Assembly (NCBI GenBank): GCA_024239075.1
Contig: JANBVI010000026.1
Coordinates: 1 to 64,000 of the forward strand
Origin: Fischerella sp. CENA71
GTDB taxonomy: Bacteria > Cyanobacteriota > Cyanobacteriia > Cyanobacteriales > Nostocaceae
DNA length: 64,000 bases
Direction: 5' to 3'
Part shown: piece after piece, positions 1 to 64,000 of the stretch
Layout: each line of letters begins with the position of its first letter
How positions within the stretch are numbered: the stretch's first letter is position 1
The notes under the pieces: model-generated
What the model was told of the DNA's origin: nothing
The model's input: the letters and a program-made list of their open reading frames with translations, nothing else
Database searches by the model: none
Position numbers and translations under genes: made by a program

Positions 1-120
1 TTCAAAGAAAGAGGGTTTATTTCTCTGATGAAGAACATCTAAAACCTTAATTTTTATGCAAATTTAACTTTGATTATATTCTATCAGTTGTTTGTGTAAT
101 TAATTCTGCTTAGTTACTTA
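1..120. repeat. Left arm of a perfect inverted repeat (at least 120 bp)
   Basis: These 120 bases are the exact reverse complement of 10963-11082. Identity stops right after base 120. The repeat may continue left of the window, because position 1 is the window edge. No reading frame or transposase motif is visible in it. The two arms enclose about 10.8 kb containing the sulfur/redox gene run. Confidence 0.95.
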
Positions 121-157
121 TTACTTTGCAAAAGTATCTGAGTGGCAGTACTTGACA

Positions 158-1174
158 TTAATTGCACTGTCTAAAAGTTGTATTTAGTGCAGCACCAATT
201 TGCATAAAAACTTCACCTGCTGGCGAAGTACGATCGCTCATTACAATCGGGTATCCAGTATCACCGCCATTACAAATACGGGGATCAATAGGAATTTGTC
301 CTAAGAGAGGCGCTTGTAACTCTGCTGCAAGTAGTTCGCCGCCACCACTACCAAAAATTGGTGTACGTGAACCACATTCGCCACAAATTAAATAGCTCAT
401 GTTTTCAATAATACCCAGGACAGGAACACCTACTTGGCGAAACATATAAATATTACGTCGCACATCTGCGATCGCAACTTGTTGGGGAGTCGTTACCAAA
501 ATAACCCCACAAATAGGACTTTCTTGGATGATTGTAATTTGAGCATCACCTGTTCCCGGCGGTAAATCAATCAACAAATAATCTAATTCACCCCATTCTA
601 CATCTTGTAGAAATTGAGTGATAATTTTGTGCAACACTGGCCCCCGCCATGCCAAAGGACGATTTGCTTCTGTCAGTAAACCCACTGACATGAGTTTAAT
701 TCCTTGAACTTCTAGCGGCAAAAACTTCTCGCCTGTGGGAGTCTCAATAACTTGAATATCAGCTTGTCCTAAACCCAACATTTGCGGTACATTTGGTCCG
801 TAAACATCAGCATCCAGCAAACCCACTTTTGCACCTTGTAACTTTAAAGCTGCGGCTATATTCACGGCTGTTGTGGATTTGCCCACGCCACCTTTACCGC
901 TAGAAACTGCTAAAGTTGTTTTGACACCAGCAATTGTGCAGAGTTGAATGTAAATTTTTTTGCACCAAGATAGAGAAGATAATACAGATTGAATTTCCGC
1001 CTGTAATTGGTGCTGATGGGAACCGATGTAGAAACGCAAATAAACATAGTCATCAACGATACGTAAATTTCGCACCATTCCTAAACTCACGATGTCATTT
1101 TTGAGAGTGGGTTCGATGACTTGTTTGAGGAGTTGAACAACTTCTTGCTGACGGGAATCGGGATTTGGTTGCAT
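158..1174 (-). CDS. apbC: Mrp/ApbC-type P-loop ATPase, iron-sulfur cluster carrier
   Basis: The 338-residue protein has an N-terminal MIP18/DUF59-like region (about 10-80) followed by a Mrp/NBP35 ATPase domain. The deviant Walker A motif GKGGVGKS is at 93-100. The family signature NMSYLICGECG carries the CxxC pair (C264, C267) that binds the bridging [4Fe-4S] cluster in this family. Length is usual for cyanobacterial Mrp. It is expected to be cytosolic and to transfer Fe-S clusters to apoproteins. It is divergent from the oxygenase gene at 1293 and lies in the same inverted-repeat-bounded block as a double-cluster ferredoxin, so a link to that client is possible but only inferred. Confidence 0.9.
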   Translation of the reverse strand: MQPNPDSRQQEVVQLLKQVIEPTLKNDIVSLGMVRNLRIVDDYVYLRFYIGSHQHQLQAEIQSVLSSLSWCKKIYIQLCTIAGVKTTLAVSSGKGGVGKSTTAVNIAAALKLQGAKVGLLDADVYGPNVPQMLGLGQADIQVIETPTGEKFLPLEVQGIKLMSVGLLTEANRPLAWRGPVLHKIITQFLQDVEWGELDYLLIDLPPGTGDAQITIIQESPICGVILVTTPQQVAIADVRRNIYMFRQVGVPVLGIIENMSYLICGECGSRTPIFGSGGGELLAAELQAPLLGQIPIDPRICNGGDTGYPIVMSDRTSPAGEVFMQIGAALNTTFRQCN

Positions 1175-1292
1175 TTTATTTTCTAGATAATGGAAGGGTT
1201 GTTATCAAATCTCGCACCTGTTCAACTAATGTGTGCGCCATAATTCTTTTTAGATGAGCGTAATACCGCGCACAGCGAGGAGGATAATTAAC

Positions 1293-2312
1293 ATGAAAAT
1301 CTCGCCAGTTGTGAATGAAGGCTTCTCACAGGTTCCGATCATTGATATTAGCGCCTTGGTTTGTGGAACTGATGAACGTTATACAGTCGCCTCTCAAATT
1401 GGGGAAGCATGTCGCGAGTGTGGATTTTTCTATATTATTGGACATGGCGTAGATGAAAATTTACAGCAGCGTTTAGAAGAACTCAGTCGGCAATTTTTCG
1501 CGCAAGATTTAGAAACTAAATTAAAAATCCGCATGACTTTGGGTGGGAAAGCATGGCGGGGATATTTCCCAGTAGGTGGCGAACTCACATCTGGTAAACC
1601 CGATCAAAAAGAAGGAATTTACTTTGGTGCGGAACTGGGAGAGGAACACCCCCTGGTGCAAGCTGATACTCCTATGCATGGTTCTAATCTTTTCCCGTCT
1701 AATATTCCACTGTTTCGCGAGACAGTGCTTGAATATATGCAGGCAATGACGCAACTTGGACACATACTTATGTCTGGTATTGCTCTGAGTTTAGGACTAG
1801 AAGAGTCTTACTTTGCTGATCGTTACACAACAGACCCACTCATATTATTTCGTATTTTTAACTACCCCGCCTATGCTTCACCATCGGATGCTGAAGATAA
1901 ATGGGGAGTTGGTGAACACACTGATTATGGTATTTTGACAATTCTCAAGCAGGATGATTTAGGCGGATTGCAGGTAAAATCAAAATTAGGCTGGATTGCT
2001 GCGCCTCCTGTTCCCGGTTCCTTTGTATGCAATATTGGCGATATGCTAGATAAGATGACGGGAGGATTGTATCGTTCTACACCTCATCGCGTTCAGAATT
2101 TGTCAGGACGCGATCGCCTTTCGTTCCCGTTTTTCTTTGATCCTAATTTCAACGTTGAAGTGAAGCCAATTGAATTAAGCGGGGTAGTCAATGATGATCA
2201 CAAAGAACGCTGGGATCAGTCTAGCGTTCATGCTTTTCGCGGGACATATGGTGATTATGTGTTGAGTAAAGTGTCGAAGGTTTTTCCAGAGTTGCGGCGG
2301 TCAGTTTTGTAG
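1293..2312 (+). CDS. 2-oxoglutarate/Fe(II)-dependent oxygenase, isopenicillin-N-synthase-like
   Basis: This is a non-heme iron oxygenase of the DIOX_N plus 2OG-FeII_Oxy layout. With the start at 1293 (339 residues) the iron ligands are H209 and D211 (motif GEHTDYGILT) and H265 (STPHRV). R275 and S277 (RLS) form the usual 2-oxoglutarate-binding pair. An upstream in-frame ATG at 1254 is possible, but AGGAGG at 1278-1283 sits at the right distance from 1293, which I chose. The substrate cannot be told from sequence; relatives include gibberellin and flavonoid-type oxygenases and ethylene-forming enzymes. It is the only plus-strand gene in the left block and is divergent from the Mrp gene. Confidence 0.88.
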   Translation: MKISPVVNEGFSQVPIIDISALVCGTDERYTVASQIGEACRECGFFYIIGHGVDENLQQRLEELSRQFFAQDLETKLKIRMTLGGKAWRGYFPVGGELTSGKPDQKEGIYFGAELGEEHPLVQADTPMHGSNLFPSNIPLFRETVLEYMQAMTQLGHILMSGIALSLGLEESYFADRYTTDPLILFRIFNYPAYASPSDAEDKWGVGEHTDYGILTILKQDDLGGLQVKSKLGWIAAPPVPGSFVCNIGDMLDKMTGGLYRSTPHRVQNLSGRDRLSFPFFFDPNFNVEVKPIELSGVVNDDHKERWDQSSVHAFRGTYGDYVLSKVSKVFPELRRSVL

Positions 2313-3064
2313 GAATTTTGCAGATGCTGTTATTTTAAAAAATCGGCAACAAAAACAGCTTGAGACTCTGTTCCCAAAGTGAAAGCATTATTTAGACAAT
2401 AATTTAAAAGCTTGATGCATGTAATCAGTCGTAAAAAACTAAGGTTGAATTTATAAACTATCTCTAAATATCAAGGAAGTCATACAATATGCGTGATTCT
2501 TGATGTAACTCTTCATCAAGAGGAAGACCAAAAAGTTCCTCAATCAAATATTTTAACTCAAATACACAATTTGTTATACCAATAATTAATTCGTAAAATC
2601 TAAACTTAAATGTTTCTCTTATCCTTTCGCGAATCACAATCACATCTTCTTCCGATAACTCATCTTCTCTTAACAAACCTAGCCACTTATTTTTATGCTC
2701 TTTGACAAAATCAATAATTTCTTTTTGCTTTTCCAAATCAGAATGAAAGTAGTATCCATTTATTACTAAATCAATTAGCTCAAATATTGTTTTATTTCCC
2801 AAATTACAGATTCCATCAGAGTGTTGAGATATATAATTGTTATATAGATTTTTATATTTGGTTGAATTTGCATACTTTCCCGTGTAAAATTTGAATTCAT
2901 CATAAATTGACTTTAAACGTGACGTATCCTCCCCGGTAAATGTTATTACTTCGCCCAATTTCTTATTGATTGTATCGAAAGAAATATCTCCCTTCATGAT
3001 AAATGGACGTAAGATTGTGAGCATTTCTATGAACACGTGCCGTTCTGGAACTATTGCCTTCGTT

Positions 3065-3375
3065 CACCCGTGACAGGTTAAGAAAAAGTGCATTTTGTCA
3101 ATCAGCTAAAATACTCAAAAAAAGTTAGTGAAAATGATAATCGTAGCTGGGGGTGGGGGAAGGAGGCGAGCGCCGCTCGCCTCCTTCCCCCAATATTTGA
3201 TTATCATTATCAAATAAGTTTTTGATAGGGCTAATCTTCTTCAAAACCAAGAGGGCAAGAGAATCAAGATTTAGGAGTAGTCAAATCTCTGCGGAAACCC
3301 GTCACCAAGCTGGATCTAGCCCCTTTTTTTGCACCCCCTTGACAAAGGAGCAATTCTCTTAACCTGTCACGGATG
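3065..3375. mobile_element. MITE, 311 bp, with 18-bp terminal inverted repeats and 9-bp target duplication
   Basis: The ends are CACCCGTGACAGGTTAAG (3065-3082) and the inverse of CATCCGTGACAGGTTAAG (3358-3375), matching at 17 of 18 positions. The element is flanked by the direct 9-bp duplication GCCTTCGTT (3056-3064 and 3376-3384). No transposase is encoded. Inside is a strong palindrome: an 18-bp perfect stem (3155-3172 with 3174-3191) around a single C, enclosed by a second 10-bp stem (3133-3142 with 3199-3208). The 9-bp duplication fits IS4- or ISAs1-type transposases, but the driving element is not identified here. Confidence 0.92.
3155..3191. repeat. Long GC-rich palindrome at the core of the MITE
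   Basis: GGGGGAAGGAGGCGAGCG at 3155-3172 pairs perfectly with 3174-3191. Outside it, AATGATAATC (3133-3142) pairs with GATTATCATT (3199-3208). A related element at 11749-12026 has the same architecture with a different stem sequence, so the fold rather than the sequence looks conserved. Confidence 0.9.
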
Positions 3376-3706
3376 GCCTTCGTTGATTTGTCACCTAAAG
3401 TCAATAGCATTTTAGGTTTTCCATTTTCAAAAAAATTGCATAAGGATAGCCTTTCAGCCTGATTGATAAACCTCTGAAGCTTTTTTTTCTCTTCTAAACT
3501 CAATTTTTCCTGCATTTTGAAATAATAATTCAGTTAGTAATCACGAAATATATAATAACCTAAATTTTATTACTGAGTAACTTGTTTAACTTACGTGTTC
3601 GCTCTCGTTTACATCCTCTCCAAAATTCCTCTCATTCAAGCTTTCTCTTCAAGTGATCGCACTGATATTCAAAATTGTGAATAATCAATTGCTAACATCC
3701 ACAATA

Positions 3707-4657
3707 TCACTTCTGAATTTTTTGAATCGCACGTTGAGCTTGAATACTTACTTCTCTATCGGGATCATCTAACGCTTGCTGAAGTCCATGAATAGCATCA
3801 GCATCTCCCAAATTACCAAGTGCGATCGCGGCTTCTTTGCGGACATCAGCATATTCATCTGTTAATCCCTTAATTAATAGTGGCATAACTTTTATATCTG
3901 GTAATTTTTGCAAAGCTTGGGCTGCTGCTTTCCGCACTTGCCAATGTTCATCACTCAAAGCTATTTCTAATGCTGAAATTGCTTGATAATTTTCATGAAT
4001 TGCAAGAGATTTTGCAGCATTGCGGCGGACTTGCCAGTCATCATCTTTGGTTAAGAATTCACCTAAAATTGAAATAACTTCTGTATCTTGTAAATGTCCT
4101 AATGTTAATGCTGCTGCACGACGTACATTAGCATCAGGGTCAGATATTAACGCTAAAGCTGGGGGACATTTTTCAACTTGATTCAAATAGCGCAGTGTAG
4201 TAATTGCAGCTTCTCTTAACTCGGCGCTTTCTGAATTGAAAAATTGCAGAATATATGATAAAGATTGGATATCATGAATTTTCCGAAGCAGAATCAAGAT
4301 ATTTAACTGTAAGTAAGTATTATTGTGACTTAGGTTTTCTAGCAACAATGATAGATGTGTAGGTAAAACTAAGTCATTTAAAGCTGCTAATGCTTCACTG
4401 CGAATTTCTGCATCATTGGAACCAAGGCATTTGATTAAAGCTGGTACAGCAATAGGATTTGCTATTTCACCAAGAGCATTAATGGCAATTTTCTGGACAT
4501 TTAAATTTTCATCTTTAAGAGCGAGAATTAGAGTATCTATCGCTTCTTCATCACCAAGATGTTGTAAACTTTTCACAGCAACTAAGCGATCATTAATATC
4601 TGGCGATCGCAACATTCCTAGCCATTGCTTTAATTCAGATTCAGTCTCAATATTCAT
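3707..4657 (-). CDS. HEAT-repeat protein (PBS-lyase type repeats)
   Basis: The 316-residue protein is built almost entirely of about ten HEAT/PBS-lyase repeats of roughly 31 residues. Typical units read VRKEAAIALGNLGDADAI and VRRAAALTLGHLQDTEVI. There is no catalytic motif, signal peptide or membrane segment. Such proteins are cytosolic scaffolds or act as phycobilin lyase subunits and chaperones; nothing here points to bilin chemistry. It is the last gene of the eight-gene minus-strand run, 103 bp downstream of the ferredoxin. A scaffold or assembly role for the neighbouring redox proteins is an inference from position. Confidence 0.88.
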   Translation of the reverse strand: MNIETESELKQWLGMLRSPDINDRLVAVKSLQHLGDEEAIDTLILALKDENLNVQKIAINALGEIANPIAVPALIKCLGSNDAEIRSEALAALNDLVLPTHLSLLLENLSHNNTYLQLNILILLRKIHDIQSLSYILQFFNSESAELREAAITTLRYLNQVEKCPPALALISDPDANVRRAAALTLGHLQDTEVISILGEFLTKDDDWQVRRNAAKSLAIHENYQAISALEIALSDEHWQVRKAAAQALQKLPDIKVMPLLIKGLTDEYADVRKEAAIALGNLGDADAIHGLQQALDDPDREVSIQAQRAIQKIQK

Positions 4658-4760
4658 TTTTTTATGTTTACTCTTCGCTAGTTACCAACCACATGAACAA
4701 AAAGCCAAGTAATAAAAGCAACAGAGATATAATTTCATGAATCATTTATCATAGTTATAA

Positions 4761-4988
4761 TTAACGTAACAAAAATGGAATCTGGACAGTAATAGCATTC
4801 GTTGGACATTCTTTTTCACAAGGCAGACAGAACCAGCATTCGTCATATTTCATATAAGCTTTGCCTGTCTCTGGATTTTTTGCTAGTACATCGAGGGGAC
4901 AAACTTCGATGCAGGCTGTGCATTTTTCTAAACATTTTGATTCATCGACGATAACTGGAACATCTACCCTTTGATTGATTAATGGCAT
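4761..4988 (-). CDS. Small ferredoxin with two [4Fe-4S] clusters, AprB-like
   Basis: The 75-residue protein has two cysteine sets. The first is C19, C23, C26 and C30-Pro, with three residues rather than two between the first two cysteines. The second is C51, C54, C57 and C61-Pro (CWFCLPCEKECP). The spacing variant and the aromatic residue in the second set recall the beta subunit of adenylylsulfate reductase and related partner ferredoxins. It is predicted to be cytosolic. It is in the same run as the AprA/FrdA-like flavoprotein at 7608-9317 and is the obvious electron partner for it, although five genes and about 2.6 kb separate them. The partnership is inferred. Confidence 0.88.
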   Translation of the reverse strand: MPLINQRVDVPVIVDESKCLEKCTACIEVCPLDVLAKNPETGKAYMKYDECWFCLPCEKECPTNAITVQIPFLLR

Positions 4989-5011
4989 AAAACCACTCCA
5001 TAATTTTGTTA

Positions 5012-5521
5012 TTAAACTGTTAAACGGTACAATAAATGGGGGAAATTTGCGTAGATAATCTCACGTTCGTATTGAAATCCCAACTTTTCCATCACTCTTT
5101 GTGAGGCTTGATTTGTCGTAAGAGTAAAGCAAACTATTTCTTGTAATTTCAGAAGTTCAAAACCTATTTTCAATATTTGATTACCCATTTCTGTTGCTAA
5201 TCCTTTACCCCAAAACTTAGCCATTAAAGCATAAGCTAATTCTACTTCATCTTTACCTTCTATATGAGTATTGCGAAGACCAGCGCGACCAATAAACTGA
5301 TTGTTAACTTTGTCTCGAAATACCCATAAGCCGAATCCATAAAGTTGCCAATGATGCAGGTTATTGAGAATAAAAAGTCGTGTTTCTTCATCAGAACGAA
5401 TACCACCTAAAGTTGCCATCACTTGCGAGTCTCGGTGCATACGATGAAGTTCATTTAAATGTTGAAATTGTAGACGTTCAGCAAGCAGGCGCTCAGTAGT
5501 AAATGTTTCTGTAAAATGCAT
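5012..5521 (-). CDS. GNAT acetyltransferase, RimJ/RimL type
   Basis: The 169-residue protein matches the Acetyltransf_3 layout: N-terminal FTTERLLAERL, then GRAGLRNTHIEGKDEVELAYAL, with the acetyl-CoA loop around FWGKGLATEMG and the late motif NQASQRVMEKLGFQYERE. It is a full-length, cytosolic N-acetyltransferase. The substrate (an N-terminus, amino acid or small amine) cannot be read from sequence. It lies 44 bp downstream of the pdxJ-like gene and 23 bp upstream of the ferredoxin, consistent with co-transcription. Confidence 0.85.
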   Translation of the reverse strand: MHFTETFTTERLLAERLQFQHLNELHRMHRDSQVMATLGGIRSDEETRLFILNNLHHWQLYGFGLWVFRDKVNNQFIGRAGLRNTHIEGKDEVELAYALMAKFWGKGLATEMGNQILKIGFELLKLQEIVCFTLTTNQASQRVMEKLGFQYEREIIYANFPHLLYRLTV

Positions 5522-5565
5522 ATTCTTTGACTAAACCATTGGTTGTTGATCGATATAATTGATTA

Positions 5566-6285
5566 TTAATTAGGAGAAATAACGCTTAAATACTCCTTCA
5601 CAGCAGTAAATAGCCCCATTTCTAAAGCATCTGCAATCAGTGCATGACCAATCGAAACTTCAAGAATGTTAGGAATTGAACAAAATTTTCCTAAGTTTTG
5701 CAGGTTTAAATCGTGTCCTGCATTCACTCCTAAACCGATTTCCTGAGCCTTTTTCGCTGCTTGTTGATACTGTTGAAAAACTGACTCCACATCACCATTA
5801 CGAAAAGCTGTGGCATACGGTTCTGTGTATAACTCAATGCGATCTGCTCCAATTTCTTTGGCAAGTTCAATTTGAGTTAAGTCAGGATCGAGGAATAAAC
5901 TAACTCGAATTCCAAGTTCTTTTAACTCCGGGATAATTTGTCTGAGCCAAGAATCATTTGTAGCCAAATCCCATCCGTGATCTGAGGTAAAAGCATCTGG
6001 TGCATCAGGAACTAACGTACATTGTGTTGGCTTGCTCTCTCGTATCAGCTCTAAGAATTGAGGTGATGGATTACCTTCTACATTAAACTCAACATTTAAT
6101 ATTTTTGCTAACTCATAAACATCTTCAGGCTTAATATGGCGTTCATCTGGACGTGGGTGAACTGTAATGCCATGTGCGCCTGCTCTAATACAAATAGAAG
6201 CTGCCTTGATAACACTCGGTATGCCAAAATTTCGAGAATTTCTGAGTAGAGCGATTTTGTTAAGGTTAACGCTAAGATTGGTCAT
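5566..6285 (-). CDS. pdxJ: Pyridoxine 5'-phosphate synthase, non-canonical subclade
   Basis: The 239-residue protein condenses 1-deoxyxylulose 5-phosphate with 3-amino-2-oxopropyl phosphate in vitamin B6 synthesis. Family blocks are present: GITVHPRPDERHI, NVEGNP with the catalytic-type Glu, CTLVPDAPDAFTSDHGWD, LFLDPD, RIELYTEPYA and NAGHDLNLQN. The N-terminal block reads LSVNLNKIALLRNSR rather than the usual GVNIDHIATLRNAR, and HPRPDER replaces HLREDRR. That pattern is what I remember for Bacteroidetes-type PdxJ, not the usual cyanobacterial enzyme, so this is likely a transferred or paralogous copy. It is 6 bp from the GNAT gene upstream. Confidence 0.9.
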   Translation of the reverse strand: MTNLSVNLNKIALLRNSRNFGIPSVIKAASICIRAGAHGITVHPRPDERHIKPEDVYELAKILNVEFNVEGNPSPQFLELIRESKPTQCTLVPDAPDAFTSDHGWDLATNDSWLRQIIPELKELGIRVSLFLDPDLTQIELAKEIGADRIELYTEPYATAFRNGDVESVFQQYQQAAKKAQEIGLGVNAGHDLNLQNLGKFCSIPNILEVSIGHALIADALEMGLFTAVKEYLSVISPN

Positions 6286-6291
6286 CAGATT

Positions 6292-6768
6292 TCATTCTTT
6301 GTTTTTTGAAATCAATTCTTTATAAAATGTTAATGATTGTTTGATGTTGATGTAGCCTATTTTTTCATAAAAACGATGAGCCTCTTTACGTTTAATATTA
6401 GAACGTATGAGAATTCCCTGACTGCCAGCAATAGCAGCCCATTGCTCAATATATTGCATCAAAATTCGGCCAATTCCACTGTGACGATAATCTTCGTCTA
6501 CAACTAACCCGAAGAGTATTGCCTGTTTTGGATTTACTATTAAGTCACAAGCGTGAGCATGTCCCCAGCCAATAACATAATCATTTGATAAAGTTGCAAC
6601 ATAGACAACGTGAGTCTCATTTTGTAAAATTTGAGCGAGGCGTTCTTGCATCTGTTGCGGTGTAGCAAAATATCCAAGTTGTTCGCAAAGACTAGCAATT
6701 CGCTTTGTATCCTTGTTCTCGGCGAGCCTGATTTTGACTTGAGGATGAGTAGTTAATTCAGTAGTCAT
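6292..6768 (-). CDS. GNAT family N-acetyltransferase
   Basis: I chose the ATG at 6768, giving 158 residues beginning MTTELTTHPQVKIRLAENK. A longer frame to 6822 would bury 18 residues in the preceding gene. The ATG overlaps the 3' end of the PP2C-like gene (its stop is at 6758-6760), typical of translational coupling. Acetyl-CoA motif A is LVVDEDYRHSGIGRILMQYI, with R-x-x-G-I-G. The C-terminal motif HRFYEKIGYINIKQS is typical of Acetyltransf_1. The substrate is unknown. It is followed 6 bp later by pdxJ. Confidence 0.85.
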   Translation of the reverse strand: MTTELTTHPQVKIRLAENKDTKRIASLCEQLGYFATPQQMQERLAQILQNETHVVYVATLSNDYVIGWGHAHACDLIVNPKQAILFGLVVDEDYRHSGIGRILMQYIEQWAAIAGSQGILIRSNIKRKEAHRFYEKIGYINIKQSLTFYKELISKNKE

Positions 6769-7597
6769 GCAACTCAAGGCGAACGTAAGTGCGATCGTCA
6801 AATGATTCTCTACCAGGTGCAAGTCCTCTTTGTGCGAGATAAAGGTTGTAGCATAAAGGGTCTTGAGTGAGAATTTTTGTGAGAACTGTTTCGCTGTCTG
6901 TAAGAGTTGCTCTCAAGTCTGGATAACCATCACTAGCCAGCACAATAGACTTAACTTGCTGTGGAATCTTAATAATTTCAAGGTATCGCTCAGGCACTTT
7001 TGTGCCATCAATAGCACCATAACCAAAATTTTCTTCAGGATGATTACGCAAGACTGATTGCAGTTTGTAGACAGGTACTAAAAGATTCTGACTGGGATCA
7101 TCTTTTAGCAAATCTTCAATTGTTTTACCTTGTGCAATGTGGGAATGAACGATTAAAGAGCGTAACTGACTTGTAATTTGATCTACCTGGATGGTGGGAT
7201 TATAACCTTCTCCATCTAATAAATATTGACAATCTCCTACCCGCCAGATTTCTCTACGTTTAGCAGAAAAGACTACTATGGCAAAGCAAGGTGTATGATT
7301 TGGATTTTTATCTGGTTTAACTTGCAATAGTGATTCTTTCACTGCTTGAGTGATTTTTTCTACAGCCTCTGTTGCGTTAATATCAGGAGCAAGACTTGAC
7401 AAAGCTTTAGCACCAATTTCTGCTACGAAACGCCCAGAAGAAAGACCATTATAACTAGCACCTGATGCATCCGTAGCACCATCGAGAACAGCGACAAAAT
7501 TTGAGGTAATTATAAGGCGATCGTCACCCAAATTTGGATCTCCATACTTTGAGCGGTTGAATGATTCGACCACTGTGAAGGCTTGCTTCTGATTCAT
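6758..7597 (-). CDS. PP2C-like (PPM family) serine/threonine phosphatase
   Basis: The 279-residue protein keeps scattered PP2C metal-binding motifs in order: GDDRLI near residue 24, VLDGATD (about 37-43), WRVGDCQYLLDG (about 118-129), ASDGYPDL (about 221-228) and FDDRTYVRLEL at the C-terminus. There is no membrane segment or added sensor domain. It is shorter and more divergent than housekeeping PP2C enzymes, so activity is likely but not certain. It starts 10 bp after the flavoprotein gene and overlaps the next GNAT gene, so it is part of the same transcription unit. A role in controlling the pathway by dephosphorylation is inferred. Confidence 0.78.
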   Translation of the reverse strand: MNQKQAFTVVESFNRSKYGDPNLGDDRLIITSNFVAVLDGATDASGASYNGLSSGRFVAEIGAKALSSLAPDINATEAVEKITQAVKESLLQVKPDKNPNHTPCFAIVVFSAKRREIWRVGDCQYLLDGEGYNPTIQVDQITSQLRSLIVHSHIAQGKTIEDLLKDDPSQNLLVPVYKLQSVLRNHPEENFGYGAIDGTKVPERYLEIIKIPQQVKSIVLASDGYPDLRATLTDSETVLTKILTQDPLCYNLYLAQRGLAPGRESFDDRTYVRLELHDY

Positions 7598-7607
7598 TTT
7601 GAATGTT

Positions 7608-9317
7608 TTACCTCACAGCTACATTGTAGACTTCTTTGACTGGATCTACTTCCACAATATAAGCATCAACAGGACGCTTAAACAGAACCATTTCTCCTGA
7701 TTTATTTTTCTTTAAATTAACGTGACAAAACCATTCATCATCATTCTTTTCTGGATAATCTAATCGATAATGATAGAGACCCCAACGGCTTTCTTGACGG
7801 TATGATGATGCTCTCGCTGCCATTTCTGCACAGTCGCGAATAAAATGAACTTCCATGCAACGCATCAATTCATGGGGATCACGCGCACCCATCAAATCTA
7901 ATGTTTCTTGATAGTGGACAAAATGTTTCAAGCCAATCTCTATTTTATTACCTGACTTTGGTGGTTGCAAATAATCATTGACTAAGCGACGTAACTTGTA
8001 TTCAACCTGAGTATGAGGAATGCCATTTTGTTTATTTAAAGGTGCATAAATTCGTGCTTTTTCTATTTCTAAAAACTCTGTATCTGGCTCAATAAAATCT
8101 AAATTGTGTATATATTCTATGGCATGTGTTCCTGCTAGGCGACCAAAGACAAATGCCCCAATCATGTAATTATGGGGAACGCTGGCCATGTCTCCAGCTG
8201 CATATAAACCAAGGACAGTTGTTTCAGCTTTTTCGTTCACCCACACACCAGAAGCACTATGACCGCTACATAACCCAATCTCTGATATATGCATTTCAAC
8301 GCTGTGGGTGCGGTAATCTTCATTTCTACCTTGATGAAAACGTTCTCGGCTTGGTCGTTCATTCGCCCAAAGAATAGATTCAATTTCAGCAATTGTATCT
8401 TCATCAAGATGGGTCATTTTAAGTTGGACTGGCCCCTTACCAGAATTTAATTCTTTCCAGATTTCCAACATCATTTGACCACTCCAATAGTCGCAGCTAA
8501 TGAAGCGATTTCCTTCGGCGTTGGCAGTATGAGCGCCGAAAGGCCCAGCAACATAGGCACAAGCAGGACCATTATAATCTTTGATCAAAGGATTAATTTG
8601 AAAGCATTCAATATTGCTGAGTTCTGCTCCTGCATGATAAGCCATTGAGTAGCCATCGCCGGCATTGGTAGGATTTTCATAAGTGCCGTAGAGATAGCCA
8701 GAAGCAGGTAGTCCTAATCTGCCACAAGCACCTGTACATAGAATGACAGCTTTGGCTTGAATAATGATATAGTCGCCGTTTCTGACATCAAATCCCACCG
8801 CACCAATTGCACGCCCTTCTTTGACTAACACGCGAGTTGCCATGACGCGATTTGTGACTTTAACTTTATGACGTTTGACTTGGCGGGTAAGAATGAGCTT
8901 GAGGTCTTTGCCTTCTGGCATGGGTAGAACATATTTACCCACACGGTGTACTTGTTTTAAGTCATAGTTGCCTTGGGCATCTTTTTGAAACTTCACACCC
9001 CAACTTTCTAGTTCTTGGATGACTTCGTAACCTAAATTGCCAGTTTGATAGACGGCTTTTTGGTTGAGAATACCATCGTTGGCAAGGGTGACTTCACGGA
9101 CGTATTGTTCTGGGGTAGAATGACCAGGAATGACTGCGGTATTCACTCCATCCATTCCCATAGCGATCGCACCACTGCGACGGATGTTAGCTTTTTCTAA
9201 AATCAGCACTTCGGCATTAGGATTTGCCTGTTTGGCTTTAATCCCGGCCATCGTTCCTGCTGTTCCGCCACCAATGACAAGTACATCAGTTTTTATCCAT
9301 TGAGTATTCACATCCAT
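7608..9317 (-). CDS. FAD-dependent oxidoreductase, AprA/FrdA-like flavoprotein
   Basis: The 569-residue protein belongs to the FAD_binding_2 flavoprotein group (fumarate reductase, succinate dehydrogenase, L-aspartate oxidase, adenylylsulfate reductase alpha). The dinucleotide motif GGGTAGTMAG starts near residue 16. Then come EKANIRRSGAIAMGMDGVN, the NAGDGYSMAYHAGAEL region and a late GLYAAGDMASVPHNYM FAD loop. The block RRSGAIAMGMDGVN resembles AprA more than FrdA or SdhA. No signal peptide is seen, so it should be cytosolic. Context is a sulfonate-type binding protein upstream and a double-cluster ferredoxin downstream. It may reduce or oxidise a sulfur compound; fumarate reduction is the alternative. 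Confidence 0.85.
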   Translation of the reverse strand: MDVNTQWIKTDVLVIGGGTAGTMAGIKAKQANPNAEVLILEKANIRRSGAIAMGMDGVNTAVIPGHSTPEQYVREVTLANDGILNQKAVYQTGNLGYEVIQELESWGVKFQKDAQGNYDLKQVHRVGKYVLPMPEGKDLKLILTRQVKRHKVKVTNRVMATRVLVKEGRAIGAVGFDVRNGDYIIIQAKAVILCTGACGRLGLPASGYLYGTYENPTNAGDGYSMAYHAGAELSNIECFQINPLIKDYNGPACAYVAGPFGAHTANAEGNRFISCDYWSGQMMLEIWKELNSGKGPVQLKMTHLDEDTIAEIESILWANERPSRERFHQGRNEDYRTHSVEMHISEIGLCSGHSASGVWVNEKAETTVLGLYAAGDMASVPHNYMIGAFVFGRLAGTHAIEYIHNLDFIEPDTEFLEIEKARIYAPLNKQNGIPHTQVEYKLRRLVNDYLQPPKSGNKIEIGLKHFVHYQETLDLMGARDPHELMRCMEVHFIRDCAEMAARASSYRQESRWGLYHYRLDYPEKNDDEWFCHVNLKKNKSGEMVLFKRPVDAYIVEVDPVKEVYNVAVR

Positions 9318-9348
9318 AGTTATACCTTCTTCGCAGGGAGGTCAGGGG

Positions 9349-9412
9349 ACAAGGGGAGCCACTGCGCCCTTACGGGTTAAGAGCGTTGTAGGACGTGGCG
9401 TGAACAAGGGAG
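9349..9412. repeat. Dispersed intergenic repeat (copy A)
   Basis: This stretch, which includes GGGTTAAGAGCGTTGTAG and ACGTGGCGTG, recurs nearly identically at 48443-48500 in the same orientation. It lies between the binding-protein gene and the flavoprotein gene and interrupts no reading frame. It is flanked by ACAAGGG-type short repeats. Confidence 0.8.
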
Positions 9413-9490
9413 AGGGGAGATACGCAGACGCGCGAACGCAAAGAAAAACTCAATGACTATTTGACCATTAACCCTTGACTCTTGCCTTCA

Positions 9491-10570
9491 TTAATTGCTT
9501 TTCCAAACGATTTCTTTTATCTGAACTTGCTTTGGAACTAACTTAATCTTGTGAAATGTATCTGCAATTTCTTGCTGCTTGGTAATTACTTCATTTGTCA
9601 AAGGTAATACACCATACCCCCGACGTTTTTCCGCAATCTCCAATGCTGATGCTTTAATACCTAATTGTGGTTCCAGGAACTTGGCAACTTCTGTCGGATT
9701 ACTGGATGCCCATTTGTCTACTTTGCTGACTTCGTTTAAAACGATTTTCAACACCTCAGGATATTTCTCGACGAATTCTTTACGGGCAAGATAGTAACCC
9801 CGATTCGGTGCTAAATTCGTCGCATCTGTTAAAGTCCTTGCTCCTGTTGCTTCTTGGGCCGCTGCTAAGTAAGGGTCCCAAATTGCCCAAGCATCAACGT
9901 TACCACCTTCAAAAGCAGCACGGGCATCTGCTGGTGTCAAAAAGGCTGGCTTAATATCGCTGTACTGCAAACCAGCTGCTTCTAATGCTTTGACAACAAG
10001 ATAATTTGTGTTTGAACCTTTGGCGAAGGCGACTCTTTTACCTTTAAGTTCGGTAACAATTTTAATCGGTGAATTTTTCGGTACGATAATTGCTTCTGCT
10101 TTAGGACTCCAAGGATCATAGGCAACATATACCAAGGGAGTACCCGCAGCTTGGGCAAAGATGGGCGGTGATTCACCTGTGTAGCCAAAGTCAATACTAC
10201 CCGCGTTCATGGCTTCTAGCATAGGTGGCCCAGCAGGAAATTCTGTCCATTTTACAGATGCACCAGAAGCTGTCAAGGCTTGTTCTAAAATACCTTTGCT
10301 CTTGAGTGCATTGAGAACTGTTGCTGCTTTTTGAAAGCCAATATTCACTGTAATTCCACTTGCAGTAGTTTGATTAGTGGTAGTTGCAGTTGTGGCTTCC
10401 GGTTTGCTGGCAGATGAAGAACAGGCAGAAATCGCCAAGCTCATACCAAGTCCCACAGCGAACAATAGGGATAAACTGCGGGTTTTTCGCTGTTGAAAAA
10501 CTGAGATAACAAACTGGTAAATATTTAAGATGATAGTCTTGAAAAAATGAAATGACATAAATAGACGCAC
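9491..10570 (-). CDS. ABC transporter substrate-binding lipoprotein, sulfonate/taurine (SsuA/TauA) type
   Basis: A basic stretch RKTR (28-31), a hydrophobic segment and the lipobox ISAC place the lipidated Cys at residue 50, so the first 20 or so residues may not be translated. M5 or a later start is possible. The mature part shows the SsuA pattern: NIGFQKAATVLNALKSKG, FPAGPPMLEAMNAGSIDFG, GESPPIFAQAAG and DAWAIWDPYLAAAQ. It is a periplasmic solute receptor, most likely for alkanesulfonates, taurine or a related anion. No permease or ATPase gene is in the window, so it depends on components elsewhere or serves as an orphan receptor. It is the first gene of the minus-strand run. Confidence 0.88.
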   Translation of the reverse strand: MRLFMSFHFFKTIILNIYQFVISVFQQRKTRSLSLLFAVGLGMSLAISACSSSASKPEATTATTTNQTTASGITVNIGFQKAATVLNALKSKGILEQALTASGASVKWTEFPAGPPMLEAMNAGSIDFGYTGESPPIFAQAAGTPLVYVAYDPWSPKAEAIIVPKNSPIKIVTELKGKRVAFAKGSNTNYLVVKALEAAGLQYSDIKPAFLTPADARAAFEGGNVDAWAIWDPYLAAAQEATGARTLTDATNLAPNRGYYLARKEFVEKYPEVLKIVLNEVSKVDKWASSNPTEVAKFLEPQLGIKASALEIAEKRRGYGVLPLTNEVITKQQEIADTFHKIKLVPKQVQIKEIVWKSN

Positions 10571-10741
10571 TGGACAGAGGACTCAAAAAGAGTAGTATGA
10601 TTTATTAATCTACGATAAATTGGTAGACATATAGTATTTTGTTGATAAAAAAATATAATAGTTGTTGAACTGATGGAGGTAATCACGCTTTCCCAATAAG
10701 TAGTCCCTCTTCCCTGTTCCCTTTGACAAAGCGCACTACGA

Positions 10742-10909
10742 TTATGACCTTAGCGATCGCCACGTCGAGTTGCACGCTAGCATCTGCTTGGACTTGAATG
10801 GCAAATCCCGCACTGAGATAATATCTGTTTGCAAACCTTGCTGTGACAAAAGTTTAGCAGAGTAATTCACTAATAAAATTGGAGCGACAAAAATATCTTT
10901 TGTCGTAAC
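10742..10909 (-). pseudogene. ssuE-like NAD(P)H:FMN reductase, N-terminal relic
   Basis: The minus-strand frame ending with TAA at 10742-10744 encodes PILLVNYSAKLLSQQGLQTD followed by IISVRDLPFKSK. This matches the beginning of SsuE-type flavin reductases, where a nucleotide-binding loop is followed by ALLEYSAKLL and a D-I-V-S-V-R-D-L-P strand. The start codon and everything past about residue 50 are gone. It lies 170 bp upstream of the SsuA-like gene on the same strand, which supports an ancestral sulfonate-use cluster. Recognition is from pattern only. Confidence 0.6.
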
Positions 10910-10962
10910 AGACCCTACTTACTGTAGGAGCGATCGCCTTATTAGACTAAAATGTGTATTAC

Positions 10963-11082
10963 TAAGTAACTAAGCAGAATTAATTACACAAACAACTGAT
11001 AGAATATAATCAAAGTTAAATTTGCATAAAAATTAAGGTTTTAGATGTTCTTCATCAGAGAAATAAACCCTCTTTCTTTGAA
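10963..11082. repeat. Right arm of the perfect inverted repeat
   Basis: This is the exact reverse complement of positions 1-120. Identity ends at 10963 on the inner side. On the outer side it cannot be followed, because the partner runs off the window. It sits between the ssuE relic and the ISAs1 relic. Confidence 0.95.
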
Positions 11083-11531
11083 AATATGGCTACGGCTATA
11101 TTTGGAAATCAAAGGTTAATAAATTATTAAGCAATAAGTCTAACACCAATAAATTTATAGAAAACAAACATTTTCTACGTATAAATACTGATATTTTATT
11201 TTTACATTAAAATTTTACAACTATTAGATAGTTGTCGGCTCTATCTGTATTTTTAGATGAAGCAGTAGATCACTTAAAGAGTGAATATTGCTTTGAAACA
11301 CTTAATTGTTAGAGCTTAGAAAGCATATTAGTAGCTAGTCATGACTATTAGAATAATCAATAAAAAAGTAAGTTAAAAAAAATTAAACTACTAAAACCAA
11401 ATTTCAATACGATAAAATTGGTATAATTAGCTAATCATATCGAGATGAAGGGGTGAAAAAGAGGCTAAAAAGCAGACTGGATAAGGTGCATAGCACATAA
11501 GACTTGATGAAAATAGAGTAAGATCAGATCT

Positions 11532-11648
11532 AAATCAAATGAAATCACCGCAATTCCCGCACTGTAAGAAATGCTGGATATATCTGATTGCATCGTCATG
11601 ATTGATGCACAAGCAGTACGCACAAATCGATTGCCGAGAAAATTATAG
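11532..11648 (+). pseudogene. ISAs1-family transposase relic
   Basis: The plus frame reads KSNEITAIPAL, a TAA stop at 11565-11567, then EMLDISDCIVMIDAQAVRTN. This is the conserved start of the ISAs1 DDE domain (normally KSNEITAIP-LLE-LDI-GC-IVTIDAMG). Both ends are missing and the frame carries a stop, so it is a decayed fragment of about 40 residues. Confidence 0.75.
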
Positions 11649-11697
11649 TGGTTTCTTCTAATTACGTCTTAAGTTAGACCAAAAAGGTGCATGGGTG

Positions 11698-11724
11698 GCT
11701 TAATAGCTCGTTACTCTATTAAGC
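11698..11724. other. Small hairpin: 9-bp stem, 9-nt loop
   Basis: GCTTAATAG (11698-11706) pairs with CTATTAAGC (11716-11724). No T-run follows, so it is not a normal terminator. It lies just left of the degenerate MITE. Confidence 0.6.
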
Positions 11725-11748
11725 GACATACTATAATCCCACGGAGTA

Positions 11749-12026
11749 CATTTGGAACAAGTTAAAAGTAAGTGAATTTTGTCAATACATCTTTGAGCAT
11801 AAATACATCTCTATAAGAATGATAATTGTAGCTAGGATTAAGAGGCGAGCGCCGCTCGCTTCTTAATCCACCCCTGTACTTGATTATCATTATTACTAAA
11901 TCTGGCAGGATGATTTGCTAGTTGCGCCCTTCCCTGAAATGCAGCGAGGCACTAAGGAATTTTTCTTTCAAGCACCTTTTAAAATCCCCTTGACAACTGC
12001 CTCACAACCTTAACTTGTGACCAATG
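11749..12026. mobile_element. Degenerate copy of the same MITE family (278 bp)
   Basis: The ends CATTTGGAACAAGTTAAA (11749-11766) and the inverse of CATTGGTCACAAGTTAAG (12009-12026) are diverged versions of the 3065-3375 element ends. The inner landmarks are in the same order: TTTTGTCAAT, AATGATAAT, GTAGCT, a long palindrome (11835-11869), GATTATCATTATT and CCCCTTGACAA near the right end. No clear target duplication remains. It directly abuts a transposase tail at 12030. Confidence 0.75.
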
Positions 12027-12029
12027 GGC

Positions 12030-12146
12030 ATGGACTACTATGAGCAGAAATACCATGAGCAAGTCCTTAACAACCTGCGGAAAAAGGCTCAATCTCTTGG
12101 CTTTGACCTTATTGTTCAACCTTCCATCACCGAATGTGTTTCTTGA
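12030..12146 (+). pseudogene. Transposase C-terminal tail relic (family not assigned)
   Basis: The 38-residue tail MDYYEQKYHEQVLNNLRKKA...GFDLIVQPSITECVS closely matches a second tail at 19185-19298. A tail shared between two IS relics and preceded by unrelated DNA shows that this is the 3' end of a lost transposase gene. The MITE-like element at 11749-12026 replaces the upstream part. Confidence 0.65.
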
Positions 12147-12219
12147 AAGAGGGATCATATCTCTGAATCCTAATTGAGCCTAAATTTTTAGGGACTGTTA
12201 TTTGTGAGAGGCTAAAGCA

Positions 12220-13452
12220 ATGAAGTTGAATTTACTAAAACCAAAACGGATTTTTCGAGTGAGTTTATTTTCCTCTGCCATATTTCTTTCTCCCCTTTCT
12301 AGTCTGGCTTTAACTGTCCAAGAAGTCCCTAATCTCCGAGAGAAGTATGATAGTTGGCTAACTTATATGGTAGGAATTCTCAGCGATAAGATAGAAACTA
12401 AAATCAATCAAATTACTTCTCAGTTGAAGGCAAAAAATAGCACAGAAAAGGCAATAGTACCTGTGCCAGAAACTGCCCCAGCTACTTCTCCCAAAAAATT
12501 TACAACAGAAGTGTTTAATTCTTGTGGAATCGGCAAGAAAGAACAAAACAATAACGTATTGTTTTTGATATCAGTAGGTGATTGCCAGGTGGGAATTGAG
12601 ACTGGTTATGGTGTGGAAACAATTTTACCTGATTCCAAGGTGGGCAATATTATCGACTTCCAAATCAAACCGCGATTAAAAAAAGGAGACTTTGAAAATG
12701 GCACGCTGGTGCAAACAAAAACACTAATACTTGTTTTAAAGTCTGATCGGGCATTGTTTGCGAACAAGGTAACAACTACAAATCAGGTGATCACTCCAAG
12801 CCAGGAAACTTCCCGAAATGCGAACACAACTTTGGACAACGCTATCTTATGCGGACTTTTAGCAGCAAGTGGAATATTTGTACTGGTGGTAGGGAGTGCT
12901 GTTTATCTAGGACGTTCTCGTAAAACTTTCATTAAACCAAAAGGATGTACACGTATAAGTAAGGGCAATTACATTTTTTTATGCGCTGATTGCCAGCAGC
13001 CGATGAAAAAAGTAGACGAAACCACAGTTGCGTTGTATCTCAACAAACCGGAAAAAACAGCACAAAATTTAGGTAGTGTTAGATTTGAAGGTTGGAGGTG
13101 TCCCAATTGCAGCCACAAGCTAACTGATAGTGGATTGCATATCATCGCCCATAAATCCCATTCATCTCGATTTAGAGAATGTCCTCACTGTCAAGAATTA
13201 ACTATCACTCGTACTGAGAAGATTATTGAACTAGCGACGCAATACAGTTCTGAAAAACGACTAATTATCGATAACTGCCATAGTTGTTATTATCACCACC
13301 ATAGTGAGGAAATAATTTCTCGCTTGCCTCCACCACCTTCGCCCTTACAAGGGCAGGTTTTCTCTGTTATGCAGAGGAGAACTGATTTTGATTTGACGAA
13401 GGTTGAGGAAAAAAACAGGCGATTGCACAGAGCACAGTGGTCAAAGTGGTGA
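12220..13452 (+). CDS. TPM-domain membrane protein with C-terminal zinc ribbons (YgcG-like)
   Basis: The 410-residue protein begins with a cleavable-looking signal (hydrophobic 13-31, ending SSLALT). The TPM domain covers about 95-180, with GIGKKEQNNNVLFLISVGD, ETGYGVETILPD and VGNIIDFQIKPRLKKGDF. A transmembrane helix follows at about 208-229. The cytosolic tail carries four Cys pairs (CADCQQP, CPNCSHK, CPHCQE, CHSC) and an HHH run. TPM proteins act in membrane protein quality control such as photosystem II repair in plants; here that is only a family hint. The start at 12220 is preceded by GAGAGG. It is one of few intact genes in the IS-rich zone. Confidence 0.85.
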   Translation: MKLNLLKPKRIFRVSLFSSAIFLSPLSSLALTVQEVPNLREKYDSWLTYMVGILSDKIETKINQITSQLKAKNSTEKAIVPVPETAPATSPKKFTTEVFNSCGIGKKEQNNNVLFLISVGDCQVGIETGYGVETILPDSKVGNIIDFQIKPRLKKGDFENGTLVQTKTLILVLKSDRALFANKVTTTNQVITPSQETSRNANTTLDNAILCGLLAASGIFVLVVGSAVYLGRSRKTFIKPKGCTRISKGNYIFLCADCQQPMKKVDETTVALYLNKPEKTAQNLGSVRFEGWRCPNCSHKLTDSGLHIIAHKSHSSRFRECPHCQELTITRTEKIIELATQYSSEKRLIIDNCHSCYYHHHSEEIISRLPPPPSPLQGQVFSVMQRRTDFDLTKVEEKNRRLHRAQWSKW

Positions 13453-13813
13453 TCGCTTGCTTTTGTTGCTTGTTTTTCACGCTTACCCATATTGCCTCTT
13501 TTTTGTCAACCCTTATTTCTTGACCAACGCTCTAGTAGTTTGCTGTGATTTGAACTAAAAATTGAGATTTTAACTCATGATATGCTTCACAAATGAGTAT
13601 CCAGTTTATAGTTCACTTTTAATATTCGAGTTTTTTTACTAATAATGATTATCGTATAAGCGATAAAAAGACTGTTAGGAGCGACTTTTGTATCAAGCCT
13701 TCGGCTTGATTATCATTATTATTCAGCTACGATTTGAGGTTAGCGATCGCCTAACAACAGAGCGATCGCTTGAACAATGAAATATTTGATTTTTACTCAG
13801 ATATCTACTAAAA
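13453..13813. other. Intergenic stretch with a third palindromic repeat
   Basis: No gene is visible. At 13641-13733 there is a rearranged relative of the MITE core: AATAATGATTATCG (13641-13654), hairpin TCAAGCC-TTC-GGCTTGA (13693-13709), then GATTATCATTATTATT and CAGCTACGAT, the inverse of the ATCGTAGCTG found in the MITE at 3065-3375. Two HIP1 sites follow. Confidence 0.6.
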
Positions 13814-14077
13814 CAAAGTTTTGAACCATAACATGGGCATTTGAACCATATTCTGAATTGAAAGTTTAAGTTAGAGCAATTTTTTCAGGGATTTTTTGTG
13901 CAAGTTTTGTCCAATTGTGTTTTTTCAACTCATTCTCTAGTTATGATTCAGAATTTCAACTCTCACTCATAATTTGATTCAAAGTTTTAATTTGTGATTA
14001 GTGCGAAAGCCTGAATTTTCGTTAACTCTTTTCTAATTTATGGATCAAAATTTTTCTCATATTATGATTCAAAGCAT
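13814..14077. repeat. Six iteron-like copies of a TATGRTTCAAA motif
   Basis: Two inverted copies (TTGAACCATA at 13821-13830 and 13841-13850) are followed by four forward, imperfect copies: TTATGATTCAGAATTT (13941-13956), AATTTGATTCAAAGTTTT (13971-13988), TTATGGATCAAAATTTTT (14038-14055) and ATTATGATTCAAAGCAT (14061-14077). Spacing is irregular. They precede an IS630 relic and could be its transposase-binding sites or old IS ends. Confidence 0.55.
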
Positions 14078-14111
14078 ATTTGCCAAGAAAACTTTGCTAG
14101 GTTAAATAGTC

Positions 14112-14456
14112 GGGATATAAACGCTGCATCTTTATTGTTCTTTCAAGCACGGTTTGATTTCATTTTTTTAAAGTCTGACGTACTGTCTCGCCAGAAATTG
14201 AATCTACCATCCCAACACTGACTAAATGATCTGCTAATAATTGCATTGTCCAACGTACTCTTCCAGTTGGCGGGTTGGAACAAGCAGTTGCAATCAGGAA
14301 TGCTTCTTGTTTTTCATCTAATTTTTTAGGTTTCGGTGGATGTGGTTCATCCTTTAACGCAAAATCTAACCCACCAATGACAAATTTTTCTCGTGTCCGT
14401 TGTACTGTCGCAACATGCACTCTCACTCTATGAGCGATCGCGCATTGCTGTTTCAT
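14112..14456 (-). pseudogene. IS630-family transposase, N-terminal fragment
   Basis: The frame encodes IAHRVRVHVATVQRTREKF, GGLDFALKDEPHP and GRVRWTMQLLADHLVSVGMV, ending SGETVRQTLKK. These are the helix-turn-helix and linker of IS630 transposases. Reading on past the 14160 stop gives NEIKPCLKEQ, then a stop, then a decayed match to the following block. The DDE catalytic domain is absent. Confidence 0.8.
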
Positions 14457-14693
14457 CTTCAGAAGCCATCAAAAGAATTGCTAGGCAGGAAAATTTCCTG
14501 GTAGCGATTCGCCATCTGATGATATGACCAGGTCACCTGACCCTTTTATCTAGGGACTGGAGGCAAAGAACTTCAGGAGGAGATGCTCCTCAGTAAAATA
14601 GGCTACTGCCTCTACGCACAGCTTTCACGTTGCGCATCTCCGCTCAATGCTGTTATGCCCTCAAAAAAATTTGCAACACAACCATAGATCTGG

Positions 14694-15692
14694 CTATTGT
14701 CTGTTGTCACTGATCATACTTTTTGCAGCTAAGCGAGCCTTTAAAACTGACATATTAGTTTTATCGAGGTTGAAATTAAAAACCATTACATTCTCCAGTA
14801 GGGGACTATATTGACGTACATAGTCCTCTATTCCTCTTGAAACGCAGACCGCATCAGCCTGCTCCAGAAGTTGGGGATTTTGCTGAAGGGACTTCAGACC
14901 TAAGGGTTGAAAGTTTATGTGAGAAATTCCTGCCTGTTGTAGCGTCTGTTTTATCAATTCACTTCCAGCTTCTTCCTGACAAACAAGCAGCATCAAAGTC
15001 TTACGAGGTAAAGATGAAATTTGTGTCAGGAGTTGCAAGTCTGGCTCAATATTAACGCCAATCACTTCCTGTTCGGAAGCAGTTATTTGAGTAACATTCC
15101 ATAGATATTGCATCGTTGTAATTACAAGGTCAGCAGCTAATAGCTCTTTCAAGCCTTTTGGCTGACCAGCCTTTAAGTCTTCCAAACGGAGAGATGATAA
15201 AGGAATTTTTATTTCTGCTTGAATTGCTTCATATACATTTATACTATTGTGCAAGCATTCTACAAATACTAACTTTAAAATTGGTGCTTGAAGCCAATTC
15301 CGTCTGACTGCTTGTGCATAAGCAGCAGCTCCAAATTCGGATGGAGATAATCCAATTACTACCGCAGTACTAAAGGCCTGACCTAGCAGATTGTAATATT
15401 GATTATGAGTAATAATATTCTGTACAGCTTGGGTGTGAGCGACAAAAGTCCCTTTCCCTCTAGTTGCTATCAAATAACCAAATTCAATCAGATAGTTATA
15501 GACGGCTGCAATTGTGCTGTGATTGACTCCCAGGTGTTTGGCTAATTGAGTAACAGTAGGCAAAACATCACCCGGCTGTAGATCTCCAATCGCGATTAGT
15601 AGTTTAATCTGCTCAGCAATTTGAGCGTTAATTGTTATTGGCGCTTCAGTATCAACAATAATCGAGATTTTACTTGGTTGCGGCATTATCAT
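14694..15692 (-). CDS. GntR-type transcription regulator with a C-terminal ligand-binding-like domain
   Basis: The 332-residue protein has an N-terminal winged helix of the GntR family (about 20-90): INAQIAEQIKLLIAIGDLQP, then LPTVTQLAKHLGVNHSTIAA and RGKGTFV. The remaining 230 residues have no aminotransferase lysine motif and look like a two-lobed sensor domain (LLVCQEEAGSELIKQTLQQA, ADAVCVSRGIEDYV). Ligand and target are unknown. The natural promoter has probably been lost: an IS110 transposase fragment ends only a few bases upstream of the ATG at 15692 and even overlaps it in another frame. Start 15692 or 15686 cannot be resolved. Confidence 0.78.
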   Translation of the reverse strand: MIMPQPSKISIIVDTEAPITINAQIAEQIKLLIAIGDLQPGDVLPTVTQLAKHLGVNHSTIAAVYNYLIEFGYLIATRGKGTFVAHTQAVQNIITHNQYYNLLGQAFSTAVVIGLSPSEFGAAAYAQAVRRNWLQAPILKLVFVECLHNSINVYEAIQAEIKIPLSSLRLEDLKAGQPKGLKELLAADLVITTMQYLWNVTQITASEQEVIGVNIEPDLQLLTQISSLPRKTLMLLVCQEEAGSELIKQTLQQAGISHINFQPLGLKSLQQNPQLLEQADAVCVSRGIEDYVRQYSPLLENVMVFNFNLDKTNMSVLKARLAAKSMISDNRQ

Positions 15693-15694
15693 AT

Positions 15695-15918
15695 ATATTG
15701 AATACTGGTCGCCAATATTCCCCTGTACTTTCCATCGCTACTTGGGTACAACCAAAACTTAATAACCAATCGAGCATGTTGAGCAAGCTGTTGGTATGAG
15801 TCTCGAATGTACGAACTTCTCTGTTCCATCCTCCCTTTTGATTTGGGGTAATCACACAAGCTGTTACTGTTTTTTTGTGTACGTCCAGTCCGGCACAATG
15901 TGTGTAAACTACTTGCAT
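15695..15918 (-). pseudogene. IS110-family transposase, N-terminal fragment
   Basis: The frame starting MQVVYTHCAGLDVHKKTVTA and continuing to MESTGEYWRPVFNI is the start of the DEDD RuvC-like domain of IS110 transposases, with the first catalytic Asp in GLDVHKK. It is cut at YWRPVFNI, where it runs into the start of the GntR gene. More than two thirds of the protein is missing. Confidence 0.82.
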
Positions 15919-16206
15919 CATCCACCTCACACCTTGGGAAGAAAATTAATTTTTTGTTTGTAGGTGGTACTCTAAAGATACTCAAATAGCTAAAATTCTA
16001 GCTTGCGTCCTTTCCGTGCCTGATTCTACACAGTTGCGACATTTGGTTGTGCTTGGATGAGTATCGGGATTAGACTGACTTTCAGGCTATATGCTGCACT
16101 ACTGAATCAGAACCTCGATTTGGACTACCATTTGGGAACTTACCATACTTTCATGTTTGGTTGTGCGATTTTCTCGTGATTGACTGACTTGATAATTCTC
16201 AGGGAA

Positions 16207-16632
16207 CTATAAGATTTGATTGCTAATTAAAGTCAACTTGTTCAAGGATATGACAGAGCCAAGCTCATGCCACATCCAAAGTCTTCCCACATATTGTTTA
16301 TCTAACCATTGAGGTTGGGAATATCGCTTCAACATCCGACCATCCTTGAATTTAATAGTATCAGAAATCTCTATGTGCGTCTGCTTATTGAAATTTTTCA
16401 CTTCTTTAAGAAACACTTTGGGTTCTTCAAAATATTTAGAAACGAACTCCAATGCGAAGTCTTCATCTCGTGTATCTATAATATATCTAGGAATCTGCCA
16501 TATTTCTATAAATTTTCGATTTAAGCTCACAATCCTTCTTTGATTATCGACTACGAGAACGCCAATATTAGTTTTAATTTTTCCTTGACTCAAATAGCTG
16601 ATCATTTCAGAAAGACCCTGCACCTTTGTCAA
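16207..16632 (-). pseudogene. PAS-domain fragment of a sensor protein
   Basis: The 141-residue ORF holds one PAS domain: NIGVLVVDNQRRIVSLNRKF, IEIWQIPRYI, then KFKDGRMLKRYSQPQWLD, ending with VGRLWMWHE. In intact cyanobacterial sensors this unit is followed by more PAS/GAF units and a kinase or GGDEF module. Here both sides are non-coding and IS debris lies on either side, so it is best read as a remnant, although a stand-alone PAS protein cannot be excluded. Confidence 0.55.
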
Positions 16633-17190
16633 GTCAATTAAACTACAGCTTCATTAATTAGTCAAGCTGGTATCAAGCAGGTATTAAAGCAAGGATCTCC
16701 TAAAAATTAGGAACTTAGATGGCGTCAAAAAGATTTTTTGGATGTAAGAAGCTACAGTTGTTCATTAGTTGCACTCTACACTAGGGTACTCAAAGTTTTT
16801 GTCAAAACGCTCATAGAGCAAGTTTTTAGTATGTAGATTGAAACTTTAACAAAGGAAGGCTAACCAGGGACGCCTCAACTTGAGAGTTAAGCGTTTTCCA
16901 TGTTCTGCTCTTCTCAGAATCACCAAAAGGGTACCTCACACAACCGTACCCGATAAAAATAAGGGTTGCCTCCTTTATACTACTTAGTAGGGTTTGATAT
17001 ACTACTATTTTATCTTAATTATAGTTCTCAAGATAATCCATTACGGTACTCCGCTTGATACTGACTCATTATACTATAGGCATAATCATTGACTCTTTGG
17101 GTTAGCCCGGATTTCTCACAAAGAGATAAAAAGAGGGGGTCAAAAACTGCGATAATGTATATAGGATAGGCATTTCAGCAGTTATAAAGC
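16633..17190. other. Gene-free stretch with the IS1380 left end
   Basis: No coding region is supported. GGGTAC (16929-16934) and GTACCC can form a small hairpin. AGCCCGGATTTCTCACAAAG near 17104-17123 looks like the left terminal region of the IS1380-type element whose gene begins at 17191. Otherwise AT-rich and unremarkable. Confidence 0.45.
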
Positions 17191-18627
17191 ATGACCCCGA
17201 CTTCAGATGATCGTACACCAAAACAATTCAAATTCTCCGGGGAAAAATCACGCCCGATTGTAGTTAATTTTCAGGGTGGGACGGTAATATCGGATGCAGG
17301 ATTAAGCTTAATTGCGGAAATAGACAGAAAACTAGAAATCACATCAAAATTTGCATAGTGTTTCCAAGATTACCGTCAGCCAAATCGAGTTGACCATTCA
17401 ATAGAGAGTTTAATTAAACAACGAATATACGGGTTGGTCATAGGATATAAAGACTTGAACGATCACGAGGAATTACGTCATGACCAGATGTTTGCTCTAG
17501 CATTAGGAAAAAAATATAGCAATCCTAAATCATTCTTGAGAGGCAAGATCCCCGACTTCTTTGAGAAGTCGGGGATCTGAGATTCCGTATTTTCTCACAA
17601 CTCAATTAGGATTGCTATAGTAACCTCGGAGCAGCCTAAAATTTTAGCAGGAAAAAGTACATTAAATAGGCTAGAACATTGCCCTGAAGATGTAGAACAA
17701 GGAGCAGACAGTCGTTATCATAAAATCAGGCATTCTTCAGAAGAAATTGAAAGTCTATTAGTCAAAATACTTCTAGAATCTTACGCCAAAGAACCAAGAC
17801 AAATTATTTTGGATTTAGATGTAACTGATGACTTAGTACACGGTAATCAGGAGCAAGTTTTCTTCAATACTTATTATGGTGGATACTGCTATGCTCCACT
17901 TTATATATTTTGTGGAAAACACTTATTAGCAGCCAAACTTCGCCCTTCTGATGTAGACCCAGCATTTGGGGCGTTAGAAGAATTGCAGAGAGTGATTAAA
18001 CAAATACGGCAACAATGGAAGAATGTCGAAATTTTAGTAGGTGGAGATAGTGCTTATTCCAGGGACGATATCATGACATGGTGTGAGTCGCTTCCTGGAG
18101 TTGATTACGTTTTCGGATTGGCACAAAACAGTCGTTTAATTCAGATGACTACCACAACTCAAAATAGAGCCTTGCTTGAGTTTGAGCAAAAATTATCAAC
18201 AGTAGTTTCATTTTTAGAAACAGTATTTAAGCCAGATGAACAACTTCCTTTCCTTGCGTCTGATTTGATTGATAACTCAATTTGGTACAAGTCTTTAGAC
18301 TATCAAACCCGTGAATCTTGGAGTCGTAGTCGTCATGTTGTTTGTAAGGTTGAATATGGGACGGAGGCAGCTAAAATTCGTTTTGTTGTAACTTCTTTAG
18401 CTAGCAATAAAGTACCTCCTAGTCAACTGTATAAACAAAAATATTGTCAGCGAGGGGAGATGGAAAATCGCTTTAAGGAACAACAATTAGAGCTTTTTAG
18501 TGATAGAACAAGCACCCACACGTTTGCGGGAAACCAATTACGTTTATGGTTCTCCTCTTTAGCTTACGTTTTGATGAATGCTTTGCGCCAAAAATGTTTA
18601 ACTAAAACCGAATTACGCCTAATGTGA
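17191..18627 (+). pseudogene. IS1380-family transposase, disrupted
   Basis: The gene starts at 17191 (MTPTSDDRTPKQFKFSGEK). It carries an in-frame TAG at 17356-17358 (FA-stop-CFQDYRQPNRV, where relatives have Glu), is interrupted by a MITE at 17515-17619, then resumes to 18627. IS1380 hallmarks are GYCYAPLYIFCGKHLLAAKL, VGGDSAYSRDD with a catalytic Asp, and the C-terminal ENRFKEQQLELFSDRTS with the catalytic Glu. The last 30 or so residues of the usual protein are missing. It cannot produce active transposase. Confidence 0.85.
17515..17619. mobile_element. MITE, about 105 bp, TA-type ends, inside the IS1380 gene
   Basis: The left end TATAGCAATCCTAAAT and right end (inverse) TATAGCAATCCTAATT are near-perfect terminal inverted repeats, consistent with a TA target duplication and IS630/mariner-type mobilisation. 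The centre is a perfect 15-bp stem (17546-17560 with 17564-17578) around a 3-nt loop: AGATCCCCGACTTCT and its inverse. Confidence 0.85.
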
Positions 18628-18693
18628 ATTAGAAAAAAGGCGGGAGAAGTAAGAAGATGAAAGTTACCAGCAATTCATTTCAGACTTCCCCCA

Positions 18694-19060
18694 TGACTAG
18701 CATAGACAATGGATGTGCTATTAACGACAATCTTTGTAGTGGTAGATGATTGGTATCAAAAGCAAGTAAAAAGGACAACATTGTTAAAACCAGGGGTGAA
18801 AGCAAGTATGAGCGATAGTGAAATCATGACACTGGCGCTAGTAATGGATTATTTACCATTTCCTGGAGAAACACAGTTTCTTGGTTTTGTCCGAGGGAAT
18901 TACAAGGAATGGTTTCCAAATTTAGTTGAGCAAAGTCAATTTAATCGTCGCTTACGCAAATTGGATGGAATGTTAGAGAAGTTACGCCGCAGTTGGGTAG
19001 AGCAATTGGTTGGGGAAAGTGAAAAATATTTCCTGCTCGACACCAATCTTGGAACTCAAA
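18694..19060 (+). pseudogene. IS982-family transposase, N-terminal fragment
   Basis: The frame LLTTIFVVVDDWYQKQVK, MSDSEIMTLALVMDYLPFPG and NLVEQSQFNRRLRKLDGM, ending YFLLDT, is the N-terminal third of an IS982 transposase. The ATG at 18694 opens the expected MTSID start but in a different frame from the rest, so it is also frameshifted near the start. The catalytic domain is gone after LLDTN. Confidence 0.78.
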
Positions 19061-19136
19061 CGTGATAAGCGATATAGTAACTTCGCAGCATAAGCCGATC
19101 CAAAAATCGAAGGATCGTTTGTTCTCAAGCAGTTTT

Positions 19137-19298
19137 TGCAACACAACCCTTTGGACAACTGGAGGTAACTATCAAGATCTTGGCATGGATTATTATGAAC
19201 AACGTTACCAAGAACGAGTTATCAATAACCTACAAAAAAAGGCTCTAGCTTTAGGTTTTGAACTCATTCCTCAGCCCAAAGCAAATACGGTTTCTTAG
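19137..19298 (+). pseudogene. Transposase C-terminal tail relic, second copy
   Basis: The tail TTGGNYQDLGMDYYEQRYQE, ending LIPQPKANTVS, matches the tail at 12030-12146 over its last 37 residues. It follows GCAACACAACC at 19137-19147, a string that also occurs at 14670-14680. The family is not assigned. It is preceded by the IS982 fragment with no continuity. Confidence 0.62.
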
Positions 19299-20189
19299 GA
19301 GCAGCCCCACCGGCGGCACTGCCACCCGCTATGAATGAAAGAAACTATTTTGAGGCGACTAATGAAAGGGTACATTGATAATTATCCTGACAGTTAAAAC
19401 CGAACCCACAATAGTGTGTTGAGCCTGATTAGGAGCATGAGCATATTTGATATTTTGAAAATGGCACTTGACTAGTATTAACATTCTAGTATACTGTTAA
19501 ATACGGTTATCTAATTCACCAGCAGATGCCAAATTTAGTAGTATAATCCAGATGTTACATTATATTTAGCCAAAGCAGCTATTAAAGTTGCTTTCCAAAA
19601 GTGTATCATTTCTTTCTTTAGTTTTAAGTTTTTCGCCAATACATAAATTTTTGCCAATATATAAATATTAAGTTTTGCAAGCTCTATTTTGAACATTACG
19701 AGCTAGACAAACTTGGCTTTGTGTATTGATGGGATGAATTAAACAGATATATTCACGGCTCTATGCTGGAAATAATGTCGTAATAATTTTATTGCAAGCT
19801 TCAGCATTTGTTGGGTTTAGAGCAACAAATATTTTTTCATTAAAGTCATGTAAGTCGTACCAGATAATGTCTTAAAATGTCATGTAGATTTTATTGATTG
19901 TATTGTCATAATTCTCGTTAACATGAATCAATAATATAACAATTTATTATGCCATGAATACTGTGCTATTACTTAATAATCAATCTTTATATAATTTTTC
20001 AAAAGTTTCGGAGTTACGGTCTTACAAAACACAATCTAATACTCCTGGCTCTCTTTATTGACTGCTACTCACAATCAGATTGTCTTAAGCACTACGCTAT
20101 TGACAGGCAATGTAATTTTTACATTGTATTCAGTATGATGACAGTAAATTTTTTTCAACTCAAGCAGTTAAGATATAAGGTGCTAAACA
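19299..20189. other. Gene-free stretch upstream of the diiron-like protein
   Basis: About 890 bp, strongly AT-rich, with no ORF that looks like a protein and no RNA gene that I can recognise. Short imperfect repeats of ATAAATTTTTGCCAATA type occur near 19630-19680. It may contain the promoter of the gene at 20190, but no convincing -35/-10 pair stands out. Confidence 0.5.
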
Positions 20190-20936
20190 ATGAAACAAGT
20201 CCTTGCATTGATTGAAAAAAAGAAGCAAGAATTTGCTCAAACGCCGTTTATAAAGTTTTTGCAGGACAAAAGCATAGACCCCAGGCAAAGACTTGCTTGG
20301 GCTCCTGCTTTTGCTCCTTTTGCAATGAGTTTTAAAGACTTCAACAGACTCATACTATACAAAGAGCCAGCAAATAACAAACTTCAGGAAATGATTAACC
20401 AGCACACCAACGAAGATGGTCGCCACTGGGTGTGGTTTGTGCAAGATATGAAGTTGATGGGATATGACTACTCAATAAACTTTACCGATATATTAAAATT
20501 TCTTTGGGGTAAAGAAACACAGAAAGTACGTCAAATGGCTTATAATCTATTTGCCATTTGTAGTTTTGAAGACGATATTCTGATGAAGTTGACTATCATT
20601 GAGTCAATAGAAGCAACGGGAAATGTTGCTTTATTTGAGATTGCACAAGTAGCAAAGGAACTCCAACAAATTACTAAGCAACATTACTCTTATTTTGGTG
20701 AGTCTCATTATGCTAAAGAAACGGGTCATATCCAGGCTGACATGGATCATTTAGAGCATTTTATTGAAAATATACAATTAACAGAGGCACAGAGTGAAAA
20801 AGCTTTTACTCTTGTAGAAAAAGTCTTTGCAGATTTCACAGAGGCAATGAATGAGATGCTGGTGTTTGCCCAAAAGCACCCATACGATAAACTTTTTACA
20901 ACAACAAGTAGTATTAATCTGAGATGTGCAACGTGA
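20190..20936 (+). CDS. Heme-oxygenase-like diiron (HDO-type) protein
   Basis: The 248-residue all-helical protein has putative metal ligands placed as in heme-oxygenase-like diiron oxidases: H72, E75, D76 and H79 (NQHTNEDGRHWVWF), E138 and E141 (IIESIEATGNV), and H173, E177 and H180 (ESHYAKETGH). There is no heme-oxygenase proximal signature at the N-terminus. Known members of this superfamily cleave C-C bonds, oxidise amines or make terminal alkenes. The substrate here cannot be predicted and no biosynthetic neighbours are present. It is isolated between IS relics, so it may be cargo. The last residues (TTTSSINLRCAT) look poorly conserved. Confidence 0.7.
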   Translation: MKQVLALIEKKKQEFAQTPFIKFLQDKSIDPRQRLAWAPAFAPFAMSFKDFNRLILYKEPANNKLQEMINQHTNEDGRHWVWFVQDMKLMGYDYSINFTDILKFLWGKETQKVRQMAYNLFAICSFEDDILMKLTIIESIEATGNVALFEIAQVAKELQQITKQHYSYFGESHYAKETGHIQADMDHLEHFIENIQLTEAQSEKAFTLVEKVFADFTEAMNEMLVFAQKHPYDKLFTTTSSINLRCAT

Positions 20937-21579
20937 AAGTAGAGAGCGAAAAATTTCAGAGTCTTCCGCACTTTTGGTGATGTCGCAGAAGGCAGTCCCA
21001 ATGAAAAAAATTCACTGCCATGAATGAAAATATGCTAGCTTCCAAGATAAGGCTGATACAAACGAGGTTGTTCCCTTAGTAGAGCCCCAGAGCCTGAAAG
21101 GCAGTCGAATTAAAAAGAAGTACGCTTTCAAGTTTTTTCTCATCTATTTACGCTCAAACAGATGCTTGAATTTTTACGCCAAGCAGTAGACCGCAACTAT
21201 GGGGTAGCCTGCGAAGTTTATTTACCCTCTGGCTGATTTTGGTCGTTTTGGCAGTTATTTATAAGTTCAACTGATAATTGCTCTCTCAAAATCGGCTTTT
21301 CTACATTTCTGAATAAACGGTATCACAGACTACTATTTTTTAGCGAACGCAAAACTTTTCGGTCTACTGACTTTAGCTCACTTGTCGCCCCCTGAAGACT
21401 TTCACTTACATCCATCAATCAGTTATGAGATTTTCAAGGTTCTAGCTTGACACTCTCACCTAGAGCTATGGATTTACTCTAGAACGAGTCGCACTTTGGA
21501 AGTCCCTTAAAAAACAGAGTAATGATAACTAAGGAGTTGAAGATCATGAAATGTCAGTTTTAACCTACAATCATGACAA
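20937..21579. other. Gene-free stretch between convergent genes
   Basis: No supported gene. A short frame ending at 21236 (MLEFLRQAVDRNYGVACEVY) could be a decayed gene end, but is too short to assign. No terminator with a clear T-run was found for either flanking gene. Confidence 0.4.
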
Positions 21580-22725
21580 TCACGGGAGTGGGCGGTACAG
21601 TTTTTTGGGACTAGGAAGTCCTAAGAGATAAGCAAGCAGTTCTGTAGTATTTTCCTGAGGAGCTCCTTGAAGACGAGTTTTAAACCGAATTGCTTGTGTT
21701 TTTGTATCTTGACTAACTAATTGCGAACTGCTAACGGCATTGGTAATTTGCCGTAGCCGTTCAATCAGGACAGGTGCAGTGTGAGGGCTGGTAACAGACC
21801 CAAGTGTTCTGTTATACTCTATGAGGGTTTCATTCTCTTTGGTTGTTCGTAAATTTACTTTGCTCCCTTGTCTTACTAAAGTCCAGTGGGGAGTATTTTG
21901 GAGAGATTTGCTGAAGTCTTCCCACTGCTTTAGCGTTGCTAAAACTTGGGGAACAAGTTTGTTTGGTACTTTCAAATTAAGTATATCTTCTTTGCGTGTT
22001 TCTGATTTAAGGTATTGGATTTCCTGGGAGTGTGATTCCCAAGTAGTGACAGGCTCTACTGATTTTGCTCTCTCTGACTTCAGAGTGTCAGATTTGATTC
22101 CTGGCTTACTCATGTTCTGAACTTTTGGTTGAATCGGCGAGGTCAAAGCCTCTTGTGGAGAGAAGAAGCTAGTGTCAAGTGTTTGTTCTTTCTGGTCAGA
22201 GGGAGAGGCTACCTTCTGAATGTTCCACTCTTTTTTGTTGAATATAGTCTTTAAGCAATCTGGATAGGGATAGCTTCTAATTGTACGAATGGGATTTAAG
22301 ACTTGCACCTTTAGGTAAATTCGCTCATCCTCTATTTCTAAGCCTAGTGGCGTTAAAGTCTTCTTGTTGCCGTCTTTTGTATGAATCAGTGTATAGGTAT
22401 GACCAGGTAGCAAGGGCATTGGTCCTAAGTACTCAGATTTGTGGTGTCCATCTTCTCGCCATCTTAGATATGCATAATATTTGTGCTTAATTTTTTTTAA
22501 TTCAAAATGTCTACCTGGTCGCTCATCTAGTTCTTCGGGATCTTCTATTCCATCTAACTGGTTGATTATCAATGCCTGCTCAGCCTCTAGCTTCATGGTT
22601 TCAAGCAGATCGTGGTTTAATGTGCTAACCAACTCTTTAATCAGGAGTAGCTGTCGTTTTGAATCGAGTCGTTTTGCTAATTTTGCTATTTGTTTAGGAT
22701 TGGATAAGTTTTGAGAATTGGACAT
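21580..22725 (-). CDS. Hypothetical protein with a DUF6788-like module
   Basis: The 381-residue protein has an N-terminal helical part (LAKRLDSKRQLLLIKELVSTL), then a short module GRHFELKKIKHKYYAYLRW with HHKSEYLGP. This resembles the DUF6788 family, where a YYY-W-R-W and S-YLG pattern recurs. The region 175-250 is low in order and rich in Ser, Thr, Lys and Glu. The C-terminal 110 residues (WEDFSKSLQNTPHWTLVRQG...) are probably helical. No catalytic motif is seen. Function is unknown; such proteins often travel with mobile DNA in cyanobacteria. Confidence 0.65.
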   Translation of the reverse strand: MSNSQNLSNPKQIAKLAKRLDSKRQLLLIKELVSTLNHDLLETMKLEAEQALIINQLDGIEDPEELDERPGRHFELKKIKHKYYAYLRWREDGHHKSEYLGPMPLLPGHTYTLIHTKDGNKKTLTPLGLEIEDERIYLKVQVLNPIRTIRSYPYPDCLKTIFNKKEWNIQKVASPSDQKEQTLDTSFFSPQEALTSPIQPKVQNMSKPGIKSDTLKSERAKSVEPVTTWESHSQEIQYLKSETRKEDILNLKVPNKLVPQVLATLKQWEDFSKSLQNTPHWTLVRQGSKVNLRTTKENETLIEYNRTLGSVTSPHTAPVLIERLRQITNAVSSSQLVSQDTKTQAIRFKTRLQGAPQENTTELLAYLLGLPSPKKLYRPLP

Positions 22726-22797
22726 TGGAGTAGTGGTTGTTAATAGGCTTTCCTGAAAAAGTCAGAACGCGATTAGTAGTTACTTTTAATCTCTAAA

Positions 22798-22830
22798 GAA
22801 ACACTCTAGAGGGAGTGAGGAAAGTGTTTC
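22798..22830. promoter_or_regulatory. Imperfect hairpin upstream of the DUF6788-like gene
   Basis: GAAACACT (22798-22805) pairs with AGTGTTTC (22823-22830), while CACTC and GAGTG inside offer an alternative stem. It lies about 75 bp upstream of the minus-strand start at 22725. Its role is not known. Confidence 0.35.
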
Positions 22831-23007
22831 TTTCATTTACAGGAGCTAGTGATCGCCGCCAATACGTGTGCTCTGAACCTGGTGCAAGGTGTGAAGTTAA
22901 TAATGGTTGTGTTGACCCATCTACTATAACACTTAGTTTAGCCACAAAAATATTTTAGGGGACATTATTAAGTTTTGTCTTACCCTAAATTTTAATCAAT
23001 TCTGAAC

Positions 23008-23187
23008 CTATCCCACTAATAAAATGTTGTTAATCCAGATGTGAATCGTGGCTAGGCAAAGAAAAGCATTGAAACAGGCTGCAATTCTTTCCCATCGAAC
23101 AACGAGCCTGCAGTATTTTCGTTGAAACCATGCGAAACAACGCTCTTGTTGAAAACGTGGTACCGAAATTTTAATTGGTCTACCCCC
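23008..23187 (-). pseudogene. IS5-type transposase 3' end, inverted arm A
   Basis: Reading on the minus strand gives GRPIKISVPRFQQERCFAW, then FQRKY-RRLVVRWERIAACFNA, the last block of an IS5-group DDE transposase. It ends next to CTATCCCACTAATAAAAT (23008-23025). It is an imperfect inverted copy of 24153-24331. Confidence 0.75.
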
Positions 23188-23207
23188 AATACGGTTCGGT
23201 TAAGCTC

Positions 23208-24168
23208 TAAGCAGTATTGAGTATAGAGAAAGTGAGTGTTTGTAATTTAGCTCCTTGCGCTCTATGTACTGGTTTCTTCGATGGGAATTTAGCTCTAGTT
23301 TTTTTGACCACACGAGGATTGCTTCGACCTTCAGGTTCAGGAATCTGCTCATCCAAAATCTCTGTTACAAGCCAGGTGAAAAAAAAGGAAATTCTTCTGC
23401 TTGAAGCCGCTGAAATTTAGGAACAGCGCGACGGACGATGTTCAGTGTCCCCGTAAAACTTAATCTTAAGGGGGAAATATGAGCAGATTCGGCAACTTGA
23501 AACATAAGCGAACGCACAGCCCAATGACCGAGCAGCCAGCCATAAATTTCTTGAATAACTTCACGGGGATTAAGAGAACGAATTAGAGTTTTACGCCCTA
23601 AAAGATGGACTTTAAGTTCATCAATAGTACTTTCAACTTCCCAACGACGGTGATATTCTGTTGCTAACAATAAAGCAGGGAACTTCTCAATATCAGTCAA
23701 ACTGGTAATTAAACGGTAAGTTTGCCCTTGGTCATCCGTATCAATCGTGTACTCAATTACGCGAACCAGAATTTTTGTGCCACCTTTAATCTTAGATTTA
23801 CCGTCCGGGGCAATCCAAGACAGATAAGAACCATCAGGCAAGACTTTCTCTACTGAGAATTTGACATTCTTTGGTATCCGCCCCAAATAATCACATTTTT
23901 GATTGACAGTAGCTTGTACCATTTTGTAAGAATGCAAACCTCTATCCCACATCAATAACATTCCTTTTTGTACAGAGCGTAAGAGCTTTTTTGCTCTGCT
24001 TCGCTCGCCAATTCGGTACGGACACATCAATGCGTCAACGATTAAATGGGTTCCAGCTTCAATCAACAGCACTAAGCGAACTTTTGGGAAAGCAGCTACC
24101 GTGCCTGGGCGTGTTGCTGGTCTTCCAAATACCTTTGCATTCGCCACTGATCGGGGTAGACCAATCAA
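23208..24168 (-). pseudogene. IS4-family transposase, truncated and frameshifted
   Basis: The frame from 24168 gives GLPRSVANAKVFGRPATRPG, FPKVRLVLLIEAGTHLIVDA, the catalytic block MLLMWDRGLHSY and the Glu block YHRRWEVESTIDELKVHLLG, all of an IS4-group DDE enzyme. Near 23390 the frame is lost in a T-run: the first frame ends FPFFSPGL, while another frame continues FTWLVTEILDEQIPEPEGRS and NPRVVKKTRAKFPSKKP to a stop at 23208-23210. The N-terminal third is missing. Confidence 0.8.
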
Positions 24169-24331
24169 AATCTCCGTTCCACGTTTTCAACAAGAGCGTT
24201 GTTTCGCCTGGTTCCAAAGAAAATATCGCAGGCTTGTTGCTCGATGGGAAAGAATTGCTGCCTGCTTCAACGCTTTTCTTTCTCTTGCCACAATTCACAT
24301 CTGGATTCACAGAATTTTATTAGTGGGATAG
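24153..24331 (+). pseudogene. IS5-type transposase 3' end, inverted arm B
   Basis: GRPIKISVPRFQQERCFAWF followed by RLVARWERIAACFNAFLSLA, ending with WIHRILLVG, then ATTTTATTAGTGGGATAG (24314-24331). It mirrors the arm at 23008-23187. The two right ends face outward around the IS4 relic and together span 23008-24331. Confidence 0.75.
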
Positions 24332-24701
24332 ATTCATAAGCATCTGCAAAGCGGGTGAGAATAAAACCAGGAACTTGTTCTGGTTCTGCTTTAGTAACTA
24401 TTTCTCTAGAATTACGGATAATATTTTTAAATCCCAAAAATTTTAACAACTCACTCGCAGCAGCATGAGCATATTCTAGTGGTTGATGCTGCGTACCCAA
24501 ACTGCCTACCCTAGTTTGAAAATGTGTTTCCAGAGCATCAATACTATCCAGACGTAACTGTGCGCCGCCAGAATGGTTAGTTTGGATTCGTGTAGGTAAT
24601 TTCTTCCAATTTTCAACATTATCAGGATAAAACCGGATAGAATCACCGTCAGGAGCAGCTTTCACAACTCTATAGTTGCCCTTAATCAGGGTCATTGGCA
24701 T
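24332..24701 (-). pseudogene. Thermonuclease-like protein, C-terminus cut by the IS block
   Basis: From 24701 the protein reads MPMTLIKGNYRVVKAAPDGD, with IRFYPDN and AQLRLDSIDALETHFQTRVG. This is an SNase-type (TNase) beta-barrel pattern with the D-G-D-S-I-R-F and R-L-x-x-I-D-A-x-E-T motifs. About residue 124 (DAYESI) the frame enters the IS5-type end at 24331 and the remaining ORF codons are IS-derived. The gene is therefore truncated. Whether the residual 124 residues are active is unknown. Confidence 0.68.
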
Positions 24702-24802
24702 ATTGTAAACTCCTGTTAGGTTAGAAATTATAACTAGATTTGAGAGTCAATTTTGCTACCCTAACTTGGAGTTTGCTGCTTGGTAAATTATTTAATAATT
24801 TT

Positions 24803-25450
24803 TTATATTTTCTCGTAAATTTTCTTAACCCAATAACCTCTGGGTGGTTTTTCAACTCCATAAACTTTACACCATTTTTCTACCGCCTTGTCAGATACAC
24901 CGAAGTCTTTGGCTATTTGTGTTGTTGGTTTTTCCCATACTAATTTTTGCAGTTCTTCTTTGGATGGTCTTTCTACTTTTCTGGTGTGAATTCTTGAGTC
25001 TAGGTTAACTTTTCTAGTTGTTAAATCAACTCCGAATTCTTTATAATTTCGTTTCGGTGCGTCTTCTGTAAAACCTATAAAGTCTTCCCACCAGTAAAAC
25101 GGGCTGGGTGATTTGGGTGGTGTTGTCCTGATTTTACAACCACCAAACTTAATGGATGGATAAATTACTTGATTTATTTCTGGCAAATAAAGGGCATAAA
25201 AATCAAAGTCTTCAGTTTTGTATTTTTTCTCATGACAACCGTTTTTATCTGTCCAACTGGTTTTATTTTTAACTGCACCTTGACTATTATATTTGGCTTG
25301 AATTCTATAGGATTGCCCATCTTTATAAGCGATTAAATCAAACGGTAAATGCTCACATACAACTGGAGTAAAAACAGAATAACCTTTATCAACCAAATCT
25401 GCTATTGCTTTAGCAGCTGCGATATCTCCCTTGTCTTTTGTGTGATGCAT
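24803..25450 (-). CDS. PD-(D/E)XK nuclease-like protein with C-terminal helix-turn-helix
   Basis: The 215-residue protein starts MHHTKDKGDIAAAKAIADLV, typical of group-I-intron-type PD-(D/E)XK nucleases. The catalytic signature reads FDLIAYKDGQSYRIQAKY: Asp, then Gln-x-Lys in place of Glu-x-Lys. The same Q-x-K variant is known from the cyanobacterial homing enzyme I-Ssp6803I. The C-terminus (about 165-210) is a helix-turn-helix: KPTTQIAKDFGVSDKAVEKW. It is not inside an intron here. tRNA-Arg(TCT) lies only 72 bp upstream on the same strand. Likely a free-standing homing or restriction-type nuclease. Confidence 0.78.
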   Translation of the reverse strand: MHHTKDKGDIAAAKAIADLVDKGYSVFTPVVCEHLPFDLIAYKDGQSYRIQAKYNSQGAVKNKTSWTDKNGCHEKKYKTEDFDFYALYLPEINQVIYPSIKFGGCKIRTTPPKSPSPFYWWEDFIGFTEDAPKRNYKEFGVDLTTRKVNLDSRIHTRKVERPSKEELQKLVWEKPTTQIAKDFGVSDKAVEKWCKVYGVEKPPRGYWVKKIYEKI

Positions 25451-25521
25451 TTTACATATAGCTTTTATGTTAGAAATTAATCTACCATAGCTTAGGTTTT
25501 GATTATTTTTTTCATTTCAAA

Positions 25522-25594
25522 CGAGCGCGGCAGGATTCGAACCTGCGACCAACGGATTAGAAATCCGTGGCTCTATCCACTGAGCTACGCGCCC
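25522..25594 (-). tRNA. tRNA-Arg(TCT)
   Basis: On the minus strand the gene reads from GGGCGCG (acceptor) through AGCTCAGT-type D-loop bases, an anticodon stem ACGGA/TCCGT with loop TTTCTAA (anticodon TCT), a GCAGG-TTCGAAT-CCTGC T-arm and acceptor CGCGCTC. All stems pair, with one G-U in the acceptor, and there is no intron. 73 nt including the discriminator G; CCA is not encoded. Confidence 0.96.
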
Positions 25595-25666
25595 ACATAA
25601 AAAAAGGCTTTAGATAAAGCCTGCGTGCTTATTATATATGTCTTGTTATCATAATGCAAGCTAATT

Positions 25667-25972
25667 TTATTTGCCACCGTAAAAAAAGGCGATTTCTTTT
25701 TCCTTAAGAGGTGCAAAGCCAGCGTCTACTAGCTTTTGGTCGAGTTCATCTTGGGGGATATGTTTGGCACCGATCCGGACTATGCGCGATCGCATGGTAT
25801 TACTAACACCACTACGCTGTCTATTTGCCTCTAATCCCATGACTTGATGATAAAGTTCCAGCTTGGCAGGTGGAATGGGAGTACCATCAAAATCAATTCC
25901 TTGGGTGATCGCCTCATCAACAGCATCAGCACCCTTAGTCGTGGGCTGAACTTCGTTGCTTCCGGTAGTCAT
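25667..25972 (-). CDS. Conserved small cyanobacterial protein (DUF4090-like)
   Basis: The 101-residue soluble protein has a well-conserved core: GIDFDGTPIPPAKLELYHQV, then EANRQRSGVSNTMRSRIVRI and FAPLKEKEIAFFYG at the C-terminus. I associate this with the DUF4090 family of cyanobacteria. No catalytic residues, signal or membrane segment are seen. It is convergent with nothing and lies between tRNA-Arg and a divergent gene at 26298. Function unknown. Confidence 0.75.
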   Translation of the reverse strand: MTTGSNEVQPTTKGADAVDEAITQGIDFDGTPIPPAKLELYHQVMGLEANRQRSGVSNTMRSRIVRIGAKHIPQDELDQKLVDAGFAPLKEKEIAFFYGGK

Positions 25973-26297
25973 GACTATATCACTTTATCGTTACACTTGG
26001 ATTTTACCAAGTATAAGGACACTCAGTATTAGAGATTTTTTCCAGACTCCTAATTTTTATAAAAGCCTGTTCCTAAGCAGATTTGATGCAGAAGAATCAA
26101 CAAAAACTAGATAATAATATCGAGGGTATTGCCGTATATTTTCGTATACGCTTGTATATATAAAATTTTTGGTTTAATCTCTAACCAAAGGTATAGTCAA
26201 TCTAATTTAAAATTGACTATTCGGAATTTTGGAAGTTAATTCTAAGTTCTAAATTCCGATACCGAAATTCACAATTGTTTTGGTCATAGGTGGTGCA

Positions 26298-26681
26298 ATG
26301 TCTGAACCTCATACTCCTCAAAAAAAAGACCGTACCCTAGAAAAAGCTCTGACCAATAAAATTATTGATGATTATTTTGAAAACTCAGAAAGCTGGCTAA
26401 GAGCAATTTTGCGGATGTGCATCTTCTCTTTGACTCATCTTGATGGACAACCTGTGTTTATGGTGGAATGTCCTAATCAAGCCGTAGCCAAGCGATTGAG
26501 TCGCAAAACCTACCCTTTTCGAGGCATGGTATATTATTTAACAGATGACTTCAATGCTAGCGATCGCTGCTTGTTTTGCTACCAAGAAAACAAAGACGGC
26601 TCGTGGCGCTGCTTTGATACTAGCATTAATGCTTGGACTGATTTAAAACCAAAAACCAGGAGACAGCAAGCAGAAGGGTAG
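26298..26681 (+). CDS. Conserved hypothetical cyanobacterial protein
   Basis: The start at 26298 (127 residues, MSEPHTPQKKDRTLEK) is preferred over 26280 because AGGTGG lies 6-11 bases upstream. The body is compact and soluble: NKIIDDYFENSESWLRAILR, FMVECPNQAVAKRLSRKTYP, then DDFNASDRCLFCYQENKDGS. There is no recognisable domain. The C-terminal QQAEG runs into a low-complexity GGGACAAGGGAGACGAGG-type repeat immediately after the stop. Confidence 0.65.
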   Translation: MSEPHTPQKKDRTLEKALTNKIIDDYFENSESWLRAILRMCIFSLTHLDGQPVFMVECPNQAVAKRLSRKTYPFRGMVYYLTDDFNASDRCLFCYQENKDGSWRCFDTSINAWTDLKPKTRRQQAEG

Positions 26682-26790
26682 GACAAGGGAGACGAGGGGG
26701 ACGAGGGAGACAAGAGGGGGACAAGGGAGCAACTATTTTTCTCTTTAATTTCCCTGATCCCCAATCCCCAATCCCCGATCCCCGATCCCC
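26680..26790. repeat. Short tandem GGGACGAGG- and CCCCAATC-type repeats
   Basis: Tandem purine-rich units (ACAAGGGAGACGAGGGGG) are followed by a run of CCCCAATCCCCGATCC units. The same unit types occur at 31020-31320 and 58508-58560. They lie between two convergent genes. Confidence 0.8.
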
Positions 26791-26796
26791 AACTTC

Positions 26797-27048
26797 TCAT
26801 CTTTGGGGACGTGTCACCAAACCACCAACAAACGCCCCCAAAATTGTGCCAGTCCATAATCCTGTTGTGCTACCTTGCCAAATTGCTCCTGGTGTTACCC
26901 AAGCACTACACGCCTGCTTGAAACCCCAAGCTTGATTTTGACATTTTTGGCTATGAACACTTAAGCTGATTTGACCTCCAATATAACCACTCAAAAAGCC
27001 AGATAGTAAAGCAAAAAAGGTACAAATTAGAATTCGGTTTTTAGCCAT
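26797..27048 (-). CDS. Small two-helix membrane protein
   Basis: The 83-residue protein has an N-terminal hydrophobic helix (about 6-26, LICTFFALLSGFLSGYIGG) and a second one (about 56-77, STTGLWTGTILGAFVGGLV). Two cysteines (C36, C46) lie in the connecting loop. It looks conserved in filamentous cyanobacteria. The function is unknown. Confidence 0.6.
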   Translation of the reverse strand: MAKNRILICTFFALLSGFLSGYIGGQISLSVHSQKCQNQAWGFKQACSAWVTPGAIWQGSTTGLWTGTILGAFVGGLVTRPQR

Positions 27049-27162
27049 TCTTTAATTTGTTTTAGTAGCGGTACAAGATTTTACGCCTGTACAGTAGTGA
27101 ACTTGTTTCAATAAATATTATCAGACTAAGCAATTGAGTTATTCGCAAATCCATAAACCCAC

Positions 27163-27280
27163 AAACCCGCAAGTAAACTCGCGGGTCATAAGCTAAGTCT
27201 ACTGGAAGTAGGCTAATTATCAGTCTACTTCCAGTAGACTTTTGCTATGAGACTGCGATTTCAATCGCAGGCGGGTTTTT
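27163..27280. other. Multi-branched stem-loop array downstream of ppc
   Basis: Three hairpins occur in 118 bp: CCCGC (27166-27170) with GCGGG (27181-27185); a 16-bp perfect stem AGTCTACTGGAAGTAG (27196-27211) with 27225-27240; and CTGCGATT-TC-AATCGCAG (27253-27270). AAACCCGC (27163-27170) can instead pair with GCGGGTTT (27271-27278) and close all of them. T-runs follow on the plus strand, but no plus-strand gene ends here. Confidence 0.7.
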
Positions 27281-27383
27281 GATCATTTGGAACGCTCCCA
27301 GTTAAAGTTGCGATCGCACTCAAAGTTAACCGAGAATCAGAGAATGCAAGCGCCCAATTATCGTTTCACAAAATCCTGATACA

Positions 27384-30300
27384 TCAACCCGTATTTCTCA
27401 TACCAGCAGCAATACCGTTAATTGTTAACAGTGCGCCGCGCAGCAATTCGCCTTTACTATATCGTGAGTGAATCACTCCAGATGTGGCTATATTCTTAGA
27501 CTGGCGTAGGCGCTTGAGGAGAGAAACCTGAATGAATCCCAAGGGTACAATTGTACCATTGCGTAACTGTACTGATCGCTGTAAGACAGGATCACCATCT
27601 AGAAGTCGTTGGTGTTCAGTGATTTTTAGGACTAATTCCCGTGTGAGATAGTATTCATTTGCTATTTGTTCAAATAATTTCTCGAAACGGGGTTGATCTT
27701 GTGGATCAGATAATTCTTCGACATAACGCCGCGCCATTTGCAAGTCTACTTTTGCCAAAGTCATTTCTGCTTTGGAAATCACCATCTTGAAGAATGGCCA
27801 TTTCATATAGAAATAGCGTAATAATTGCAAGTTTTCTTCTGGTTCTTCGTTTAAAAACTCTTGTAAAGCTGTACCGACACCGTACCACGAAGGGAGCAAG
27901 AACCGTGTTTGTGTCCAACTAAATACCCAAGGAATCGCCCGCAAACTACTTAAGTCTTTTTTACCAGAAGGACGACGGGCTGGACGAGAACTAATTTGAA
28001 GAAGACTAATTTCTTCTATGGGTGTAACTTGGTGGAAGAAGTCGATAAAATCTGGCTGTTCGTAAATCAGCGAACGATAATGAGTACGCGATCGCACTGC
28101 TAATTCTTCCATAATTTCATTCCAGGGTTGAATATCATCAAACCCTGTTTTCAACAAGCTGGCTTGAATGACAGCAGTAGTAACTGTTTCCAAATTGTAC
28201 AGTGCTAAATCACGCAAGGAATATTTAGAAGCTAATACTTCCCCTTGTTCAGTAATTTTGATGCGTCCATTGATACTATGACCAGGCTGTGCTAAAATAG
28301 CCTCGTAAGCTGGGCCACCTCCACGCCCAACAGAACCGCCGCGCCCGTGGAAAATCCGCAAATTCACGCCATGATTTTCTGCTATTTGCTGTAGTGATTT
28401 TTGAGCTTTGTGAATCTCCCAGTTGCTACTTAAGAAGCCAGAGTCTTTGTTGCTGTCAGAATACCCTAACATGACTTCTTGGAGGTTGGGAGTTAGGGGA
28501 GAGGGGGAGGTGGGGAGATGGGATGACGCGGAGACAGAAGATTTCTCTGTGTCACCGTGTCCCCGCGTCACCGTATCTTTGTCGATTTCGGCGTAGCCTC
28601 CAGCTAATAAGGCACGATATAAAGGTAGTTCAAATAGTTGTTGCATGACACTGCGGGAGCGTTGCAAATCTTCTACAGTTTCAAATAGAGGAACTACTTG
28701 AATCGTACCTACTGCTGTTCCAGGGTCGTAAAGTCCTGCTTCTTTGGCGAATAGTAAGACTTCTAGGACGTCGCTGACTTGGCGACACATACTAATGATG
28801 TAGGTTTTGCAAATATTATGACCAAACTCGCGTTGCAGCGATCGCACTATCCGCAGAGTTTCAATGATATCGTTGGTTTTTGGTGAAAATGGTAGTTCGG
28901 CGGGAATTAATGGACGACGAGTTTGCAATTCTCCGACTAACCAAGTTACTTTCTCTTCCTCGGTGAGTTCATTGTAAGAAGACTTTAAAATCCCAAAATA
29001 TTCTAGAATCTCATTTAAAGCATCCGAATGACGGGTTGATTCTTGTCGGATATCCAAACAAGTCAAGTTAAAACCAAAAATTTCTACTTGGCAAATCAGA
29101 TTTTCTAATTCCTGACAGTTGAGTCCTGTTTCTGCTAAGTTACGTTCAATTAAACGTAGTTCAGCTAAGAATTCTTCTCCCGAACGATAAATAGGGACTT
29201 CGGTTTTAGGTGTTTCTCTTGTGTATAAAGCTAAGTTGCGATCGCGTGTATTTTCCAGTCGCTTCACCACATAGGACATTTTCAAGCGATAGGGTTCTTG
29301 GCGATAACGCAGTGCTAATTCGTCGTAAACTTCACTTAACTGGGATTGGTCTATTTCTAGTGATTCTAGTAAATCTGGCAAGACATCACTCCAGTGCAGC
29401 GACACACTCAATAAATTAATTAGTCGTTTTACTGACTGAATATATCTTTCCAAAACGATTGTGCGCTGATAACAAGCAGTCTCCCAGGTAATTTCTGGAG
29501 TGACTGACGGGTTCCCATCCCTGTCTGCACCTACCCAAGAACCAAACTTGCAAAAGTTCTTACTTGGTGGTTCTAGCCAGGGAAAAGTATTAGCTAAAGT
29601 ATATTTGAAGCGTTTGTAAAGTTGGGGAATTGCATCAAATAAGACTTCTTGGAAGTAGTGCAGCGCATAATCTACTTCATCCAGTACAGAAGGTTTAAAC
29701 TGGTGTAATTCATCAGTACGCCACCAGAGGCGAATTTCTTGGATTAGTTGTTCCCGTAATTCTGCGACTTCCCAAGCATAATCAGGGTTTCCCACGCGTT
29801 TTTCTGCAAGATCAAGTTGTTGCAGCAAGTTTACCACTCGTCGCTGTTTCTCACGGATGGTATGACGAACAATTTCTGTGGGGTGAGCAGTGAATACTAA
29901 TTGTACATCCAATTGGGCAATTATGCGTTGAATTTGTTGTGGTGGTACGTTTAGCTGGTATAACTGAGGAAATAAAGTGGCGAAAGTGTCTTTACTTTTC
30001 CTATTTGGATTGGCTTGCCAACTCTTGCTTAACAATTCTGTTCCCACTCCACTGTTGAAACAATTTTCAGAGGCTTCAGAATTTGGAGAGGGAATTGTGT
30101 TTGCTATTTCCTGAGTTCCTGGTTCACTTCCCGCTTCATAGCGAGTCATTTGCTGCCGTTGTTCGTAGTCCTGCTCTATGATATTGATCAGCTGGAAGTA
30201 CAATGCAAAAGCACGAGCCGCCCGGATAGCTTCGTTGATATTTAACTGCTCAATTAATTTAAATACAGACGAGGCTTGATCAAGAGTTGCTTGCCCTTCT

Positions 30301-30473
30301 GGTGAACACAAATCACGTAATTGACGCAAAAGGTCTACCATTTTTTGCCCGCATTCTTGCCGGAGTACGGACTCCCACAATTCTTCTACTATTTGTAGTC
30401 GATGGCGCAAAAATAAATCGGAGGCGGGGTAGATATTCACTTCCTGGGCGAAAAAGTATAAAAGAGAACTCAT
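27384..30473 (-). CDS. ppc: Phosphoenolpyruvate carboxylase
   Basis: The 1029-residue enzyme makes oxaloacetate from phosphoenolpyruvate and bicarbonate. Motifs seen are [13 protein letters not shown] with the catalytic His, [53 protein letters not shown] and the conserved C-terminal RNTG. Start at 30473 ([20 protein letters not shown]) is typical. Residues 631-661 ([14 protein letters not shown] then [18 protein letters not shown]) are not part of the family: nucleotides 28490-28580 match the intergenic GACACGGGGACACGG-type repeats and have been inserted in frame just before [12 protein letters not shown]. The insertion sits in a loop, so the enzyme may well be active. Confidence 0.96.
28490..28580. 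repeat. In-frame insertion of a short repeat in ppc
   Basis: GTGTCACCGTGTCCCCGCGT is the same kind of GACACGG/GGGGACACGG repeat found at 50864-50905 and 58510-58530. It adds about 30 Ser/Thr/Pro-rich residues without breaking the frame. Confidence 0.8.
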
Positions 30474-30582
30474 ATTTTGTGTTTGAGTAAAGCCAGTTAC
30501 TTTTTATGATTTCAGGTTTTGCTCTTGACCGTCATGGAATTTGCCACAATAATTTTGAGAAAAACTAGTATAATATTTGACG

Positions 30583-30813
30583 CTAATTTTCAGGATTTTG
30601 TTCTGGAAAGTCAAGGATGGGAAGGCGATCGCCACGAAATAATTCTTCACTTGCTTCCCCAAGAGCTTGTAATGTTTCTGAGGTGGCTTTCTCTACTATT
30701 AGCAACATCATGACTGATGCTGTACCCATTTGCAAAAGCAAAGATTGGGGAATGGTAAATAAACCCAAATTAAGTCCTGAATTGGCTGAAGATTGTGGAT
30801 TAGTAGCTTGCAT
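30583..30813 (-). CDS. Conserved small hypothetical protein
   Basis: The 76-residue protein MQATNPQSSANSGLNLGLFT has a central hydrophobic stretch (LLLQMGTASVMMLLIVEKAT) and an acidic C-terminus (LGEASEELFRGDRLPILDFP). It lies divergently upstream of the repeat block and 109 bp upstream of ppc on the same strand. No strong ribosome site is seen. The function is unknown, and the call rests on length, codon pattern and position. Confidence 0.55.
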   Translation of the reverse strand: MQATNPQSSANSGLNLGLFTIPQSLLLQMGTASVMMLLIVEKATSETLQALGEASEELFRGDRLPILDFPEQNPEN

Positions 30814-31019
30814 AGTTAATTCTCATGCTTTGGAGGAAATCAATATCAGGTAGCAAAATTAAACAAAGCTCTAAAGTTGATGAGCTTAAATTATTAATCT
30901 TTAGCCATTGTGCCAATTAATCAAGTTAACAAAAGTGTTAAAACTTGTTGGTGGATAATTCTATGGTTCTAGTTTACAAGTGATTAGGGAATAGGGTATA
31001 GGGGGTCAGGGATCGGGGA

Positions 31020-31322
31020 TTGGGAATCAGGGAGCAGGGAGCAGGGAGCAGGGAGCAGGGAGCAGGGAGCAGGGATCGGGGATTGGGAATCAGGGAGCAG
31101 GGAGCAGGGAGCAGGGAGCAGGGAGCAGGAAGACAAAGGAGAATAATCAATCTCGATCCTCGATCCCCAATCCTCGATCCTCGATCCCCAATCCTCGATC
31201 CTCAATCCCCAATCCCCAATCCTCAATCCTCGATCCTCAATCCTCGATCCTCAATCCTCGATCCTCAATCCTCAATCCTCGATCCCCAATCCTCAATCCC
31301 CAATCCCCAATCCCCGATTCCC
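31020..31322. repeat. STRR-type heptanucleotide tandem repeats
   Basis: At 31026-31072 and 31089-31127 the unit AGGGAGC/GGGAGCA repeats in tandem. From 31147 to about 31318 the units CAATCCC, CGATCCT and CAATCCT repeat about 24 times. No stop interrupts the plus frame, so a spurious 108-codon extension appears upstream of the gene at 31344. Confidence 0.93.
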
Positions 31323-31343
31323 TTTCCCTCAATCTCTGAACCC

Positions 31344-34298
31344 ATGAAAATAGCGTTACCAGTTAGTCAAAAGTCCTTAATACAGTGGGTAAGCCAAGCA
31401 ACAGGTATCAGTTGTTTAGGCGTGAAAGTCCGGTTGCGGGGAAATGACTTACACATTCTTTGTGAAAGTCCAGAATGTCCTCAACGTTGGCGTACTCTTT
31501 TGGATTTGCTGCACGCACTCCAGCATACAGACTTGGATGCTCTGACTAAAAACGACCAACCCTCAATATACCAAGTTTTCGTCTACGGTCGGAAGAAGGG
31601 GGAAAATCAACCGCAGTGGTGTCATCAGGTTTTCTTAAATCAGTTGGATCGACATTTAAAAGAGGTAGAACAAGCCTTAATTACAGATGCAGAAAAATCC
31701 AGTCACACGGGTGGGGCGCTAATTCTTTCTAATGAGAGTTTGGCACGTCAAGGCAACCCAGAGGCGATCGCTCGCTATTTAAGCGAAACTCTCAGTAGCT
31801 TTGGAATCGGGGTAGAAGTCAAAGCTAAAAAGCAACAAGTAACTCTCGAAAATCCCATCAATCAAAACCGATTACTGATTTACTGTCAGTCTAGCTATAC
31901 TCCCGATCCTTCCCTAATTGCGGAACCAGTAGCCCAGAAGTTACGTAGTCTCAAACTATCTGGTTATCAAGATGCTGTAATCGCCACCCAAGTTGAAGGT
32001 GAAACAGATTTTGACTGGATGTTGCGAGTAGATTTGACGCCTCCAGAAATTATGTTAAAAGAATGGGGGCGTTGGGGAGATGTGCAGGCGATCGCCTGGA
32101 TTTTAAATGCAAAGCTGTCTGATCTGGCAATCAAAGTCACAGCAACTCTCAAAGAATCGACTCTACATCTATTTTGTACTTCCACTAACCCCAAAGCAAC
32201 TAACCAAATTCCAGATAAAGCCCAGTGCTTAGGTGCAATTCTGACTTTACTGCAAGCCCTTGCACCCCAAGGAATTCTCGCCGCTACAGTTTACGGACAC
32301 AAAACAACTGATCACGAACCTGCTTGGATTGATTGGCAATCTTTACCTGCAACAGAACACCCAAATTTAGCAGTATCAGCATTAGAATTAGCTTCAGTTG
32401 GCGACGAACCTGCTATTATTTTTTTACTTGAGCGTTTGCTCAATCCTGACTTAGATATTCGCCTCAAAACAGGTGGGACTCGTGTCCTCTTGTTACGTAA
32501 AGGCGATTTACTACACATCATGTGCGAAGCACTTGTGTGTCCATCACGTAAACGAGTAGCAAATAAGGTTACTGATTTTGTTAAGCAGTTAAAAATAGTA
32601 GGAATTGCAGGCGTACGAATTTATGGGCGTCGTGCTGGTAACAAGGAACCTTTCTGGAACTACGGCGTCGATTTTATAAATCGTCAACGCTTAGTACCAG
32701 AAGCTACTCCAGAATTTGCCGCTACTGCTGCTTATGTTGGTGAGCTTTTAACAACTGAGGCCAACGAGCCTGTGCTACGTCCCGATTTAACCAGCGAAGA
32801 TATACAGAGTCTTTTTGCAGAAGTGTCTCAGGACTGGGGTGCAAGAATTAAAAGGTGGCTTTTAGCAACACAGCTATTTGCTGAAAAAGAATCGCAAGAG
32901 CAACAAGTAGAAGACAACGGCTGGCGAGTAGCTTTAGTTTGGGGTTTGCTTGGATTTTTGCTGACTCTCCAATCAGATTGGATTTTAGGTTATATCAGTT
33001 CTCGTTTAGTTCTCGAAACACCAAAAATTACTAGTATTCCACCAAAACAATCTTCTGTTGAAGATGAAACTCAGAAGTGGCAAAGAACAGTCTTTTTTAC
33101 TAATACATCGTCTAATTCTGGAAATGAAGTATTTAACGCTTCTGGATTCACTCAGCAAGAAAATGAATCTATAAGTAGGGGAAAAGCAACTGCAACTGCT
33201 ATTTTATTGGCAGCGCGATCGCAAATGCCAAGTTTCAACGTTCGCCAATTAGATGAACAACTAGCACTCTACAAACAGCGTCTTGCTAAAAGTGGTAAAC
33301 CACCAGATGTATTAATTATTGGTTCCTCTCGTGCTTTAAGAGGAGTAGATCCTACAACACTTTCTAAAACTTTGGCAAATCAAGGTTACTCCAATATTGA
33401 TGTGTTTAATTTTGGGATTAATGGAGCGACAGCGCAAGTTGTAGATTTTGTCTTGCGTCGGGTGCTAAAAGCATCAGAACTGCCAAAATTGATCATTTGG
33501 GCTGATGGTGCGCGTGCTTTCAACAATGGTAGAGAGGATATTACCTTTAACGCGATCGCAGCATCACCTGGTTATCAACAACTATCGCAAAAAGCCTCAG
33601 CAAACGAAGATTCAAATAATTCACCAACTACTCCCGAATCTATAACACCGAAGCCAAGCTTGAAAACCGCAACTAATACAGATAATAATTATCAAGCATT
33701 AGATGAATGGTTAAACCAAGCTCTAGCAAGTATTTCTACAACCTATCACCAGCGTGATCAAATCAAGAATTTATTGAATAAAACCCTGAAGTCTTTACCC
33801 TTAGTGAAAAATAATTCCGCAATTCATCCAAAAACATCAGCAGATGTAGAACAAGATGCTTTTGAGTTAGCTGTTGATTTTGATGGATTTCTATCAGTAC
33901 CTATCCGTTTTGACCCAGCTACATACTATCAAAAGCACCCCAAAGTTAGTGGTAATTATGACAATGACTACAAATCTTTTCAATTAGTAGGAGTGCAAGA
34001 CACTGCTATACAAGAAGTATTAAAATTTTGTGCATCGAAAAAAATTACAATAGTGTTTGTTAATATGCCATTGAGTGCAGAATATCTTGATTCAGTACGC
34101 AAAAATTATGAACAAGAATTTCAGCAATACATGTTACATTTAGCTGAAAATTCCAATTTAATTTATCGCGACTTGAGTTTAATCTGGCCAGAAGCTAATG
34201 AAAATTTTTCTGACCCCAGCCATCTAAATCTTTATGGTGCAGAAAAAGTCTCCAGAAAACTTGCGATCGATCCTATGATTCCTTGGCCAACCAAATAG
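31344..34298 (+). CDS. Large membrane-anchored SGNH-type acyltransferase (AlgJ/AlgX-like C-terminus)
   Basis: The true start is ATG 31344 (984 residues). An ORF open from 31020 is created only by tandem repeats. Residues 1-520 contain about four copies of a 110-130-residue module with strands such as VRLRGNDLHILCESPECP and LLRKGDLLHIMCEALVCP, and a V-YGR-G--PxW end. One transmembrane helix (about 528-552, VALVWGLLGFLLTLQSD) follows. The C-terminal domain is SGNH-like: LIIGSSRALRGVDP (about 657-670) with the nucleophile Ser and DPSHLN (about 957-962) with the Asp/His pair. It is followed by an MBOAT gene, so the pair probably O-acetylates an exopolysaccharide: MBOAT passes acetyl across the membrane and this protein transfers it. 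Confidence 0.82.
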   Translation: MKIALPVSQKSLIQWVSQATGISCLGVKVRLRGNDLHILCESPECPQRWRTLLDLLHALQHTDLDALTKNDQPSIYQVFVYGRKKGENQPQWCHQVFLNQLDRHLKEVEQALITDAEKSSHTGGALILSNESLARQGNPEAIARYLSETLSSFGIGVEVKAKKQQVTLENPINQNRLLIYCQSSYTPDPSLIAEPVAQKLRSLKLSGYQDAVIATQVEGETDFDWMLRVDLTPPEIMLKEWGRWGDVQAIAWILNAKLSDLAIKVTATLKESTLHLFCTSTNPKATNQIPDKAQCLGAILTLLQALAPQGILAATVYGHKTTDHEPAWIDWQSLPATEHPNLAVSALELASVGDEPAIIFLLERLLNPDLDIRLKTGGTRVLLLRKGDLLHIMCEALVCPSRKRVANKVTDFVKQLKIVGIAGVRIYGRRAGNKEPFWNYGVDFINRQRLVPEATPEFAATAAYVGELLTTEANEPVLRPDLTSEDIQSLFAEVSQDWGARIKRWLLATQLFAEKESQEQQVEDNGWRVALVWGLLGFLLTLQSDWILGYISSRLVLETPKITSIPPKQSSVEDETQKWQRTVFFTNTSSNSGNEVFNASGFTQQENESISRGKATATAILLAARSQMPSFNVRQLDEQLALYKQRLAKSGKPPDVLIIGSSRALRGVDPTTLSKTLANQGYSNIDVFNFGINGATAQVVDFVLRRVLKASELPKLIIWADGARAFNNGREDITFNAIAASPGYQQLSQKASANEDSNNSPTTPESITPKPSLKTATNTDNNYQALDEWLNQALASISTTYHQRDQIKNLLNKTLKSLPLVKNNSAIHPKTSADVEQDAFELAVDFDGFLSVPIRFDPATYYQKHPKVSGNYDNDYKSFQLVGVQDTAIQEVLKFCASKKITIVFVNMPLSAEYLDSVRKNYEQEFQQYMLHLAENSNLIYRDLSLIWPEANENFSDPSHLNLYGAEKVSRKLAIDPMIPWPTK

Positions 34299-34482
34299 GT
34301 TAGTTGTTAGTTCTTGGTTGGTGAAAACAGCCATAACGTGACTTACGAAAATACACTCAAACCCTTACCAAAGACAAACAAGAAATAATAAATAACACTG
34401 TTGACATTTAAACGTCAGGTGCTACAACAGGGAGAACCTAGCAGCACAAGCTATCCTTGACAATTGACTATTGACTGTATCA

Positions 34483-35982
34483 ATGAAATTTATATCACTT
34501 TTATACGGAATATTTTTACTAAGTGTGCTTTTGATTTATTGGTCATTAGCACAAAAAAAAATAAAAACTTGGGTGCTATTGATTGCTAGTATTGGCTTTT
34601 ATGCTTCTTTACAGATTCATTACATCCCGCTTTTACTAGCACTAACTTATTGTAATTTTCGTATAGGAATAGCACTAGATCCATATAATTCACTTAATGC
34701 CAATTCTGACAATCTCCAAGATTTTAATGAAGAATTCCATTTATCTCAAGCTGATTGGAATAGTCAGCGTTTAAAACTATTAATACTGGGTGTAACTATA
34801 AATGTTTTATTACTGTTTGGTTTTAAATATATCCCACCTTTATATAAAGTTATTTTTCATCCTGACACAAATCTAGGATTTGATTCTTTTAAATTAATTG
34901 CACCTTTAGGAATTTCATTTTTTACATTTGAGTGTATATCCTATTTAGTTGATGTTTATCGGGGAGCGCCTGCTACTAAAGAATTTATTCAATTTGCATC
35001 CTATAAATTATTCTTTGCAAAATTAATTTCTGGCCCTATTACTCGCTTTCATCACCTTGCTCATCAATTTCATCAATTACACTTTCCTACCAGCAAGATT
35101 CTCGCAGAAGGTGTTTGGTTAATTGCTCAAGGAACATTCAAAAAAGCTATTCTGGCTGATCACTTGGGAATTTATGTAGATTTATGTTTCGGTAACTTGC
35201 AACGAGCTGGTAGCAATGATTTATGGTTAGCAATATTAGCCTACGGTTTTCAGCTGTATTTAGATTTTAGTGGTTATGTAGATATTGCCCGTGGCACTGC
35301 TTTACTATTTGGTTTGTTTCTACCAGAAAATTTTGATTTCCCCTATTTCAGCACTAGTATTGCTGATTTTTGGCGGCGCTGGCATATAACACTGGGAGAT
35401 TGGTTACGTAATTACATTTATTTTCCTTTAGGTGGTTCTCGTCGGAGTTTAAATCGCACCTGCTTAAATTTGATGATTGTCATGCTAATAGCAGGTATTT
35501 GGCATGGTGCAGCATTAGGCTTTGTAATCTGGGGTGCGTTTCACGGTATAGCTTTAGTTATACACAGACTAACTGATACCCTTAGCGATCGCTTTGAGAC
35601 TTTGGAACATTTTTGGCACAATCCTTTGGGTAAGCTGATAGCTTGGATATTCACCCAATTTATGGTTTTTACATCTTGGATTTGGTTTCGCTTACCAAAT
35701 CTCCAAGATTCTTCTCTTGTCTTTAAACACCTTTGGGGATATCCTGCTGACACCCAATTTGCTCAAAAAGTTTATGTAGAAGCCCTCAATATTAGTCAGT
35801 ATCAATTAGCAATAATTTTAGGCGTGATTGCTACTTGTATGACAGTAGCTTATTTCTTCAATCGTCAATTAAAGTTACAGTTCAATTGGCCTGTTAAACT
35901 CTTGTTCGTGCTTCCCTGTTTCTACGCTGTCTGGATACTCGCTCCAGAAGGAAGTCTGCCATATATTTACTTTGATTTTTAA
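34483..35982 (+). CDS. MBOAT acyltransferase, AlgI/DltB-like
   Basis: With the ATG at 34483 (499 residues), a multi-span membrane protein. MBOAT motifs are SFFTFECISYLVDVYRG, GPITRFHHL, FAKLISGP, then WRRWHITLGDWLRNYIYFPL (about 296-315) and the catalytic His in GIWHGAALGFVIWGAFHG (about 339). An alternative TTG at 34471 is weaker and has no better ribosome site. It is 184 bp downstream of the SGNH gene on the same strand. Its probable role is to move an acetyl group from the cytosol to the periplasmic SGNH partner. Substrate polymer unknown. Confidence 0.9.
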   Translation: MKFISLLYGIFLLSVLLIYWSLAQKKIKTWVLLIASIGFYASLQIHYIPLLLALTYCNFRIGIALDPYNSLNANSDNLQDFNEEFHLSQADWNSQRLKLLILGVTINVLLLFGFKYIPPLYKVIFHPDTNLGFDSFKLIAPLGISFFTFECISYLVDVYRGAPATKEFIQFASYKLFFAKLISGPITRFHHLAHQFHQLHFPTSKILAEGVWLIAQGTFKKAILADHLGIYVDLCFGNLQRAGSNDLWLAILAYGFQLYLDFSGYVDIARGTALLFGLFLPENFDFPYFSTSIADFWRRWHITLGDWLRNYIYFPLGGSRRSLNRTCLNLMIVMLIAGIWHGAALGFVIWGAFHGIALVIHRLTDTLSDRFETLEHFWHNPLGKLIAWIFTQFMVFTSWIWFRLPNLQDSSLVFKHLWGYPADTQFAQKVYVEALNISQYQLAIILGVIATCMTVAYFFNRQLKLQFNWPVKLLFVLPCFYAVWILAPEGSLPYIYFDF

Positions 35983-36203
35983 TCTCAAATTTCTATTTGA
36001 TTTCTAAAAAAACTTAGTAAACTTTACTATTGCCTGTTTTCCCTTCGCTATTGCGCGTTAAAGTTATTTATTGAACTATAACTTTACATAAATACATGAA
36101 TTTAAAAAACAAAATATTAAATAATCTAAAGACATAAAAATTAATAAAAAATGAGTGGATAAACGCTTGTAATAAATAAATTTTTGTGTAAAGTTTATTA
36201 ATA

Positions 36204-36227
36204 CAGACAAAATTAAATGTTTGTCTG
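36204..36227. promoter_or_regulatory. 8-bp dyad in the psbA upstream region
   Basis: CAGACAAA (36204-36211) pairs with TTTGTCTG (36220-36227) around ATTAAATG. It lies 45 bp upstream of the psbA ATG and could be an operator or a 5'-leader hairpin. No experimentally known site is claimed. Confidence 0.45.
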
Positions 36228-36271
36228 AATACATTCTTCCAAAAATTCATTCATCGCACTTATAAGAGCAA

Positions 36272-37354
36272 ATGACTACAACATTACAAAGACGCACAAG
36301 CGGCAACGCGTGGGAGCGTTTCTGTGAGTGGGTAACAAGCACTGAAAACCGCCTATACGTAGGTTGGTTTGGTGTATTGATGATCCCAACTCTGTTGGCT
36401 GCAACCACCTGCTTTATCATCGCTTTCATCGCTGCACCTCCCGTAGACATCGATGGCATCCGTGAACCTGTTGCAGGTTCCTTGATTTACGGCAACAACA
36501 TCATCTCTGGTGCAGTAGTACCTTCTTCCAACGCGATCGGTTTGCACTTCTACCCCATCTGGGAAGCAGCTTCCTTAGATGAGTGGTTGTACAACGGTGG
36601 TCCTTACCAATTGGTAATCTTCCACTTCCTCATCGGCTGCTTCTGCTACATGGGCCGTCAGTGGGAATTGTCCTACCGCTTAGGTATGCGTCCTTGGATC
36701 TGCGTAGCTTACTCTGCTCCTTTGGCATCTGCTACAGCAGTATTCTTGATCTACCCCTTGGGTCAAGGTTCCTTCTCTGATGGTATGCCCTTGGGTATCT
36801 CTGGAACATTCAACTTCATGATCGTGTTCCAAGCAGAACATAACATCCTCATGCACCCCTTCCACCAACTTGGTGTAGCAGGTGTATTCGGTGGTAGCTT
36901 GTTCAGTGCAATGCACGGTTCTTTGGTAACTTCTTCCTTAGTTCGTGAAACAACCGAAACCGAATCTCAGAACTACGGTTACAAATTCGGTCAAGAAGAA
37001 GAAACCTACAACATCGTTGCAGCACACGGTTACTTCGGTCGCTTGATCTTCCAATACGCTTCCTTCAACAACTCTCGCAGCTTGCACTTCTTCTTGGCTG
37101 CTTGGCCTGTAGTCGGAATTTGGTTCACCGCACTGGGAATCAGCACCATGGCGTTCAACCTGAATGGTTTCAACTTCAACCAATCAGTAATTGACTCACA
37201 AGGTCGCGTGATCAATACTTGGGCAGACATCATCAACCGGGCTAACTTGGGTATGGAAGTAATGCACGAGCGTAACGCTCACAACTTCCCTCTGGACTTG
37301 GCTGCTGGAGATGTTGCACCAGTTGCAATCTCTGCTCCCGCTATCAACGGTTAA
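36272..37354 (+). CDS. psbA: Photosystem II D1 protein, Gln130 form
   Basis: The 360-residue D1 protein of the photosystem II reaction centre, thylakoid membrane, five helices. All key residues are present: Y161, D170, H190, H198, H215, H252, S264 and the manganese ligands H332, E333, H337, D342 and A344. The C-terminal extension after A344 is 16 residues and is removed by CtpA in this family. Residue 130 is Gln, the low-light-type D1 isoform; the high-light type has Glu. Other psbA copies are expected elsewhere in the genome but are not in this window. Codon use is strongly biased, as expected for a highly expressed gene. Confidence 0.99.
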
Positions 37355-37401
37355 TTTTTTAAATAACTGAGGTGTGGTAAATCGCGCCTCTAGGAAAATA
37401 C

Positions 37402-37432
37402 AAAAGCGCTTACCTGAGGTAGGCGCTTTTTT
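37402..37432 (+). terminator. Rho-independent terminator of psbA
   Basis: AAAAGCGCTTACC (37402-37414) pairs with GGTAGGCGCTTTT (37418-37430), 13 bp with one G-U pair and loop TGA, followed by a T-run to 37432. It lies 48 bp after the psbA stop. Confidence 0.9.
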
Positions 37433-38012
37433 ATGATTGCTAGGAATTACACTTTTGTAGTAAGCACTTTAGTGCTTAAAAATAAAAACTGTATTGCTTC
37501 GCAAAAGCCGCACGGTAGTCCTTACTACGAACTTTATTCACACGGTACTAGGAGTAAGTGAACTACCCGACGCTGACCTACGGTACAGCACGGGCTTCCC
37601 AATTCATCGGCAGTAGCCTCCACAACTGCGTAGTTCTATTGGTCTTGCACTGTCTCCAAGGGTAAATCCTGATTGCGATCGCTTCATCGCTTCAAAAGTT
37701 TCACAATTATAAAGTGATTATTGATATTTCACTCAAAATATCTGTCTATGAAAATCTATTTTTAATTAACAAAATTAACTATAGACTTTTTGCAAAATCT
37801 ATTTTCTTATACTTACCTACCGCTACCGCGATCGTCACTTGCAAACTTCATAAGATGCCCTCGAATTAGCTGTTAATTCCTTCTACAAAAAGCAGTCAGA
37901 TTAACAGGAGTAGTTGAACATCATTTGGCATTTTGGCAGAAGTCAGACAATTTTGGATTTTGGATTGATTCCACGGATCAATCCGGGGGCTTGTACAATC
38001 TTTGAAAATCTC
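37433..38012. other. Intergenic stretch between psbA and hmpE with repeats
   Basis: Contains a nested palindrome: GTAGTAAG (37457-37464) pairs with CTTACTAC (near 37513-37520), with the hairpin AGCACTTTAGTGCT inside. A tnpB-type IS relic follows at 37545-37690, and GGATTTT-type units at about 37950-37970. No gene. Confidence 0.6.
37545..37690 (-). mobile_element. Right-end relic of a tnpB-bearing IS (IS200/IS605 or IS891-like)
   Basis: The minus strand reads through CCGTAGGTCAGCGTCGGGTA, a sequence type I associate with the 3' end of cyanobacterial tnpB genes and the guide-RNA region overlapping it. One frame gives VEATADELGSPCCTVGQRRV. All three frames carry stops and no zinc-finger or RuvC motif remains. 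Recognition is from memory only. Confidence 0.42.
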
Positions 38013-41000
38013 TTAGCTAGCCACTAGTTTCTCACCTTTGAGCATCCGCGATGCTGCTTCTAGTAGAGCTTCTTCCAGATAAGGTTTAGTGAAATAACCA
38101 CTTGCTCCCAAGCTGATAGCCATTTGTCGATGCTTGTCTGCACCTCGCGAGGTGAGCATAGCTATGGGTAAATGATTGAGGTTTGAATCTTTTTGAATGC
38201 GAGAAAGTAATTCTAGACCATCGCAACGAGGCATTTCAATGTCACAGAACACGAGATCGCAAGGTAAACCAGAACGCAGTTTATCCCAGGCTTCTTGTCC
38301 ATCACGTGCTTGTTCTACCCGATAGCCTGCTTTATTAAAGGTTAAAGAAAGCAATTCTCTAACTGTAATTGAGTCATCGACAATCAATACTGTTGGGTCA
38401 ATTTTAGTTACAGATGTATCTGGCTGATTTGGAGTTGATATTTGACTCAAAATACTGACTGTACTTTGTTTAGAAGTCCGTCCCTGGAAGATATCAATAA
38501 TTTCTAGGACATCAGCGATCGGCATAATTCGACCATCTCCTAAGATGGTAGCACCAGCTACACCAACTGGTTTGGGAGCAGGTCCTTCAAATTGTTTAAT
38601 CACAATTTCTTGTTCACTCAGTACTTGATCAACCTGTAAAGCGACTAGTGTATTTGCCGATCGCACTACAACGACGGAAATCATATCATCGTCTCGGTTT
38701 CCTCCGTAGACATTACCTCGACTCAGTAGTCGATTGAAAGTTAAAAGTTCTTGTAAAGGTTTGAATGGCAGCATTCTATCCCGCCAAGGAATTAGCTTTT
38801 CACCTGCCTCGCCCTCTTGGATATTTTTTACAGGTACGTCTAGGGTATCTTCTACACCATCCATCGGGAAAGCAATTCTGGCTTTATCAGAAACACAGAA
38901 AAGCGCTTTGCAAATACTGAGTGTCAGTGGTAAACGAATTGTAAAACTAGTACCCTTACCCATCGCAGAATCAACAGAAATTCCTCCACGAATTTCACTG
39001 ATTTTTGTATGAACTACGTCTAAACCGACACCGCGACCTGCTAAATCATCAGCTTGTTCTTTGGTACTAAAACCTGGTCGGAACAGTAGATCATAAACTT
39101 CTATCGGAGGCATAGTTTTGGCTTGACTGGGAGTAATCAAACCAACTTTGATTGCTTTTGCTTTTACCGCATCTGAGTTAATCCCAGCACCGTCATCACT
39201 GACACAAATAATAGTTTGATTACCTTGGTGGAAAGCAGAAACAGTAATGTTTCCTACAGGAGGTTTTCCTTGAGAACGGCGTTCTTCTGGCGTTTCGATA
39301 CCGTGAGCGATCGCATTGTTGAGCAAATGCGTCAGTGGTGTTTTGAGATGTTCCAAAATCATTTTGTCAATCAAGGTATCTCGACCTTGAACCACCAACT
39401 CTACTTGCTTCCCATACTTAATAGAGTTGTCGCGCACACCTCGTGGTAATAAATCGGTAGCCTGGGAAAAAGGCTCCATTCGCGCTCTTGTCAGTCCTTC
39501 TTGAAGTTGGCTGGTAACTTGTCGGAATTGTCGTGCTACCCGTTCACTTTCTTCAGTAACAAAATCAATATCACTTGCAGACTCACGCACCCGCACGATC
39601 AGTTCAATCATTTCTTGGGACAAACTATGGAAGGGTGTGAAACGATCCATTTCCAGTTCACTAAAGCCCCTATCTGTATCAGATGTGCCGAAATTGCTAT
39701 TTTTGCGACTGGCTAACAAAGATGCTTCTAGTAGCGATCGCTCATACAATTCCTGCATTCTTGTTCCCACATCCGAGAGATGCTGTACCTGATGCAATAG
39801 ATTATCTAATGACTGGCGTAAACGTTCTTGATCCTGCTCTAGGGTATTGCGGTTTACTACCAACTCCCCAACTAAATTACTCAAATCATCCAGATGTTTA
39901 ACAGGGACTTTCATTAATTGCTCAAATCTGGAAGTAGTATTCCAACCAGAGTTACGTCCACCTGTTAAATTGGCTGTGCTAGGTGTTACCGCTTCCCCTA
40001 CCATCCCTTCTAATTCTTTAAATTCATTCTCAATCTCTGGGGATAAAATCGGGTTGCTTGCATCTTCTTTAGAAAATCGTGGCGTAGATTGCTCTGCTAC
40101 TACTGCATCTTCATCTTCCTCCAAAGTCAGCATTTCTTCTAAGGCAGCAAATTCGATATCTGGGATTGTGGGAGTATGAGCCTTTAGTAGTGCTTCTTCG
40201 TCAAGTAAATCATCTAACTCATTAAATCCATCTTCTACAAAAGCATCACTTTCTGCTTTTGTTTCTGTTTCTGCAATTACTGATTCTTCTTCTATTAAAT
40301 CTGTAATTTTTATCTCATTATCGTAGCTATACTCTTGTACATCTAATTCAGAATCTAGAATTTCAAATTGGAAATTGTTTTGTTCATTTTCTGGCTCAAA
40401 TTCATCTTTTGGCAAATTTGACAATGATAAATTCTCACTCAAATCTAGATCAAAAGAAAAAGATTCTGCTATTACCTCTTGATTTGCAGCAATTAAGTTA
40501 TCCAGAAATTCTATTTCTGAATCTGCCTGTATTTGAGATGCAATCATATCAGCAAAACTGAGGTCTGCTACATCTGTTGTAAATAATGTATCATCTTCTG
40601 AGTGAGGCTGAAAAGCAAATGGATTATTTCTACTATCAACTTGCAACTCATGAGATTCTGGTGCTGACAAATCATTCAATAAAACTTCTAGATTTTCGTT
40701 GCTATCTTCTTCTATTCTGAGCGCATCTAACCAGTCGATTTCTTGTTCAGTAATTGGTTGATGTAAATCGAAAGCTTGTATTTCTGTGGAAAAATGAGTA
40801 AATTCGGGAGTGAATTCTAGAGCTTCTGGTTGTTGTGAAATATTATGAAGATTTCGAGGAGATAACTCTTCATCAACAGGAGATGTACTTGTAGAATCAT
40901 GTACTGCTAATTCAGCAAATAAATCATCGCTAGTATCAGTAGAGAGGATTAAGTCTTGAGTAAAACCTAAATCTAAATCTTCTAACTCAAAATCTTTAAC

Positions 41001-43016
41001 TGACTCTGGTGTTTGTTGTTGGCGATCGCTAAAAATATCATCAGCAGCAGCAGCAAACAATATTTCTTCTAATGCTTTGGCGGCATCTTCTTCAGCAGAA
41101 ACTTCTAATTCTCCTAATCCTGATATTTCTGTTTGTGTCGATGAAACTAAATGGTTTGTAGTAGAGGAAAATTCTGTGGTTGTAGGACTAAGCTGATCAA
41201 ATAAATCATCATATTCTGACCCATCAATAATAATAGTCGGATTATACTCTTGTTGTTCTTCATTAAACAAACTATCTAAAGTCGAATTTTCTTCTATTGA
41301 TTTATTAATTTCTTGATCAATTTCCTGTGTTGAAATTGGATTTTCCAACTCTCCTAATAAATTATTATATTCACTTTGTAATTGCTGATATTTTATATTT
41401 TCATTCACTGTATTTTTTAATGAAGAATCCAGATTTGTGTCTAAACTTTCTTCTTCTAAAAAATCATCACCAAAAAGTTGTACAAGAGTTAACTCTTCTT
41501 TATCATTGATGATTTGCCTCTCTTGAATACTCGTATTCCCTTCTACAGACAATAACTCTGCTAAATCGTTGATAGTATCTGTTGGATCGTTTATTTCAAC
41601 TTCAATATGATTATTTGTGCTATCTTGTTCAGTAACTTCTTCTTCAACATCCCATGTTTCGTTAAAGTTAGGAGTTTCACTTTCAAATAATTGAGCAAGA
41701 GTATTTAACTCTGCTAATCCGACTTCTGGTCCGTGAACTTCTAAATTTTGAATATCTAAATCTTCGTTTTCTTCATCATCTAGATGAAGTTGATTAGATA
41801 CTTCAGATAAACTGACAATAGTATTTTCTAATTCTAATTCCTGAGATTCAGGTTCATTGTTCCAGTCAGCGAAATTAGCTGTACGTCCATGAATTTGTTC
41901 AGATAATTCTGAAAGACTGTTGATCCTATCCTCTTGTGCAAATTCTATTAATTCTGTTTGTGTGGTCAATTCAACGAAATCACTAATATTACTATCCAAT
42001 TGTTCAGATAATTCTGAAAGGTTAGTAATTTTATCTTCTTGTGCAAATTCGATTGACTCTGATGGAGTTATTAATTCAGTAATATTATCTGTAGTTGATG
42101 TAGTGTTGTCGTCAGCAGTGGCGTTCTCAACAGGTGTAGTGACTAAAGTTTCCTCGAATGCTGTTGATGGCGCTGCTTCTATATCAGCTTCTTCCTTAGT
42201 AACATCAGTTGTGATGTCTAATAGTTCTATTTGAGGTGGAAGTAATGCTTCTAGCTGCTGACTAATACTGATTTCAGCTTCTCTACCAGCAAGAACTAAT
42301 TCTAGAGCTTGCTTGATATCTGTAATCACGATTTTTGCTAATGTTAAATAGCTATTTTCTTGGTTGGCGATCGCTTGACTTGCAGCTTGACACAAATTAC
42401 ACCAAGATGCACAATTCAATTGTTTACCAAGCTCGGCCAATTGGTTACAGCAGTCTTGCAAACTTTGGCGCGTTTCAGGTGTTGCTGGTTGCTTAAATAA
42501 CTGCAACATTTCTCGGAGGTCTTGCAATACCAGATTTTGCTGCTGTTGCCAACGTTCAGTATCAGCAAGCGGTAATCCCGTAGCTCCTTGTTTGACCAAC
42601 AAATCCAAATGTTCATTCAACCACCCAAACACAGGTTCCGCTTCTGACATAATATGATTGGCAGTTTCTTCTGTCAGACCAAACGACCCGGTTAAATTCT
42701 CTAGCAGTGCTTTGAGGGTATCAGATACGCCCAAAAACAAAGATTCAAGCTTTTGATCAACCTGCACTGGACACTCTTTTAAGACTTTAAAACAGTCTTC
42801 TAAGCGATGAGCAGTATGCTGAATACTACCCAGACCAAGCATCGCCGCCCCTCCTTTGATCGAGTGAGCCGCTCGAAAAACTTCATTCAGCATTTCTGGG
42901 TCTTTAATAGTACTTTGCAGATTCAGCAACCCCTGCTCAATTGTGGCCAGGTGTTCTTTGGCTTCTTCAATAAAGTAACCGAGAATGCGCTGTTGTTGTT
43001 CTGGAAGCATAGTCAA
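38013..43016 (-). CDS. hmpE: CheA-like hybrid histidine kinase of the Hmp (Pil) chemotaxis system
   Basis: The 1667-residue protein contains, in order: an Hpt domain with the phosphorylatable H51 (RAAHSIKGGAAMLGL); about 730 residues of acidic, low-complexity linker (about 270-1000); a CheA dimerisation helix (VPVKHLDDLSNLVGELVVNR, about 1034); a histidine kinase ATPase with N-box HLLNNAIAHGIE (about 1224) and DDGAGI; a CheW-like domain; and a receiver domain from 1537 (VLIVDDSITVREL) with Asp near 1588 (FCDIEMP). In Nostoc punctiforme the homologous hmp locus controls hormogonium motility and polysaccharide through type IV pili. This is the last gene of hmpABCDE, all minus strand. Confidence 0.9.
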   Translation of the reverse strand: MTMLPEQQQRILGYFIEEAKEHLATIEQGLLNLQSTIKDPEMLNEVFRAAHSIKGGAAMLGLGSIQHTAHRLEDCFKVLKECPVQVDQKLESLFLGVSDTLKALLENLTGSFGLTEETANHIMSEAEPVFGWLNEHLDLLVKQGATGLPLADTERWQQQQNLVLQDLREMLQLFKQPATPETRQSLQDCCNQLAELGKQLNCASWCNLCQAASQAIANQENSYLTLAKIVITDIKQALELVLAGREAEISISQQLEALLPPQIELLDITTDVTKEEADIEAAPSTAFEETLVTTPVENATADDNTTSTTDNITELITPSESIEFAQEDKITNLSELSEQLDSNISDFVELTTQTELIEFAQEDRINSLSELSEQIHGRTANFADWNNEPESQELELENTIVSLSEVSNQLHLDDEENEDLDIQNLEVHGPEVGLAELNTLAQLFESETPNFNETWDVEEEVTEQDSTNNHIEVEINDPTDTINDLAELLSVEGNTSIQERQIINDKEELTLVQLFGDDFLEEESLDTNLDSSLKNTVNENIKYQQLQSEYNNLLGELENPISTQEIDQEINKSIEENSTLDSLFNEEQQEYNPTIIIDGSEYDDLFDQLSPTTTEFSSTTNHLVSSTQTEISGLGELEVSAEEDAAKALEEILFAAAADDIFSDRQQQTPESVKDFELEDLDLGFTQDLILSTDTSDDLFAELAVHDSTSTSPVDEELSPRNLHNISQQPEALEFTPEFTHFSTEIQAFDLHQPITEQEIDWLDALRIEEDSNENLEVLLNDLSAPESHELQVDSRNNPFAFQPHSEDDTLFTTDVADLSFADMIASQIQADSEIEFLDNLIAANQEVIAESFSFDLDLSENLSLSNLPKDEFEPENEQNNFQFEILDSELDVQEYSYDNEIKITDLIEEESVIAETETKAESDAFVEDGFNELDDLLDEEALLKAHTPTIPDIEFAALEEMLTLEEDEDAVVAEQSTPRFSKEDASNPILSPEIENEFKELEGMVGEAVTPSTANLTGGRNSGWNTTSRFEQLMKVPVKHLDDLSNLVGELVVNRNTLEQDQERLRQSLDNLLHQVQHLSDVGTRMQELYERSLLEASLLASRKNSNFGTSDTDRGFSELEMDRFTPFHSLSQEMIELIVRVRESASDIDFVTEESERVARQFRQVTSQLQEGLTRARMEPFSQATDLLPRGVRDNSIKYGKQVELVVQGRDTLIDKMILEHLKTPLTHLLNNAIAHGIETPEERRSQGKPPVGNITVSAFHQGNQTIICVSDDGAGINSDAVKAKAIKVGLITPSQAKTMPPIEVYDLLFRPGFSTKEQADDLAGRGVGLDVVHTKISEIRGGISVDSAMGKGTSFTIRLPLTLSICKALFCVSDKARIAFPMDGVEDTLDVPVKNIQEGEAGEKLIPWRDRMLPFKPLQELLTFNRLLSRGNVYGGNRDDDMISVVVVRSANTLVALQVDQVLSEQEIVIKQFEGPAPKPVGVAGATILGDGRIMPIADVLEIIDIFQGRTSKQSTVSILSQISTPNQPDTSVTKIDPTVLIVDDSITVRELLSLTFNKAGYRVEQARDGQEAWDKLRSGLPCDLVFCDIEMPRCDGLELLSRIQKDSNLNHLPIAMLTSRGADKHRQMAISLGASGYFTKPYLEEALLEAASRMLKGEKLVAS

Positions 43017-43026
43017 GGGTCATCCG

Positions 43027-43062
43027 ATTTTGGATTTTGGATTTTGGATTTTGGATTGATTC
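43027..43062. repeat. GGATTTT tandem heptamer
   Basis: GGATTTT repeats at least four times between hmpD and hmpE. The same unit occurs at 37950, 51705 and 60070. Confidence 0.85.
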
Positions 43063-43182
43063 CAATACGTGAGAACTGCTTGCTCTGTACCATCAAAGAA
43101 TTATCGGTCAAGGGTCAACAGTCAAGGGTCAATGGCTAAAAAGTTTTAAATTAATGACTAACGACTAATGACTAATAACTAA

Positions 43183-46095
43183 TTATCTAGTTTCTGAGGT
43201 TTCTACTCGGAACCTTTCTACAGAGGCGATTAAGTCACGGGAGACGCCTACTAAGTTTTGTAGTGCGCCGGAAACTCGTTGAGCTTCTTGGGATGTTTCT
43301 TGGGCTGTGAGTTCGACTGATTGCATCACCTGAGCTACAGCGCGGGAAGTTTCTGTTTGTTCGACAGTGTCGGAAGTAATTGAACACACAAGAATATCAA
43401 TGCGATTTGCTACTTGAATAATATTTTCTAGCGATCGCTTGGCTTCTTCTGCTAATTTTGTACCTTGAATTACCTGTTGAGTACCTTCTTCCATCGCTGT
43501 CATTACTGAGCCTGTTTCGCTCTGGATTTGCATGACTATTTGTTCGATTTCTTTGAGAGATTTGGCTGATTTATCAGCTAACTGGCGTACCTCATCCGCA
43601 ACAATCGCAAAACCTCGTCCTGATTCCCCTGCTCGTGCTGCTTCAATACTGGCGTTAAGAGCTAATAAATTGGTTCTGGAAGCAATTTGAGAAATCAACG
43701 CAACAATTTTGGAAATTTCTTGTGATGATTCTGCCAGCCGCTTCACTTTACGGGTAGTTTCGGCGACAGTTTCACGAATTTCTAAAATCCCTGCTACCGT
43801 ATTTTCTACTGCTTCTCCTCCTTTGAGAGCGATCGCACTGGCTTCACGAGCAACTGTTTCTGCTTCCCGTGCAGCTTCTGCTACCCGTTGGATAGAATCA
43901 GTCATCACCTGTACCGAATTGAGGGTGACTGCTAACTCTTCAGCTTGGCGTAAAGCATCGCTAGATAAGGCCCTGGCAAATGTTTCAGAGTTAGTTGCAC
44001 CTTTTGTGACTTCCCGCGCTGCGACTTTCACCTGTTGGACAATATCTCGCAGGTTTTGAATCGTTAAGTTAAATGCATCAGCAACTGCTCCTAAAACGTC
44101 GGCTGTCACCTCGGCTTGGACAGTTAAGTCTCCCCTCGCGGCTCCTTCTACATCATCTAGTAGACGAATTACTTGCCGTTGCAAGTTTTCTTTGGCTTCT
44201 TCCTGTTCTTGGGCTTTGCGTGTTGCTTCATTGGTTGTAGTAAAAATTACTCGTGTCATTTCATTGAAGCCAGCAGCTAATTTGCCTAACTCATCTTCTG
44301 AGTAGACTGTGGCTTGGACATTGAGATTACCTTTCTGCACGGCATCAAATTGGTTTTGTAAATCTTTAGTCGTGCGCCGGATTTGCTTGAGAGTGAGATT
44401 GCCCATAATCCCAGTAGTCGCAAAACTTACAACTCCGGCTGCTAATGCCATTGCCCAGCCAGTATTGCGTACAGACTCCCGTTGTTGGGGTGCAGAAACT
44501 GTCGTTGCGGCGAAACTCACTAAAGCTACAACTACTGCTGAAGCTACACCGACGCAGCTGGCAACTATCCATTGCTTTTTGCCTAGTGGGGCATTTTCTA
44601 GGGGTGCGAGAATCCCTTGTTCAAGGCTGACTTGAGGTTTGATGTTGTTAACGTCTGTTTGAGCAAAGACTGGGACTGCTTCTTGGGAACCGGTGATACT
44701 AAACAATTCATCATCGCGATCGCTTTGTGTGGAGTTATCCACATTTTCATTTCCTTTTTCAGCAATCTCAGAATTTTCCAAAGGTTGACTGAAACTTTTG
44801 TTGTTTGATACGAGTGAACCAGAATTTAGTTGCGAGTCAGCGAAATCAGAATTGTTGACAAAATCAAACTCTGCCTCAATATTTCCTAAATCATCAAATT
44901 CACCAAAGTCATCTAAAAACTCAATATTGCTACCTTGAGAAATTTTGCTATTTAGTTGGCTGTTATCTTCTTGTTCATTTTCAGAAAATGATTCTGAACC
45001 AAAAGCTGATTCAAATGCCTCTAGATCAAAACTGTCATCATCAAAGTTGTGATTTTGCTTCGTCTGGTAATTGAAATTTAGTTGGTTATCTTCAATAGTA
45101 AAATTACTTTTTAAAGATTTACTTTTGTATTCCACACGATTGATTTCTGTGATTTCAATATCTGTCTCTAGTTCTTGAACTAGAAAAGTTTCATCATCTG
45201 AATAAAATTGTTTCATGCTCTGCAAACTATTATTACTAGTTTCTGGTGAGGTTTGCTCCGCAGAATCATGTTCTTGATCTTGGCTATTTAAGGTAGGACT
45301 GGGTGTGACAGTGATTTTTGCAAAATCTAAGTCACTAATGTTTGACTGATTTTCCACCAAATTATGATGAACAGTACTTGTATTATTTTGTTCTAAATCG
45401 CTATTAATTTCTATTTTGTCTATAGATGATGAAATATCATCCTGTAAAAAAGCAGGTAATTCTAATTCTGCTTTTTCCCAGATATTGGCTTGTGAATTTA
45501 ACTCTAATTCTGATTGAGAGGAGGTAAAAGGATTATCGCTGATAATTTCTGGAAAATCTGTGTCTGGAGTTGATTCACTACTATCGTCAGGTGTATGAAA
45601 TGGGTTTCCCGCTAAGGAAAGCTCTTCTATCTCCTGTGCTGTCTCTTCATGGTTAGCGATCGCGTTCAACTCAAAGCTATGATTATTTAAATCCTCTAAA
45701 TTTTCTAAATCTTCTAATATTTCTAACTCTTGTTCTGCTGATTTTTCTTCGGCAAACATAGAAGCATCTTGTGCAGATTGCTGGAATTTGTTATTATCAG
45801 CAATGTTCTCTAATGCCTGTTGATATTGATTGATATGCTCCAGTCCTGTTTCCGCAAAAACAGTTACTTCTGGATCATCAGTTAGTTCCAACACTTTTTC
45901 GTATTCGACTTTTGCCACATGATACTGCTGTAAAACATAGTAGATGTGACCCCGTAACAAATGGGTGTTGGGGTCATTTGGTAGATTTTGCACCACCTCG
46001 TCGATGAGGATGGCTGCTTCTTGGTAGTCTTGTTGCGCGTAGGCTGTTAAAGCCTGTTGGTATGTCTGCGCGTTATCTTCTATACTCGCTGCCAT
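43183..46095 (-). CDS. hmpD: Methyl-accepting chemotaxis-like receptor of the Hmp system
   Basis: The 970-residue PilJ-like receptor begins with TPR-like helices (about 1-110: YAQQDYQEAAILIDEVVQNL). An acidic, Ser/Asn-rich linker to about 490 follows, then two transmembrane helices (about 510-530 and 541-561) with only a short periplasmic loop between them, a HAMP domain, and the signalling domain with hairpin tip RTNLLALNASIEAARAGESG (about 800-835). The short loop means no obvious extracellular sensor domain; the N-terminal TPR is cytosolic. It lies between the hmpC and hmpE homologues. Confidence 0.9.
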   Translation of the reverse strand: MAASIEDNAQTYQQALTAYAQQDYQEAAILIDEVVQNLPNDPNTHLLRGHIYYVLQQYHVAKVEYEKVLELTDDPEVTVFAETGLEHINQYQQALENIADNNKFQQSAQDASMFAEEKSAEQELEILEDLENLEDLNNHSFELNAIANHEETAQEIEELSLAGNPFHTPDDSSESTPDTDFPEIISDNPFTSSQSELELNSQANIWEKAELELPAFLQDDISSSIDKIEINSDLEQNNTSTVHHNLVENQSNISDLDFAKITVTPSPTLNSQDQEHDSAEQTSPETSNNSLQSMKQFYSDDETFLVQELETDIEITEINRVEYKSKSLKSNFTIEDNQLNFNYQTKQNHNFDDDSFDLEAFESAFGSESFSENEQEDNSQLNSKISQGSNIEFLDDFGEFDDLGNIEAEFDFVNNSDFADSQLNSGSLVSNNKSFSQPLENSEIAEKGNENVDNSTQSDRDDELFSITGSQEAVPVFAQTDVNNIKPQVSLEQGILAPLENAPLGKKQWIVASCVGVASAVVVALVSFAATTVSAPQQRESVRNTGWAMALAAGVVSFATTGIMGNLTLKQIRRTTKDLQNQFDAVQKGNLNVQATVYSEDELGKLAAGFNEMTRVIFTTTNEATRKAQEQEEAKENLQRQVIRLLDDVEGAARGDLTVQAEVTADVLGAVADAFNLTIQNLRDIVQQVKVAAREVTKGATNSETFARALSSDALRQAEELAVTLNSVQVMTDSIQRVAEAAREAETVAREASAIALKGGEAVENTVAGILEIRETVAETTRKVKRLAESSQEISKIVALISQIASRTNLLALNASIEAARAGESGRGFAIVADEVRQLADKSAKSLKEIEQIVMQIQSETGSVMTAMEEGTQQVIQGTKLAEEAKRSLENIIQVANRIDILVCSITSDTVEQTETSRAVAQVMQSVELTAQETSQEAQRVSGALQNLVGVSRDLIASVERFRVETSETR

Positions 46096-46112
46096 TTCTT
46101 AATCTCCCTCTT

Positions 46113-46643
46113 TCATCCTGCCCAACGCGCACTGCGTAAAATTGCGGTTTGATCTAGTAGTCGCAGACACTGTTTGTTTCGAGCATCTAATAACCATTCT
46201 CCTCGCAAAAAAGGAGCCATTGTATCCGGTACATTGGTTGGTGTCAACAAATGCTGTGCATCTAGCCAATCCATAGCGCCAATTTCTTCTACTGCTAAAC
46301 CGACAATTGTGTCTTGTTCTTCTATGGCGATCACCGGAATTTCGGCGCGATCCGTATTTAATACTGTTGCTTCCCCTAGAAATTGACCCAAATCAGCCAC
46401 CCAGATAACTCGACCTCGTAAATTTAGAGTACCCAAAAGTAAATGAGAAGCATTAGGGATTGGGGTGATTCGATCAGGACTCAGTTCGATGACTTCCCGA
46501 ATACCAGTCGCTGGTAGTGCAAACTCCTGATGCGAAGGAATAAGAAACCGCAAATGTAACTCACCTTCAGGACTTTCTACTTGTAATTCAGGACGAAAGT
46601 GATCTTGTCCATTGCCTCCTAAAAAGTCCGGTTTATTGACCAT
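46113..46643 (-). CDS. hmpC: CheW-like adaptor of the Hmp system
   Basis: The 176-residue CheW-fold protein carries ESPEGELHLRFLIPSHQEFA, IREVIELSPDRITPIPNASH, LGTLNLRGRVIWVADLGQFL and TIVGLAVEEIGAMDWL. It links receptor HmpD to kinase HmpE. 17 bp separate it from hmpD and 13 bp from hmpB. Confidence 0.9.
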   Translation of the reverse strand: MVNKPDFLGGNGQDHFRPELQVESPEGELHLRFLIPSHQEFALPATGIREVIELSPDRITPIPNASHLLLGTLNLRGRVIWVADLGQFLGEATVLNTDRAEIPVIAIEEQDTIVGLAVEEIGAMDWLDAQHLLTPTNVPDTMAPFLRGEWLLDARNKQCLRLLDQTAILRSARWAG

Positions 46644-46656
46644 ATTCTGCTCATCC

Positions 46657-47022
46657 TTATCCTCGCAATAGTTGTTTGACTGTTCCCACCAACTCAGTTG
46701 GTTGAAATGGTTTGGCTATGTAGGCATCTGCACCTTGTTTCATCCCCCAATAACGATCAAATTCTTCCCCTTTAGAAGAACACATCACCACAGGGACATT
46801 TTGGGTTTTGGGATCGGATTTTAAGCGACGGCAAACTTCGTAGCCATTCATTCGGGGCATGACAATATCTAATACCACTAAATCAGGAGCAGTTGTTTGA
46901 ATTGCTTCTAAAGCTTCTACTCCGTCACTGGCATGAGTTACTGTTAAGCCACTCGCTTTCAGGAGGTCTGTGATCATCTCCCTTTGTGCGATACTGTCTT
47001 CCACGATCAGAACTGTACTCAT
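46657..47022 (-). CDS. hmpB: CheY-like response regulator (PilH-type)
   Basis: The 121-residue stand-alone receiver domain has acidic E8/D9, phospho-acceptor D52 (VVLDIVMPRMNG), S82 in place of the usual Thr (VMCSSKGEEFDR), and K104 (YIAKPFQP). No output domain. In this locus type it is the second regulator and probably acts as a phosphate sink or pilus-retraction regulator. Confidence 0.9.
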   Translation of the reverse strand: MSTVLIVEDSIAQREMITDLLKASGLTVTHASDGVEALEAIQTTAPDLVVLDIVMPRMNGYEVCRRLKSDPKTQNVPVVMCSSKGEEFDRYWGMKQGADAYIAKPFQPTELVGTVKQLLRG

Positions 47023-47203
47023 AAACGCCCCTATCTACCTCCTGATGTAGACGTCCCTATCTGGAACACGCCCTGCTTTCCCCGTAAGCATTTACTGTAT
47101 AAAATAATTTTATTTTTCACTTTTACTAGATAATGAGGTTTCTTAGGCCGACTGATGCTGTAGATATTATTTTTTACTCTATCTTCTACTAGAACAACAA
47201 GTG

Positions 47204-48400
47204 CTATGTTTGTTTTATTACTTCATATCCACTATTGTTTAAATATTTCTCCACAAGAATTACTAACTCAGTATGCCCAAATGGCTTGCTTAAATAATCG
47301 GTAGCTCCCACCATTGTGGCTCTGATTCGATCAAAAAATCCTTCTTTGGCGGTAAGCATAATAATAGGTATATTCCGAAATGATTCGGAGTGTCGCAGCA
47401 TTGCACAAATCTCGTATCCATTCAACTGTGGCATAGCAATGTCACAAAAAATTAAATCGGGTTGGAATTGAAAAACAAGACTGAGTGCTTCTAAAGGATT
47501 TGTGACGGCGATCGCTTCATAACCTTGTGTTTTCAAAATAGTCTCTATATTTGTACAGGTGCTGAGTGCATCATCAATACATAATATGCGTTGCTTGTGA
47601 TTCTTTTGTAGGGGATATTCATTATCTTGTTGATTTGTCAATAGTTCATTTGTATCTGGGTATACTAAATGTACCCAACCCTGTTGTATATACGGATATA
47701 TTGCCTGAGCAACAGTTATAATATTGTGGTTGAGATGACGAGCTAATTGACGTAGAGATGTTTTACCATCTGTCCAATGCTGTAGCTTATTCACAGTTAC
47801 TTCTGGTAGTGAAGAGCGTAGGTTCACTATGTCAGTGAGCATGGGAAATTGTTCCGGGGACTGAATATGAGGATACAATTGCTTCCACTGCTGCACCTGC
47901 TTAACGATTTTGGTAAGTAAAGGAGCAACCTCTAGAGTTGTTAATTGTGGTGTCAGTGCAGAACTCACTTCAAAAACAAAGCTACCTTGCTGTAAATTCA
48001 GCAGGTCAAATAGAGTCTCATGCACTAGGCCGTAAATAATACTCCGAGCCTGAGTAGGATTAATAATATTCTGCTCTAATAGTGTCCATAAATAGGCATA
48101 TTCTGGTGGATTAAATGTTTCTAAACAGACTCTTTGTTCTTCATCAAACTGTAGCTTGACTTGATAATGACGCAAATAATCACTCAGGCGAGATAAAGTG
48201 CGATCGCCATTAACTGCATAAATAATCTGACCGTTTACAAACAAGATAAACCAAGACAGATTTTTGCGATTCTGATTTCTCCCAGCTTGAGGATGCTTGT
48301 GAAAGCTATGAGCTTCTACAAATAATTGTCCAGTACGCTGCCCCAATTCTATTAATTGCAGGATACTGCGAATATCTATTTCATATAAATTTCCCTGCAT
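47204..48400 (-). CDS. hmpA: PatA-like response regulator with PATAN domain (PilG-type)
   Basis: The 398-residue protein has an N-terminal PATAN/DUF4388 domain (about 1-165: MQGNLYEIDIRSILQLIELG), a middle helical part, and a C-terminal receiver domain (about 270-392) with D276/D277, phospho-acceptor D320 (FCDIAMP), T350 and K372 (YLSKPFGH). This architecture is that of PatA and the PilG/HmpA regulators of cyanobacterial type IV pili. First gene of the minus-strand operon, 181 bp upstream of hmpB. Confidence 0.9.
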   Translation of the reverse strand: MQGNLYEIDIRSILQLIELGQRTGQLFVEAHSFHKHPQAGRNQNRKNLSWFILFVNGQIIYAVNGDRTLSRLSDYLRHYQVKLQFDEEQRVCLETFNPPEYAYLWTLLEQNIINPTQARSIIYGLVHETLFDLLNLQQGSFVFEVSSALTPQLTTLEVAPLLTKIVKQVQQWKQLYPHIQSPEQFPMLTDIVNLRSSLPEVTVNKLQHWTDGKTSLRQLARHLNHNIITVAQAIYPYIQQGWVHLVYPDTNELLTNQQDNEYPLQKNHKQRILCIDDALSTCTNIETILKTQGYEAIAVTNPLEALSLVFQFQPDLIFCDIAMPQLNGYEICAMLRHSESFRNIPIIMLTAKEGFFDRIRATMVGATDYLSKPFGHTELVILVEKYLNNSGYEVIKQT

Positions 48401-48788
48401 TTAGTGAAAAGGTACTCCTTTTTTGGGGACTGGGAAGGTGGACAAGGGGAGCCGCCCTTGCGGGTTAAGAGCGTTGTAGCACGTGGCGTGGACAAGGGAG
48501 AAAATAAAAAACCAACTATTGACAATTGACCAATGACAAATGACTAACCACTAACATACTGAGGTCAAGTTAGTGATCACACGGTAGTCATCATAACTCA
48601 CAACAGTACAAAATATTGGATAAACAACGAGTTACTTGTATGAATATCCAGACGTGATATTTCCCGTCTATACATATATTTTGCCTGTCTTGTTTACCTA
48701 TGATTTGGGTTAGACAAGGCAGGTTAACGCAATTATCTAATGTATAACCGAAAACACAATTATTAAGTGCATCAAAAGGATTAAAGGA
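48401..48788. promoter_or_regulatory. Divergent intergenic region hmpA / hmpF with a dispersed repeat
   Basis: It must contain the promoters of both hmpA-E and hmpF. At 48443-48500 it holds copy B of the repeat at 9349-9412. I cannot assign -35/-10 boxes with confidence. AAGGATTAAAGGA just before the hmpF GTG at 48789 is the likely ribosome site. Confidence 0.6.
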
Positions 48789-50549
48789 GTGCTGTATTTA
48801 GCAGAAGTACAAAAACAAAAAGGTGGTTTACTTGGTGGTGGTGGCAAAACCGAGTTAAAACTTTTGGCTTGTCAACGGACAGATCAAAGTTGGAGTGCTG
48901 GATCAGAAGAAATTATTACAGCTGAAGAAGCCAATAAACTAAATGATGGGGCGCTCATACTCGTAGAATTGAATCCTCAGCGTCAAGTGCAGCGAATTCA
49001 AGAAGCGGGACGTCCGCTAGTAAATATTTTGCAGAATTTTTCCCGTCAGCTAGAAAAATTTAAACTGAAGGAAGAAGAAATTGACCAATGGAAAGAGTCG
49101 CTGACATTTCAAGCGCAGGAACTTAACCGCCGCGAAATCGAAATGGAAACGCGCTTAGAACAACTCCAACACATGGAGGATGAATTTCAACGCTTAGATA
49201 CAGAAAAACAGGAAGTGGAAACTTCCCGTGTGGATATTGAAAAGCTGCAACAAGAAATCGAGCGAAACCGCCAGGAACTTGAAGGAGCTTGGGAGCATTT
49301 ACGGGGTGAGCAGCGTCGCTTAGAAGAACATCAAGCGCAGTTCCAACAAGGAAATGTGGTGGATGAAGAACAAAGTCGCACCTTAAAAGAGTTGCTTGAT
49401 CGTCTTTCTAGTAGTGTTGCTCCAACAGAAATAGTGCGGGAAAATCTACAACTGGCATTTGAAATGGTGGAACAACAGCAAGCTCTGCTTAATCCCCATT
49501 GGGAACAACTAGAACAACAAAAGAAATTAGCTGAGGAACAACAGGCTGAGATTGATCATTTATCGCACATTTTTTTTGAACGTCAAAATGAATGGCAGCA
49601 AGCTCAAAATCATCTAGAACAACAAACAGTTGATTTACAAACAAACACAGCTACTCTTAATAGTAAACAAGAGTATGTTCGGATATTGGAAGAACAACTG
49701 CAATACCAAGAACATTTATATCAACAAATTTCTGCTTTATCGGCAACTTTTGGTGATGTAGTTTTATCTGAGGACATTGATATTGAAAACTTAGAAAAAA
49801 TGCCTCTAGAAGAACTGGAAAAAATAGTACAGGATTTACAAGACAAGTTAAATATAGACTCCAGTTTTGTTAATGATCAAGAACAAGAACTAAAATATAA
49901 ACAAGAAACTATAGAAGAAATACAACAAAAAATCAATCAAGCATCCCCAACTGAACGAAGTCAATTAGAAACAGAATTAGCTGATGAAAAAGACCACTAC
50001 CAAATGCTTAATGAGACTTTGGTAGGACAACGTCGTCATTTACTTGAGCGTCAAGGACTTCTCAAACAGCATAAAATAGTACTAATGCGGCGACAAGGAC
50101 AAAACCTCACAAATGTTGAGGAAGATGAAAAATTAGATTTAAATCCGATACTCGAACAGATCCAAAAACAGCGACAACAACAGTCAGAAATACTACAAAA
50201 TTTAGCAAAAGATATTGAACAGTTAAAAGATAGCATTCATCAAATGCAAGAAAACATTGGACAGCAAACTCAACAACAGGCGATGAAACGTGAGGAACTG
50301 CAAACAATGGAGCAGAACTTGCTATCATTACGAATGACAACAGCTAAATCTCAAGGTCAGCTAAATTTATATCAACAAGCATTACAACCAATTCAAGATA
50401 CCTTGGATGGATTGCGACATAAAATACAAAGCGTTTCTGAATCTTTAGCTGAAGTTCAACAAATTGGTGATTCTCAACTCGACGCTATTACCCAAATGCA
50501 TCAAGTAATCTTAAATTTAATTTCTCAACCAGAATTAGCAGGAACATAG
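48789..50549 (+). CDS. hmpF: HmpF-like coiled-coil pilus motility protein
   Basis: The 586-residue protein starts with GTG at 48789: MLYLAEVQKQKGGLLGGGGK, then KTELKLLACQRTDQSWS (a small conserved N-terminal domain). From about 80 to 560 it is almost uninterrupted coiled coil, rich in Gln, Glu, Leu and Lys. This N-terminal signature plus long coil is that of HmpF, a cytosolic polar component of the type IV pilus apparatus required for hormogonium gliding in Nostoc. It is divergent from hmpA, as in the known locus. No membrane segment. Confidence 0.88.
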   Translation: MLYLAEVQKQKGGLLGGGGKTELKLLACQRTDQSWSAGSEEIITAEEANKLNDGALILVELNPQRQVQRIQEAGRPLVNILQNFSRQLEKFKLKEEEIDQWKESLTFQAQELNRREIEMETRLEQLQHMEDEFQRLDTEKQEVETSRVDIEKLQQEIERNRQELEGAWEHLRGEQRRLEEHQAQFQQGNVVDEEQSRTLKELLDRLSSSVAPTEIVRENLQLAFEMVEQQQALLNPHWEQLEQQKKLAEEQQAEIDHLSHIFFERQNEWQQAQNHLEQQTVDLQTNTATLNSKQEYVRILEEQLQYQEHLYQQISALSATFGDVVLSEDIDIENLEKMPLEELEKIVQDLQDKLNIDSSFVNDQEQELKYKQETIEEIQQKINQASPTERSQLETELADEKDHYQMLNETLVGQRRHLLERQGLLKQHKIVLMRRQGQNLTNVEEDEKLDLNPILEQIQKQRQQQSEILQNLAKDIEQLKDSIHQMQENIGQQTQQQAMKREELQTMEQNLLSLRMTTAKSQGQLNLYQQALQPIQDTLDGLRHKIQSVSESLAEVQQIGDSQLDAITQMHQVILNLISQPELAGT

Positions 50550-50636
50550 AGATCAGGGACTGGGAGTTAGAGATTCATTAATTAATATAGGTATTTTAAT
50601 TCACTCAGTTTATAGACTTTAATAGACTTTTAGCGT

Positions 50637-51704
50637 CTAGTTTCTAATCCAGATCCAATCACCTTCTACTCTCGCGATCGCACCACCGGGAAATGGATCG
50701 GTTTGTGATTTATTGGGTGCTGTTATTAAGGCTGTAAGTTTTTCTATTTGCTCAAAACTAGGACTTATAGGAAGTATTTGTTGTAATACTTGCCGCATTA
50801 CCCGTCTTTGCAGAGCAAGAGGGGCTTTTTGTAATACATGACGGTTGAGTTTGAGAGGAAGAGAAAAAGAGGACACGGGGACACGGGGAGACTCTGACAC
50901 GGAGAGTACTGTTGATAGATTCACCGCTCTGTTCTTTGCGTCTTCTTCTAGGCTCATGGCTTCTTCTCGCAACTCCTGAGCAGCTTTTTCTAAGTATTCC
51001 ACTTCTGCTTGCAGTAGTTCTGCTGTTTGAGCTAAAGCTGATTCTACTTTTGGGTTAAAGTTTTGGCACAAATATGGTAATAATTCTTGGCGAATGCGGT
51101 TACGGGCGTACTTTAAATCTTGATTTGTAGAATCTTCCCAGATTGGTAGTTGAAAATCCTCACAAAATTGACCGGTTTCGGCGCGGGTGATTTCTAAAAG
51201 TGGACGTACTAGCATGATGCCATCAACAAGTGGACGTCGCCAAGTTAAAGCTTGCAAACCATCAGCCCCAGTACCACGAATTAAGTTGTAAATTAGGGTT
51301 TCTGCCCGATCGCTTGCTGTGTGACCTGTAATTACATATTGATAGTTATGCTGTTGAGCGATCGCACTCAAAACTTTATACCGCCATTCACGCGCAGCAG
51401 CTTCAGTTTGTACAGTCTCTCTTTCTTGCGTTTCTACAGTTTCTAAGTAAAATGATATACCCCAATTTTTAGCTAAATTTTCTATGTGTTGGGCATTAGC
51501 TTGTGAATCAGGACGCCAGCGATGATCACAGTGGGCAATACCTAAGCACCATCCCCATTTTTGTTGTAAATCTAACAGTAACTTGATTAAACACAGAGAA
51601 TCTTGTCCACCGGAAACTGCTACTAGTAAGTGGTGGTTACGTTCAAATAGGCGACGCGATCGGATCGTGCGATGTATTTTTAGATGTAAAGGAGTCCATG
51701 CCAT
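50637..51704 (-). CDS. tilS: tRNA(Ile)-lysidine synthetase
   Basis: TilS converts C34 of the CAU anticodon of tRNA-Ile2 to lysidine. The P-loop SGGQDS (31-36 with this start) and HCDHRWRPDSQAN, TGHTASDRAET and RNRIRQELLPYL are conserved. The start at 51704 (MAWTPLHLKIHRTIRSRRLF) is chosen. A longer frame to 51731 encodes MSISISKSK from an AAAATCC repeat. The linker VNLSTVLSVSESPRVPVSSF corresponds to nucleotides 50864-50925, a GGACACGGGGACACGG repeat inserted in frame, as in ppc. Confidence 0.92.
   Translation of the reverse strand: MAWTPLHLKIHRTIRSRRLFERNHHLLVAVSGGQDSLCLIKLLLDLQQKWGWCLGIAHCDHRWRPDSQANAQHIENLAKNWGISFYLETVETQERETVQTEAAAREWRYKVLSAIAQQHNYQYVITGHTASDRAETLIYNLIRGTGADGLQALTWRRPLVDGIMLVRPLLEITRAETGQFCEDFQLPIWEDSTNQDLKYARNRIRQELLPYLCQNFNPKVESALAQTAELLQAEVEYLEKAAQELREEAMSLEEDAKNRAVNLSTVLSVSESPRVPVSSFSLPLKLNRHVLQKAPLALQRRVMRQVLQQILPISPSFEQIEKLTALITAPNKSQTDPFPGGAIARVEGDWIWIRN
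50864..50925. repeat. In-frame short-repeat insertion in tilS
   Basis: GAGGACACGGGGACACGGGG is the same intergenic repeat type seen in ppc (28490-28580) and at 58508-58560. It adds about 20 Ser/Val/Pro-rich residues between the catalytic and C-terminal parts of TilS. Confidence 0.78.
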
Positions 51705-51849
51705 TTTGGATTTTGAAATGCTGATGGACACATAGGTGTAGGTTTTTTAAGGGTGTAAGGATGTAAGGGTGTAAGGGTAAATATATTAGTTGTTTTTCTT
51801 CTTACACCCCTAAACCCTTAAACCCCTAAATCCCTAAATCCCTACAACC

Positions 51850-53133
51850 TTATGCTAAAGCTGGTACAGGAATTACCAAATGGGGGTACAAAGGGAAGCG
51901 ATCGCACAGTGCTGCTACCCGTTGGCGACAATCAGCAGCGACACTTTCGGAATCTGGATTTAACAGGCGATCGGCAATAATATTACCAATCTCTGTAAAC
52001 TCTGCTAATTCCATACCCCGTGTTGTCATGGCTGGTGAACCCAATCTCAGACCACTAGTTACAAAGGGTGATTCTGGATCGAAAGGAACGGTATTTTTGT
52101 TAGTAGTAACATTTACAGTACTTAAATACTGTTCAGCTTGCTTTCCAGTCATGCCTATACTCCGTAAGTCTACGAGCATGACATGATTATCAGTACCCTT
52201 TGATACTAATTTAAAACCGCGATTTTGGAGTTGTGTAGCTAAAGCACGGGCATTTTCAATTACTTGGGCGGAATAAGTTTTAAATTCGGGTTTCAAAGCT
52301 TCTCCCAAAGCCACTGCTTTACCTGCAATGACGTGTTCTAATGGGCCACCCTGAGTCCCAGGGAAAACGGCTTTATCAAGTTTTTTACCCAATTCCGGGT
52401 CACGAGTCATAATTAAACCACCTCTTGGCCCTCTTAGGGTTTTGTGGGTAGTTGTTGTCACTACATCACAATAAGGGATGGGGTTGGGATGTAAACCGCT
52501 AACCACCAAACCAGCAATATGGGCAATATCTGCGAGCAAGTATGCACCAATTTCATCAGCAATGCTGCGGAACTTTTCAAAATCGATGATCCGGGGATAA
52601 GCAGAATAACCACAAATCAAGAGCTTAGGACGCTCCCTTAGCGCCAGCTCTCGAACTTGTTCATAGTCTAGTTGTTCTGTCTGTTGATTGACACCGTAAT
52701 GAACAACTTTAAACCATTTTCCTGACACATTTACAGGTGAACCGTGAGTCAGGTGTCCGCCATGGGATAAATCCATTCCCATGATTTTGTCTCCCGGTTC
52801 TAGAAGCGTTAGAAAGACAGCAAAATTCGCCTGAGCGCCAGAGTGGGGTTGTACGTTTGCATGAGCAGCATCAAACAATTGTTTAGCACGGTCAATGGCG
52901 ATTTGCTCTATTTCATCTACAAATTCACAACCGCCATAATAACGTTTACCAGGCAAACCCTCAGCGTATTTATTTGTGAGTACTGAACCCTGTGCAGCCA
53001 GTACAGCTGCTGAGGTAAAGTTTTCACTGGCAATCAACTCCAAATGATCACGTTGACGCTTTAGTTCTTTATTGATTAAATTGGCAACTGCGGGATCGGA
53101 GGAGGTCAAAAAATCTGAATTGGTCAGAGTCAC
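51850..53133 (-). CDS. glyA: Serine hydroxymethyltransferase
   Basis: The 427-residue PLP enzyme converts serine and tetrahydrofolate to glycine and 5,10-methylene-THF. Motifs are [52 protein letters not shown] and the PLP lysine K231 in [14 protein letters not shown]. Length and order are standard. Monocistronic by position, 118 bp downstream of tilS's start. Confidence 0.98.
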
Positions 53134-53625
53134 TTTTAGCTATCCTTGAATGGAAATTTGTATGCAAGTGGGTTGTTGGTAGTTAGTTGTTAGCTGTTAA
53201 TAGTGGCGCGAAAGCTTGCGCCCGTAAAGTAGTTGTTCCCAACAAGAATCAATTATCAACAACCAACCACCACAAGCAATATATTTATTTAGGCTAACCC
53301 ACATATCAAGTATGGATCATTGCTGGTATTGGTTGGTTCTCATGAATTTATGTATTAGTTTTTACTACAAAAAATCTGATCCAACATACAATAAAATTAA
53401 AGTCCAATTAGACTAATTTTTTTGGTTTGTTATCAACTGCATATTTTCAAACTAACTTTGGAAAGCGCGAACTCATGGATGTTTAATTGATGAACAGATC
53501 ATTTCTCTGTTAAGTAGACTAAATACATTATTAAATACATCTGCGATTAAATTACAATCCACAATCCAAAATACCAGCTTAAGAGGAAATACAAGAAATT
53601 ATTGAGGAGTTAAAGGAGGGATTGG
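53134..53625. other. Intergenic stretch upstream of glyA
   Basis: No gene. At 53205-53222 there is the palindrome GGCGCGAAAGCTTGCGCC, of the same family as GGCGCAAGGCTTTGCGCTCC after rpsF. No glycine riboswitch aptamer (tandem GG-rich helices) is visible. AAGGAGG at 53613-53619 serves the gene at 53626. Confidence 0.5.
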
Positions 53626-53823
53626 ATGCTAGTAATTTTAATGGAGGATCAGATCCTTGCCCCTCAGCAAGTTTGTCAATCTTGTCTACTAGCTGATAGT
53701 AGTGGTCAACCCCGTTGGCGTCAAGGTCAACTACGCTGCGGTCATATAATCAGCAAAATCACTGACTGTCAACCAGATCAGTACGAGTGTATGATGGGTT
53801 TCCGCATTGCTAACATAGAATGA
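53626..53823 (+). CDS. Small conserved cysteine-containing protein
   Basis: The 65-residue protein reads QQVCQSCLLADSSGQPRWRQ, then GQLRCGHIISKITDCQPDQY, with a CxxC pair and two more cysteines that could bind metal. The start at 53626 is supported by AAGGAGG 6 bases upstream; an internal ATG at 53641 is weaker. It lies 88 bp upstream of the Tic20-like gene on the same strand and could be co-transcribed. Function unknown. Confidence 0.65.
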   Translation: MLVILMEDQILAPQQVCQSCLLADSSGQPRWRQGQLRCGHIISKITDCQPDQYECMMGFRIANIE

Positions 53824-53911
53824 AGCATATCTGTGAGAAATAATAAATAACTTAACTGCGTTATTCTAGGGTCAGGTGACTATTGGATTTTCATCTTAGG
53901 AGAGCGCAGTT

Positions 53912-54391
53912 ATGAGTTGGCGTGGTTCTACAACCATTCAAGACAGGATTTTTGCTTGCTTGCCTTATTTGCTTCCTATTATTGAAGTATTTGCTTATGG
54001 AAGATTTTTTCTGGCACAGTTTCCACCTGTGCAAGTGTTGTTTCTGCCGTTGGTGCCGTTATTGCAAATTTACTACGGCGTCCGTTATGCTGGATTGATT
54101 ATTTTCTTTGCTTTATTTATTTTTGTAGTCCGAAACGAAAAAATCAGTCATTTTATTCGTTTCAACACTATGCAGGCGATTCTTTTGGACATTGTAGTTT
54201 TCTTGTTTGGTATCCTAACTGATATTGTGGGACTGCTTCCATCTGGAGGTTTTGCAATCCAAACGCTATATACTACAATTTTTCTAGGGATAGTGGCAGC
54301 ATCTGTATATTCTATAATCCAGTCGCTGTTAGGGCGTTATGCAGAAATTCCTGCTATTTCCAATGCAGTATACATGCAATTGCCACGCTAG
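53912..54391 (+). CDS. Tic20-family membrane protein
   Basis: The 159-residue protein with four predicted membrane helices has the Tic20/YCF60 features: RIFACLPYLLPIIEVFAYGR, FVVRNEKISHFIRFNTMQAI and GGFAIQTLYTTIFLGIVA. The family includes the chloroplast import translocon subunit Tic20. In bacteria it has no assigned role. RBS AGGAGAG is upstream. Confidence 0.85.
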   Translation: MSWRGSTTIQDRIFACLPYLLPIIEVFAYGRFFLAQFPPVQVLFLPLVPLLQIYYGVRYAGLIIFFALFIFVVRNEKISHFIRFNTMQAILLDIVVFLFGILTDIVGLLPSGGFAIQTLYTTIFLGIVAASVYSIIQSLLGRYAEIPAISNAVYMQLPR

Positions 54392-54394
54392 CAA

Positions 54395-55168
54395 TCAATT
54401 ACTTACTACTGTGTTTTCCAGGCGACCAATACCTTCAATTTCTATACGGACGCGATCGCCTATTTTTAGAGGTCCGACTCCCACAGGCGTACCTGTCAGT
54501 ATAATATCCCCCGGTAATAGTGTCATAATCTGACTGATATAAGACACAAGGTAATCTGGGGGAAAAACCATTTGGTCGATAGTTGCAGATTGTACAGGAG
54601 CAGGCTCTTCATTCAAGAAAGTCTGTAGTCTGGCTCCTGGGCTTAATTCCCGGACAACCCAAGGACCAAGGGGACAAAACGTATCAAAGCCTTTTGCTCG
54701 CGTCCATTGACTATCTTTTCTTTGTAAGTCTCGCGCCGTTACATCATTAGCGATCGTATAGCCCCAAATTTTCGTTTGGGCTTCTTGGGTTGTGCAATTA
54801 AAAGCGCGATCGCCAATTACCAATGCTAATTCTCCTTCATAGTCTACTCGTTGTGACTGGGGTGGATACTGAATTTTTGCTAGCGAAGCAATCACAGATG
54901 TGGGCGGTTTGAAAAAAATCAGTGGTTCAGCAGGGACATCAGTTCCCATTTCCGCCGCATGTTCCGCATAATTTTTGCCGACAGCCACGATCTTTGAAGG
55001 CGCACAGGGAGCCAAAATTTCGTAGTCATCTGGTTCTAATATTAAATCCGTGGGTTGACCTTGTAACCAGGGGGGAGCATCCAGCACCTGTACTTTCATG
55101 GAAAGTTGTAGCAAACCATAATAAATTTGCCCTTCTGGATTCTGAACTCGCACAAAGCGCTGCGCCAT
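54395..55168 (-). CDS. Fumarylacetoacetate hydrolase-family protein
   Basis: The 257-residue protein has the FAH fold: VGKNYAEHAAEMG, IFFKPPTSVI, the metal-binding YEGELALVIG, DVTARDLQRKDSQWTRAKGF, GDIILTGTPVGVGPLKIGD. In this family the two glutamates near 110 and the late Asp bind Mg2+. The likely reaction is hydrolysis or isomerisation of a ring-cleavage diketo-acid; the exact substrate is not predictable. It is convergent with the Tic20-like gene. Confidence 0.9.
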   Translation of the reverse strand: MAQRFVRVQNPEGQIYYGLLQLSMKVQVLDAPPWLQGQPTDLILEPDDYEILAPCAPSKIVAVGKNYAEHAAEMGTDVPAEPLIFFKPPTSVIASLAKIQYPPQSQRVDYEGELALVIGDRAFNCTTQEAQTKIWGYTIANDVTARDLQRKDSQWTRAKGFDTFCPLGPWVVRELSPGARLQTFLNEEPAPVQSATIDQMVFPPDYLVSYISQIMTLLPGDIILTGTPVGVGPLKIGDRVRIEIEGIGRLENTVVSN

Positions 55169-55560
55169 AACTTTGATAAATACCTCTGTTTTTAATCAAA
55201 TCGCTTCTGAAGTCAATTGTCTACAGTCCAAAGTCTATAAACTAATGACTAATTCCCGGAAAATGGCGCACCCTAGCGGGAAGCCGAAGAAGGTAGCTCT
55301 ACAAACTTTTCGCAAAATCTAAAATTGTTATCATTCACCTCCTTGTTGGATCATATTTTAATTTCACTCTTAAAAAACGCTACGCTCAAAAATTGTGTCA
55401 AACTCCTAAATATCACAAATTAAGATTTCACACTTTGGCAAATTTCTTGTAAGATCGTAATTCCTTGTTGCTGTATGTAAAGTTAGTTTACTTGTATAAC
55501 ATATTACTGTTACTGCTTGTTGACATCAGCAGCCACATAGTCCAAAAGGAGATTAGAACC
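55169..55560. other. Intergenic stretch upstream of rpsF
   Basis: No gene. Contains GGCGCACCCTAGCGGGAAGC at 55265-55284, which looks like a dispersed repeat. AAAGGAG near 55543-55549 is the rpsF ribosome site. A frame open from 55465 has no ribosome site and is not used. Confidence 0.5.
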
Positions 55561-55881
55561 ATGCAAACAGTTTACGAAACAATGTACATCTTGCGTCCTG
55601 ACTTAGGTGATGAGCAAGTAGAACAAATTATTGCTAAGTATGAGAACTTGCTACGGGAACAAGGTGCTGACAAAATTCAAAGTCAAAATCGAGGTAAGCG
55701 CCGTTTAGCTTATGAAATTCAAAGACAAAGAGATGGTATATATATCCAACTTAACTACACTGGCCCTGGGAAAATGATTGCTGTGTTGGAACGCGCTATG
55801 CGTCTGAGCGAGGAAGTCATTCGCTACCTAACACTCAACCAACAGGTAGAAGAGCCAAAAGCTTCTACAGAAGCAGCATAG
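55561..55881 (+). CDS. rpsF: Ribosomal protein bS6
   Basis: The 106-residue protein of the 30S platform, partner of bS18. [40 protein letters not shown] and [17 protein letters not shown] are typical. Start 55561 is fixed by AAAGGAG at the proper distance. In cyanobacteria rpsF usually stands alone, as here. Confidence 0.97.
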
Positions 55882-55895
55882 GTAGTTAGTGGTTA

Positions 55896-55923
55896 GTAGG
55901 GGCGCAAGGCTTTGCGCTCCTAC
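55896..55923. repeat. Palindrome after rpsF
   Basis: GTAGGGGCGCAA (55896-55907) pairs with TTGCGCTCCTAC (55912-55923), one G-U, loop GGCT. No T-run follows, so termination is doubtful. It resembles the palindrome at 53205-53222 and belongs to a dispersed repeat family. Confidence 0.7.
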
Positions 55924-56144
55924 AGTAGTTATTGATTAATAAATTATTTATTTGCTAAAACCCACTAACAACTAAGAACCAATAATTTATATTTTAAGAA
56001 AGTAAAAAAAAAATTCGTTTTCCTACTTGCCGAATTCTCCGGGAATGCTAAATTAACTAGTACTTGGAAGTATGAGCCAAAAGCAGTACAACCGCGTTTA
56101 TACCTAATAAGGGGAAAGATTATTCACCGGAGATAGTTGCCACT

Positions 56145-56705
56145 GTGAGCCAAACTGATAACTCCAATATTCAAGCTCTCTCTACAGAAGTATCGAAGTT
56201 GCGTCAAGAATTGCAACTTCGTGATCAATTAGTGCAACAGCTGTCTCAAGAACTGTTCCGACTGGTGAAGGGTAATGCTAATTTTATGCCCCAGCCAGAA
56301 ATGTCTGAGCGTTATCAAAGTCAGCTTCAAGCTTTGCGAGAACAACTGCAAGCAGTTGAACAACAAGTCGCTTTTTATCAAGAACAAATTTCAAATCGAG
56401 ATACTGAAATCTATCAGTTGCGTCAATCTGTGCAAGAACTAAGCGATCGCAGTCGAATGCTAGAGCAAGTAGTACAGGAACTACCACAAATTTATCGTCG
56501 TAAGTTTGAGGAGCGTATGACTCCGGTTAGAGAAAAAGTTGCAATGCTACAACGAGAAAATCGTCAGTTACAAGCAGAACTGCAAAGTGTGAGTTATCGT
56601 TTAGCTCAGAAAACTCGTACGACTTCTCACAGTGCGATTGATTTACCAAATTTTCCACCCATGGCATCTGATGCAAGTAATATTTCTACTGTGCAGAATG
56701 CTTAA
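56145..56705 (+). CDS. Coiled-coil protein, unknown function
   Basis: The 186-residue protein begins with GTG (MSQTDNSNIQALSTEVSKLR) and is one long coiled coil from about 10 to 165, rich in Gln, Glu, Leu and Arg. There is no membrane segment. It is intact and conserved-looking. Function not recognised; it may be a structural or cell-shape protein. Confidence 0.7.
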   Translation: MSQTDNSNIQALSTEVSKLRQELQLRDQLVQQLSQELFRLVKGNANFMPQPEMSERYQSQLQALREQLQAVEQQVAFYQEQISNRDTEIYQLRQSVQELSDRSRMLEQVVQELPQIYRRKFEERMTPVREKVAMLQRENRQLQAELQSVSYRLAQKTRTTSHSAIDLPNFPPMASDASNISTVQNA

Positions 56706-56938
56706 ACTTAAATTTGGCTATGTCAGCATGTGGCATGGCAGTTGCAACTGGTAATGGATTATGCTTACTTTTGGTGGTTCAGTAGTGCTTACTAGCCAAA
56801 ACACCAATTATTTAGAGAATCAACAGCTTTAGCCAAAAAGTTTATAAAAAAATTGTTTCTCACCCTAGCTTGCAAAAGCTAGCACTGCAAAGCCACTGCT
56901 TGACTTAACCATTAGTTTTCAAGTATGGAGTGGGAATT

Positions 56939-57292
56939 TTATCGTACCAGCAAGAAATTACTTTTGTTTACAAAACCCAATATTTCTTCTTGATTGTGAA
57001 CAATTTCAAATACTGAATCGAGTTGAGTCAGTTCTAAAACTAATCTCACAGATGTTTGTACGTTGCACAGTACCAAACGACAACCATTTTGTCGTGCAGC
57101 TTTCAACCCATTAACTAAGGCAACTAAACCAGAACTATCCATAAAATCGACCTCAGCTAAATCTATTACCCAGAGTTGATCACTCTGGGGCAATAATTCA
57201 GTCACCTTTTCACTGAAAGCCACACTACCCTCTAAATCCATACGTCCTTGAGGCTTAAACAAGATGATTTGGCGTTCTGATGTGAGAGTCAT
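56939..57292 (-). CDS. STAS-domain anti-sigma-factor antagonist-like protein
   Basis: The 117-residue single STAS domain: IILFKPQGRMDLEGSVAFSE, WVIDLAEVDFMDSSGLVALV, with conserved Ser54 before Gly55, the residue phosphorylated in SpoIIAA-type proteins. Partner kinase and phosphatase are not adjacent. In Nostoc a STAS partner-switching system (HmpU/V/W) regulates hormogonia; a link is possible but not shown. Confidence 0.85.
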   Translation of the reverse strand: MTLTSERQIILFKPQGRMDLEGSVAFSEKVTELLPQSDQLWVIDLAEVDFMDSSGLVALVNGLKAARQNGCRLVLCNVQTSVRLVLELTQLDSVFEIVHNQEEILGFVNKSNFLLVR

Positions 57293-57877
57293 AAATCTTT
57301 ACTAGGTTATTGAATCAATCAAAAAAACAAAAAAACAGGCATAAAAACTGCTTTGTTTACAACCGTAATAATACTGCTTTCCTTACAAATTTGGTAGCTT
57401 TATAATATTACGGTTGAGACGAATAATTTCAGTATTGATGCCGTATAATTTATTTTAATCCTTCCTCAATATAGGCATAAGGCTCTAAGAATTTTTGTAA
57501 TACATGTACTTTTTACAAAATTTTTATAAATATCTAGGAAATTTATAAATTTTTCATAAAAAATCTGGCTTGATTTCTGTAAATGTACTGATGTTATTGA
57601 ACTCAATGTACCGAAATAGTGGCTATTTTGTCAAACTTGACACTAAGTATAGTATTGATAAAAATTTTTTTCCTGGCAATCCCACTAAAATAATGAGTAA
57701 AAGCATCCTCTAAATGAAATTTAGGGATCTCCCTGGCTCAAAGGAATTGATCAGTTTGATGAAGTTTATAAGTACTTAAGTGTGATTTATGTGTGTTTCC
57801 AAGACTCGATTGACACACTAAAAGAAGACAAGACAAGATATAGTAAAAGTAAACATTTGTAAAGGCTGCGGTGCTGA
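57293..57877. other. Intergenic stretch upstream of the DedA gene
   Basis: No gene. TTGACACTAAGTATAGTATT near 57637 looks promoter-like but spacing to a -10 box is poor. AT-rich elsewhere. Confidence 0.4.
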
Positions 57878-58507
57878 ATGTCTTTGGAATTTATCTCATT
57901 AGAAAATATCCAAAGGATTGCCCATGATTATGGATACTGGGCAATTTTTTTCGGAATATTGTTAGAGAACTTGGGCATTCCCATTCCTGGTGAAACCGTA
58001 ACTCTAGTCGGTGGGTTCCTAGCTGGTAGTCATGAATTAAATTACTGGCTAGTTCTAGGTGATGCTGTTGCGGGAGCCGCGATTGGTGGTATTTGCGGTT
58101 ATTGGGTTGGTAGAACTGGGGGCTGGCCAATGCTAGTGCGACTCGGCAGCCTGTTTAGATTTTCAGAAACCAGACTGTTGACTATAAAAGAGCAATTTAG
58201 TGAAAATGCAGCAAAAGCAGTTTTCTTTGGGCGTTTCTTAGCCTTATTGAGAATTTTTGCTGCACCCATGGCTGGTATAGCCGGAATGCCTTTTGGAAAA
58301 TTCTGCTTTTATAACATCATCGGGGCGACTGCCTGGGGTGGGGTGATGGTGACACTAGCATTTTTTGCTGGTACTGTTGTTTCTCTAGAACAGTTGGTTG
58401 CTTGGGTGAGTAAATTTGCGATCGCTGCCCTATTAATTCTTGCAGCCTTTATCATTATTCCCCTGTGGCTAGAAGCTAGGCAACAGAGAATAGAGACTGG
58501 AGACTAG
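57878..58507 (+). CDS. DedA-family membrane protein
   Basis: The 209-residue polytopic protein has ENLGIPIPGET, GGWPMLVRLGSLFRFSE and the DedA signature FFGRFLALLRIFAAPMAGIA. DedA proteins are linked to undecaprenyl phosphate or phospholipid flipping and envelope homeostasis. The GTG/ATG region at 57878 reads ATGTCTTTGG. Intact. Confidence 0.9.
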   Translation: MSLEFISLENIQRIAHDYGYWAIFFGILLENLGIPIPGETVTLVGGFLAGSHELNYWLVLGDAVAGAAIGGICGYWVGRTGGWPMLVRLGSLFRFSETRLLTIKEQFSENAAKAVFFGRFLALLRIFAAPMAGIAGMPFGKFCFYNIIGATAWGGVMVTLAFFAGTVVSLEQLVAWVSKFAIAALLILAAFIIIPLWLEARQQRIETGD

Positions 58508-58560
58508 GAGGACACGGGGACACGAAGACACGGAGGACAAGGGAGACAAGGGAGAATATT
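58508..58560. repeat. GACACGGGG-type short repeat
   Basis: GGAGGACACGGGGACACGAA and following units are the same type as the insertions in ppc and tilS. Located between the DedA and argG stops. Confidence 0.8.
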
Positions 58561-58624
58561 TTTGGTAGATTCTCCGCGTCACTTACTCTCTGCGTCACCG
58601 GGTCTTCTCCCAATCCCCGATACC

Positions 58625-59827
58625 CTATCCCCTACCGTGCTGCGCCCAAATCCGAGTCGGCAAACCCCAAACATAAATAAAACCTTCGGCTGCCTTATGA
58701 TCAAATTTGTCATCGGCTCCATAGGTTGCCAAGTCAGGAGTATACAAAGAGTTTTCGGAATGACGCCCAACAATAGTAGCGTTACCCTTAAATAGCTTGA
58801 CTCGAACTGTTCCCGATACTTGCTCTTGTGTTTTTTGAATAAAAGCATCTAGGGCTGCTTTCAGGGGACTGTACCACAAGCCGTTGTAAATCATTTGGCT
58901 GTAAGTTTCTTCAATACCCCGTTTGTAATGGGTAACATCTGCCGTCAGAGTCAAACTTTCTAAATCGCGATGGGCTTGAATTAACACTACCATTGCGGGA
59001 GATTCATAGATTTCTCGCGATTTAATTCCTACCAAGCGATTTTCAATCATATCGATGCGGCCAACACCGTGATTTCCTGCAATTTGGTTGAGTTGTTCAA
59101 TTAATTCAATTGGTCTTTTTGTTTCACCGTTGAGGCTGGTAGGAATACCTCTGATAAAACCTATTTCAATGTATTCTGGCTCGTTGGGAGTGTCAGCGAT
59201 CGCCTTTGTTAATAAATAAATTTCTTCTGGTGGTTCCACTGTAGGGTCTTCCAGGATTCCGGCTTCGATACTCCGACCAAGGAAATTGCGGTCAATACTG
59301 TAAGGAGAAGACTTTTTCACGGGTGCAGGAATGCCAAAGTTTTCTCCGTAAGCAATGGTTTCCTCACGACTCATACCCCATTCCCGTGCTGGTGCGAGAA
59401 TTTTGAGGTTGGGGTTGAGGGCTGCAATCGATACATCAAAACGCACTTGATCGTTACCTTTACCAGTGCAGCCGTGAGCGATCGCATCCGCACCGTATAT
59501 TTCTGCTGTTTCTACTAAAACTTTAGCAATCAACGGACGAGCTAAGGCTGTTGCTAAAGGATAACGATTTTCGTAAAGAGCATTGGCTTGAATGGCAGGA
59601 AATGCATAATCTTTGACAAACGTCTCTTTAACATCTGCCACTAATGACTCACTTGCACCTGATTTCAGGGCTTTTTCTCGGACTGGTTCTAATTCATCTC
59701 CCTGTCCCAAGTCTGCTGCTAGGGCAATGACTTCTTCTACACCCCACTCATGCTTGAGGTAGGGAATGCACACCGATGTATCTACTCCCCCAGAATATGC
59801 CAGGACAACCTTTTTGGCGCGACTCAT
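58625..59827 (-). CDS. argG: Argininosuccinate synthase
   Basis: The 400-residue enzyme condenses citrulline and aspartate. The ATP pyrophosphatase loop [10 protein letters not shown] (10-19), [30 protein letters not shown] and [20 protein letters not shown] are all present. Full length. Confidence 0.98.
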
Positions 59828-59947
59828 TAGCTTCTCCAGTCAAAAAACAAAGAATCGAGTCAATATTATATCCAAATAAGCCTTGCATATTTTGTTCATT
59901 CAAATATATTAGGTAGCAAATTATCCCAAAACCTATATAACAAAGTT

Positions 59948-60119
59948 GTCCAATCCAAATCTAAAATTATATTACCCACTCCAGGGTATACGCGATGAAA
60001 AGTTTTCCAATCCAAAATCTATAGACGTAGGAAGTGTGGCTTCTCGTTCACGTAGTGTTTCCCGCAGGGGTAGAGTAATCCAAAATCCAATATCATGTTA
60101 CCCACTCCGGGGTATACGC
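59948..60119. repeat. Duplicated 3' gene end with an intervening dispersed repeat
   Basis: The stretch AATCCAAATCTAAAATTATA plus TTACCCACTCCAGGGTATAC (59948-59993) is repeated with few changes at 60075-60119, where it encodes the last residues and stop of the DUF2993 gene. Between them is TAGTGTTTCCCGCAGGGGTA, a common cyanobacterial dispersed repeat. Confidence 0.8.
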
Positions 60120-60934
60120 TCAATCTCCGCATATCCACTGAAAATTAATCGTTTTCCCTCGGTTTCTAATCGATTCAGTCGCATTTTGACTCCATCTAAG
60201 TCAAAGCGATCCAAATCAACCATGTTATCCAGAATTTCTACCAACGCCAGACTCAAGTTTTGCGAGAGTTCCCGTTGTGGTTCTGGTACTTGTTCGAGAT
60301 CAATTCCTTGATTGGTAAAAGAAATACGCCGTCGTCGTTCAATACTCACAGCTACAGTCATATTAATTGGCACAAGTTCACCATTGTCTAAATCCGCTTT
60401 TGCCAAAATTCGCAGCCGATTTTCCGTCAATAGTTCTACTTGCACGTCAATAAAGGAGACTGGCTTTCCACCAGATAATGCAGTCAAAGCAGGTAGAGAT
60501 TGATTCAACAGTCGCTTTGTAACTAATTCTGCTTTAAATGCTTGGTTAATACCTGCTTCTGTCAATACAACTTGAGCGATCGCCTGGGTGGGTTGCTTGA
60601 GACTTAGTTTGCCACTTAAAACAGAGCTAAAGTCAATAGCAACCGCATCGGTTTCGATAAAAATTTCTTCAGCAGCAAAATCTCTACGGATAACCAAGCC
60701 ACGACCTTTCATTGTGAAGCTATCGATGCTGCCTTGCAATAGCTTGCTAGAAGGGTGACAACGGACAAAGACTTCTACTGACTCGCTTTTGGTGAACAGG
60801 TGGCGAATTGTTTGGGTAGCAACAGTGTTGAGCATCTGTTCTCCCCAGTCTGTGCCTTTTGGATTTGTTAAACCAGTAAGTCCGCCGAACATTTGGGTTG
60901 ATGTCTCTAGAAGTTCTTTGTATTTTTGTAACAA
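60098..60934 (-). CDS. DUF2993 (LmeA-like) protein
   Basis: The 278-residue protein has the DUF2993 pattern: TQTIRHLFTKSESVEVFVRC, IDSFTMKGRGLVIRRDFAAE, VDLDRFDLDGVKMRLNRLET, then GYAEIERIPRSG at the end. No strong signal peptide is visible. Homologues in actinobacteria act in envelope mannan elongation; in cyanobacteria the role is unknown. Stop is in the duplicated 3' segment. Confidence 0.85.
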   Translation of the reverse strand: MLQKYKELLETSTQMFGGLTGLTNPKGTDWGEQMLNTVATQTIRHLFTKSESVEVFVRCHPSSKLLQGSIDSFTMKGRGLVIRRDFAAEEIFIETDAVAIDFSSVLSGKLSLKQPTQAIAQVVLTEAGINQAFKAELVTKRLLNQSLPALTALSGGKPVSFIDVQVELLTENRLRILAKADLDNGELVPINMTVAVSIERRRRISFTNQGIDLEQVPEPQRELSQNLSLALVEILDNMVDLDRFDLDGVKMRLNRLETEGKRLIFSGYAEIERIPRSG

Positions 60935-61019
60935 ATTGTCAAGATAACAGCAACTATCTAGGGATTAGTTGTGTTAATGGTTAAGTGTGGGCGTTGCATA
61001 TTTGTGGAATAATTTTATT

Positions 61020-62297
61020 TTATTCCATCGCTCGAATTAATTTATTTGCTTGTGTTTGCGCCCGTTGCATTGCTTGTTGTAATGGTTGTTGTCCTAGTAA
61101 AGCACTGATAAATTGGTTATCAAAGTTGTTCATAATGGCGGCGGGGTATTTACCTGCTTGCCAAGGCATAGCATAGCTGACTCCTGCGACAAAGGGTGAT
61201 CGCAATGGATCTTTGTCGTAACCCAATTTTTCAGCTACTGATTTACGTGTCGGCAAAGCAAAGCCTGTTGCTGTCCACTTTTCCATACCTTCCTTACCTG
61301 TGAGGTAGGAAATCAACTCCCAAGCTTCGGTTTTGTGTTGTGTTTGTTTGTTCATGACATAGGCAACAGTAAATAACATTGTGCCTTTTTTGTTATTAAT
61401 GATTGGTATTTCTGCGGTAGCAAAATCTAGTTGAGGAAAAGTTTCTTTCAGGTAGTTAATAGCCCAGTTACCTTCAATCACCATTGCGACTTTACCTTGA
61501 CCAAACATTTCATTGCCTGAGTTTGTTCCAACGTCAGATTTTTGAGCGGCGGTATGGTCTTTTTGATACTGGTCTACTACCAACTGTAATCCTTTGATCC
61601 CCGCTTCCGAAGCAAATATGGCATAACCATTTGCATCTACGAGTTGTCCGCCAAAGGCTTTGATTTTATAAGCTTGGCGCGCTAACTCTGGGATGATACC
61701 ATAGCCGTATTGATCAATTTGACTGTCTTGGTTCTGATCTACTGTCAACTTTTTGGAGTAGGTACGCAACTCATCCCATGTTGTGGGAGGACTTGTTAAG
61801 CCTGCGGCAATAAAAGCTTGTTTGTTATAAAAAAGAGTCAAAGTAGAGTAGTCTTTGGGTAAACCATATATATGATTGTCGTACTTAAAACTATTAAGTA
61901 TTGTCTCCTCAAAATCAGCTAGGTCAAATTCCGGGTCAATATAAGCGTCTAATGGCTCTAAAACATTCTGGCTCATTAAGAAAGGAGCCTCAAAAGCATC
62001 CAAGTAAAAGACATCAGGCGCTGCTTCGCCAATCAAGCGCGTTTTAATCACATCCATATATTGATCGGCGATGACCTCATACTTTACCCTGATACCTGGA
62101 TGTTGTGCCTCAAAGTCTTTGAGTACCTGTCTCAATAGTTTTTGCTCAGTGGGATCTGCACCCCAGCCGCTTAGTTTGAGGATGACTGGAGTGGTTGCCG
62201 TGGTAGTGTGGGGCAAGGGCGATCTTTGGCAACCAATCACGCAAAGAGCGATCGCTACCATGAACACCAAAAATTTCCCAAAAATTCTTTTGTTCAC
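61020..62297 (-). CDS. ABC transporter sugar-binding lipoprotein
   Basis: The 425-residue protein has an N-terminal lipoprotein signal with lipobox VIGC, Cys at 23. The mature part is a type-I-sugar SBP (SBP_bac_1): LKLSGWGADPTEQKLLRQVL, DFEAQHPGIRVKYEVI, APDVFYLDAFEAPFL, YGLPKDYSTLTLFYNKQAFI, FGQGKVAMVIEGNWAINYLK. Sugar specificity (maltose, trehalose or glucosylglycerol type) cannot be read. Divergent from the MFS gene; permease and ATPase genes are not in view. Confidence 0.9.
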   Translation of the reverse strand: MNKRIFGKFLVFMVAIALCVIGCQRSPLPHTTTATTPVILKLSGWGADPTEQKLLRQVLKDFEAQHPGIRVKYEVIADQYMDVIKTRLIGEAAPDVFYLDAFEAPFLMSQNVLEPLDAYIDPEFDLADFEETILNSFKYDNHIYGLPKDYSTLTLFYNKQAFIAAGLTSPPTTWDELRTYSKKLTVDQNQDSQIDQYGYGIIPELARQAYKIKAFGGQLVDANGYAIFASEAGIKGLQLVVDQYQKDHTAAQKSDVGTNSGNEMFGQGKVAMVIEGNWAINYLKETFPQLDFATAEIPIINNKKGTMLFTVAYVMNKQTQHKTEAWELISYLTGKEGMEKWTATGFALPTRKSVAEKLGYDKDPLRSPFVAGVSYAMPWQAGKYPAAIMNNFDNQFISALLGQQPLQQAMQRAQTQANKLIRAME

Positions 62298-62580
62298 CGC
62301 ATAATAAACATTCTTCTCATAGCTTCTCTTACTCTGGAATGAATTTTGGAAAAATTAAAATTTTATTAATAAATGCACGGTAGAATAACTAACAATTGAC
62401 ATTCATCCTGAGTTAAGAACATATGTCTCGAAAAATTCATATATTTTAGTTTTTCTAAATTCGAGAAGAGAAAATAAAAACACAAAGCTATTTTCTCGCC
62501 TGAAAAACAAATATAGATAATATCTAATATGTCATAGCAATTAAAAATTAATTAATAACTATTAATTATTGACTCAGTTC

Positions 62581-64000
62581 ATGAATCATGATCAGATGGA
62601 AACAGATTTACCAATAATATCAGAAATTTCTGAGATTGAAATTTCAAAAACACCTATTTTTTCTGATATCTTACCAAAAGATAAAGACAAATTTTCCAAA
62701 GATGCTATTCGTACTAGCCTTAAAGCTTCAACTATAGATGGTATATTTGCAGGCATTTTTGGTATTACGACTGGCGGCATTTTATTGAGTAATTTTTTAG
62801 TAGAATTGGGCGCTAGTCCAGTAGCTTTTGGACTGCTTGCTTCTATCCCGATGCTGGTGAATTTAATTCAACCTCTGGGTGCTTATATATCAGAACGTTT
62901 TCACAGTCGCTGTCAGTATTCTCTATTAATTTATGCACCTTCTCGACTAATTTGGTTGATTTTAGTAATTGGTATAGCAGCCTTTAGCCAGAAACTAATT
63001 GATTCTCAGCAGTTAATTACACTAACACTCTTGATTGTCTCAGTCAGCCATCTTTGGGGAGGTTTAGGTAGTGCATCTTGGCTTTCATGGATGGCCACGC
63101 TAGTCCATCGACGGTTGCGGGGGCGATATTTTGGCATACGCAACAGTGTTGCTAGCTTGACCAATTTGATTTGCGTACCTTTAGCAGGATTAGCTGTATC
63201 TCATTGGTATGGTGGTACTCTCCCAGGTTACGGAGTAGCACTGTTTATTGGTATTTTGTTTGGGATGATGAGTTTGGTCTGTCAGTACTTTAAGCTAGAC
63301 ATCAATCCTCAAGTACAAAATGCTGTAGTTACAAATGCAAAAAATTTAGATGTAACTACCAAAGGGCAAATAGCAAAGATTAACTTGATCTCTCAACCCA
63401 AATTTTGGCAGACTATCCGCAAGGACAGTAATTTTTTAATGTTTTTGCTCTACTTCAGTGTATGGATGTTTGCTGTTAATCTTTGTAACCCCTTTTTCAA
63501 TCTTTACATGTTAGATACCCTCAACTTAGATGTCAGTTGGGTAACTGTTTACAGCAGCCTGCAAGCAGGGGCAAATATGTTAATGTTGATCCTCTGGGGA
63601 AGATTAGCAGATAAAATCGGCAATCGTTCTGTTCTATTTTTTATTGGAATTTTGGTAGCGATCGCACCGTTGTTGTGGTTGGGTATTGGCTACACTCCCC
63701 TAGATATGTGGTTATGGTTGCCAATATTACACATTTTCTTGGGAGGAACTGGCGCGGCTATTGATTTGTGTGGTAATAATATGCAGCTAGAAGTTGCACC
63801 AGTGAGAAATCAGTCGATCTATTTTGCAACTGTAGCTGCGGTTGCTGGCTTGTGTGGCGCTTTCGGTACAATTCTTGGTGGTTTTCTGGTACAAATTAAT
63901 TTTAGTGGAGGCATACTAGGATTGTTCGTTTTCTCCACAATATTTAGGCTTGTTGCACTTTTACCACTCATTTTTGTGCAAGAGTCACGAGGACAGTCTT
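62581..64000 (+). CDS. MFS transporter (runs off the window)
   Basis: The frame starting ATG 62581 (MNHDQMETDLPIISEISEIE) is open to the window end, so the gene is partial at its 3' end. It has at least ten hydrophobic helices in the visible 473 residues, with LLASIPMLVNLIQPLGAYIS, RRLRGRYFGIRNSVASLTNL and LWGRLADKIGNRSVLFF, the MFS_1-type cytoplasmic loop. Substrate not predictable. Divergent from the sugar-binding protein with 283 bp between. Confidence 0.85.
   Translation, partial: MNHDQMETDLPIISEISEIEISKTPIFSDILPKDKDKFSKDAIRTSLKASTIDGIFAGIFGITTGGILLSNFLVELGASPVAFGLLASIPMLVNLIQPLGAYISERFHSRCQYSLLIYAPSRLIWLILVIGIAAFSQKLIDSQQLITLTLLIVSVSHLWGGLGSASWLSWMATLVHRRLRGRYFGIRNSVASLTNLICVPLAGLAVSHWYGGTLPGYGVALFIGILFGMMSLVCQYFKLDINPQVQNAVVTNAKNLDVTTKGQIAKINLISQPKFWQTIRKDSNFLMFLLYFSVWMFAVNLCNPFFNLYMLDTLNLDVSWVTVYSSLQAGANMLMLILWGRLADKIGNRSVLFFIGILVAIAPLLWLGIGYTPLDMWLWLPILHIFLGGTGAAIDLCGNNMQLEVAPVRNQSIYFATVAAVAGLCGAFGTILGGFLVQINFSGGILGLFVFSTIFRLVALLPLIFVQESRGQS

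Follow-up and report, generated by a model that had tools for sequence, protein, structure and literature searches.

A shortened copy of a resident IS4-family element lies within a gene for a 243-residue protein in Fischerella sp. CENA71

Within the window, the whole 64,000-nt stretch of DNA analysed here, a 311-bp element (Table 1) sits in a minus-strand gene whose 243-aa product has no known function. The element is flanked on both sides by the 9-bp sequence GCCTTCGTT, which occurs only these two times in the 64-kb window and whose reverse complement occurs there zero times; given the base composition of the window, two 9-bp stretches at set positions would match by chance with a probability of about 6e-6. 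The first 18 bases of the element and its last 18, read as the reverse complement, agree at 17 positions. These inverted repeats, the perfect 9-bp duplication and the resulting boundaries had been described in the initial annotation, and all of them can be read directly from the DNA. Between the ends lies a leader hairpin with an inner palindrome (3155-3191) and outer arms AATGATAATC and GATTATCATT, in a region (3115-3225) with a fold z-score of -8.2. The element had also been said to have no coding capacity. Stops are indeed present in all six frames, but 28 codons of an IS4-family transposase are kept, a feature that had been overlooked and that reveals the parent of the element. The net effect of the insertion on the target gene is an addition of 320 bp; residues 47 and 48 of the interrupted frame are coincidentally unchanged despite the element, and the frame then runs on to a stop after 83 codons.

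Table 1. Coordinates of the interrupted gene, the 311-bp element and related features (positions without a prefix are those of the window; the 137-bp inserts lie outside it)
Feature	Position	Strand	Basis
Interrupted gene (243-aa product, no known function), counted with the insertion	2464..3515	-	joined flanks and intact homologue
Upstream (5') gene piece, target duplication excluded	3385..3515	-	
Downstream (3') gene piece, target duplication excluded; contains ORF 2464-3036 from internal GTG	2464..3055	-	
Truncated 83-aa ORF, native to residue 46, then element-encoded up to the stop	3264..3515	-	
Target-site duplication copy GCCTTCGTT	3056..3064	.	sequence
Target-site duplication copy GCCTTCGTT	3376..3384	.	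sequence
Internally deleted derivative (311 bp) of 1,758-bp IS4-family element	3065..3375	+ (parent transposase orientation)	C58 alignment
Left terminal inverted repeat	3065..3082	+	17/18 against right repeat
Right terminal inverted repeat	3358..3375	-	pairs with left repeat
Leader hairpin, common to full-length copies	3133..3208	+	alignment and fold z-score
Deletion junction GG, absent from parent C58, between two kept CAAGAG copies	3254..3255	+	
Last 28 codons and stop, IS4-family transposase	3256..3342	+	
Second short relative, 278 bp, apparently older	11749..12026	+	14/17 inverted ends, leader hairpin
137-bp insert	L031:1447-1583 (= C58:7102-7238)		
137-bp insert	C30:158062-158198		
137-bp insert	C57:118496-118632		
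137-bp insert	C53:61775-61911		
Partial insert in fifth, partial copy C62, 104 of 137 bp kept	C62:8364-8467		

Comparison of positions 2464-3515 with the organism's own genome, a 95-contig draft in which several copies of the family lie at contig ends, gave 31 matches: the window itself and 30 others, each confined to one side of the element, left or right. Four full copies of the parent element, 1,758-1,759 bp in length, are present (C58, C30, C57 and C53). The closest of them, C58, is identical to the 311-bp element at 307 of 309 bp: element bases 1-189 differ from it by two mismatches, bases 192-311 are identical to its last 120 bp, and at the junction an extra GG stands in place of 1,449 lost bp. 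The element has its ends, its leader hairpin, its 9-bp duplication and its transposase tail (QENQDLGVVKSLRKPVTKLDLAPFFAPP followed by the stop, the C-terminus of the transposase) from this parent and differs from it by the missing 1,449 bp, which include nearly all of the transposase.

The parent transposase matches DDE_Tnp_1, and an uninterrupted relative (L081) scores 150.3 bits against NF033592, the NCBIfam IS4 family model (cut-off 115), while the split halves of the C58 transposase score 47.3 and 72.8, both under the cut-off. The IS4 family carries the signature Y-x2-R-x3-E-x6-K, found as YRRRWRIEEAFHTVK in the translation of C58, and makes target duplications of about 9-12 bp; duplications of 9 bp flank both the window element and the full copy C57, the latter with its own perfect repeat GTTTTGGGC. 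At the other three full copies (C58, C30 and C53) we found no target duplication. C57 (L033) has an additional left end, and the DNA to the left of it reads the same as the right flank of C58 (ATTTGTGGG), which suggests recombination between copies or a misjoin. A search of the draft for an uninterrupted transposase of the parent family yielded none, with two copies (C39 and C40) cut by contig ends.

We consider it very probable that the 311 bp are an internally deleted copy of the resident IS4-family element and that the element entered the gene for the 243-aa protein, with a 9-bp target duplication and loss of the reading frame, a statement that leaves aside the order in which these events took place. 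We infer that transposition made the duplication, and we infer the order as follows. A resident element would have lost its interior while retaining both ends, and DDE-type transposition would have brought the short form itself, with transposase supplied in trans, into the target gene, making the 9-bp duplication and breaking the frame. We regard this as somewhat likelier than the reverse order, in which a full 1.76-kb copy inserted first and later lost 1,449 bp in place, so that the short form never moved. Such in-place loss, which competes with the favoured order only and not with the insertion as such, nevertheless has a considerable probability: the 311-bp copy was found only once, it differs from C58 at just two positions in 309 bp, and CAAGAG is present at both deletion breakpoints. 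However, neither CAAGAG copy was lost and GG lies between the two, and therefore simple slippage does not explain the deletion. Moreover, a solo right end elsewhere in the genome (C19, L035:3306-3425) shares its starting breakpoint with the 311-bp element, is identical to it over 120 bp and is preceded by unrelated DNA, a hint against a single, in-place origin of the breakpoint in the target gene. Against movement of the short form, no second 311-bp copy was found in the organism's own genome and none was seen in 59 relatives, for each of which up to 12 candidates were scored and 23 of which gave partial matches; that the short form moved may be so, and we put it forward as a proposal.

The locus had been taken as proof of a recent insertion. 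The perfect target copies, the two mismatches in 309 bp and the stop-free halves of the target gene all speak for recency, but they provide no date and are silent on which came first, the insertion or the 1,449-bp deletion, and recency is thus supported rather than proved.

Other members of the parent family have been shortened as well. The 278-bp relative in the same window has flanks that agree at 2 of 9 positions and a hairpin stem whose sequence has changed yet still pairs, and parts of this form are matched by seven plasmid records. Forms with different breakpoints, in which the transposase tail is retained, are found on plasmids of Nostoc sp. UHCC 0926 and Aulosira laxa NIES-50; the matches begin at element bases 65 and 21, respectively, the left ends being incomplete or too diverged. 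Among the related genomes, one (G031) has a shortened form (about 422 bp) whose left end has decayed and another (G008) an 898-bp form with both ends present and without target duplication. Taken together, the 278-bp, plasmid, 422-bp and 898-bp forms indicate that shortening happened more than once in the parent family.

When the flanks of the 311-bp element are joined with one target copy, they give a minus-strand frame of 732 bp, made up of 243 codons plus the stop, that reads without internal stop through the rebuilt junction (...STKAIVPERHVF...), as the initial annotation had proposed. An uninterrupted homologue is directly observed in Westiellopsis prolifica IICB1 (NZ_NAPS01000001.1), of the same genus; it is 65% identical over residues 1-243, carries STKAIVAERQVL at the junction and lacks the 311 bp, and the alignment spans the junction (STKAIVPERHV / STKAIVAERQV) with 37 of 46 residues identical upstream and 120 of 195 downstream. 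This one homologue agrees with the earlier expectation of an intact gene in a relative: it neither starts at the internal GTG at 3036 nor carries the element. Both halves of the target gene are free of stops outside the element, and by a simple count dN/dS against the homologue is 0.26 and 0.30 for the two gene pieces. The junction-spanning homologue and these ratios argue that a single protein under selection was split by the element, as judged from one homologue; the gene is presumably now non-functional.

The homologue is rare. Searches with the whole protein as query covered four further genomes of the genus and 217 further genomes of the family and found it in a single genome each time, the same one in both, and W. 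prolifica IICB1 was also the only locus confirmed in a scan of genome contigs, which relied on two N-terminal peptide patterns and is blind to homologues lacking the gene start. The same N-terminal patterns found no relatives in viral contigs, and none were found in plasmids or phages. The gene neighbourhood of the homologue differs from that in the window. The target protein gave no Pfam match over the cut-off, no PDB match and no convincing PADLOC match (one weak HTH row, E 0.0022), and its downstream piece alone gave no NCBIfam match; AlphaFold, run on the homologue without an alignment, returned a pLDDT of 41.

An open reading frame of 190 aa does begin at the GTG at 3036, and it could in principle be a separate native gene with the element lying between genes, but we think this highly improbable: the single homologue reads straight through, with the 37 identical upstream residues given above, and six-frame searches of 218 family genomes with the whole protein turned up no homologue lacking the gene start. 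Equally slight is the chance that repeat reads were misplaced inside the gene, to which a draft of many contigs with several family copies at contig ends would be prone, as a perfect 9-bp duplication around a 311-bp form found nowhere else is not what misassembly would be expected to produce.

The element had been called a MITE, a label that fits its anatomy and sits less well with its copy number. Type I prokaryotic MITEs are described as 50-500 bp long, with inverted ends, a target duplication and no working transposase, and as having considerable sequence in common with an autonomous IS (PMC10969869). The 311-bp element resembles that description in its length, its inverted ends (17/18), its duplication (9/9), its want of a functional transposase and its match to C58 (307/309 bp), and departs from it in that one copy was found and the transposase tail is kept. 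For one such element, MITEAba12, 1-22 copies per genome are reported (PMC10969869). The several dispersed short copies that are usual, though not strictly needed, for a type I MITE were not found here, with one copy in the organism's own genome and none seen in the 59 relatives, and this limits the label rather than the anatomy. The same source mentions disruption of mcy genes by MITEs in two Anabaena strains (PMC10969869); as there, a MITE-like element has presumably inactivated a cyanobacterial gene, but here the target codes for a protein of unknown function. The element is of the kind of a single-copy type I MITE derived from a local IS4-family element, and its insertion an ordinary kind of event.

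The parent transposases have a further peculiarity, outside the window. All four full copies contain a 137-bp, ORF-less palindromic insert placed exactly between LILLD and RGFY, at a codon boundary, and in each the transposase frame (222 + 213 codons) is open on both sides of it. Compared in pairs, the four inserts show 0-3 differences over their 137 bases, against 10-20% for the coding halves around them (dS 0.46-0.99, dN/dS 0.07-0.16). Among 30 transposase loci checked for the motif, copies cut by a contig end being left out of the judgement, 15 are uninserted, two, both in the organism's own genome, have the insert and 13 show no readable motif; five of the 15, close loci in relatives (L142, L143, L144, L149 and L166), carry the same LILLDRGFYHF with an empty site.

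Several accounts of this pattern fare poorly. That the four copies inherited the insert from a shared ancestor is unlikely given 0-3 differences in 137 bases against 10-20% in the coding halves, long-tract gene conversion is unlikely as identity falls right at the insert ends, and extreme constraint on the insert is unlikely in view of five related copies elsewhere in the same genome that are only 74-83% identical to it. Programmed frameshifting as the reason for the split transposase was dropped, the halves being separated by an insert absent from relatives. A HEARO / IscB RNA was also considered, but RF02033 is not among the 13 Rfam matches to the insert up to E = 10, all of which fall far under the gathering scores of their families, and the genome's single weak HEARO match, at C20, is a different sequence. 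Small differences among the four inserts could have been evened out by a short-read consensus.

Related elements of 112 to 472 bp occur in the genus, with ends near CTTCGATTCAATGAA and GGAGAAAACTGTGAC; the left end of the 137-bp insert itself is CTTCGATTCATAAAT. With at most three mismatches allowed, the left-end pattern is found in 7 of 210 family genomes, including all five of the genus, at some places without a recognisable right end, and by similarity one genome (G011) has relatives of the insert. In nine hand-picked sequences 96.3% of the cells of the long stem are paired and 9 of 18 pairs have changed on both sides, a covariation score that none of 500 shuffles reached. IS200/IS605-type palindromic elements (PATEs) have a palindromic interior, make no target duplication and share their ends with an autonomous TnpA element. 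The palindromic interior of the insert resembles theirs. Absence of a target duplication is likely: the right end reads GTGAC in most relatives, including L186 and L131, whose left flanks are TAC and TAA, respectively (L131 has a poor left end). Most left flanks also end in GAC, however, and one relative (L183) has TTAC / GTAAC, leaving a 3-bp duplication possible. The right-end pattern occurs at 15 places in the five genomes of the genus; of 10 examined, seven have a left end nearby and three have none, and none of those seven encloses a TnpA element. Nor were insert-type ends found near the two Y1 transposase genes of the organism's own genome.

Some relatives of the insert lie in or beside transposase genes. 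One, of 113 bp, sits between the tnpA and tnpB genes of an IS200/IS605 element (L129, G004:C1 around 4697948), where it may have inserted or may be linked to movement of that element. At L185:1502-1955 (G205) two near-identical relatives start 315 bp apart, in flanking DNA that by eye resembles an IS200/IS605 transposase gene. Two others adjoin matches to group II intron domains (L092:1619-1696 and L192:2703-2780).

Of the possible readings of the insert pattern, repeated precise insertion is the simplest; the insert may also be removed at the RNA level. On the first reading, the 137-bp insert would be a tiny site-specific parasite of transposase genes that inserted independently at LILLD|RGFY in four copies, perhaps under RNA guidance or with excision from the transcript. 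We hold this as a tentative idea, more doubtful than not, its odds being slightly reduced by the doubt over whether a target duplication is lacking. Were it correct, the 311-bp element would either be a relic from before the insert or have been carried by a transposase produced in spite of it.

The 311-bp case offers a clean, well-bounded break of a gene by a shortened IS, with parent, junction, duplication and one intact homologue in hand, and helps the annotation of this cyanobacterial lineage. If repeated homing of the 137-bp insert is true, it would matter more than the 311-bp case, as so small and gene-less an element is, in our view, not expected to find one site again and again.
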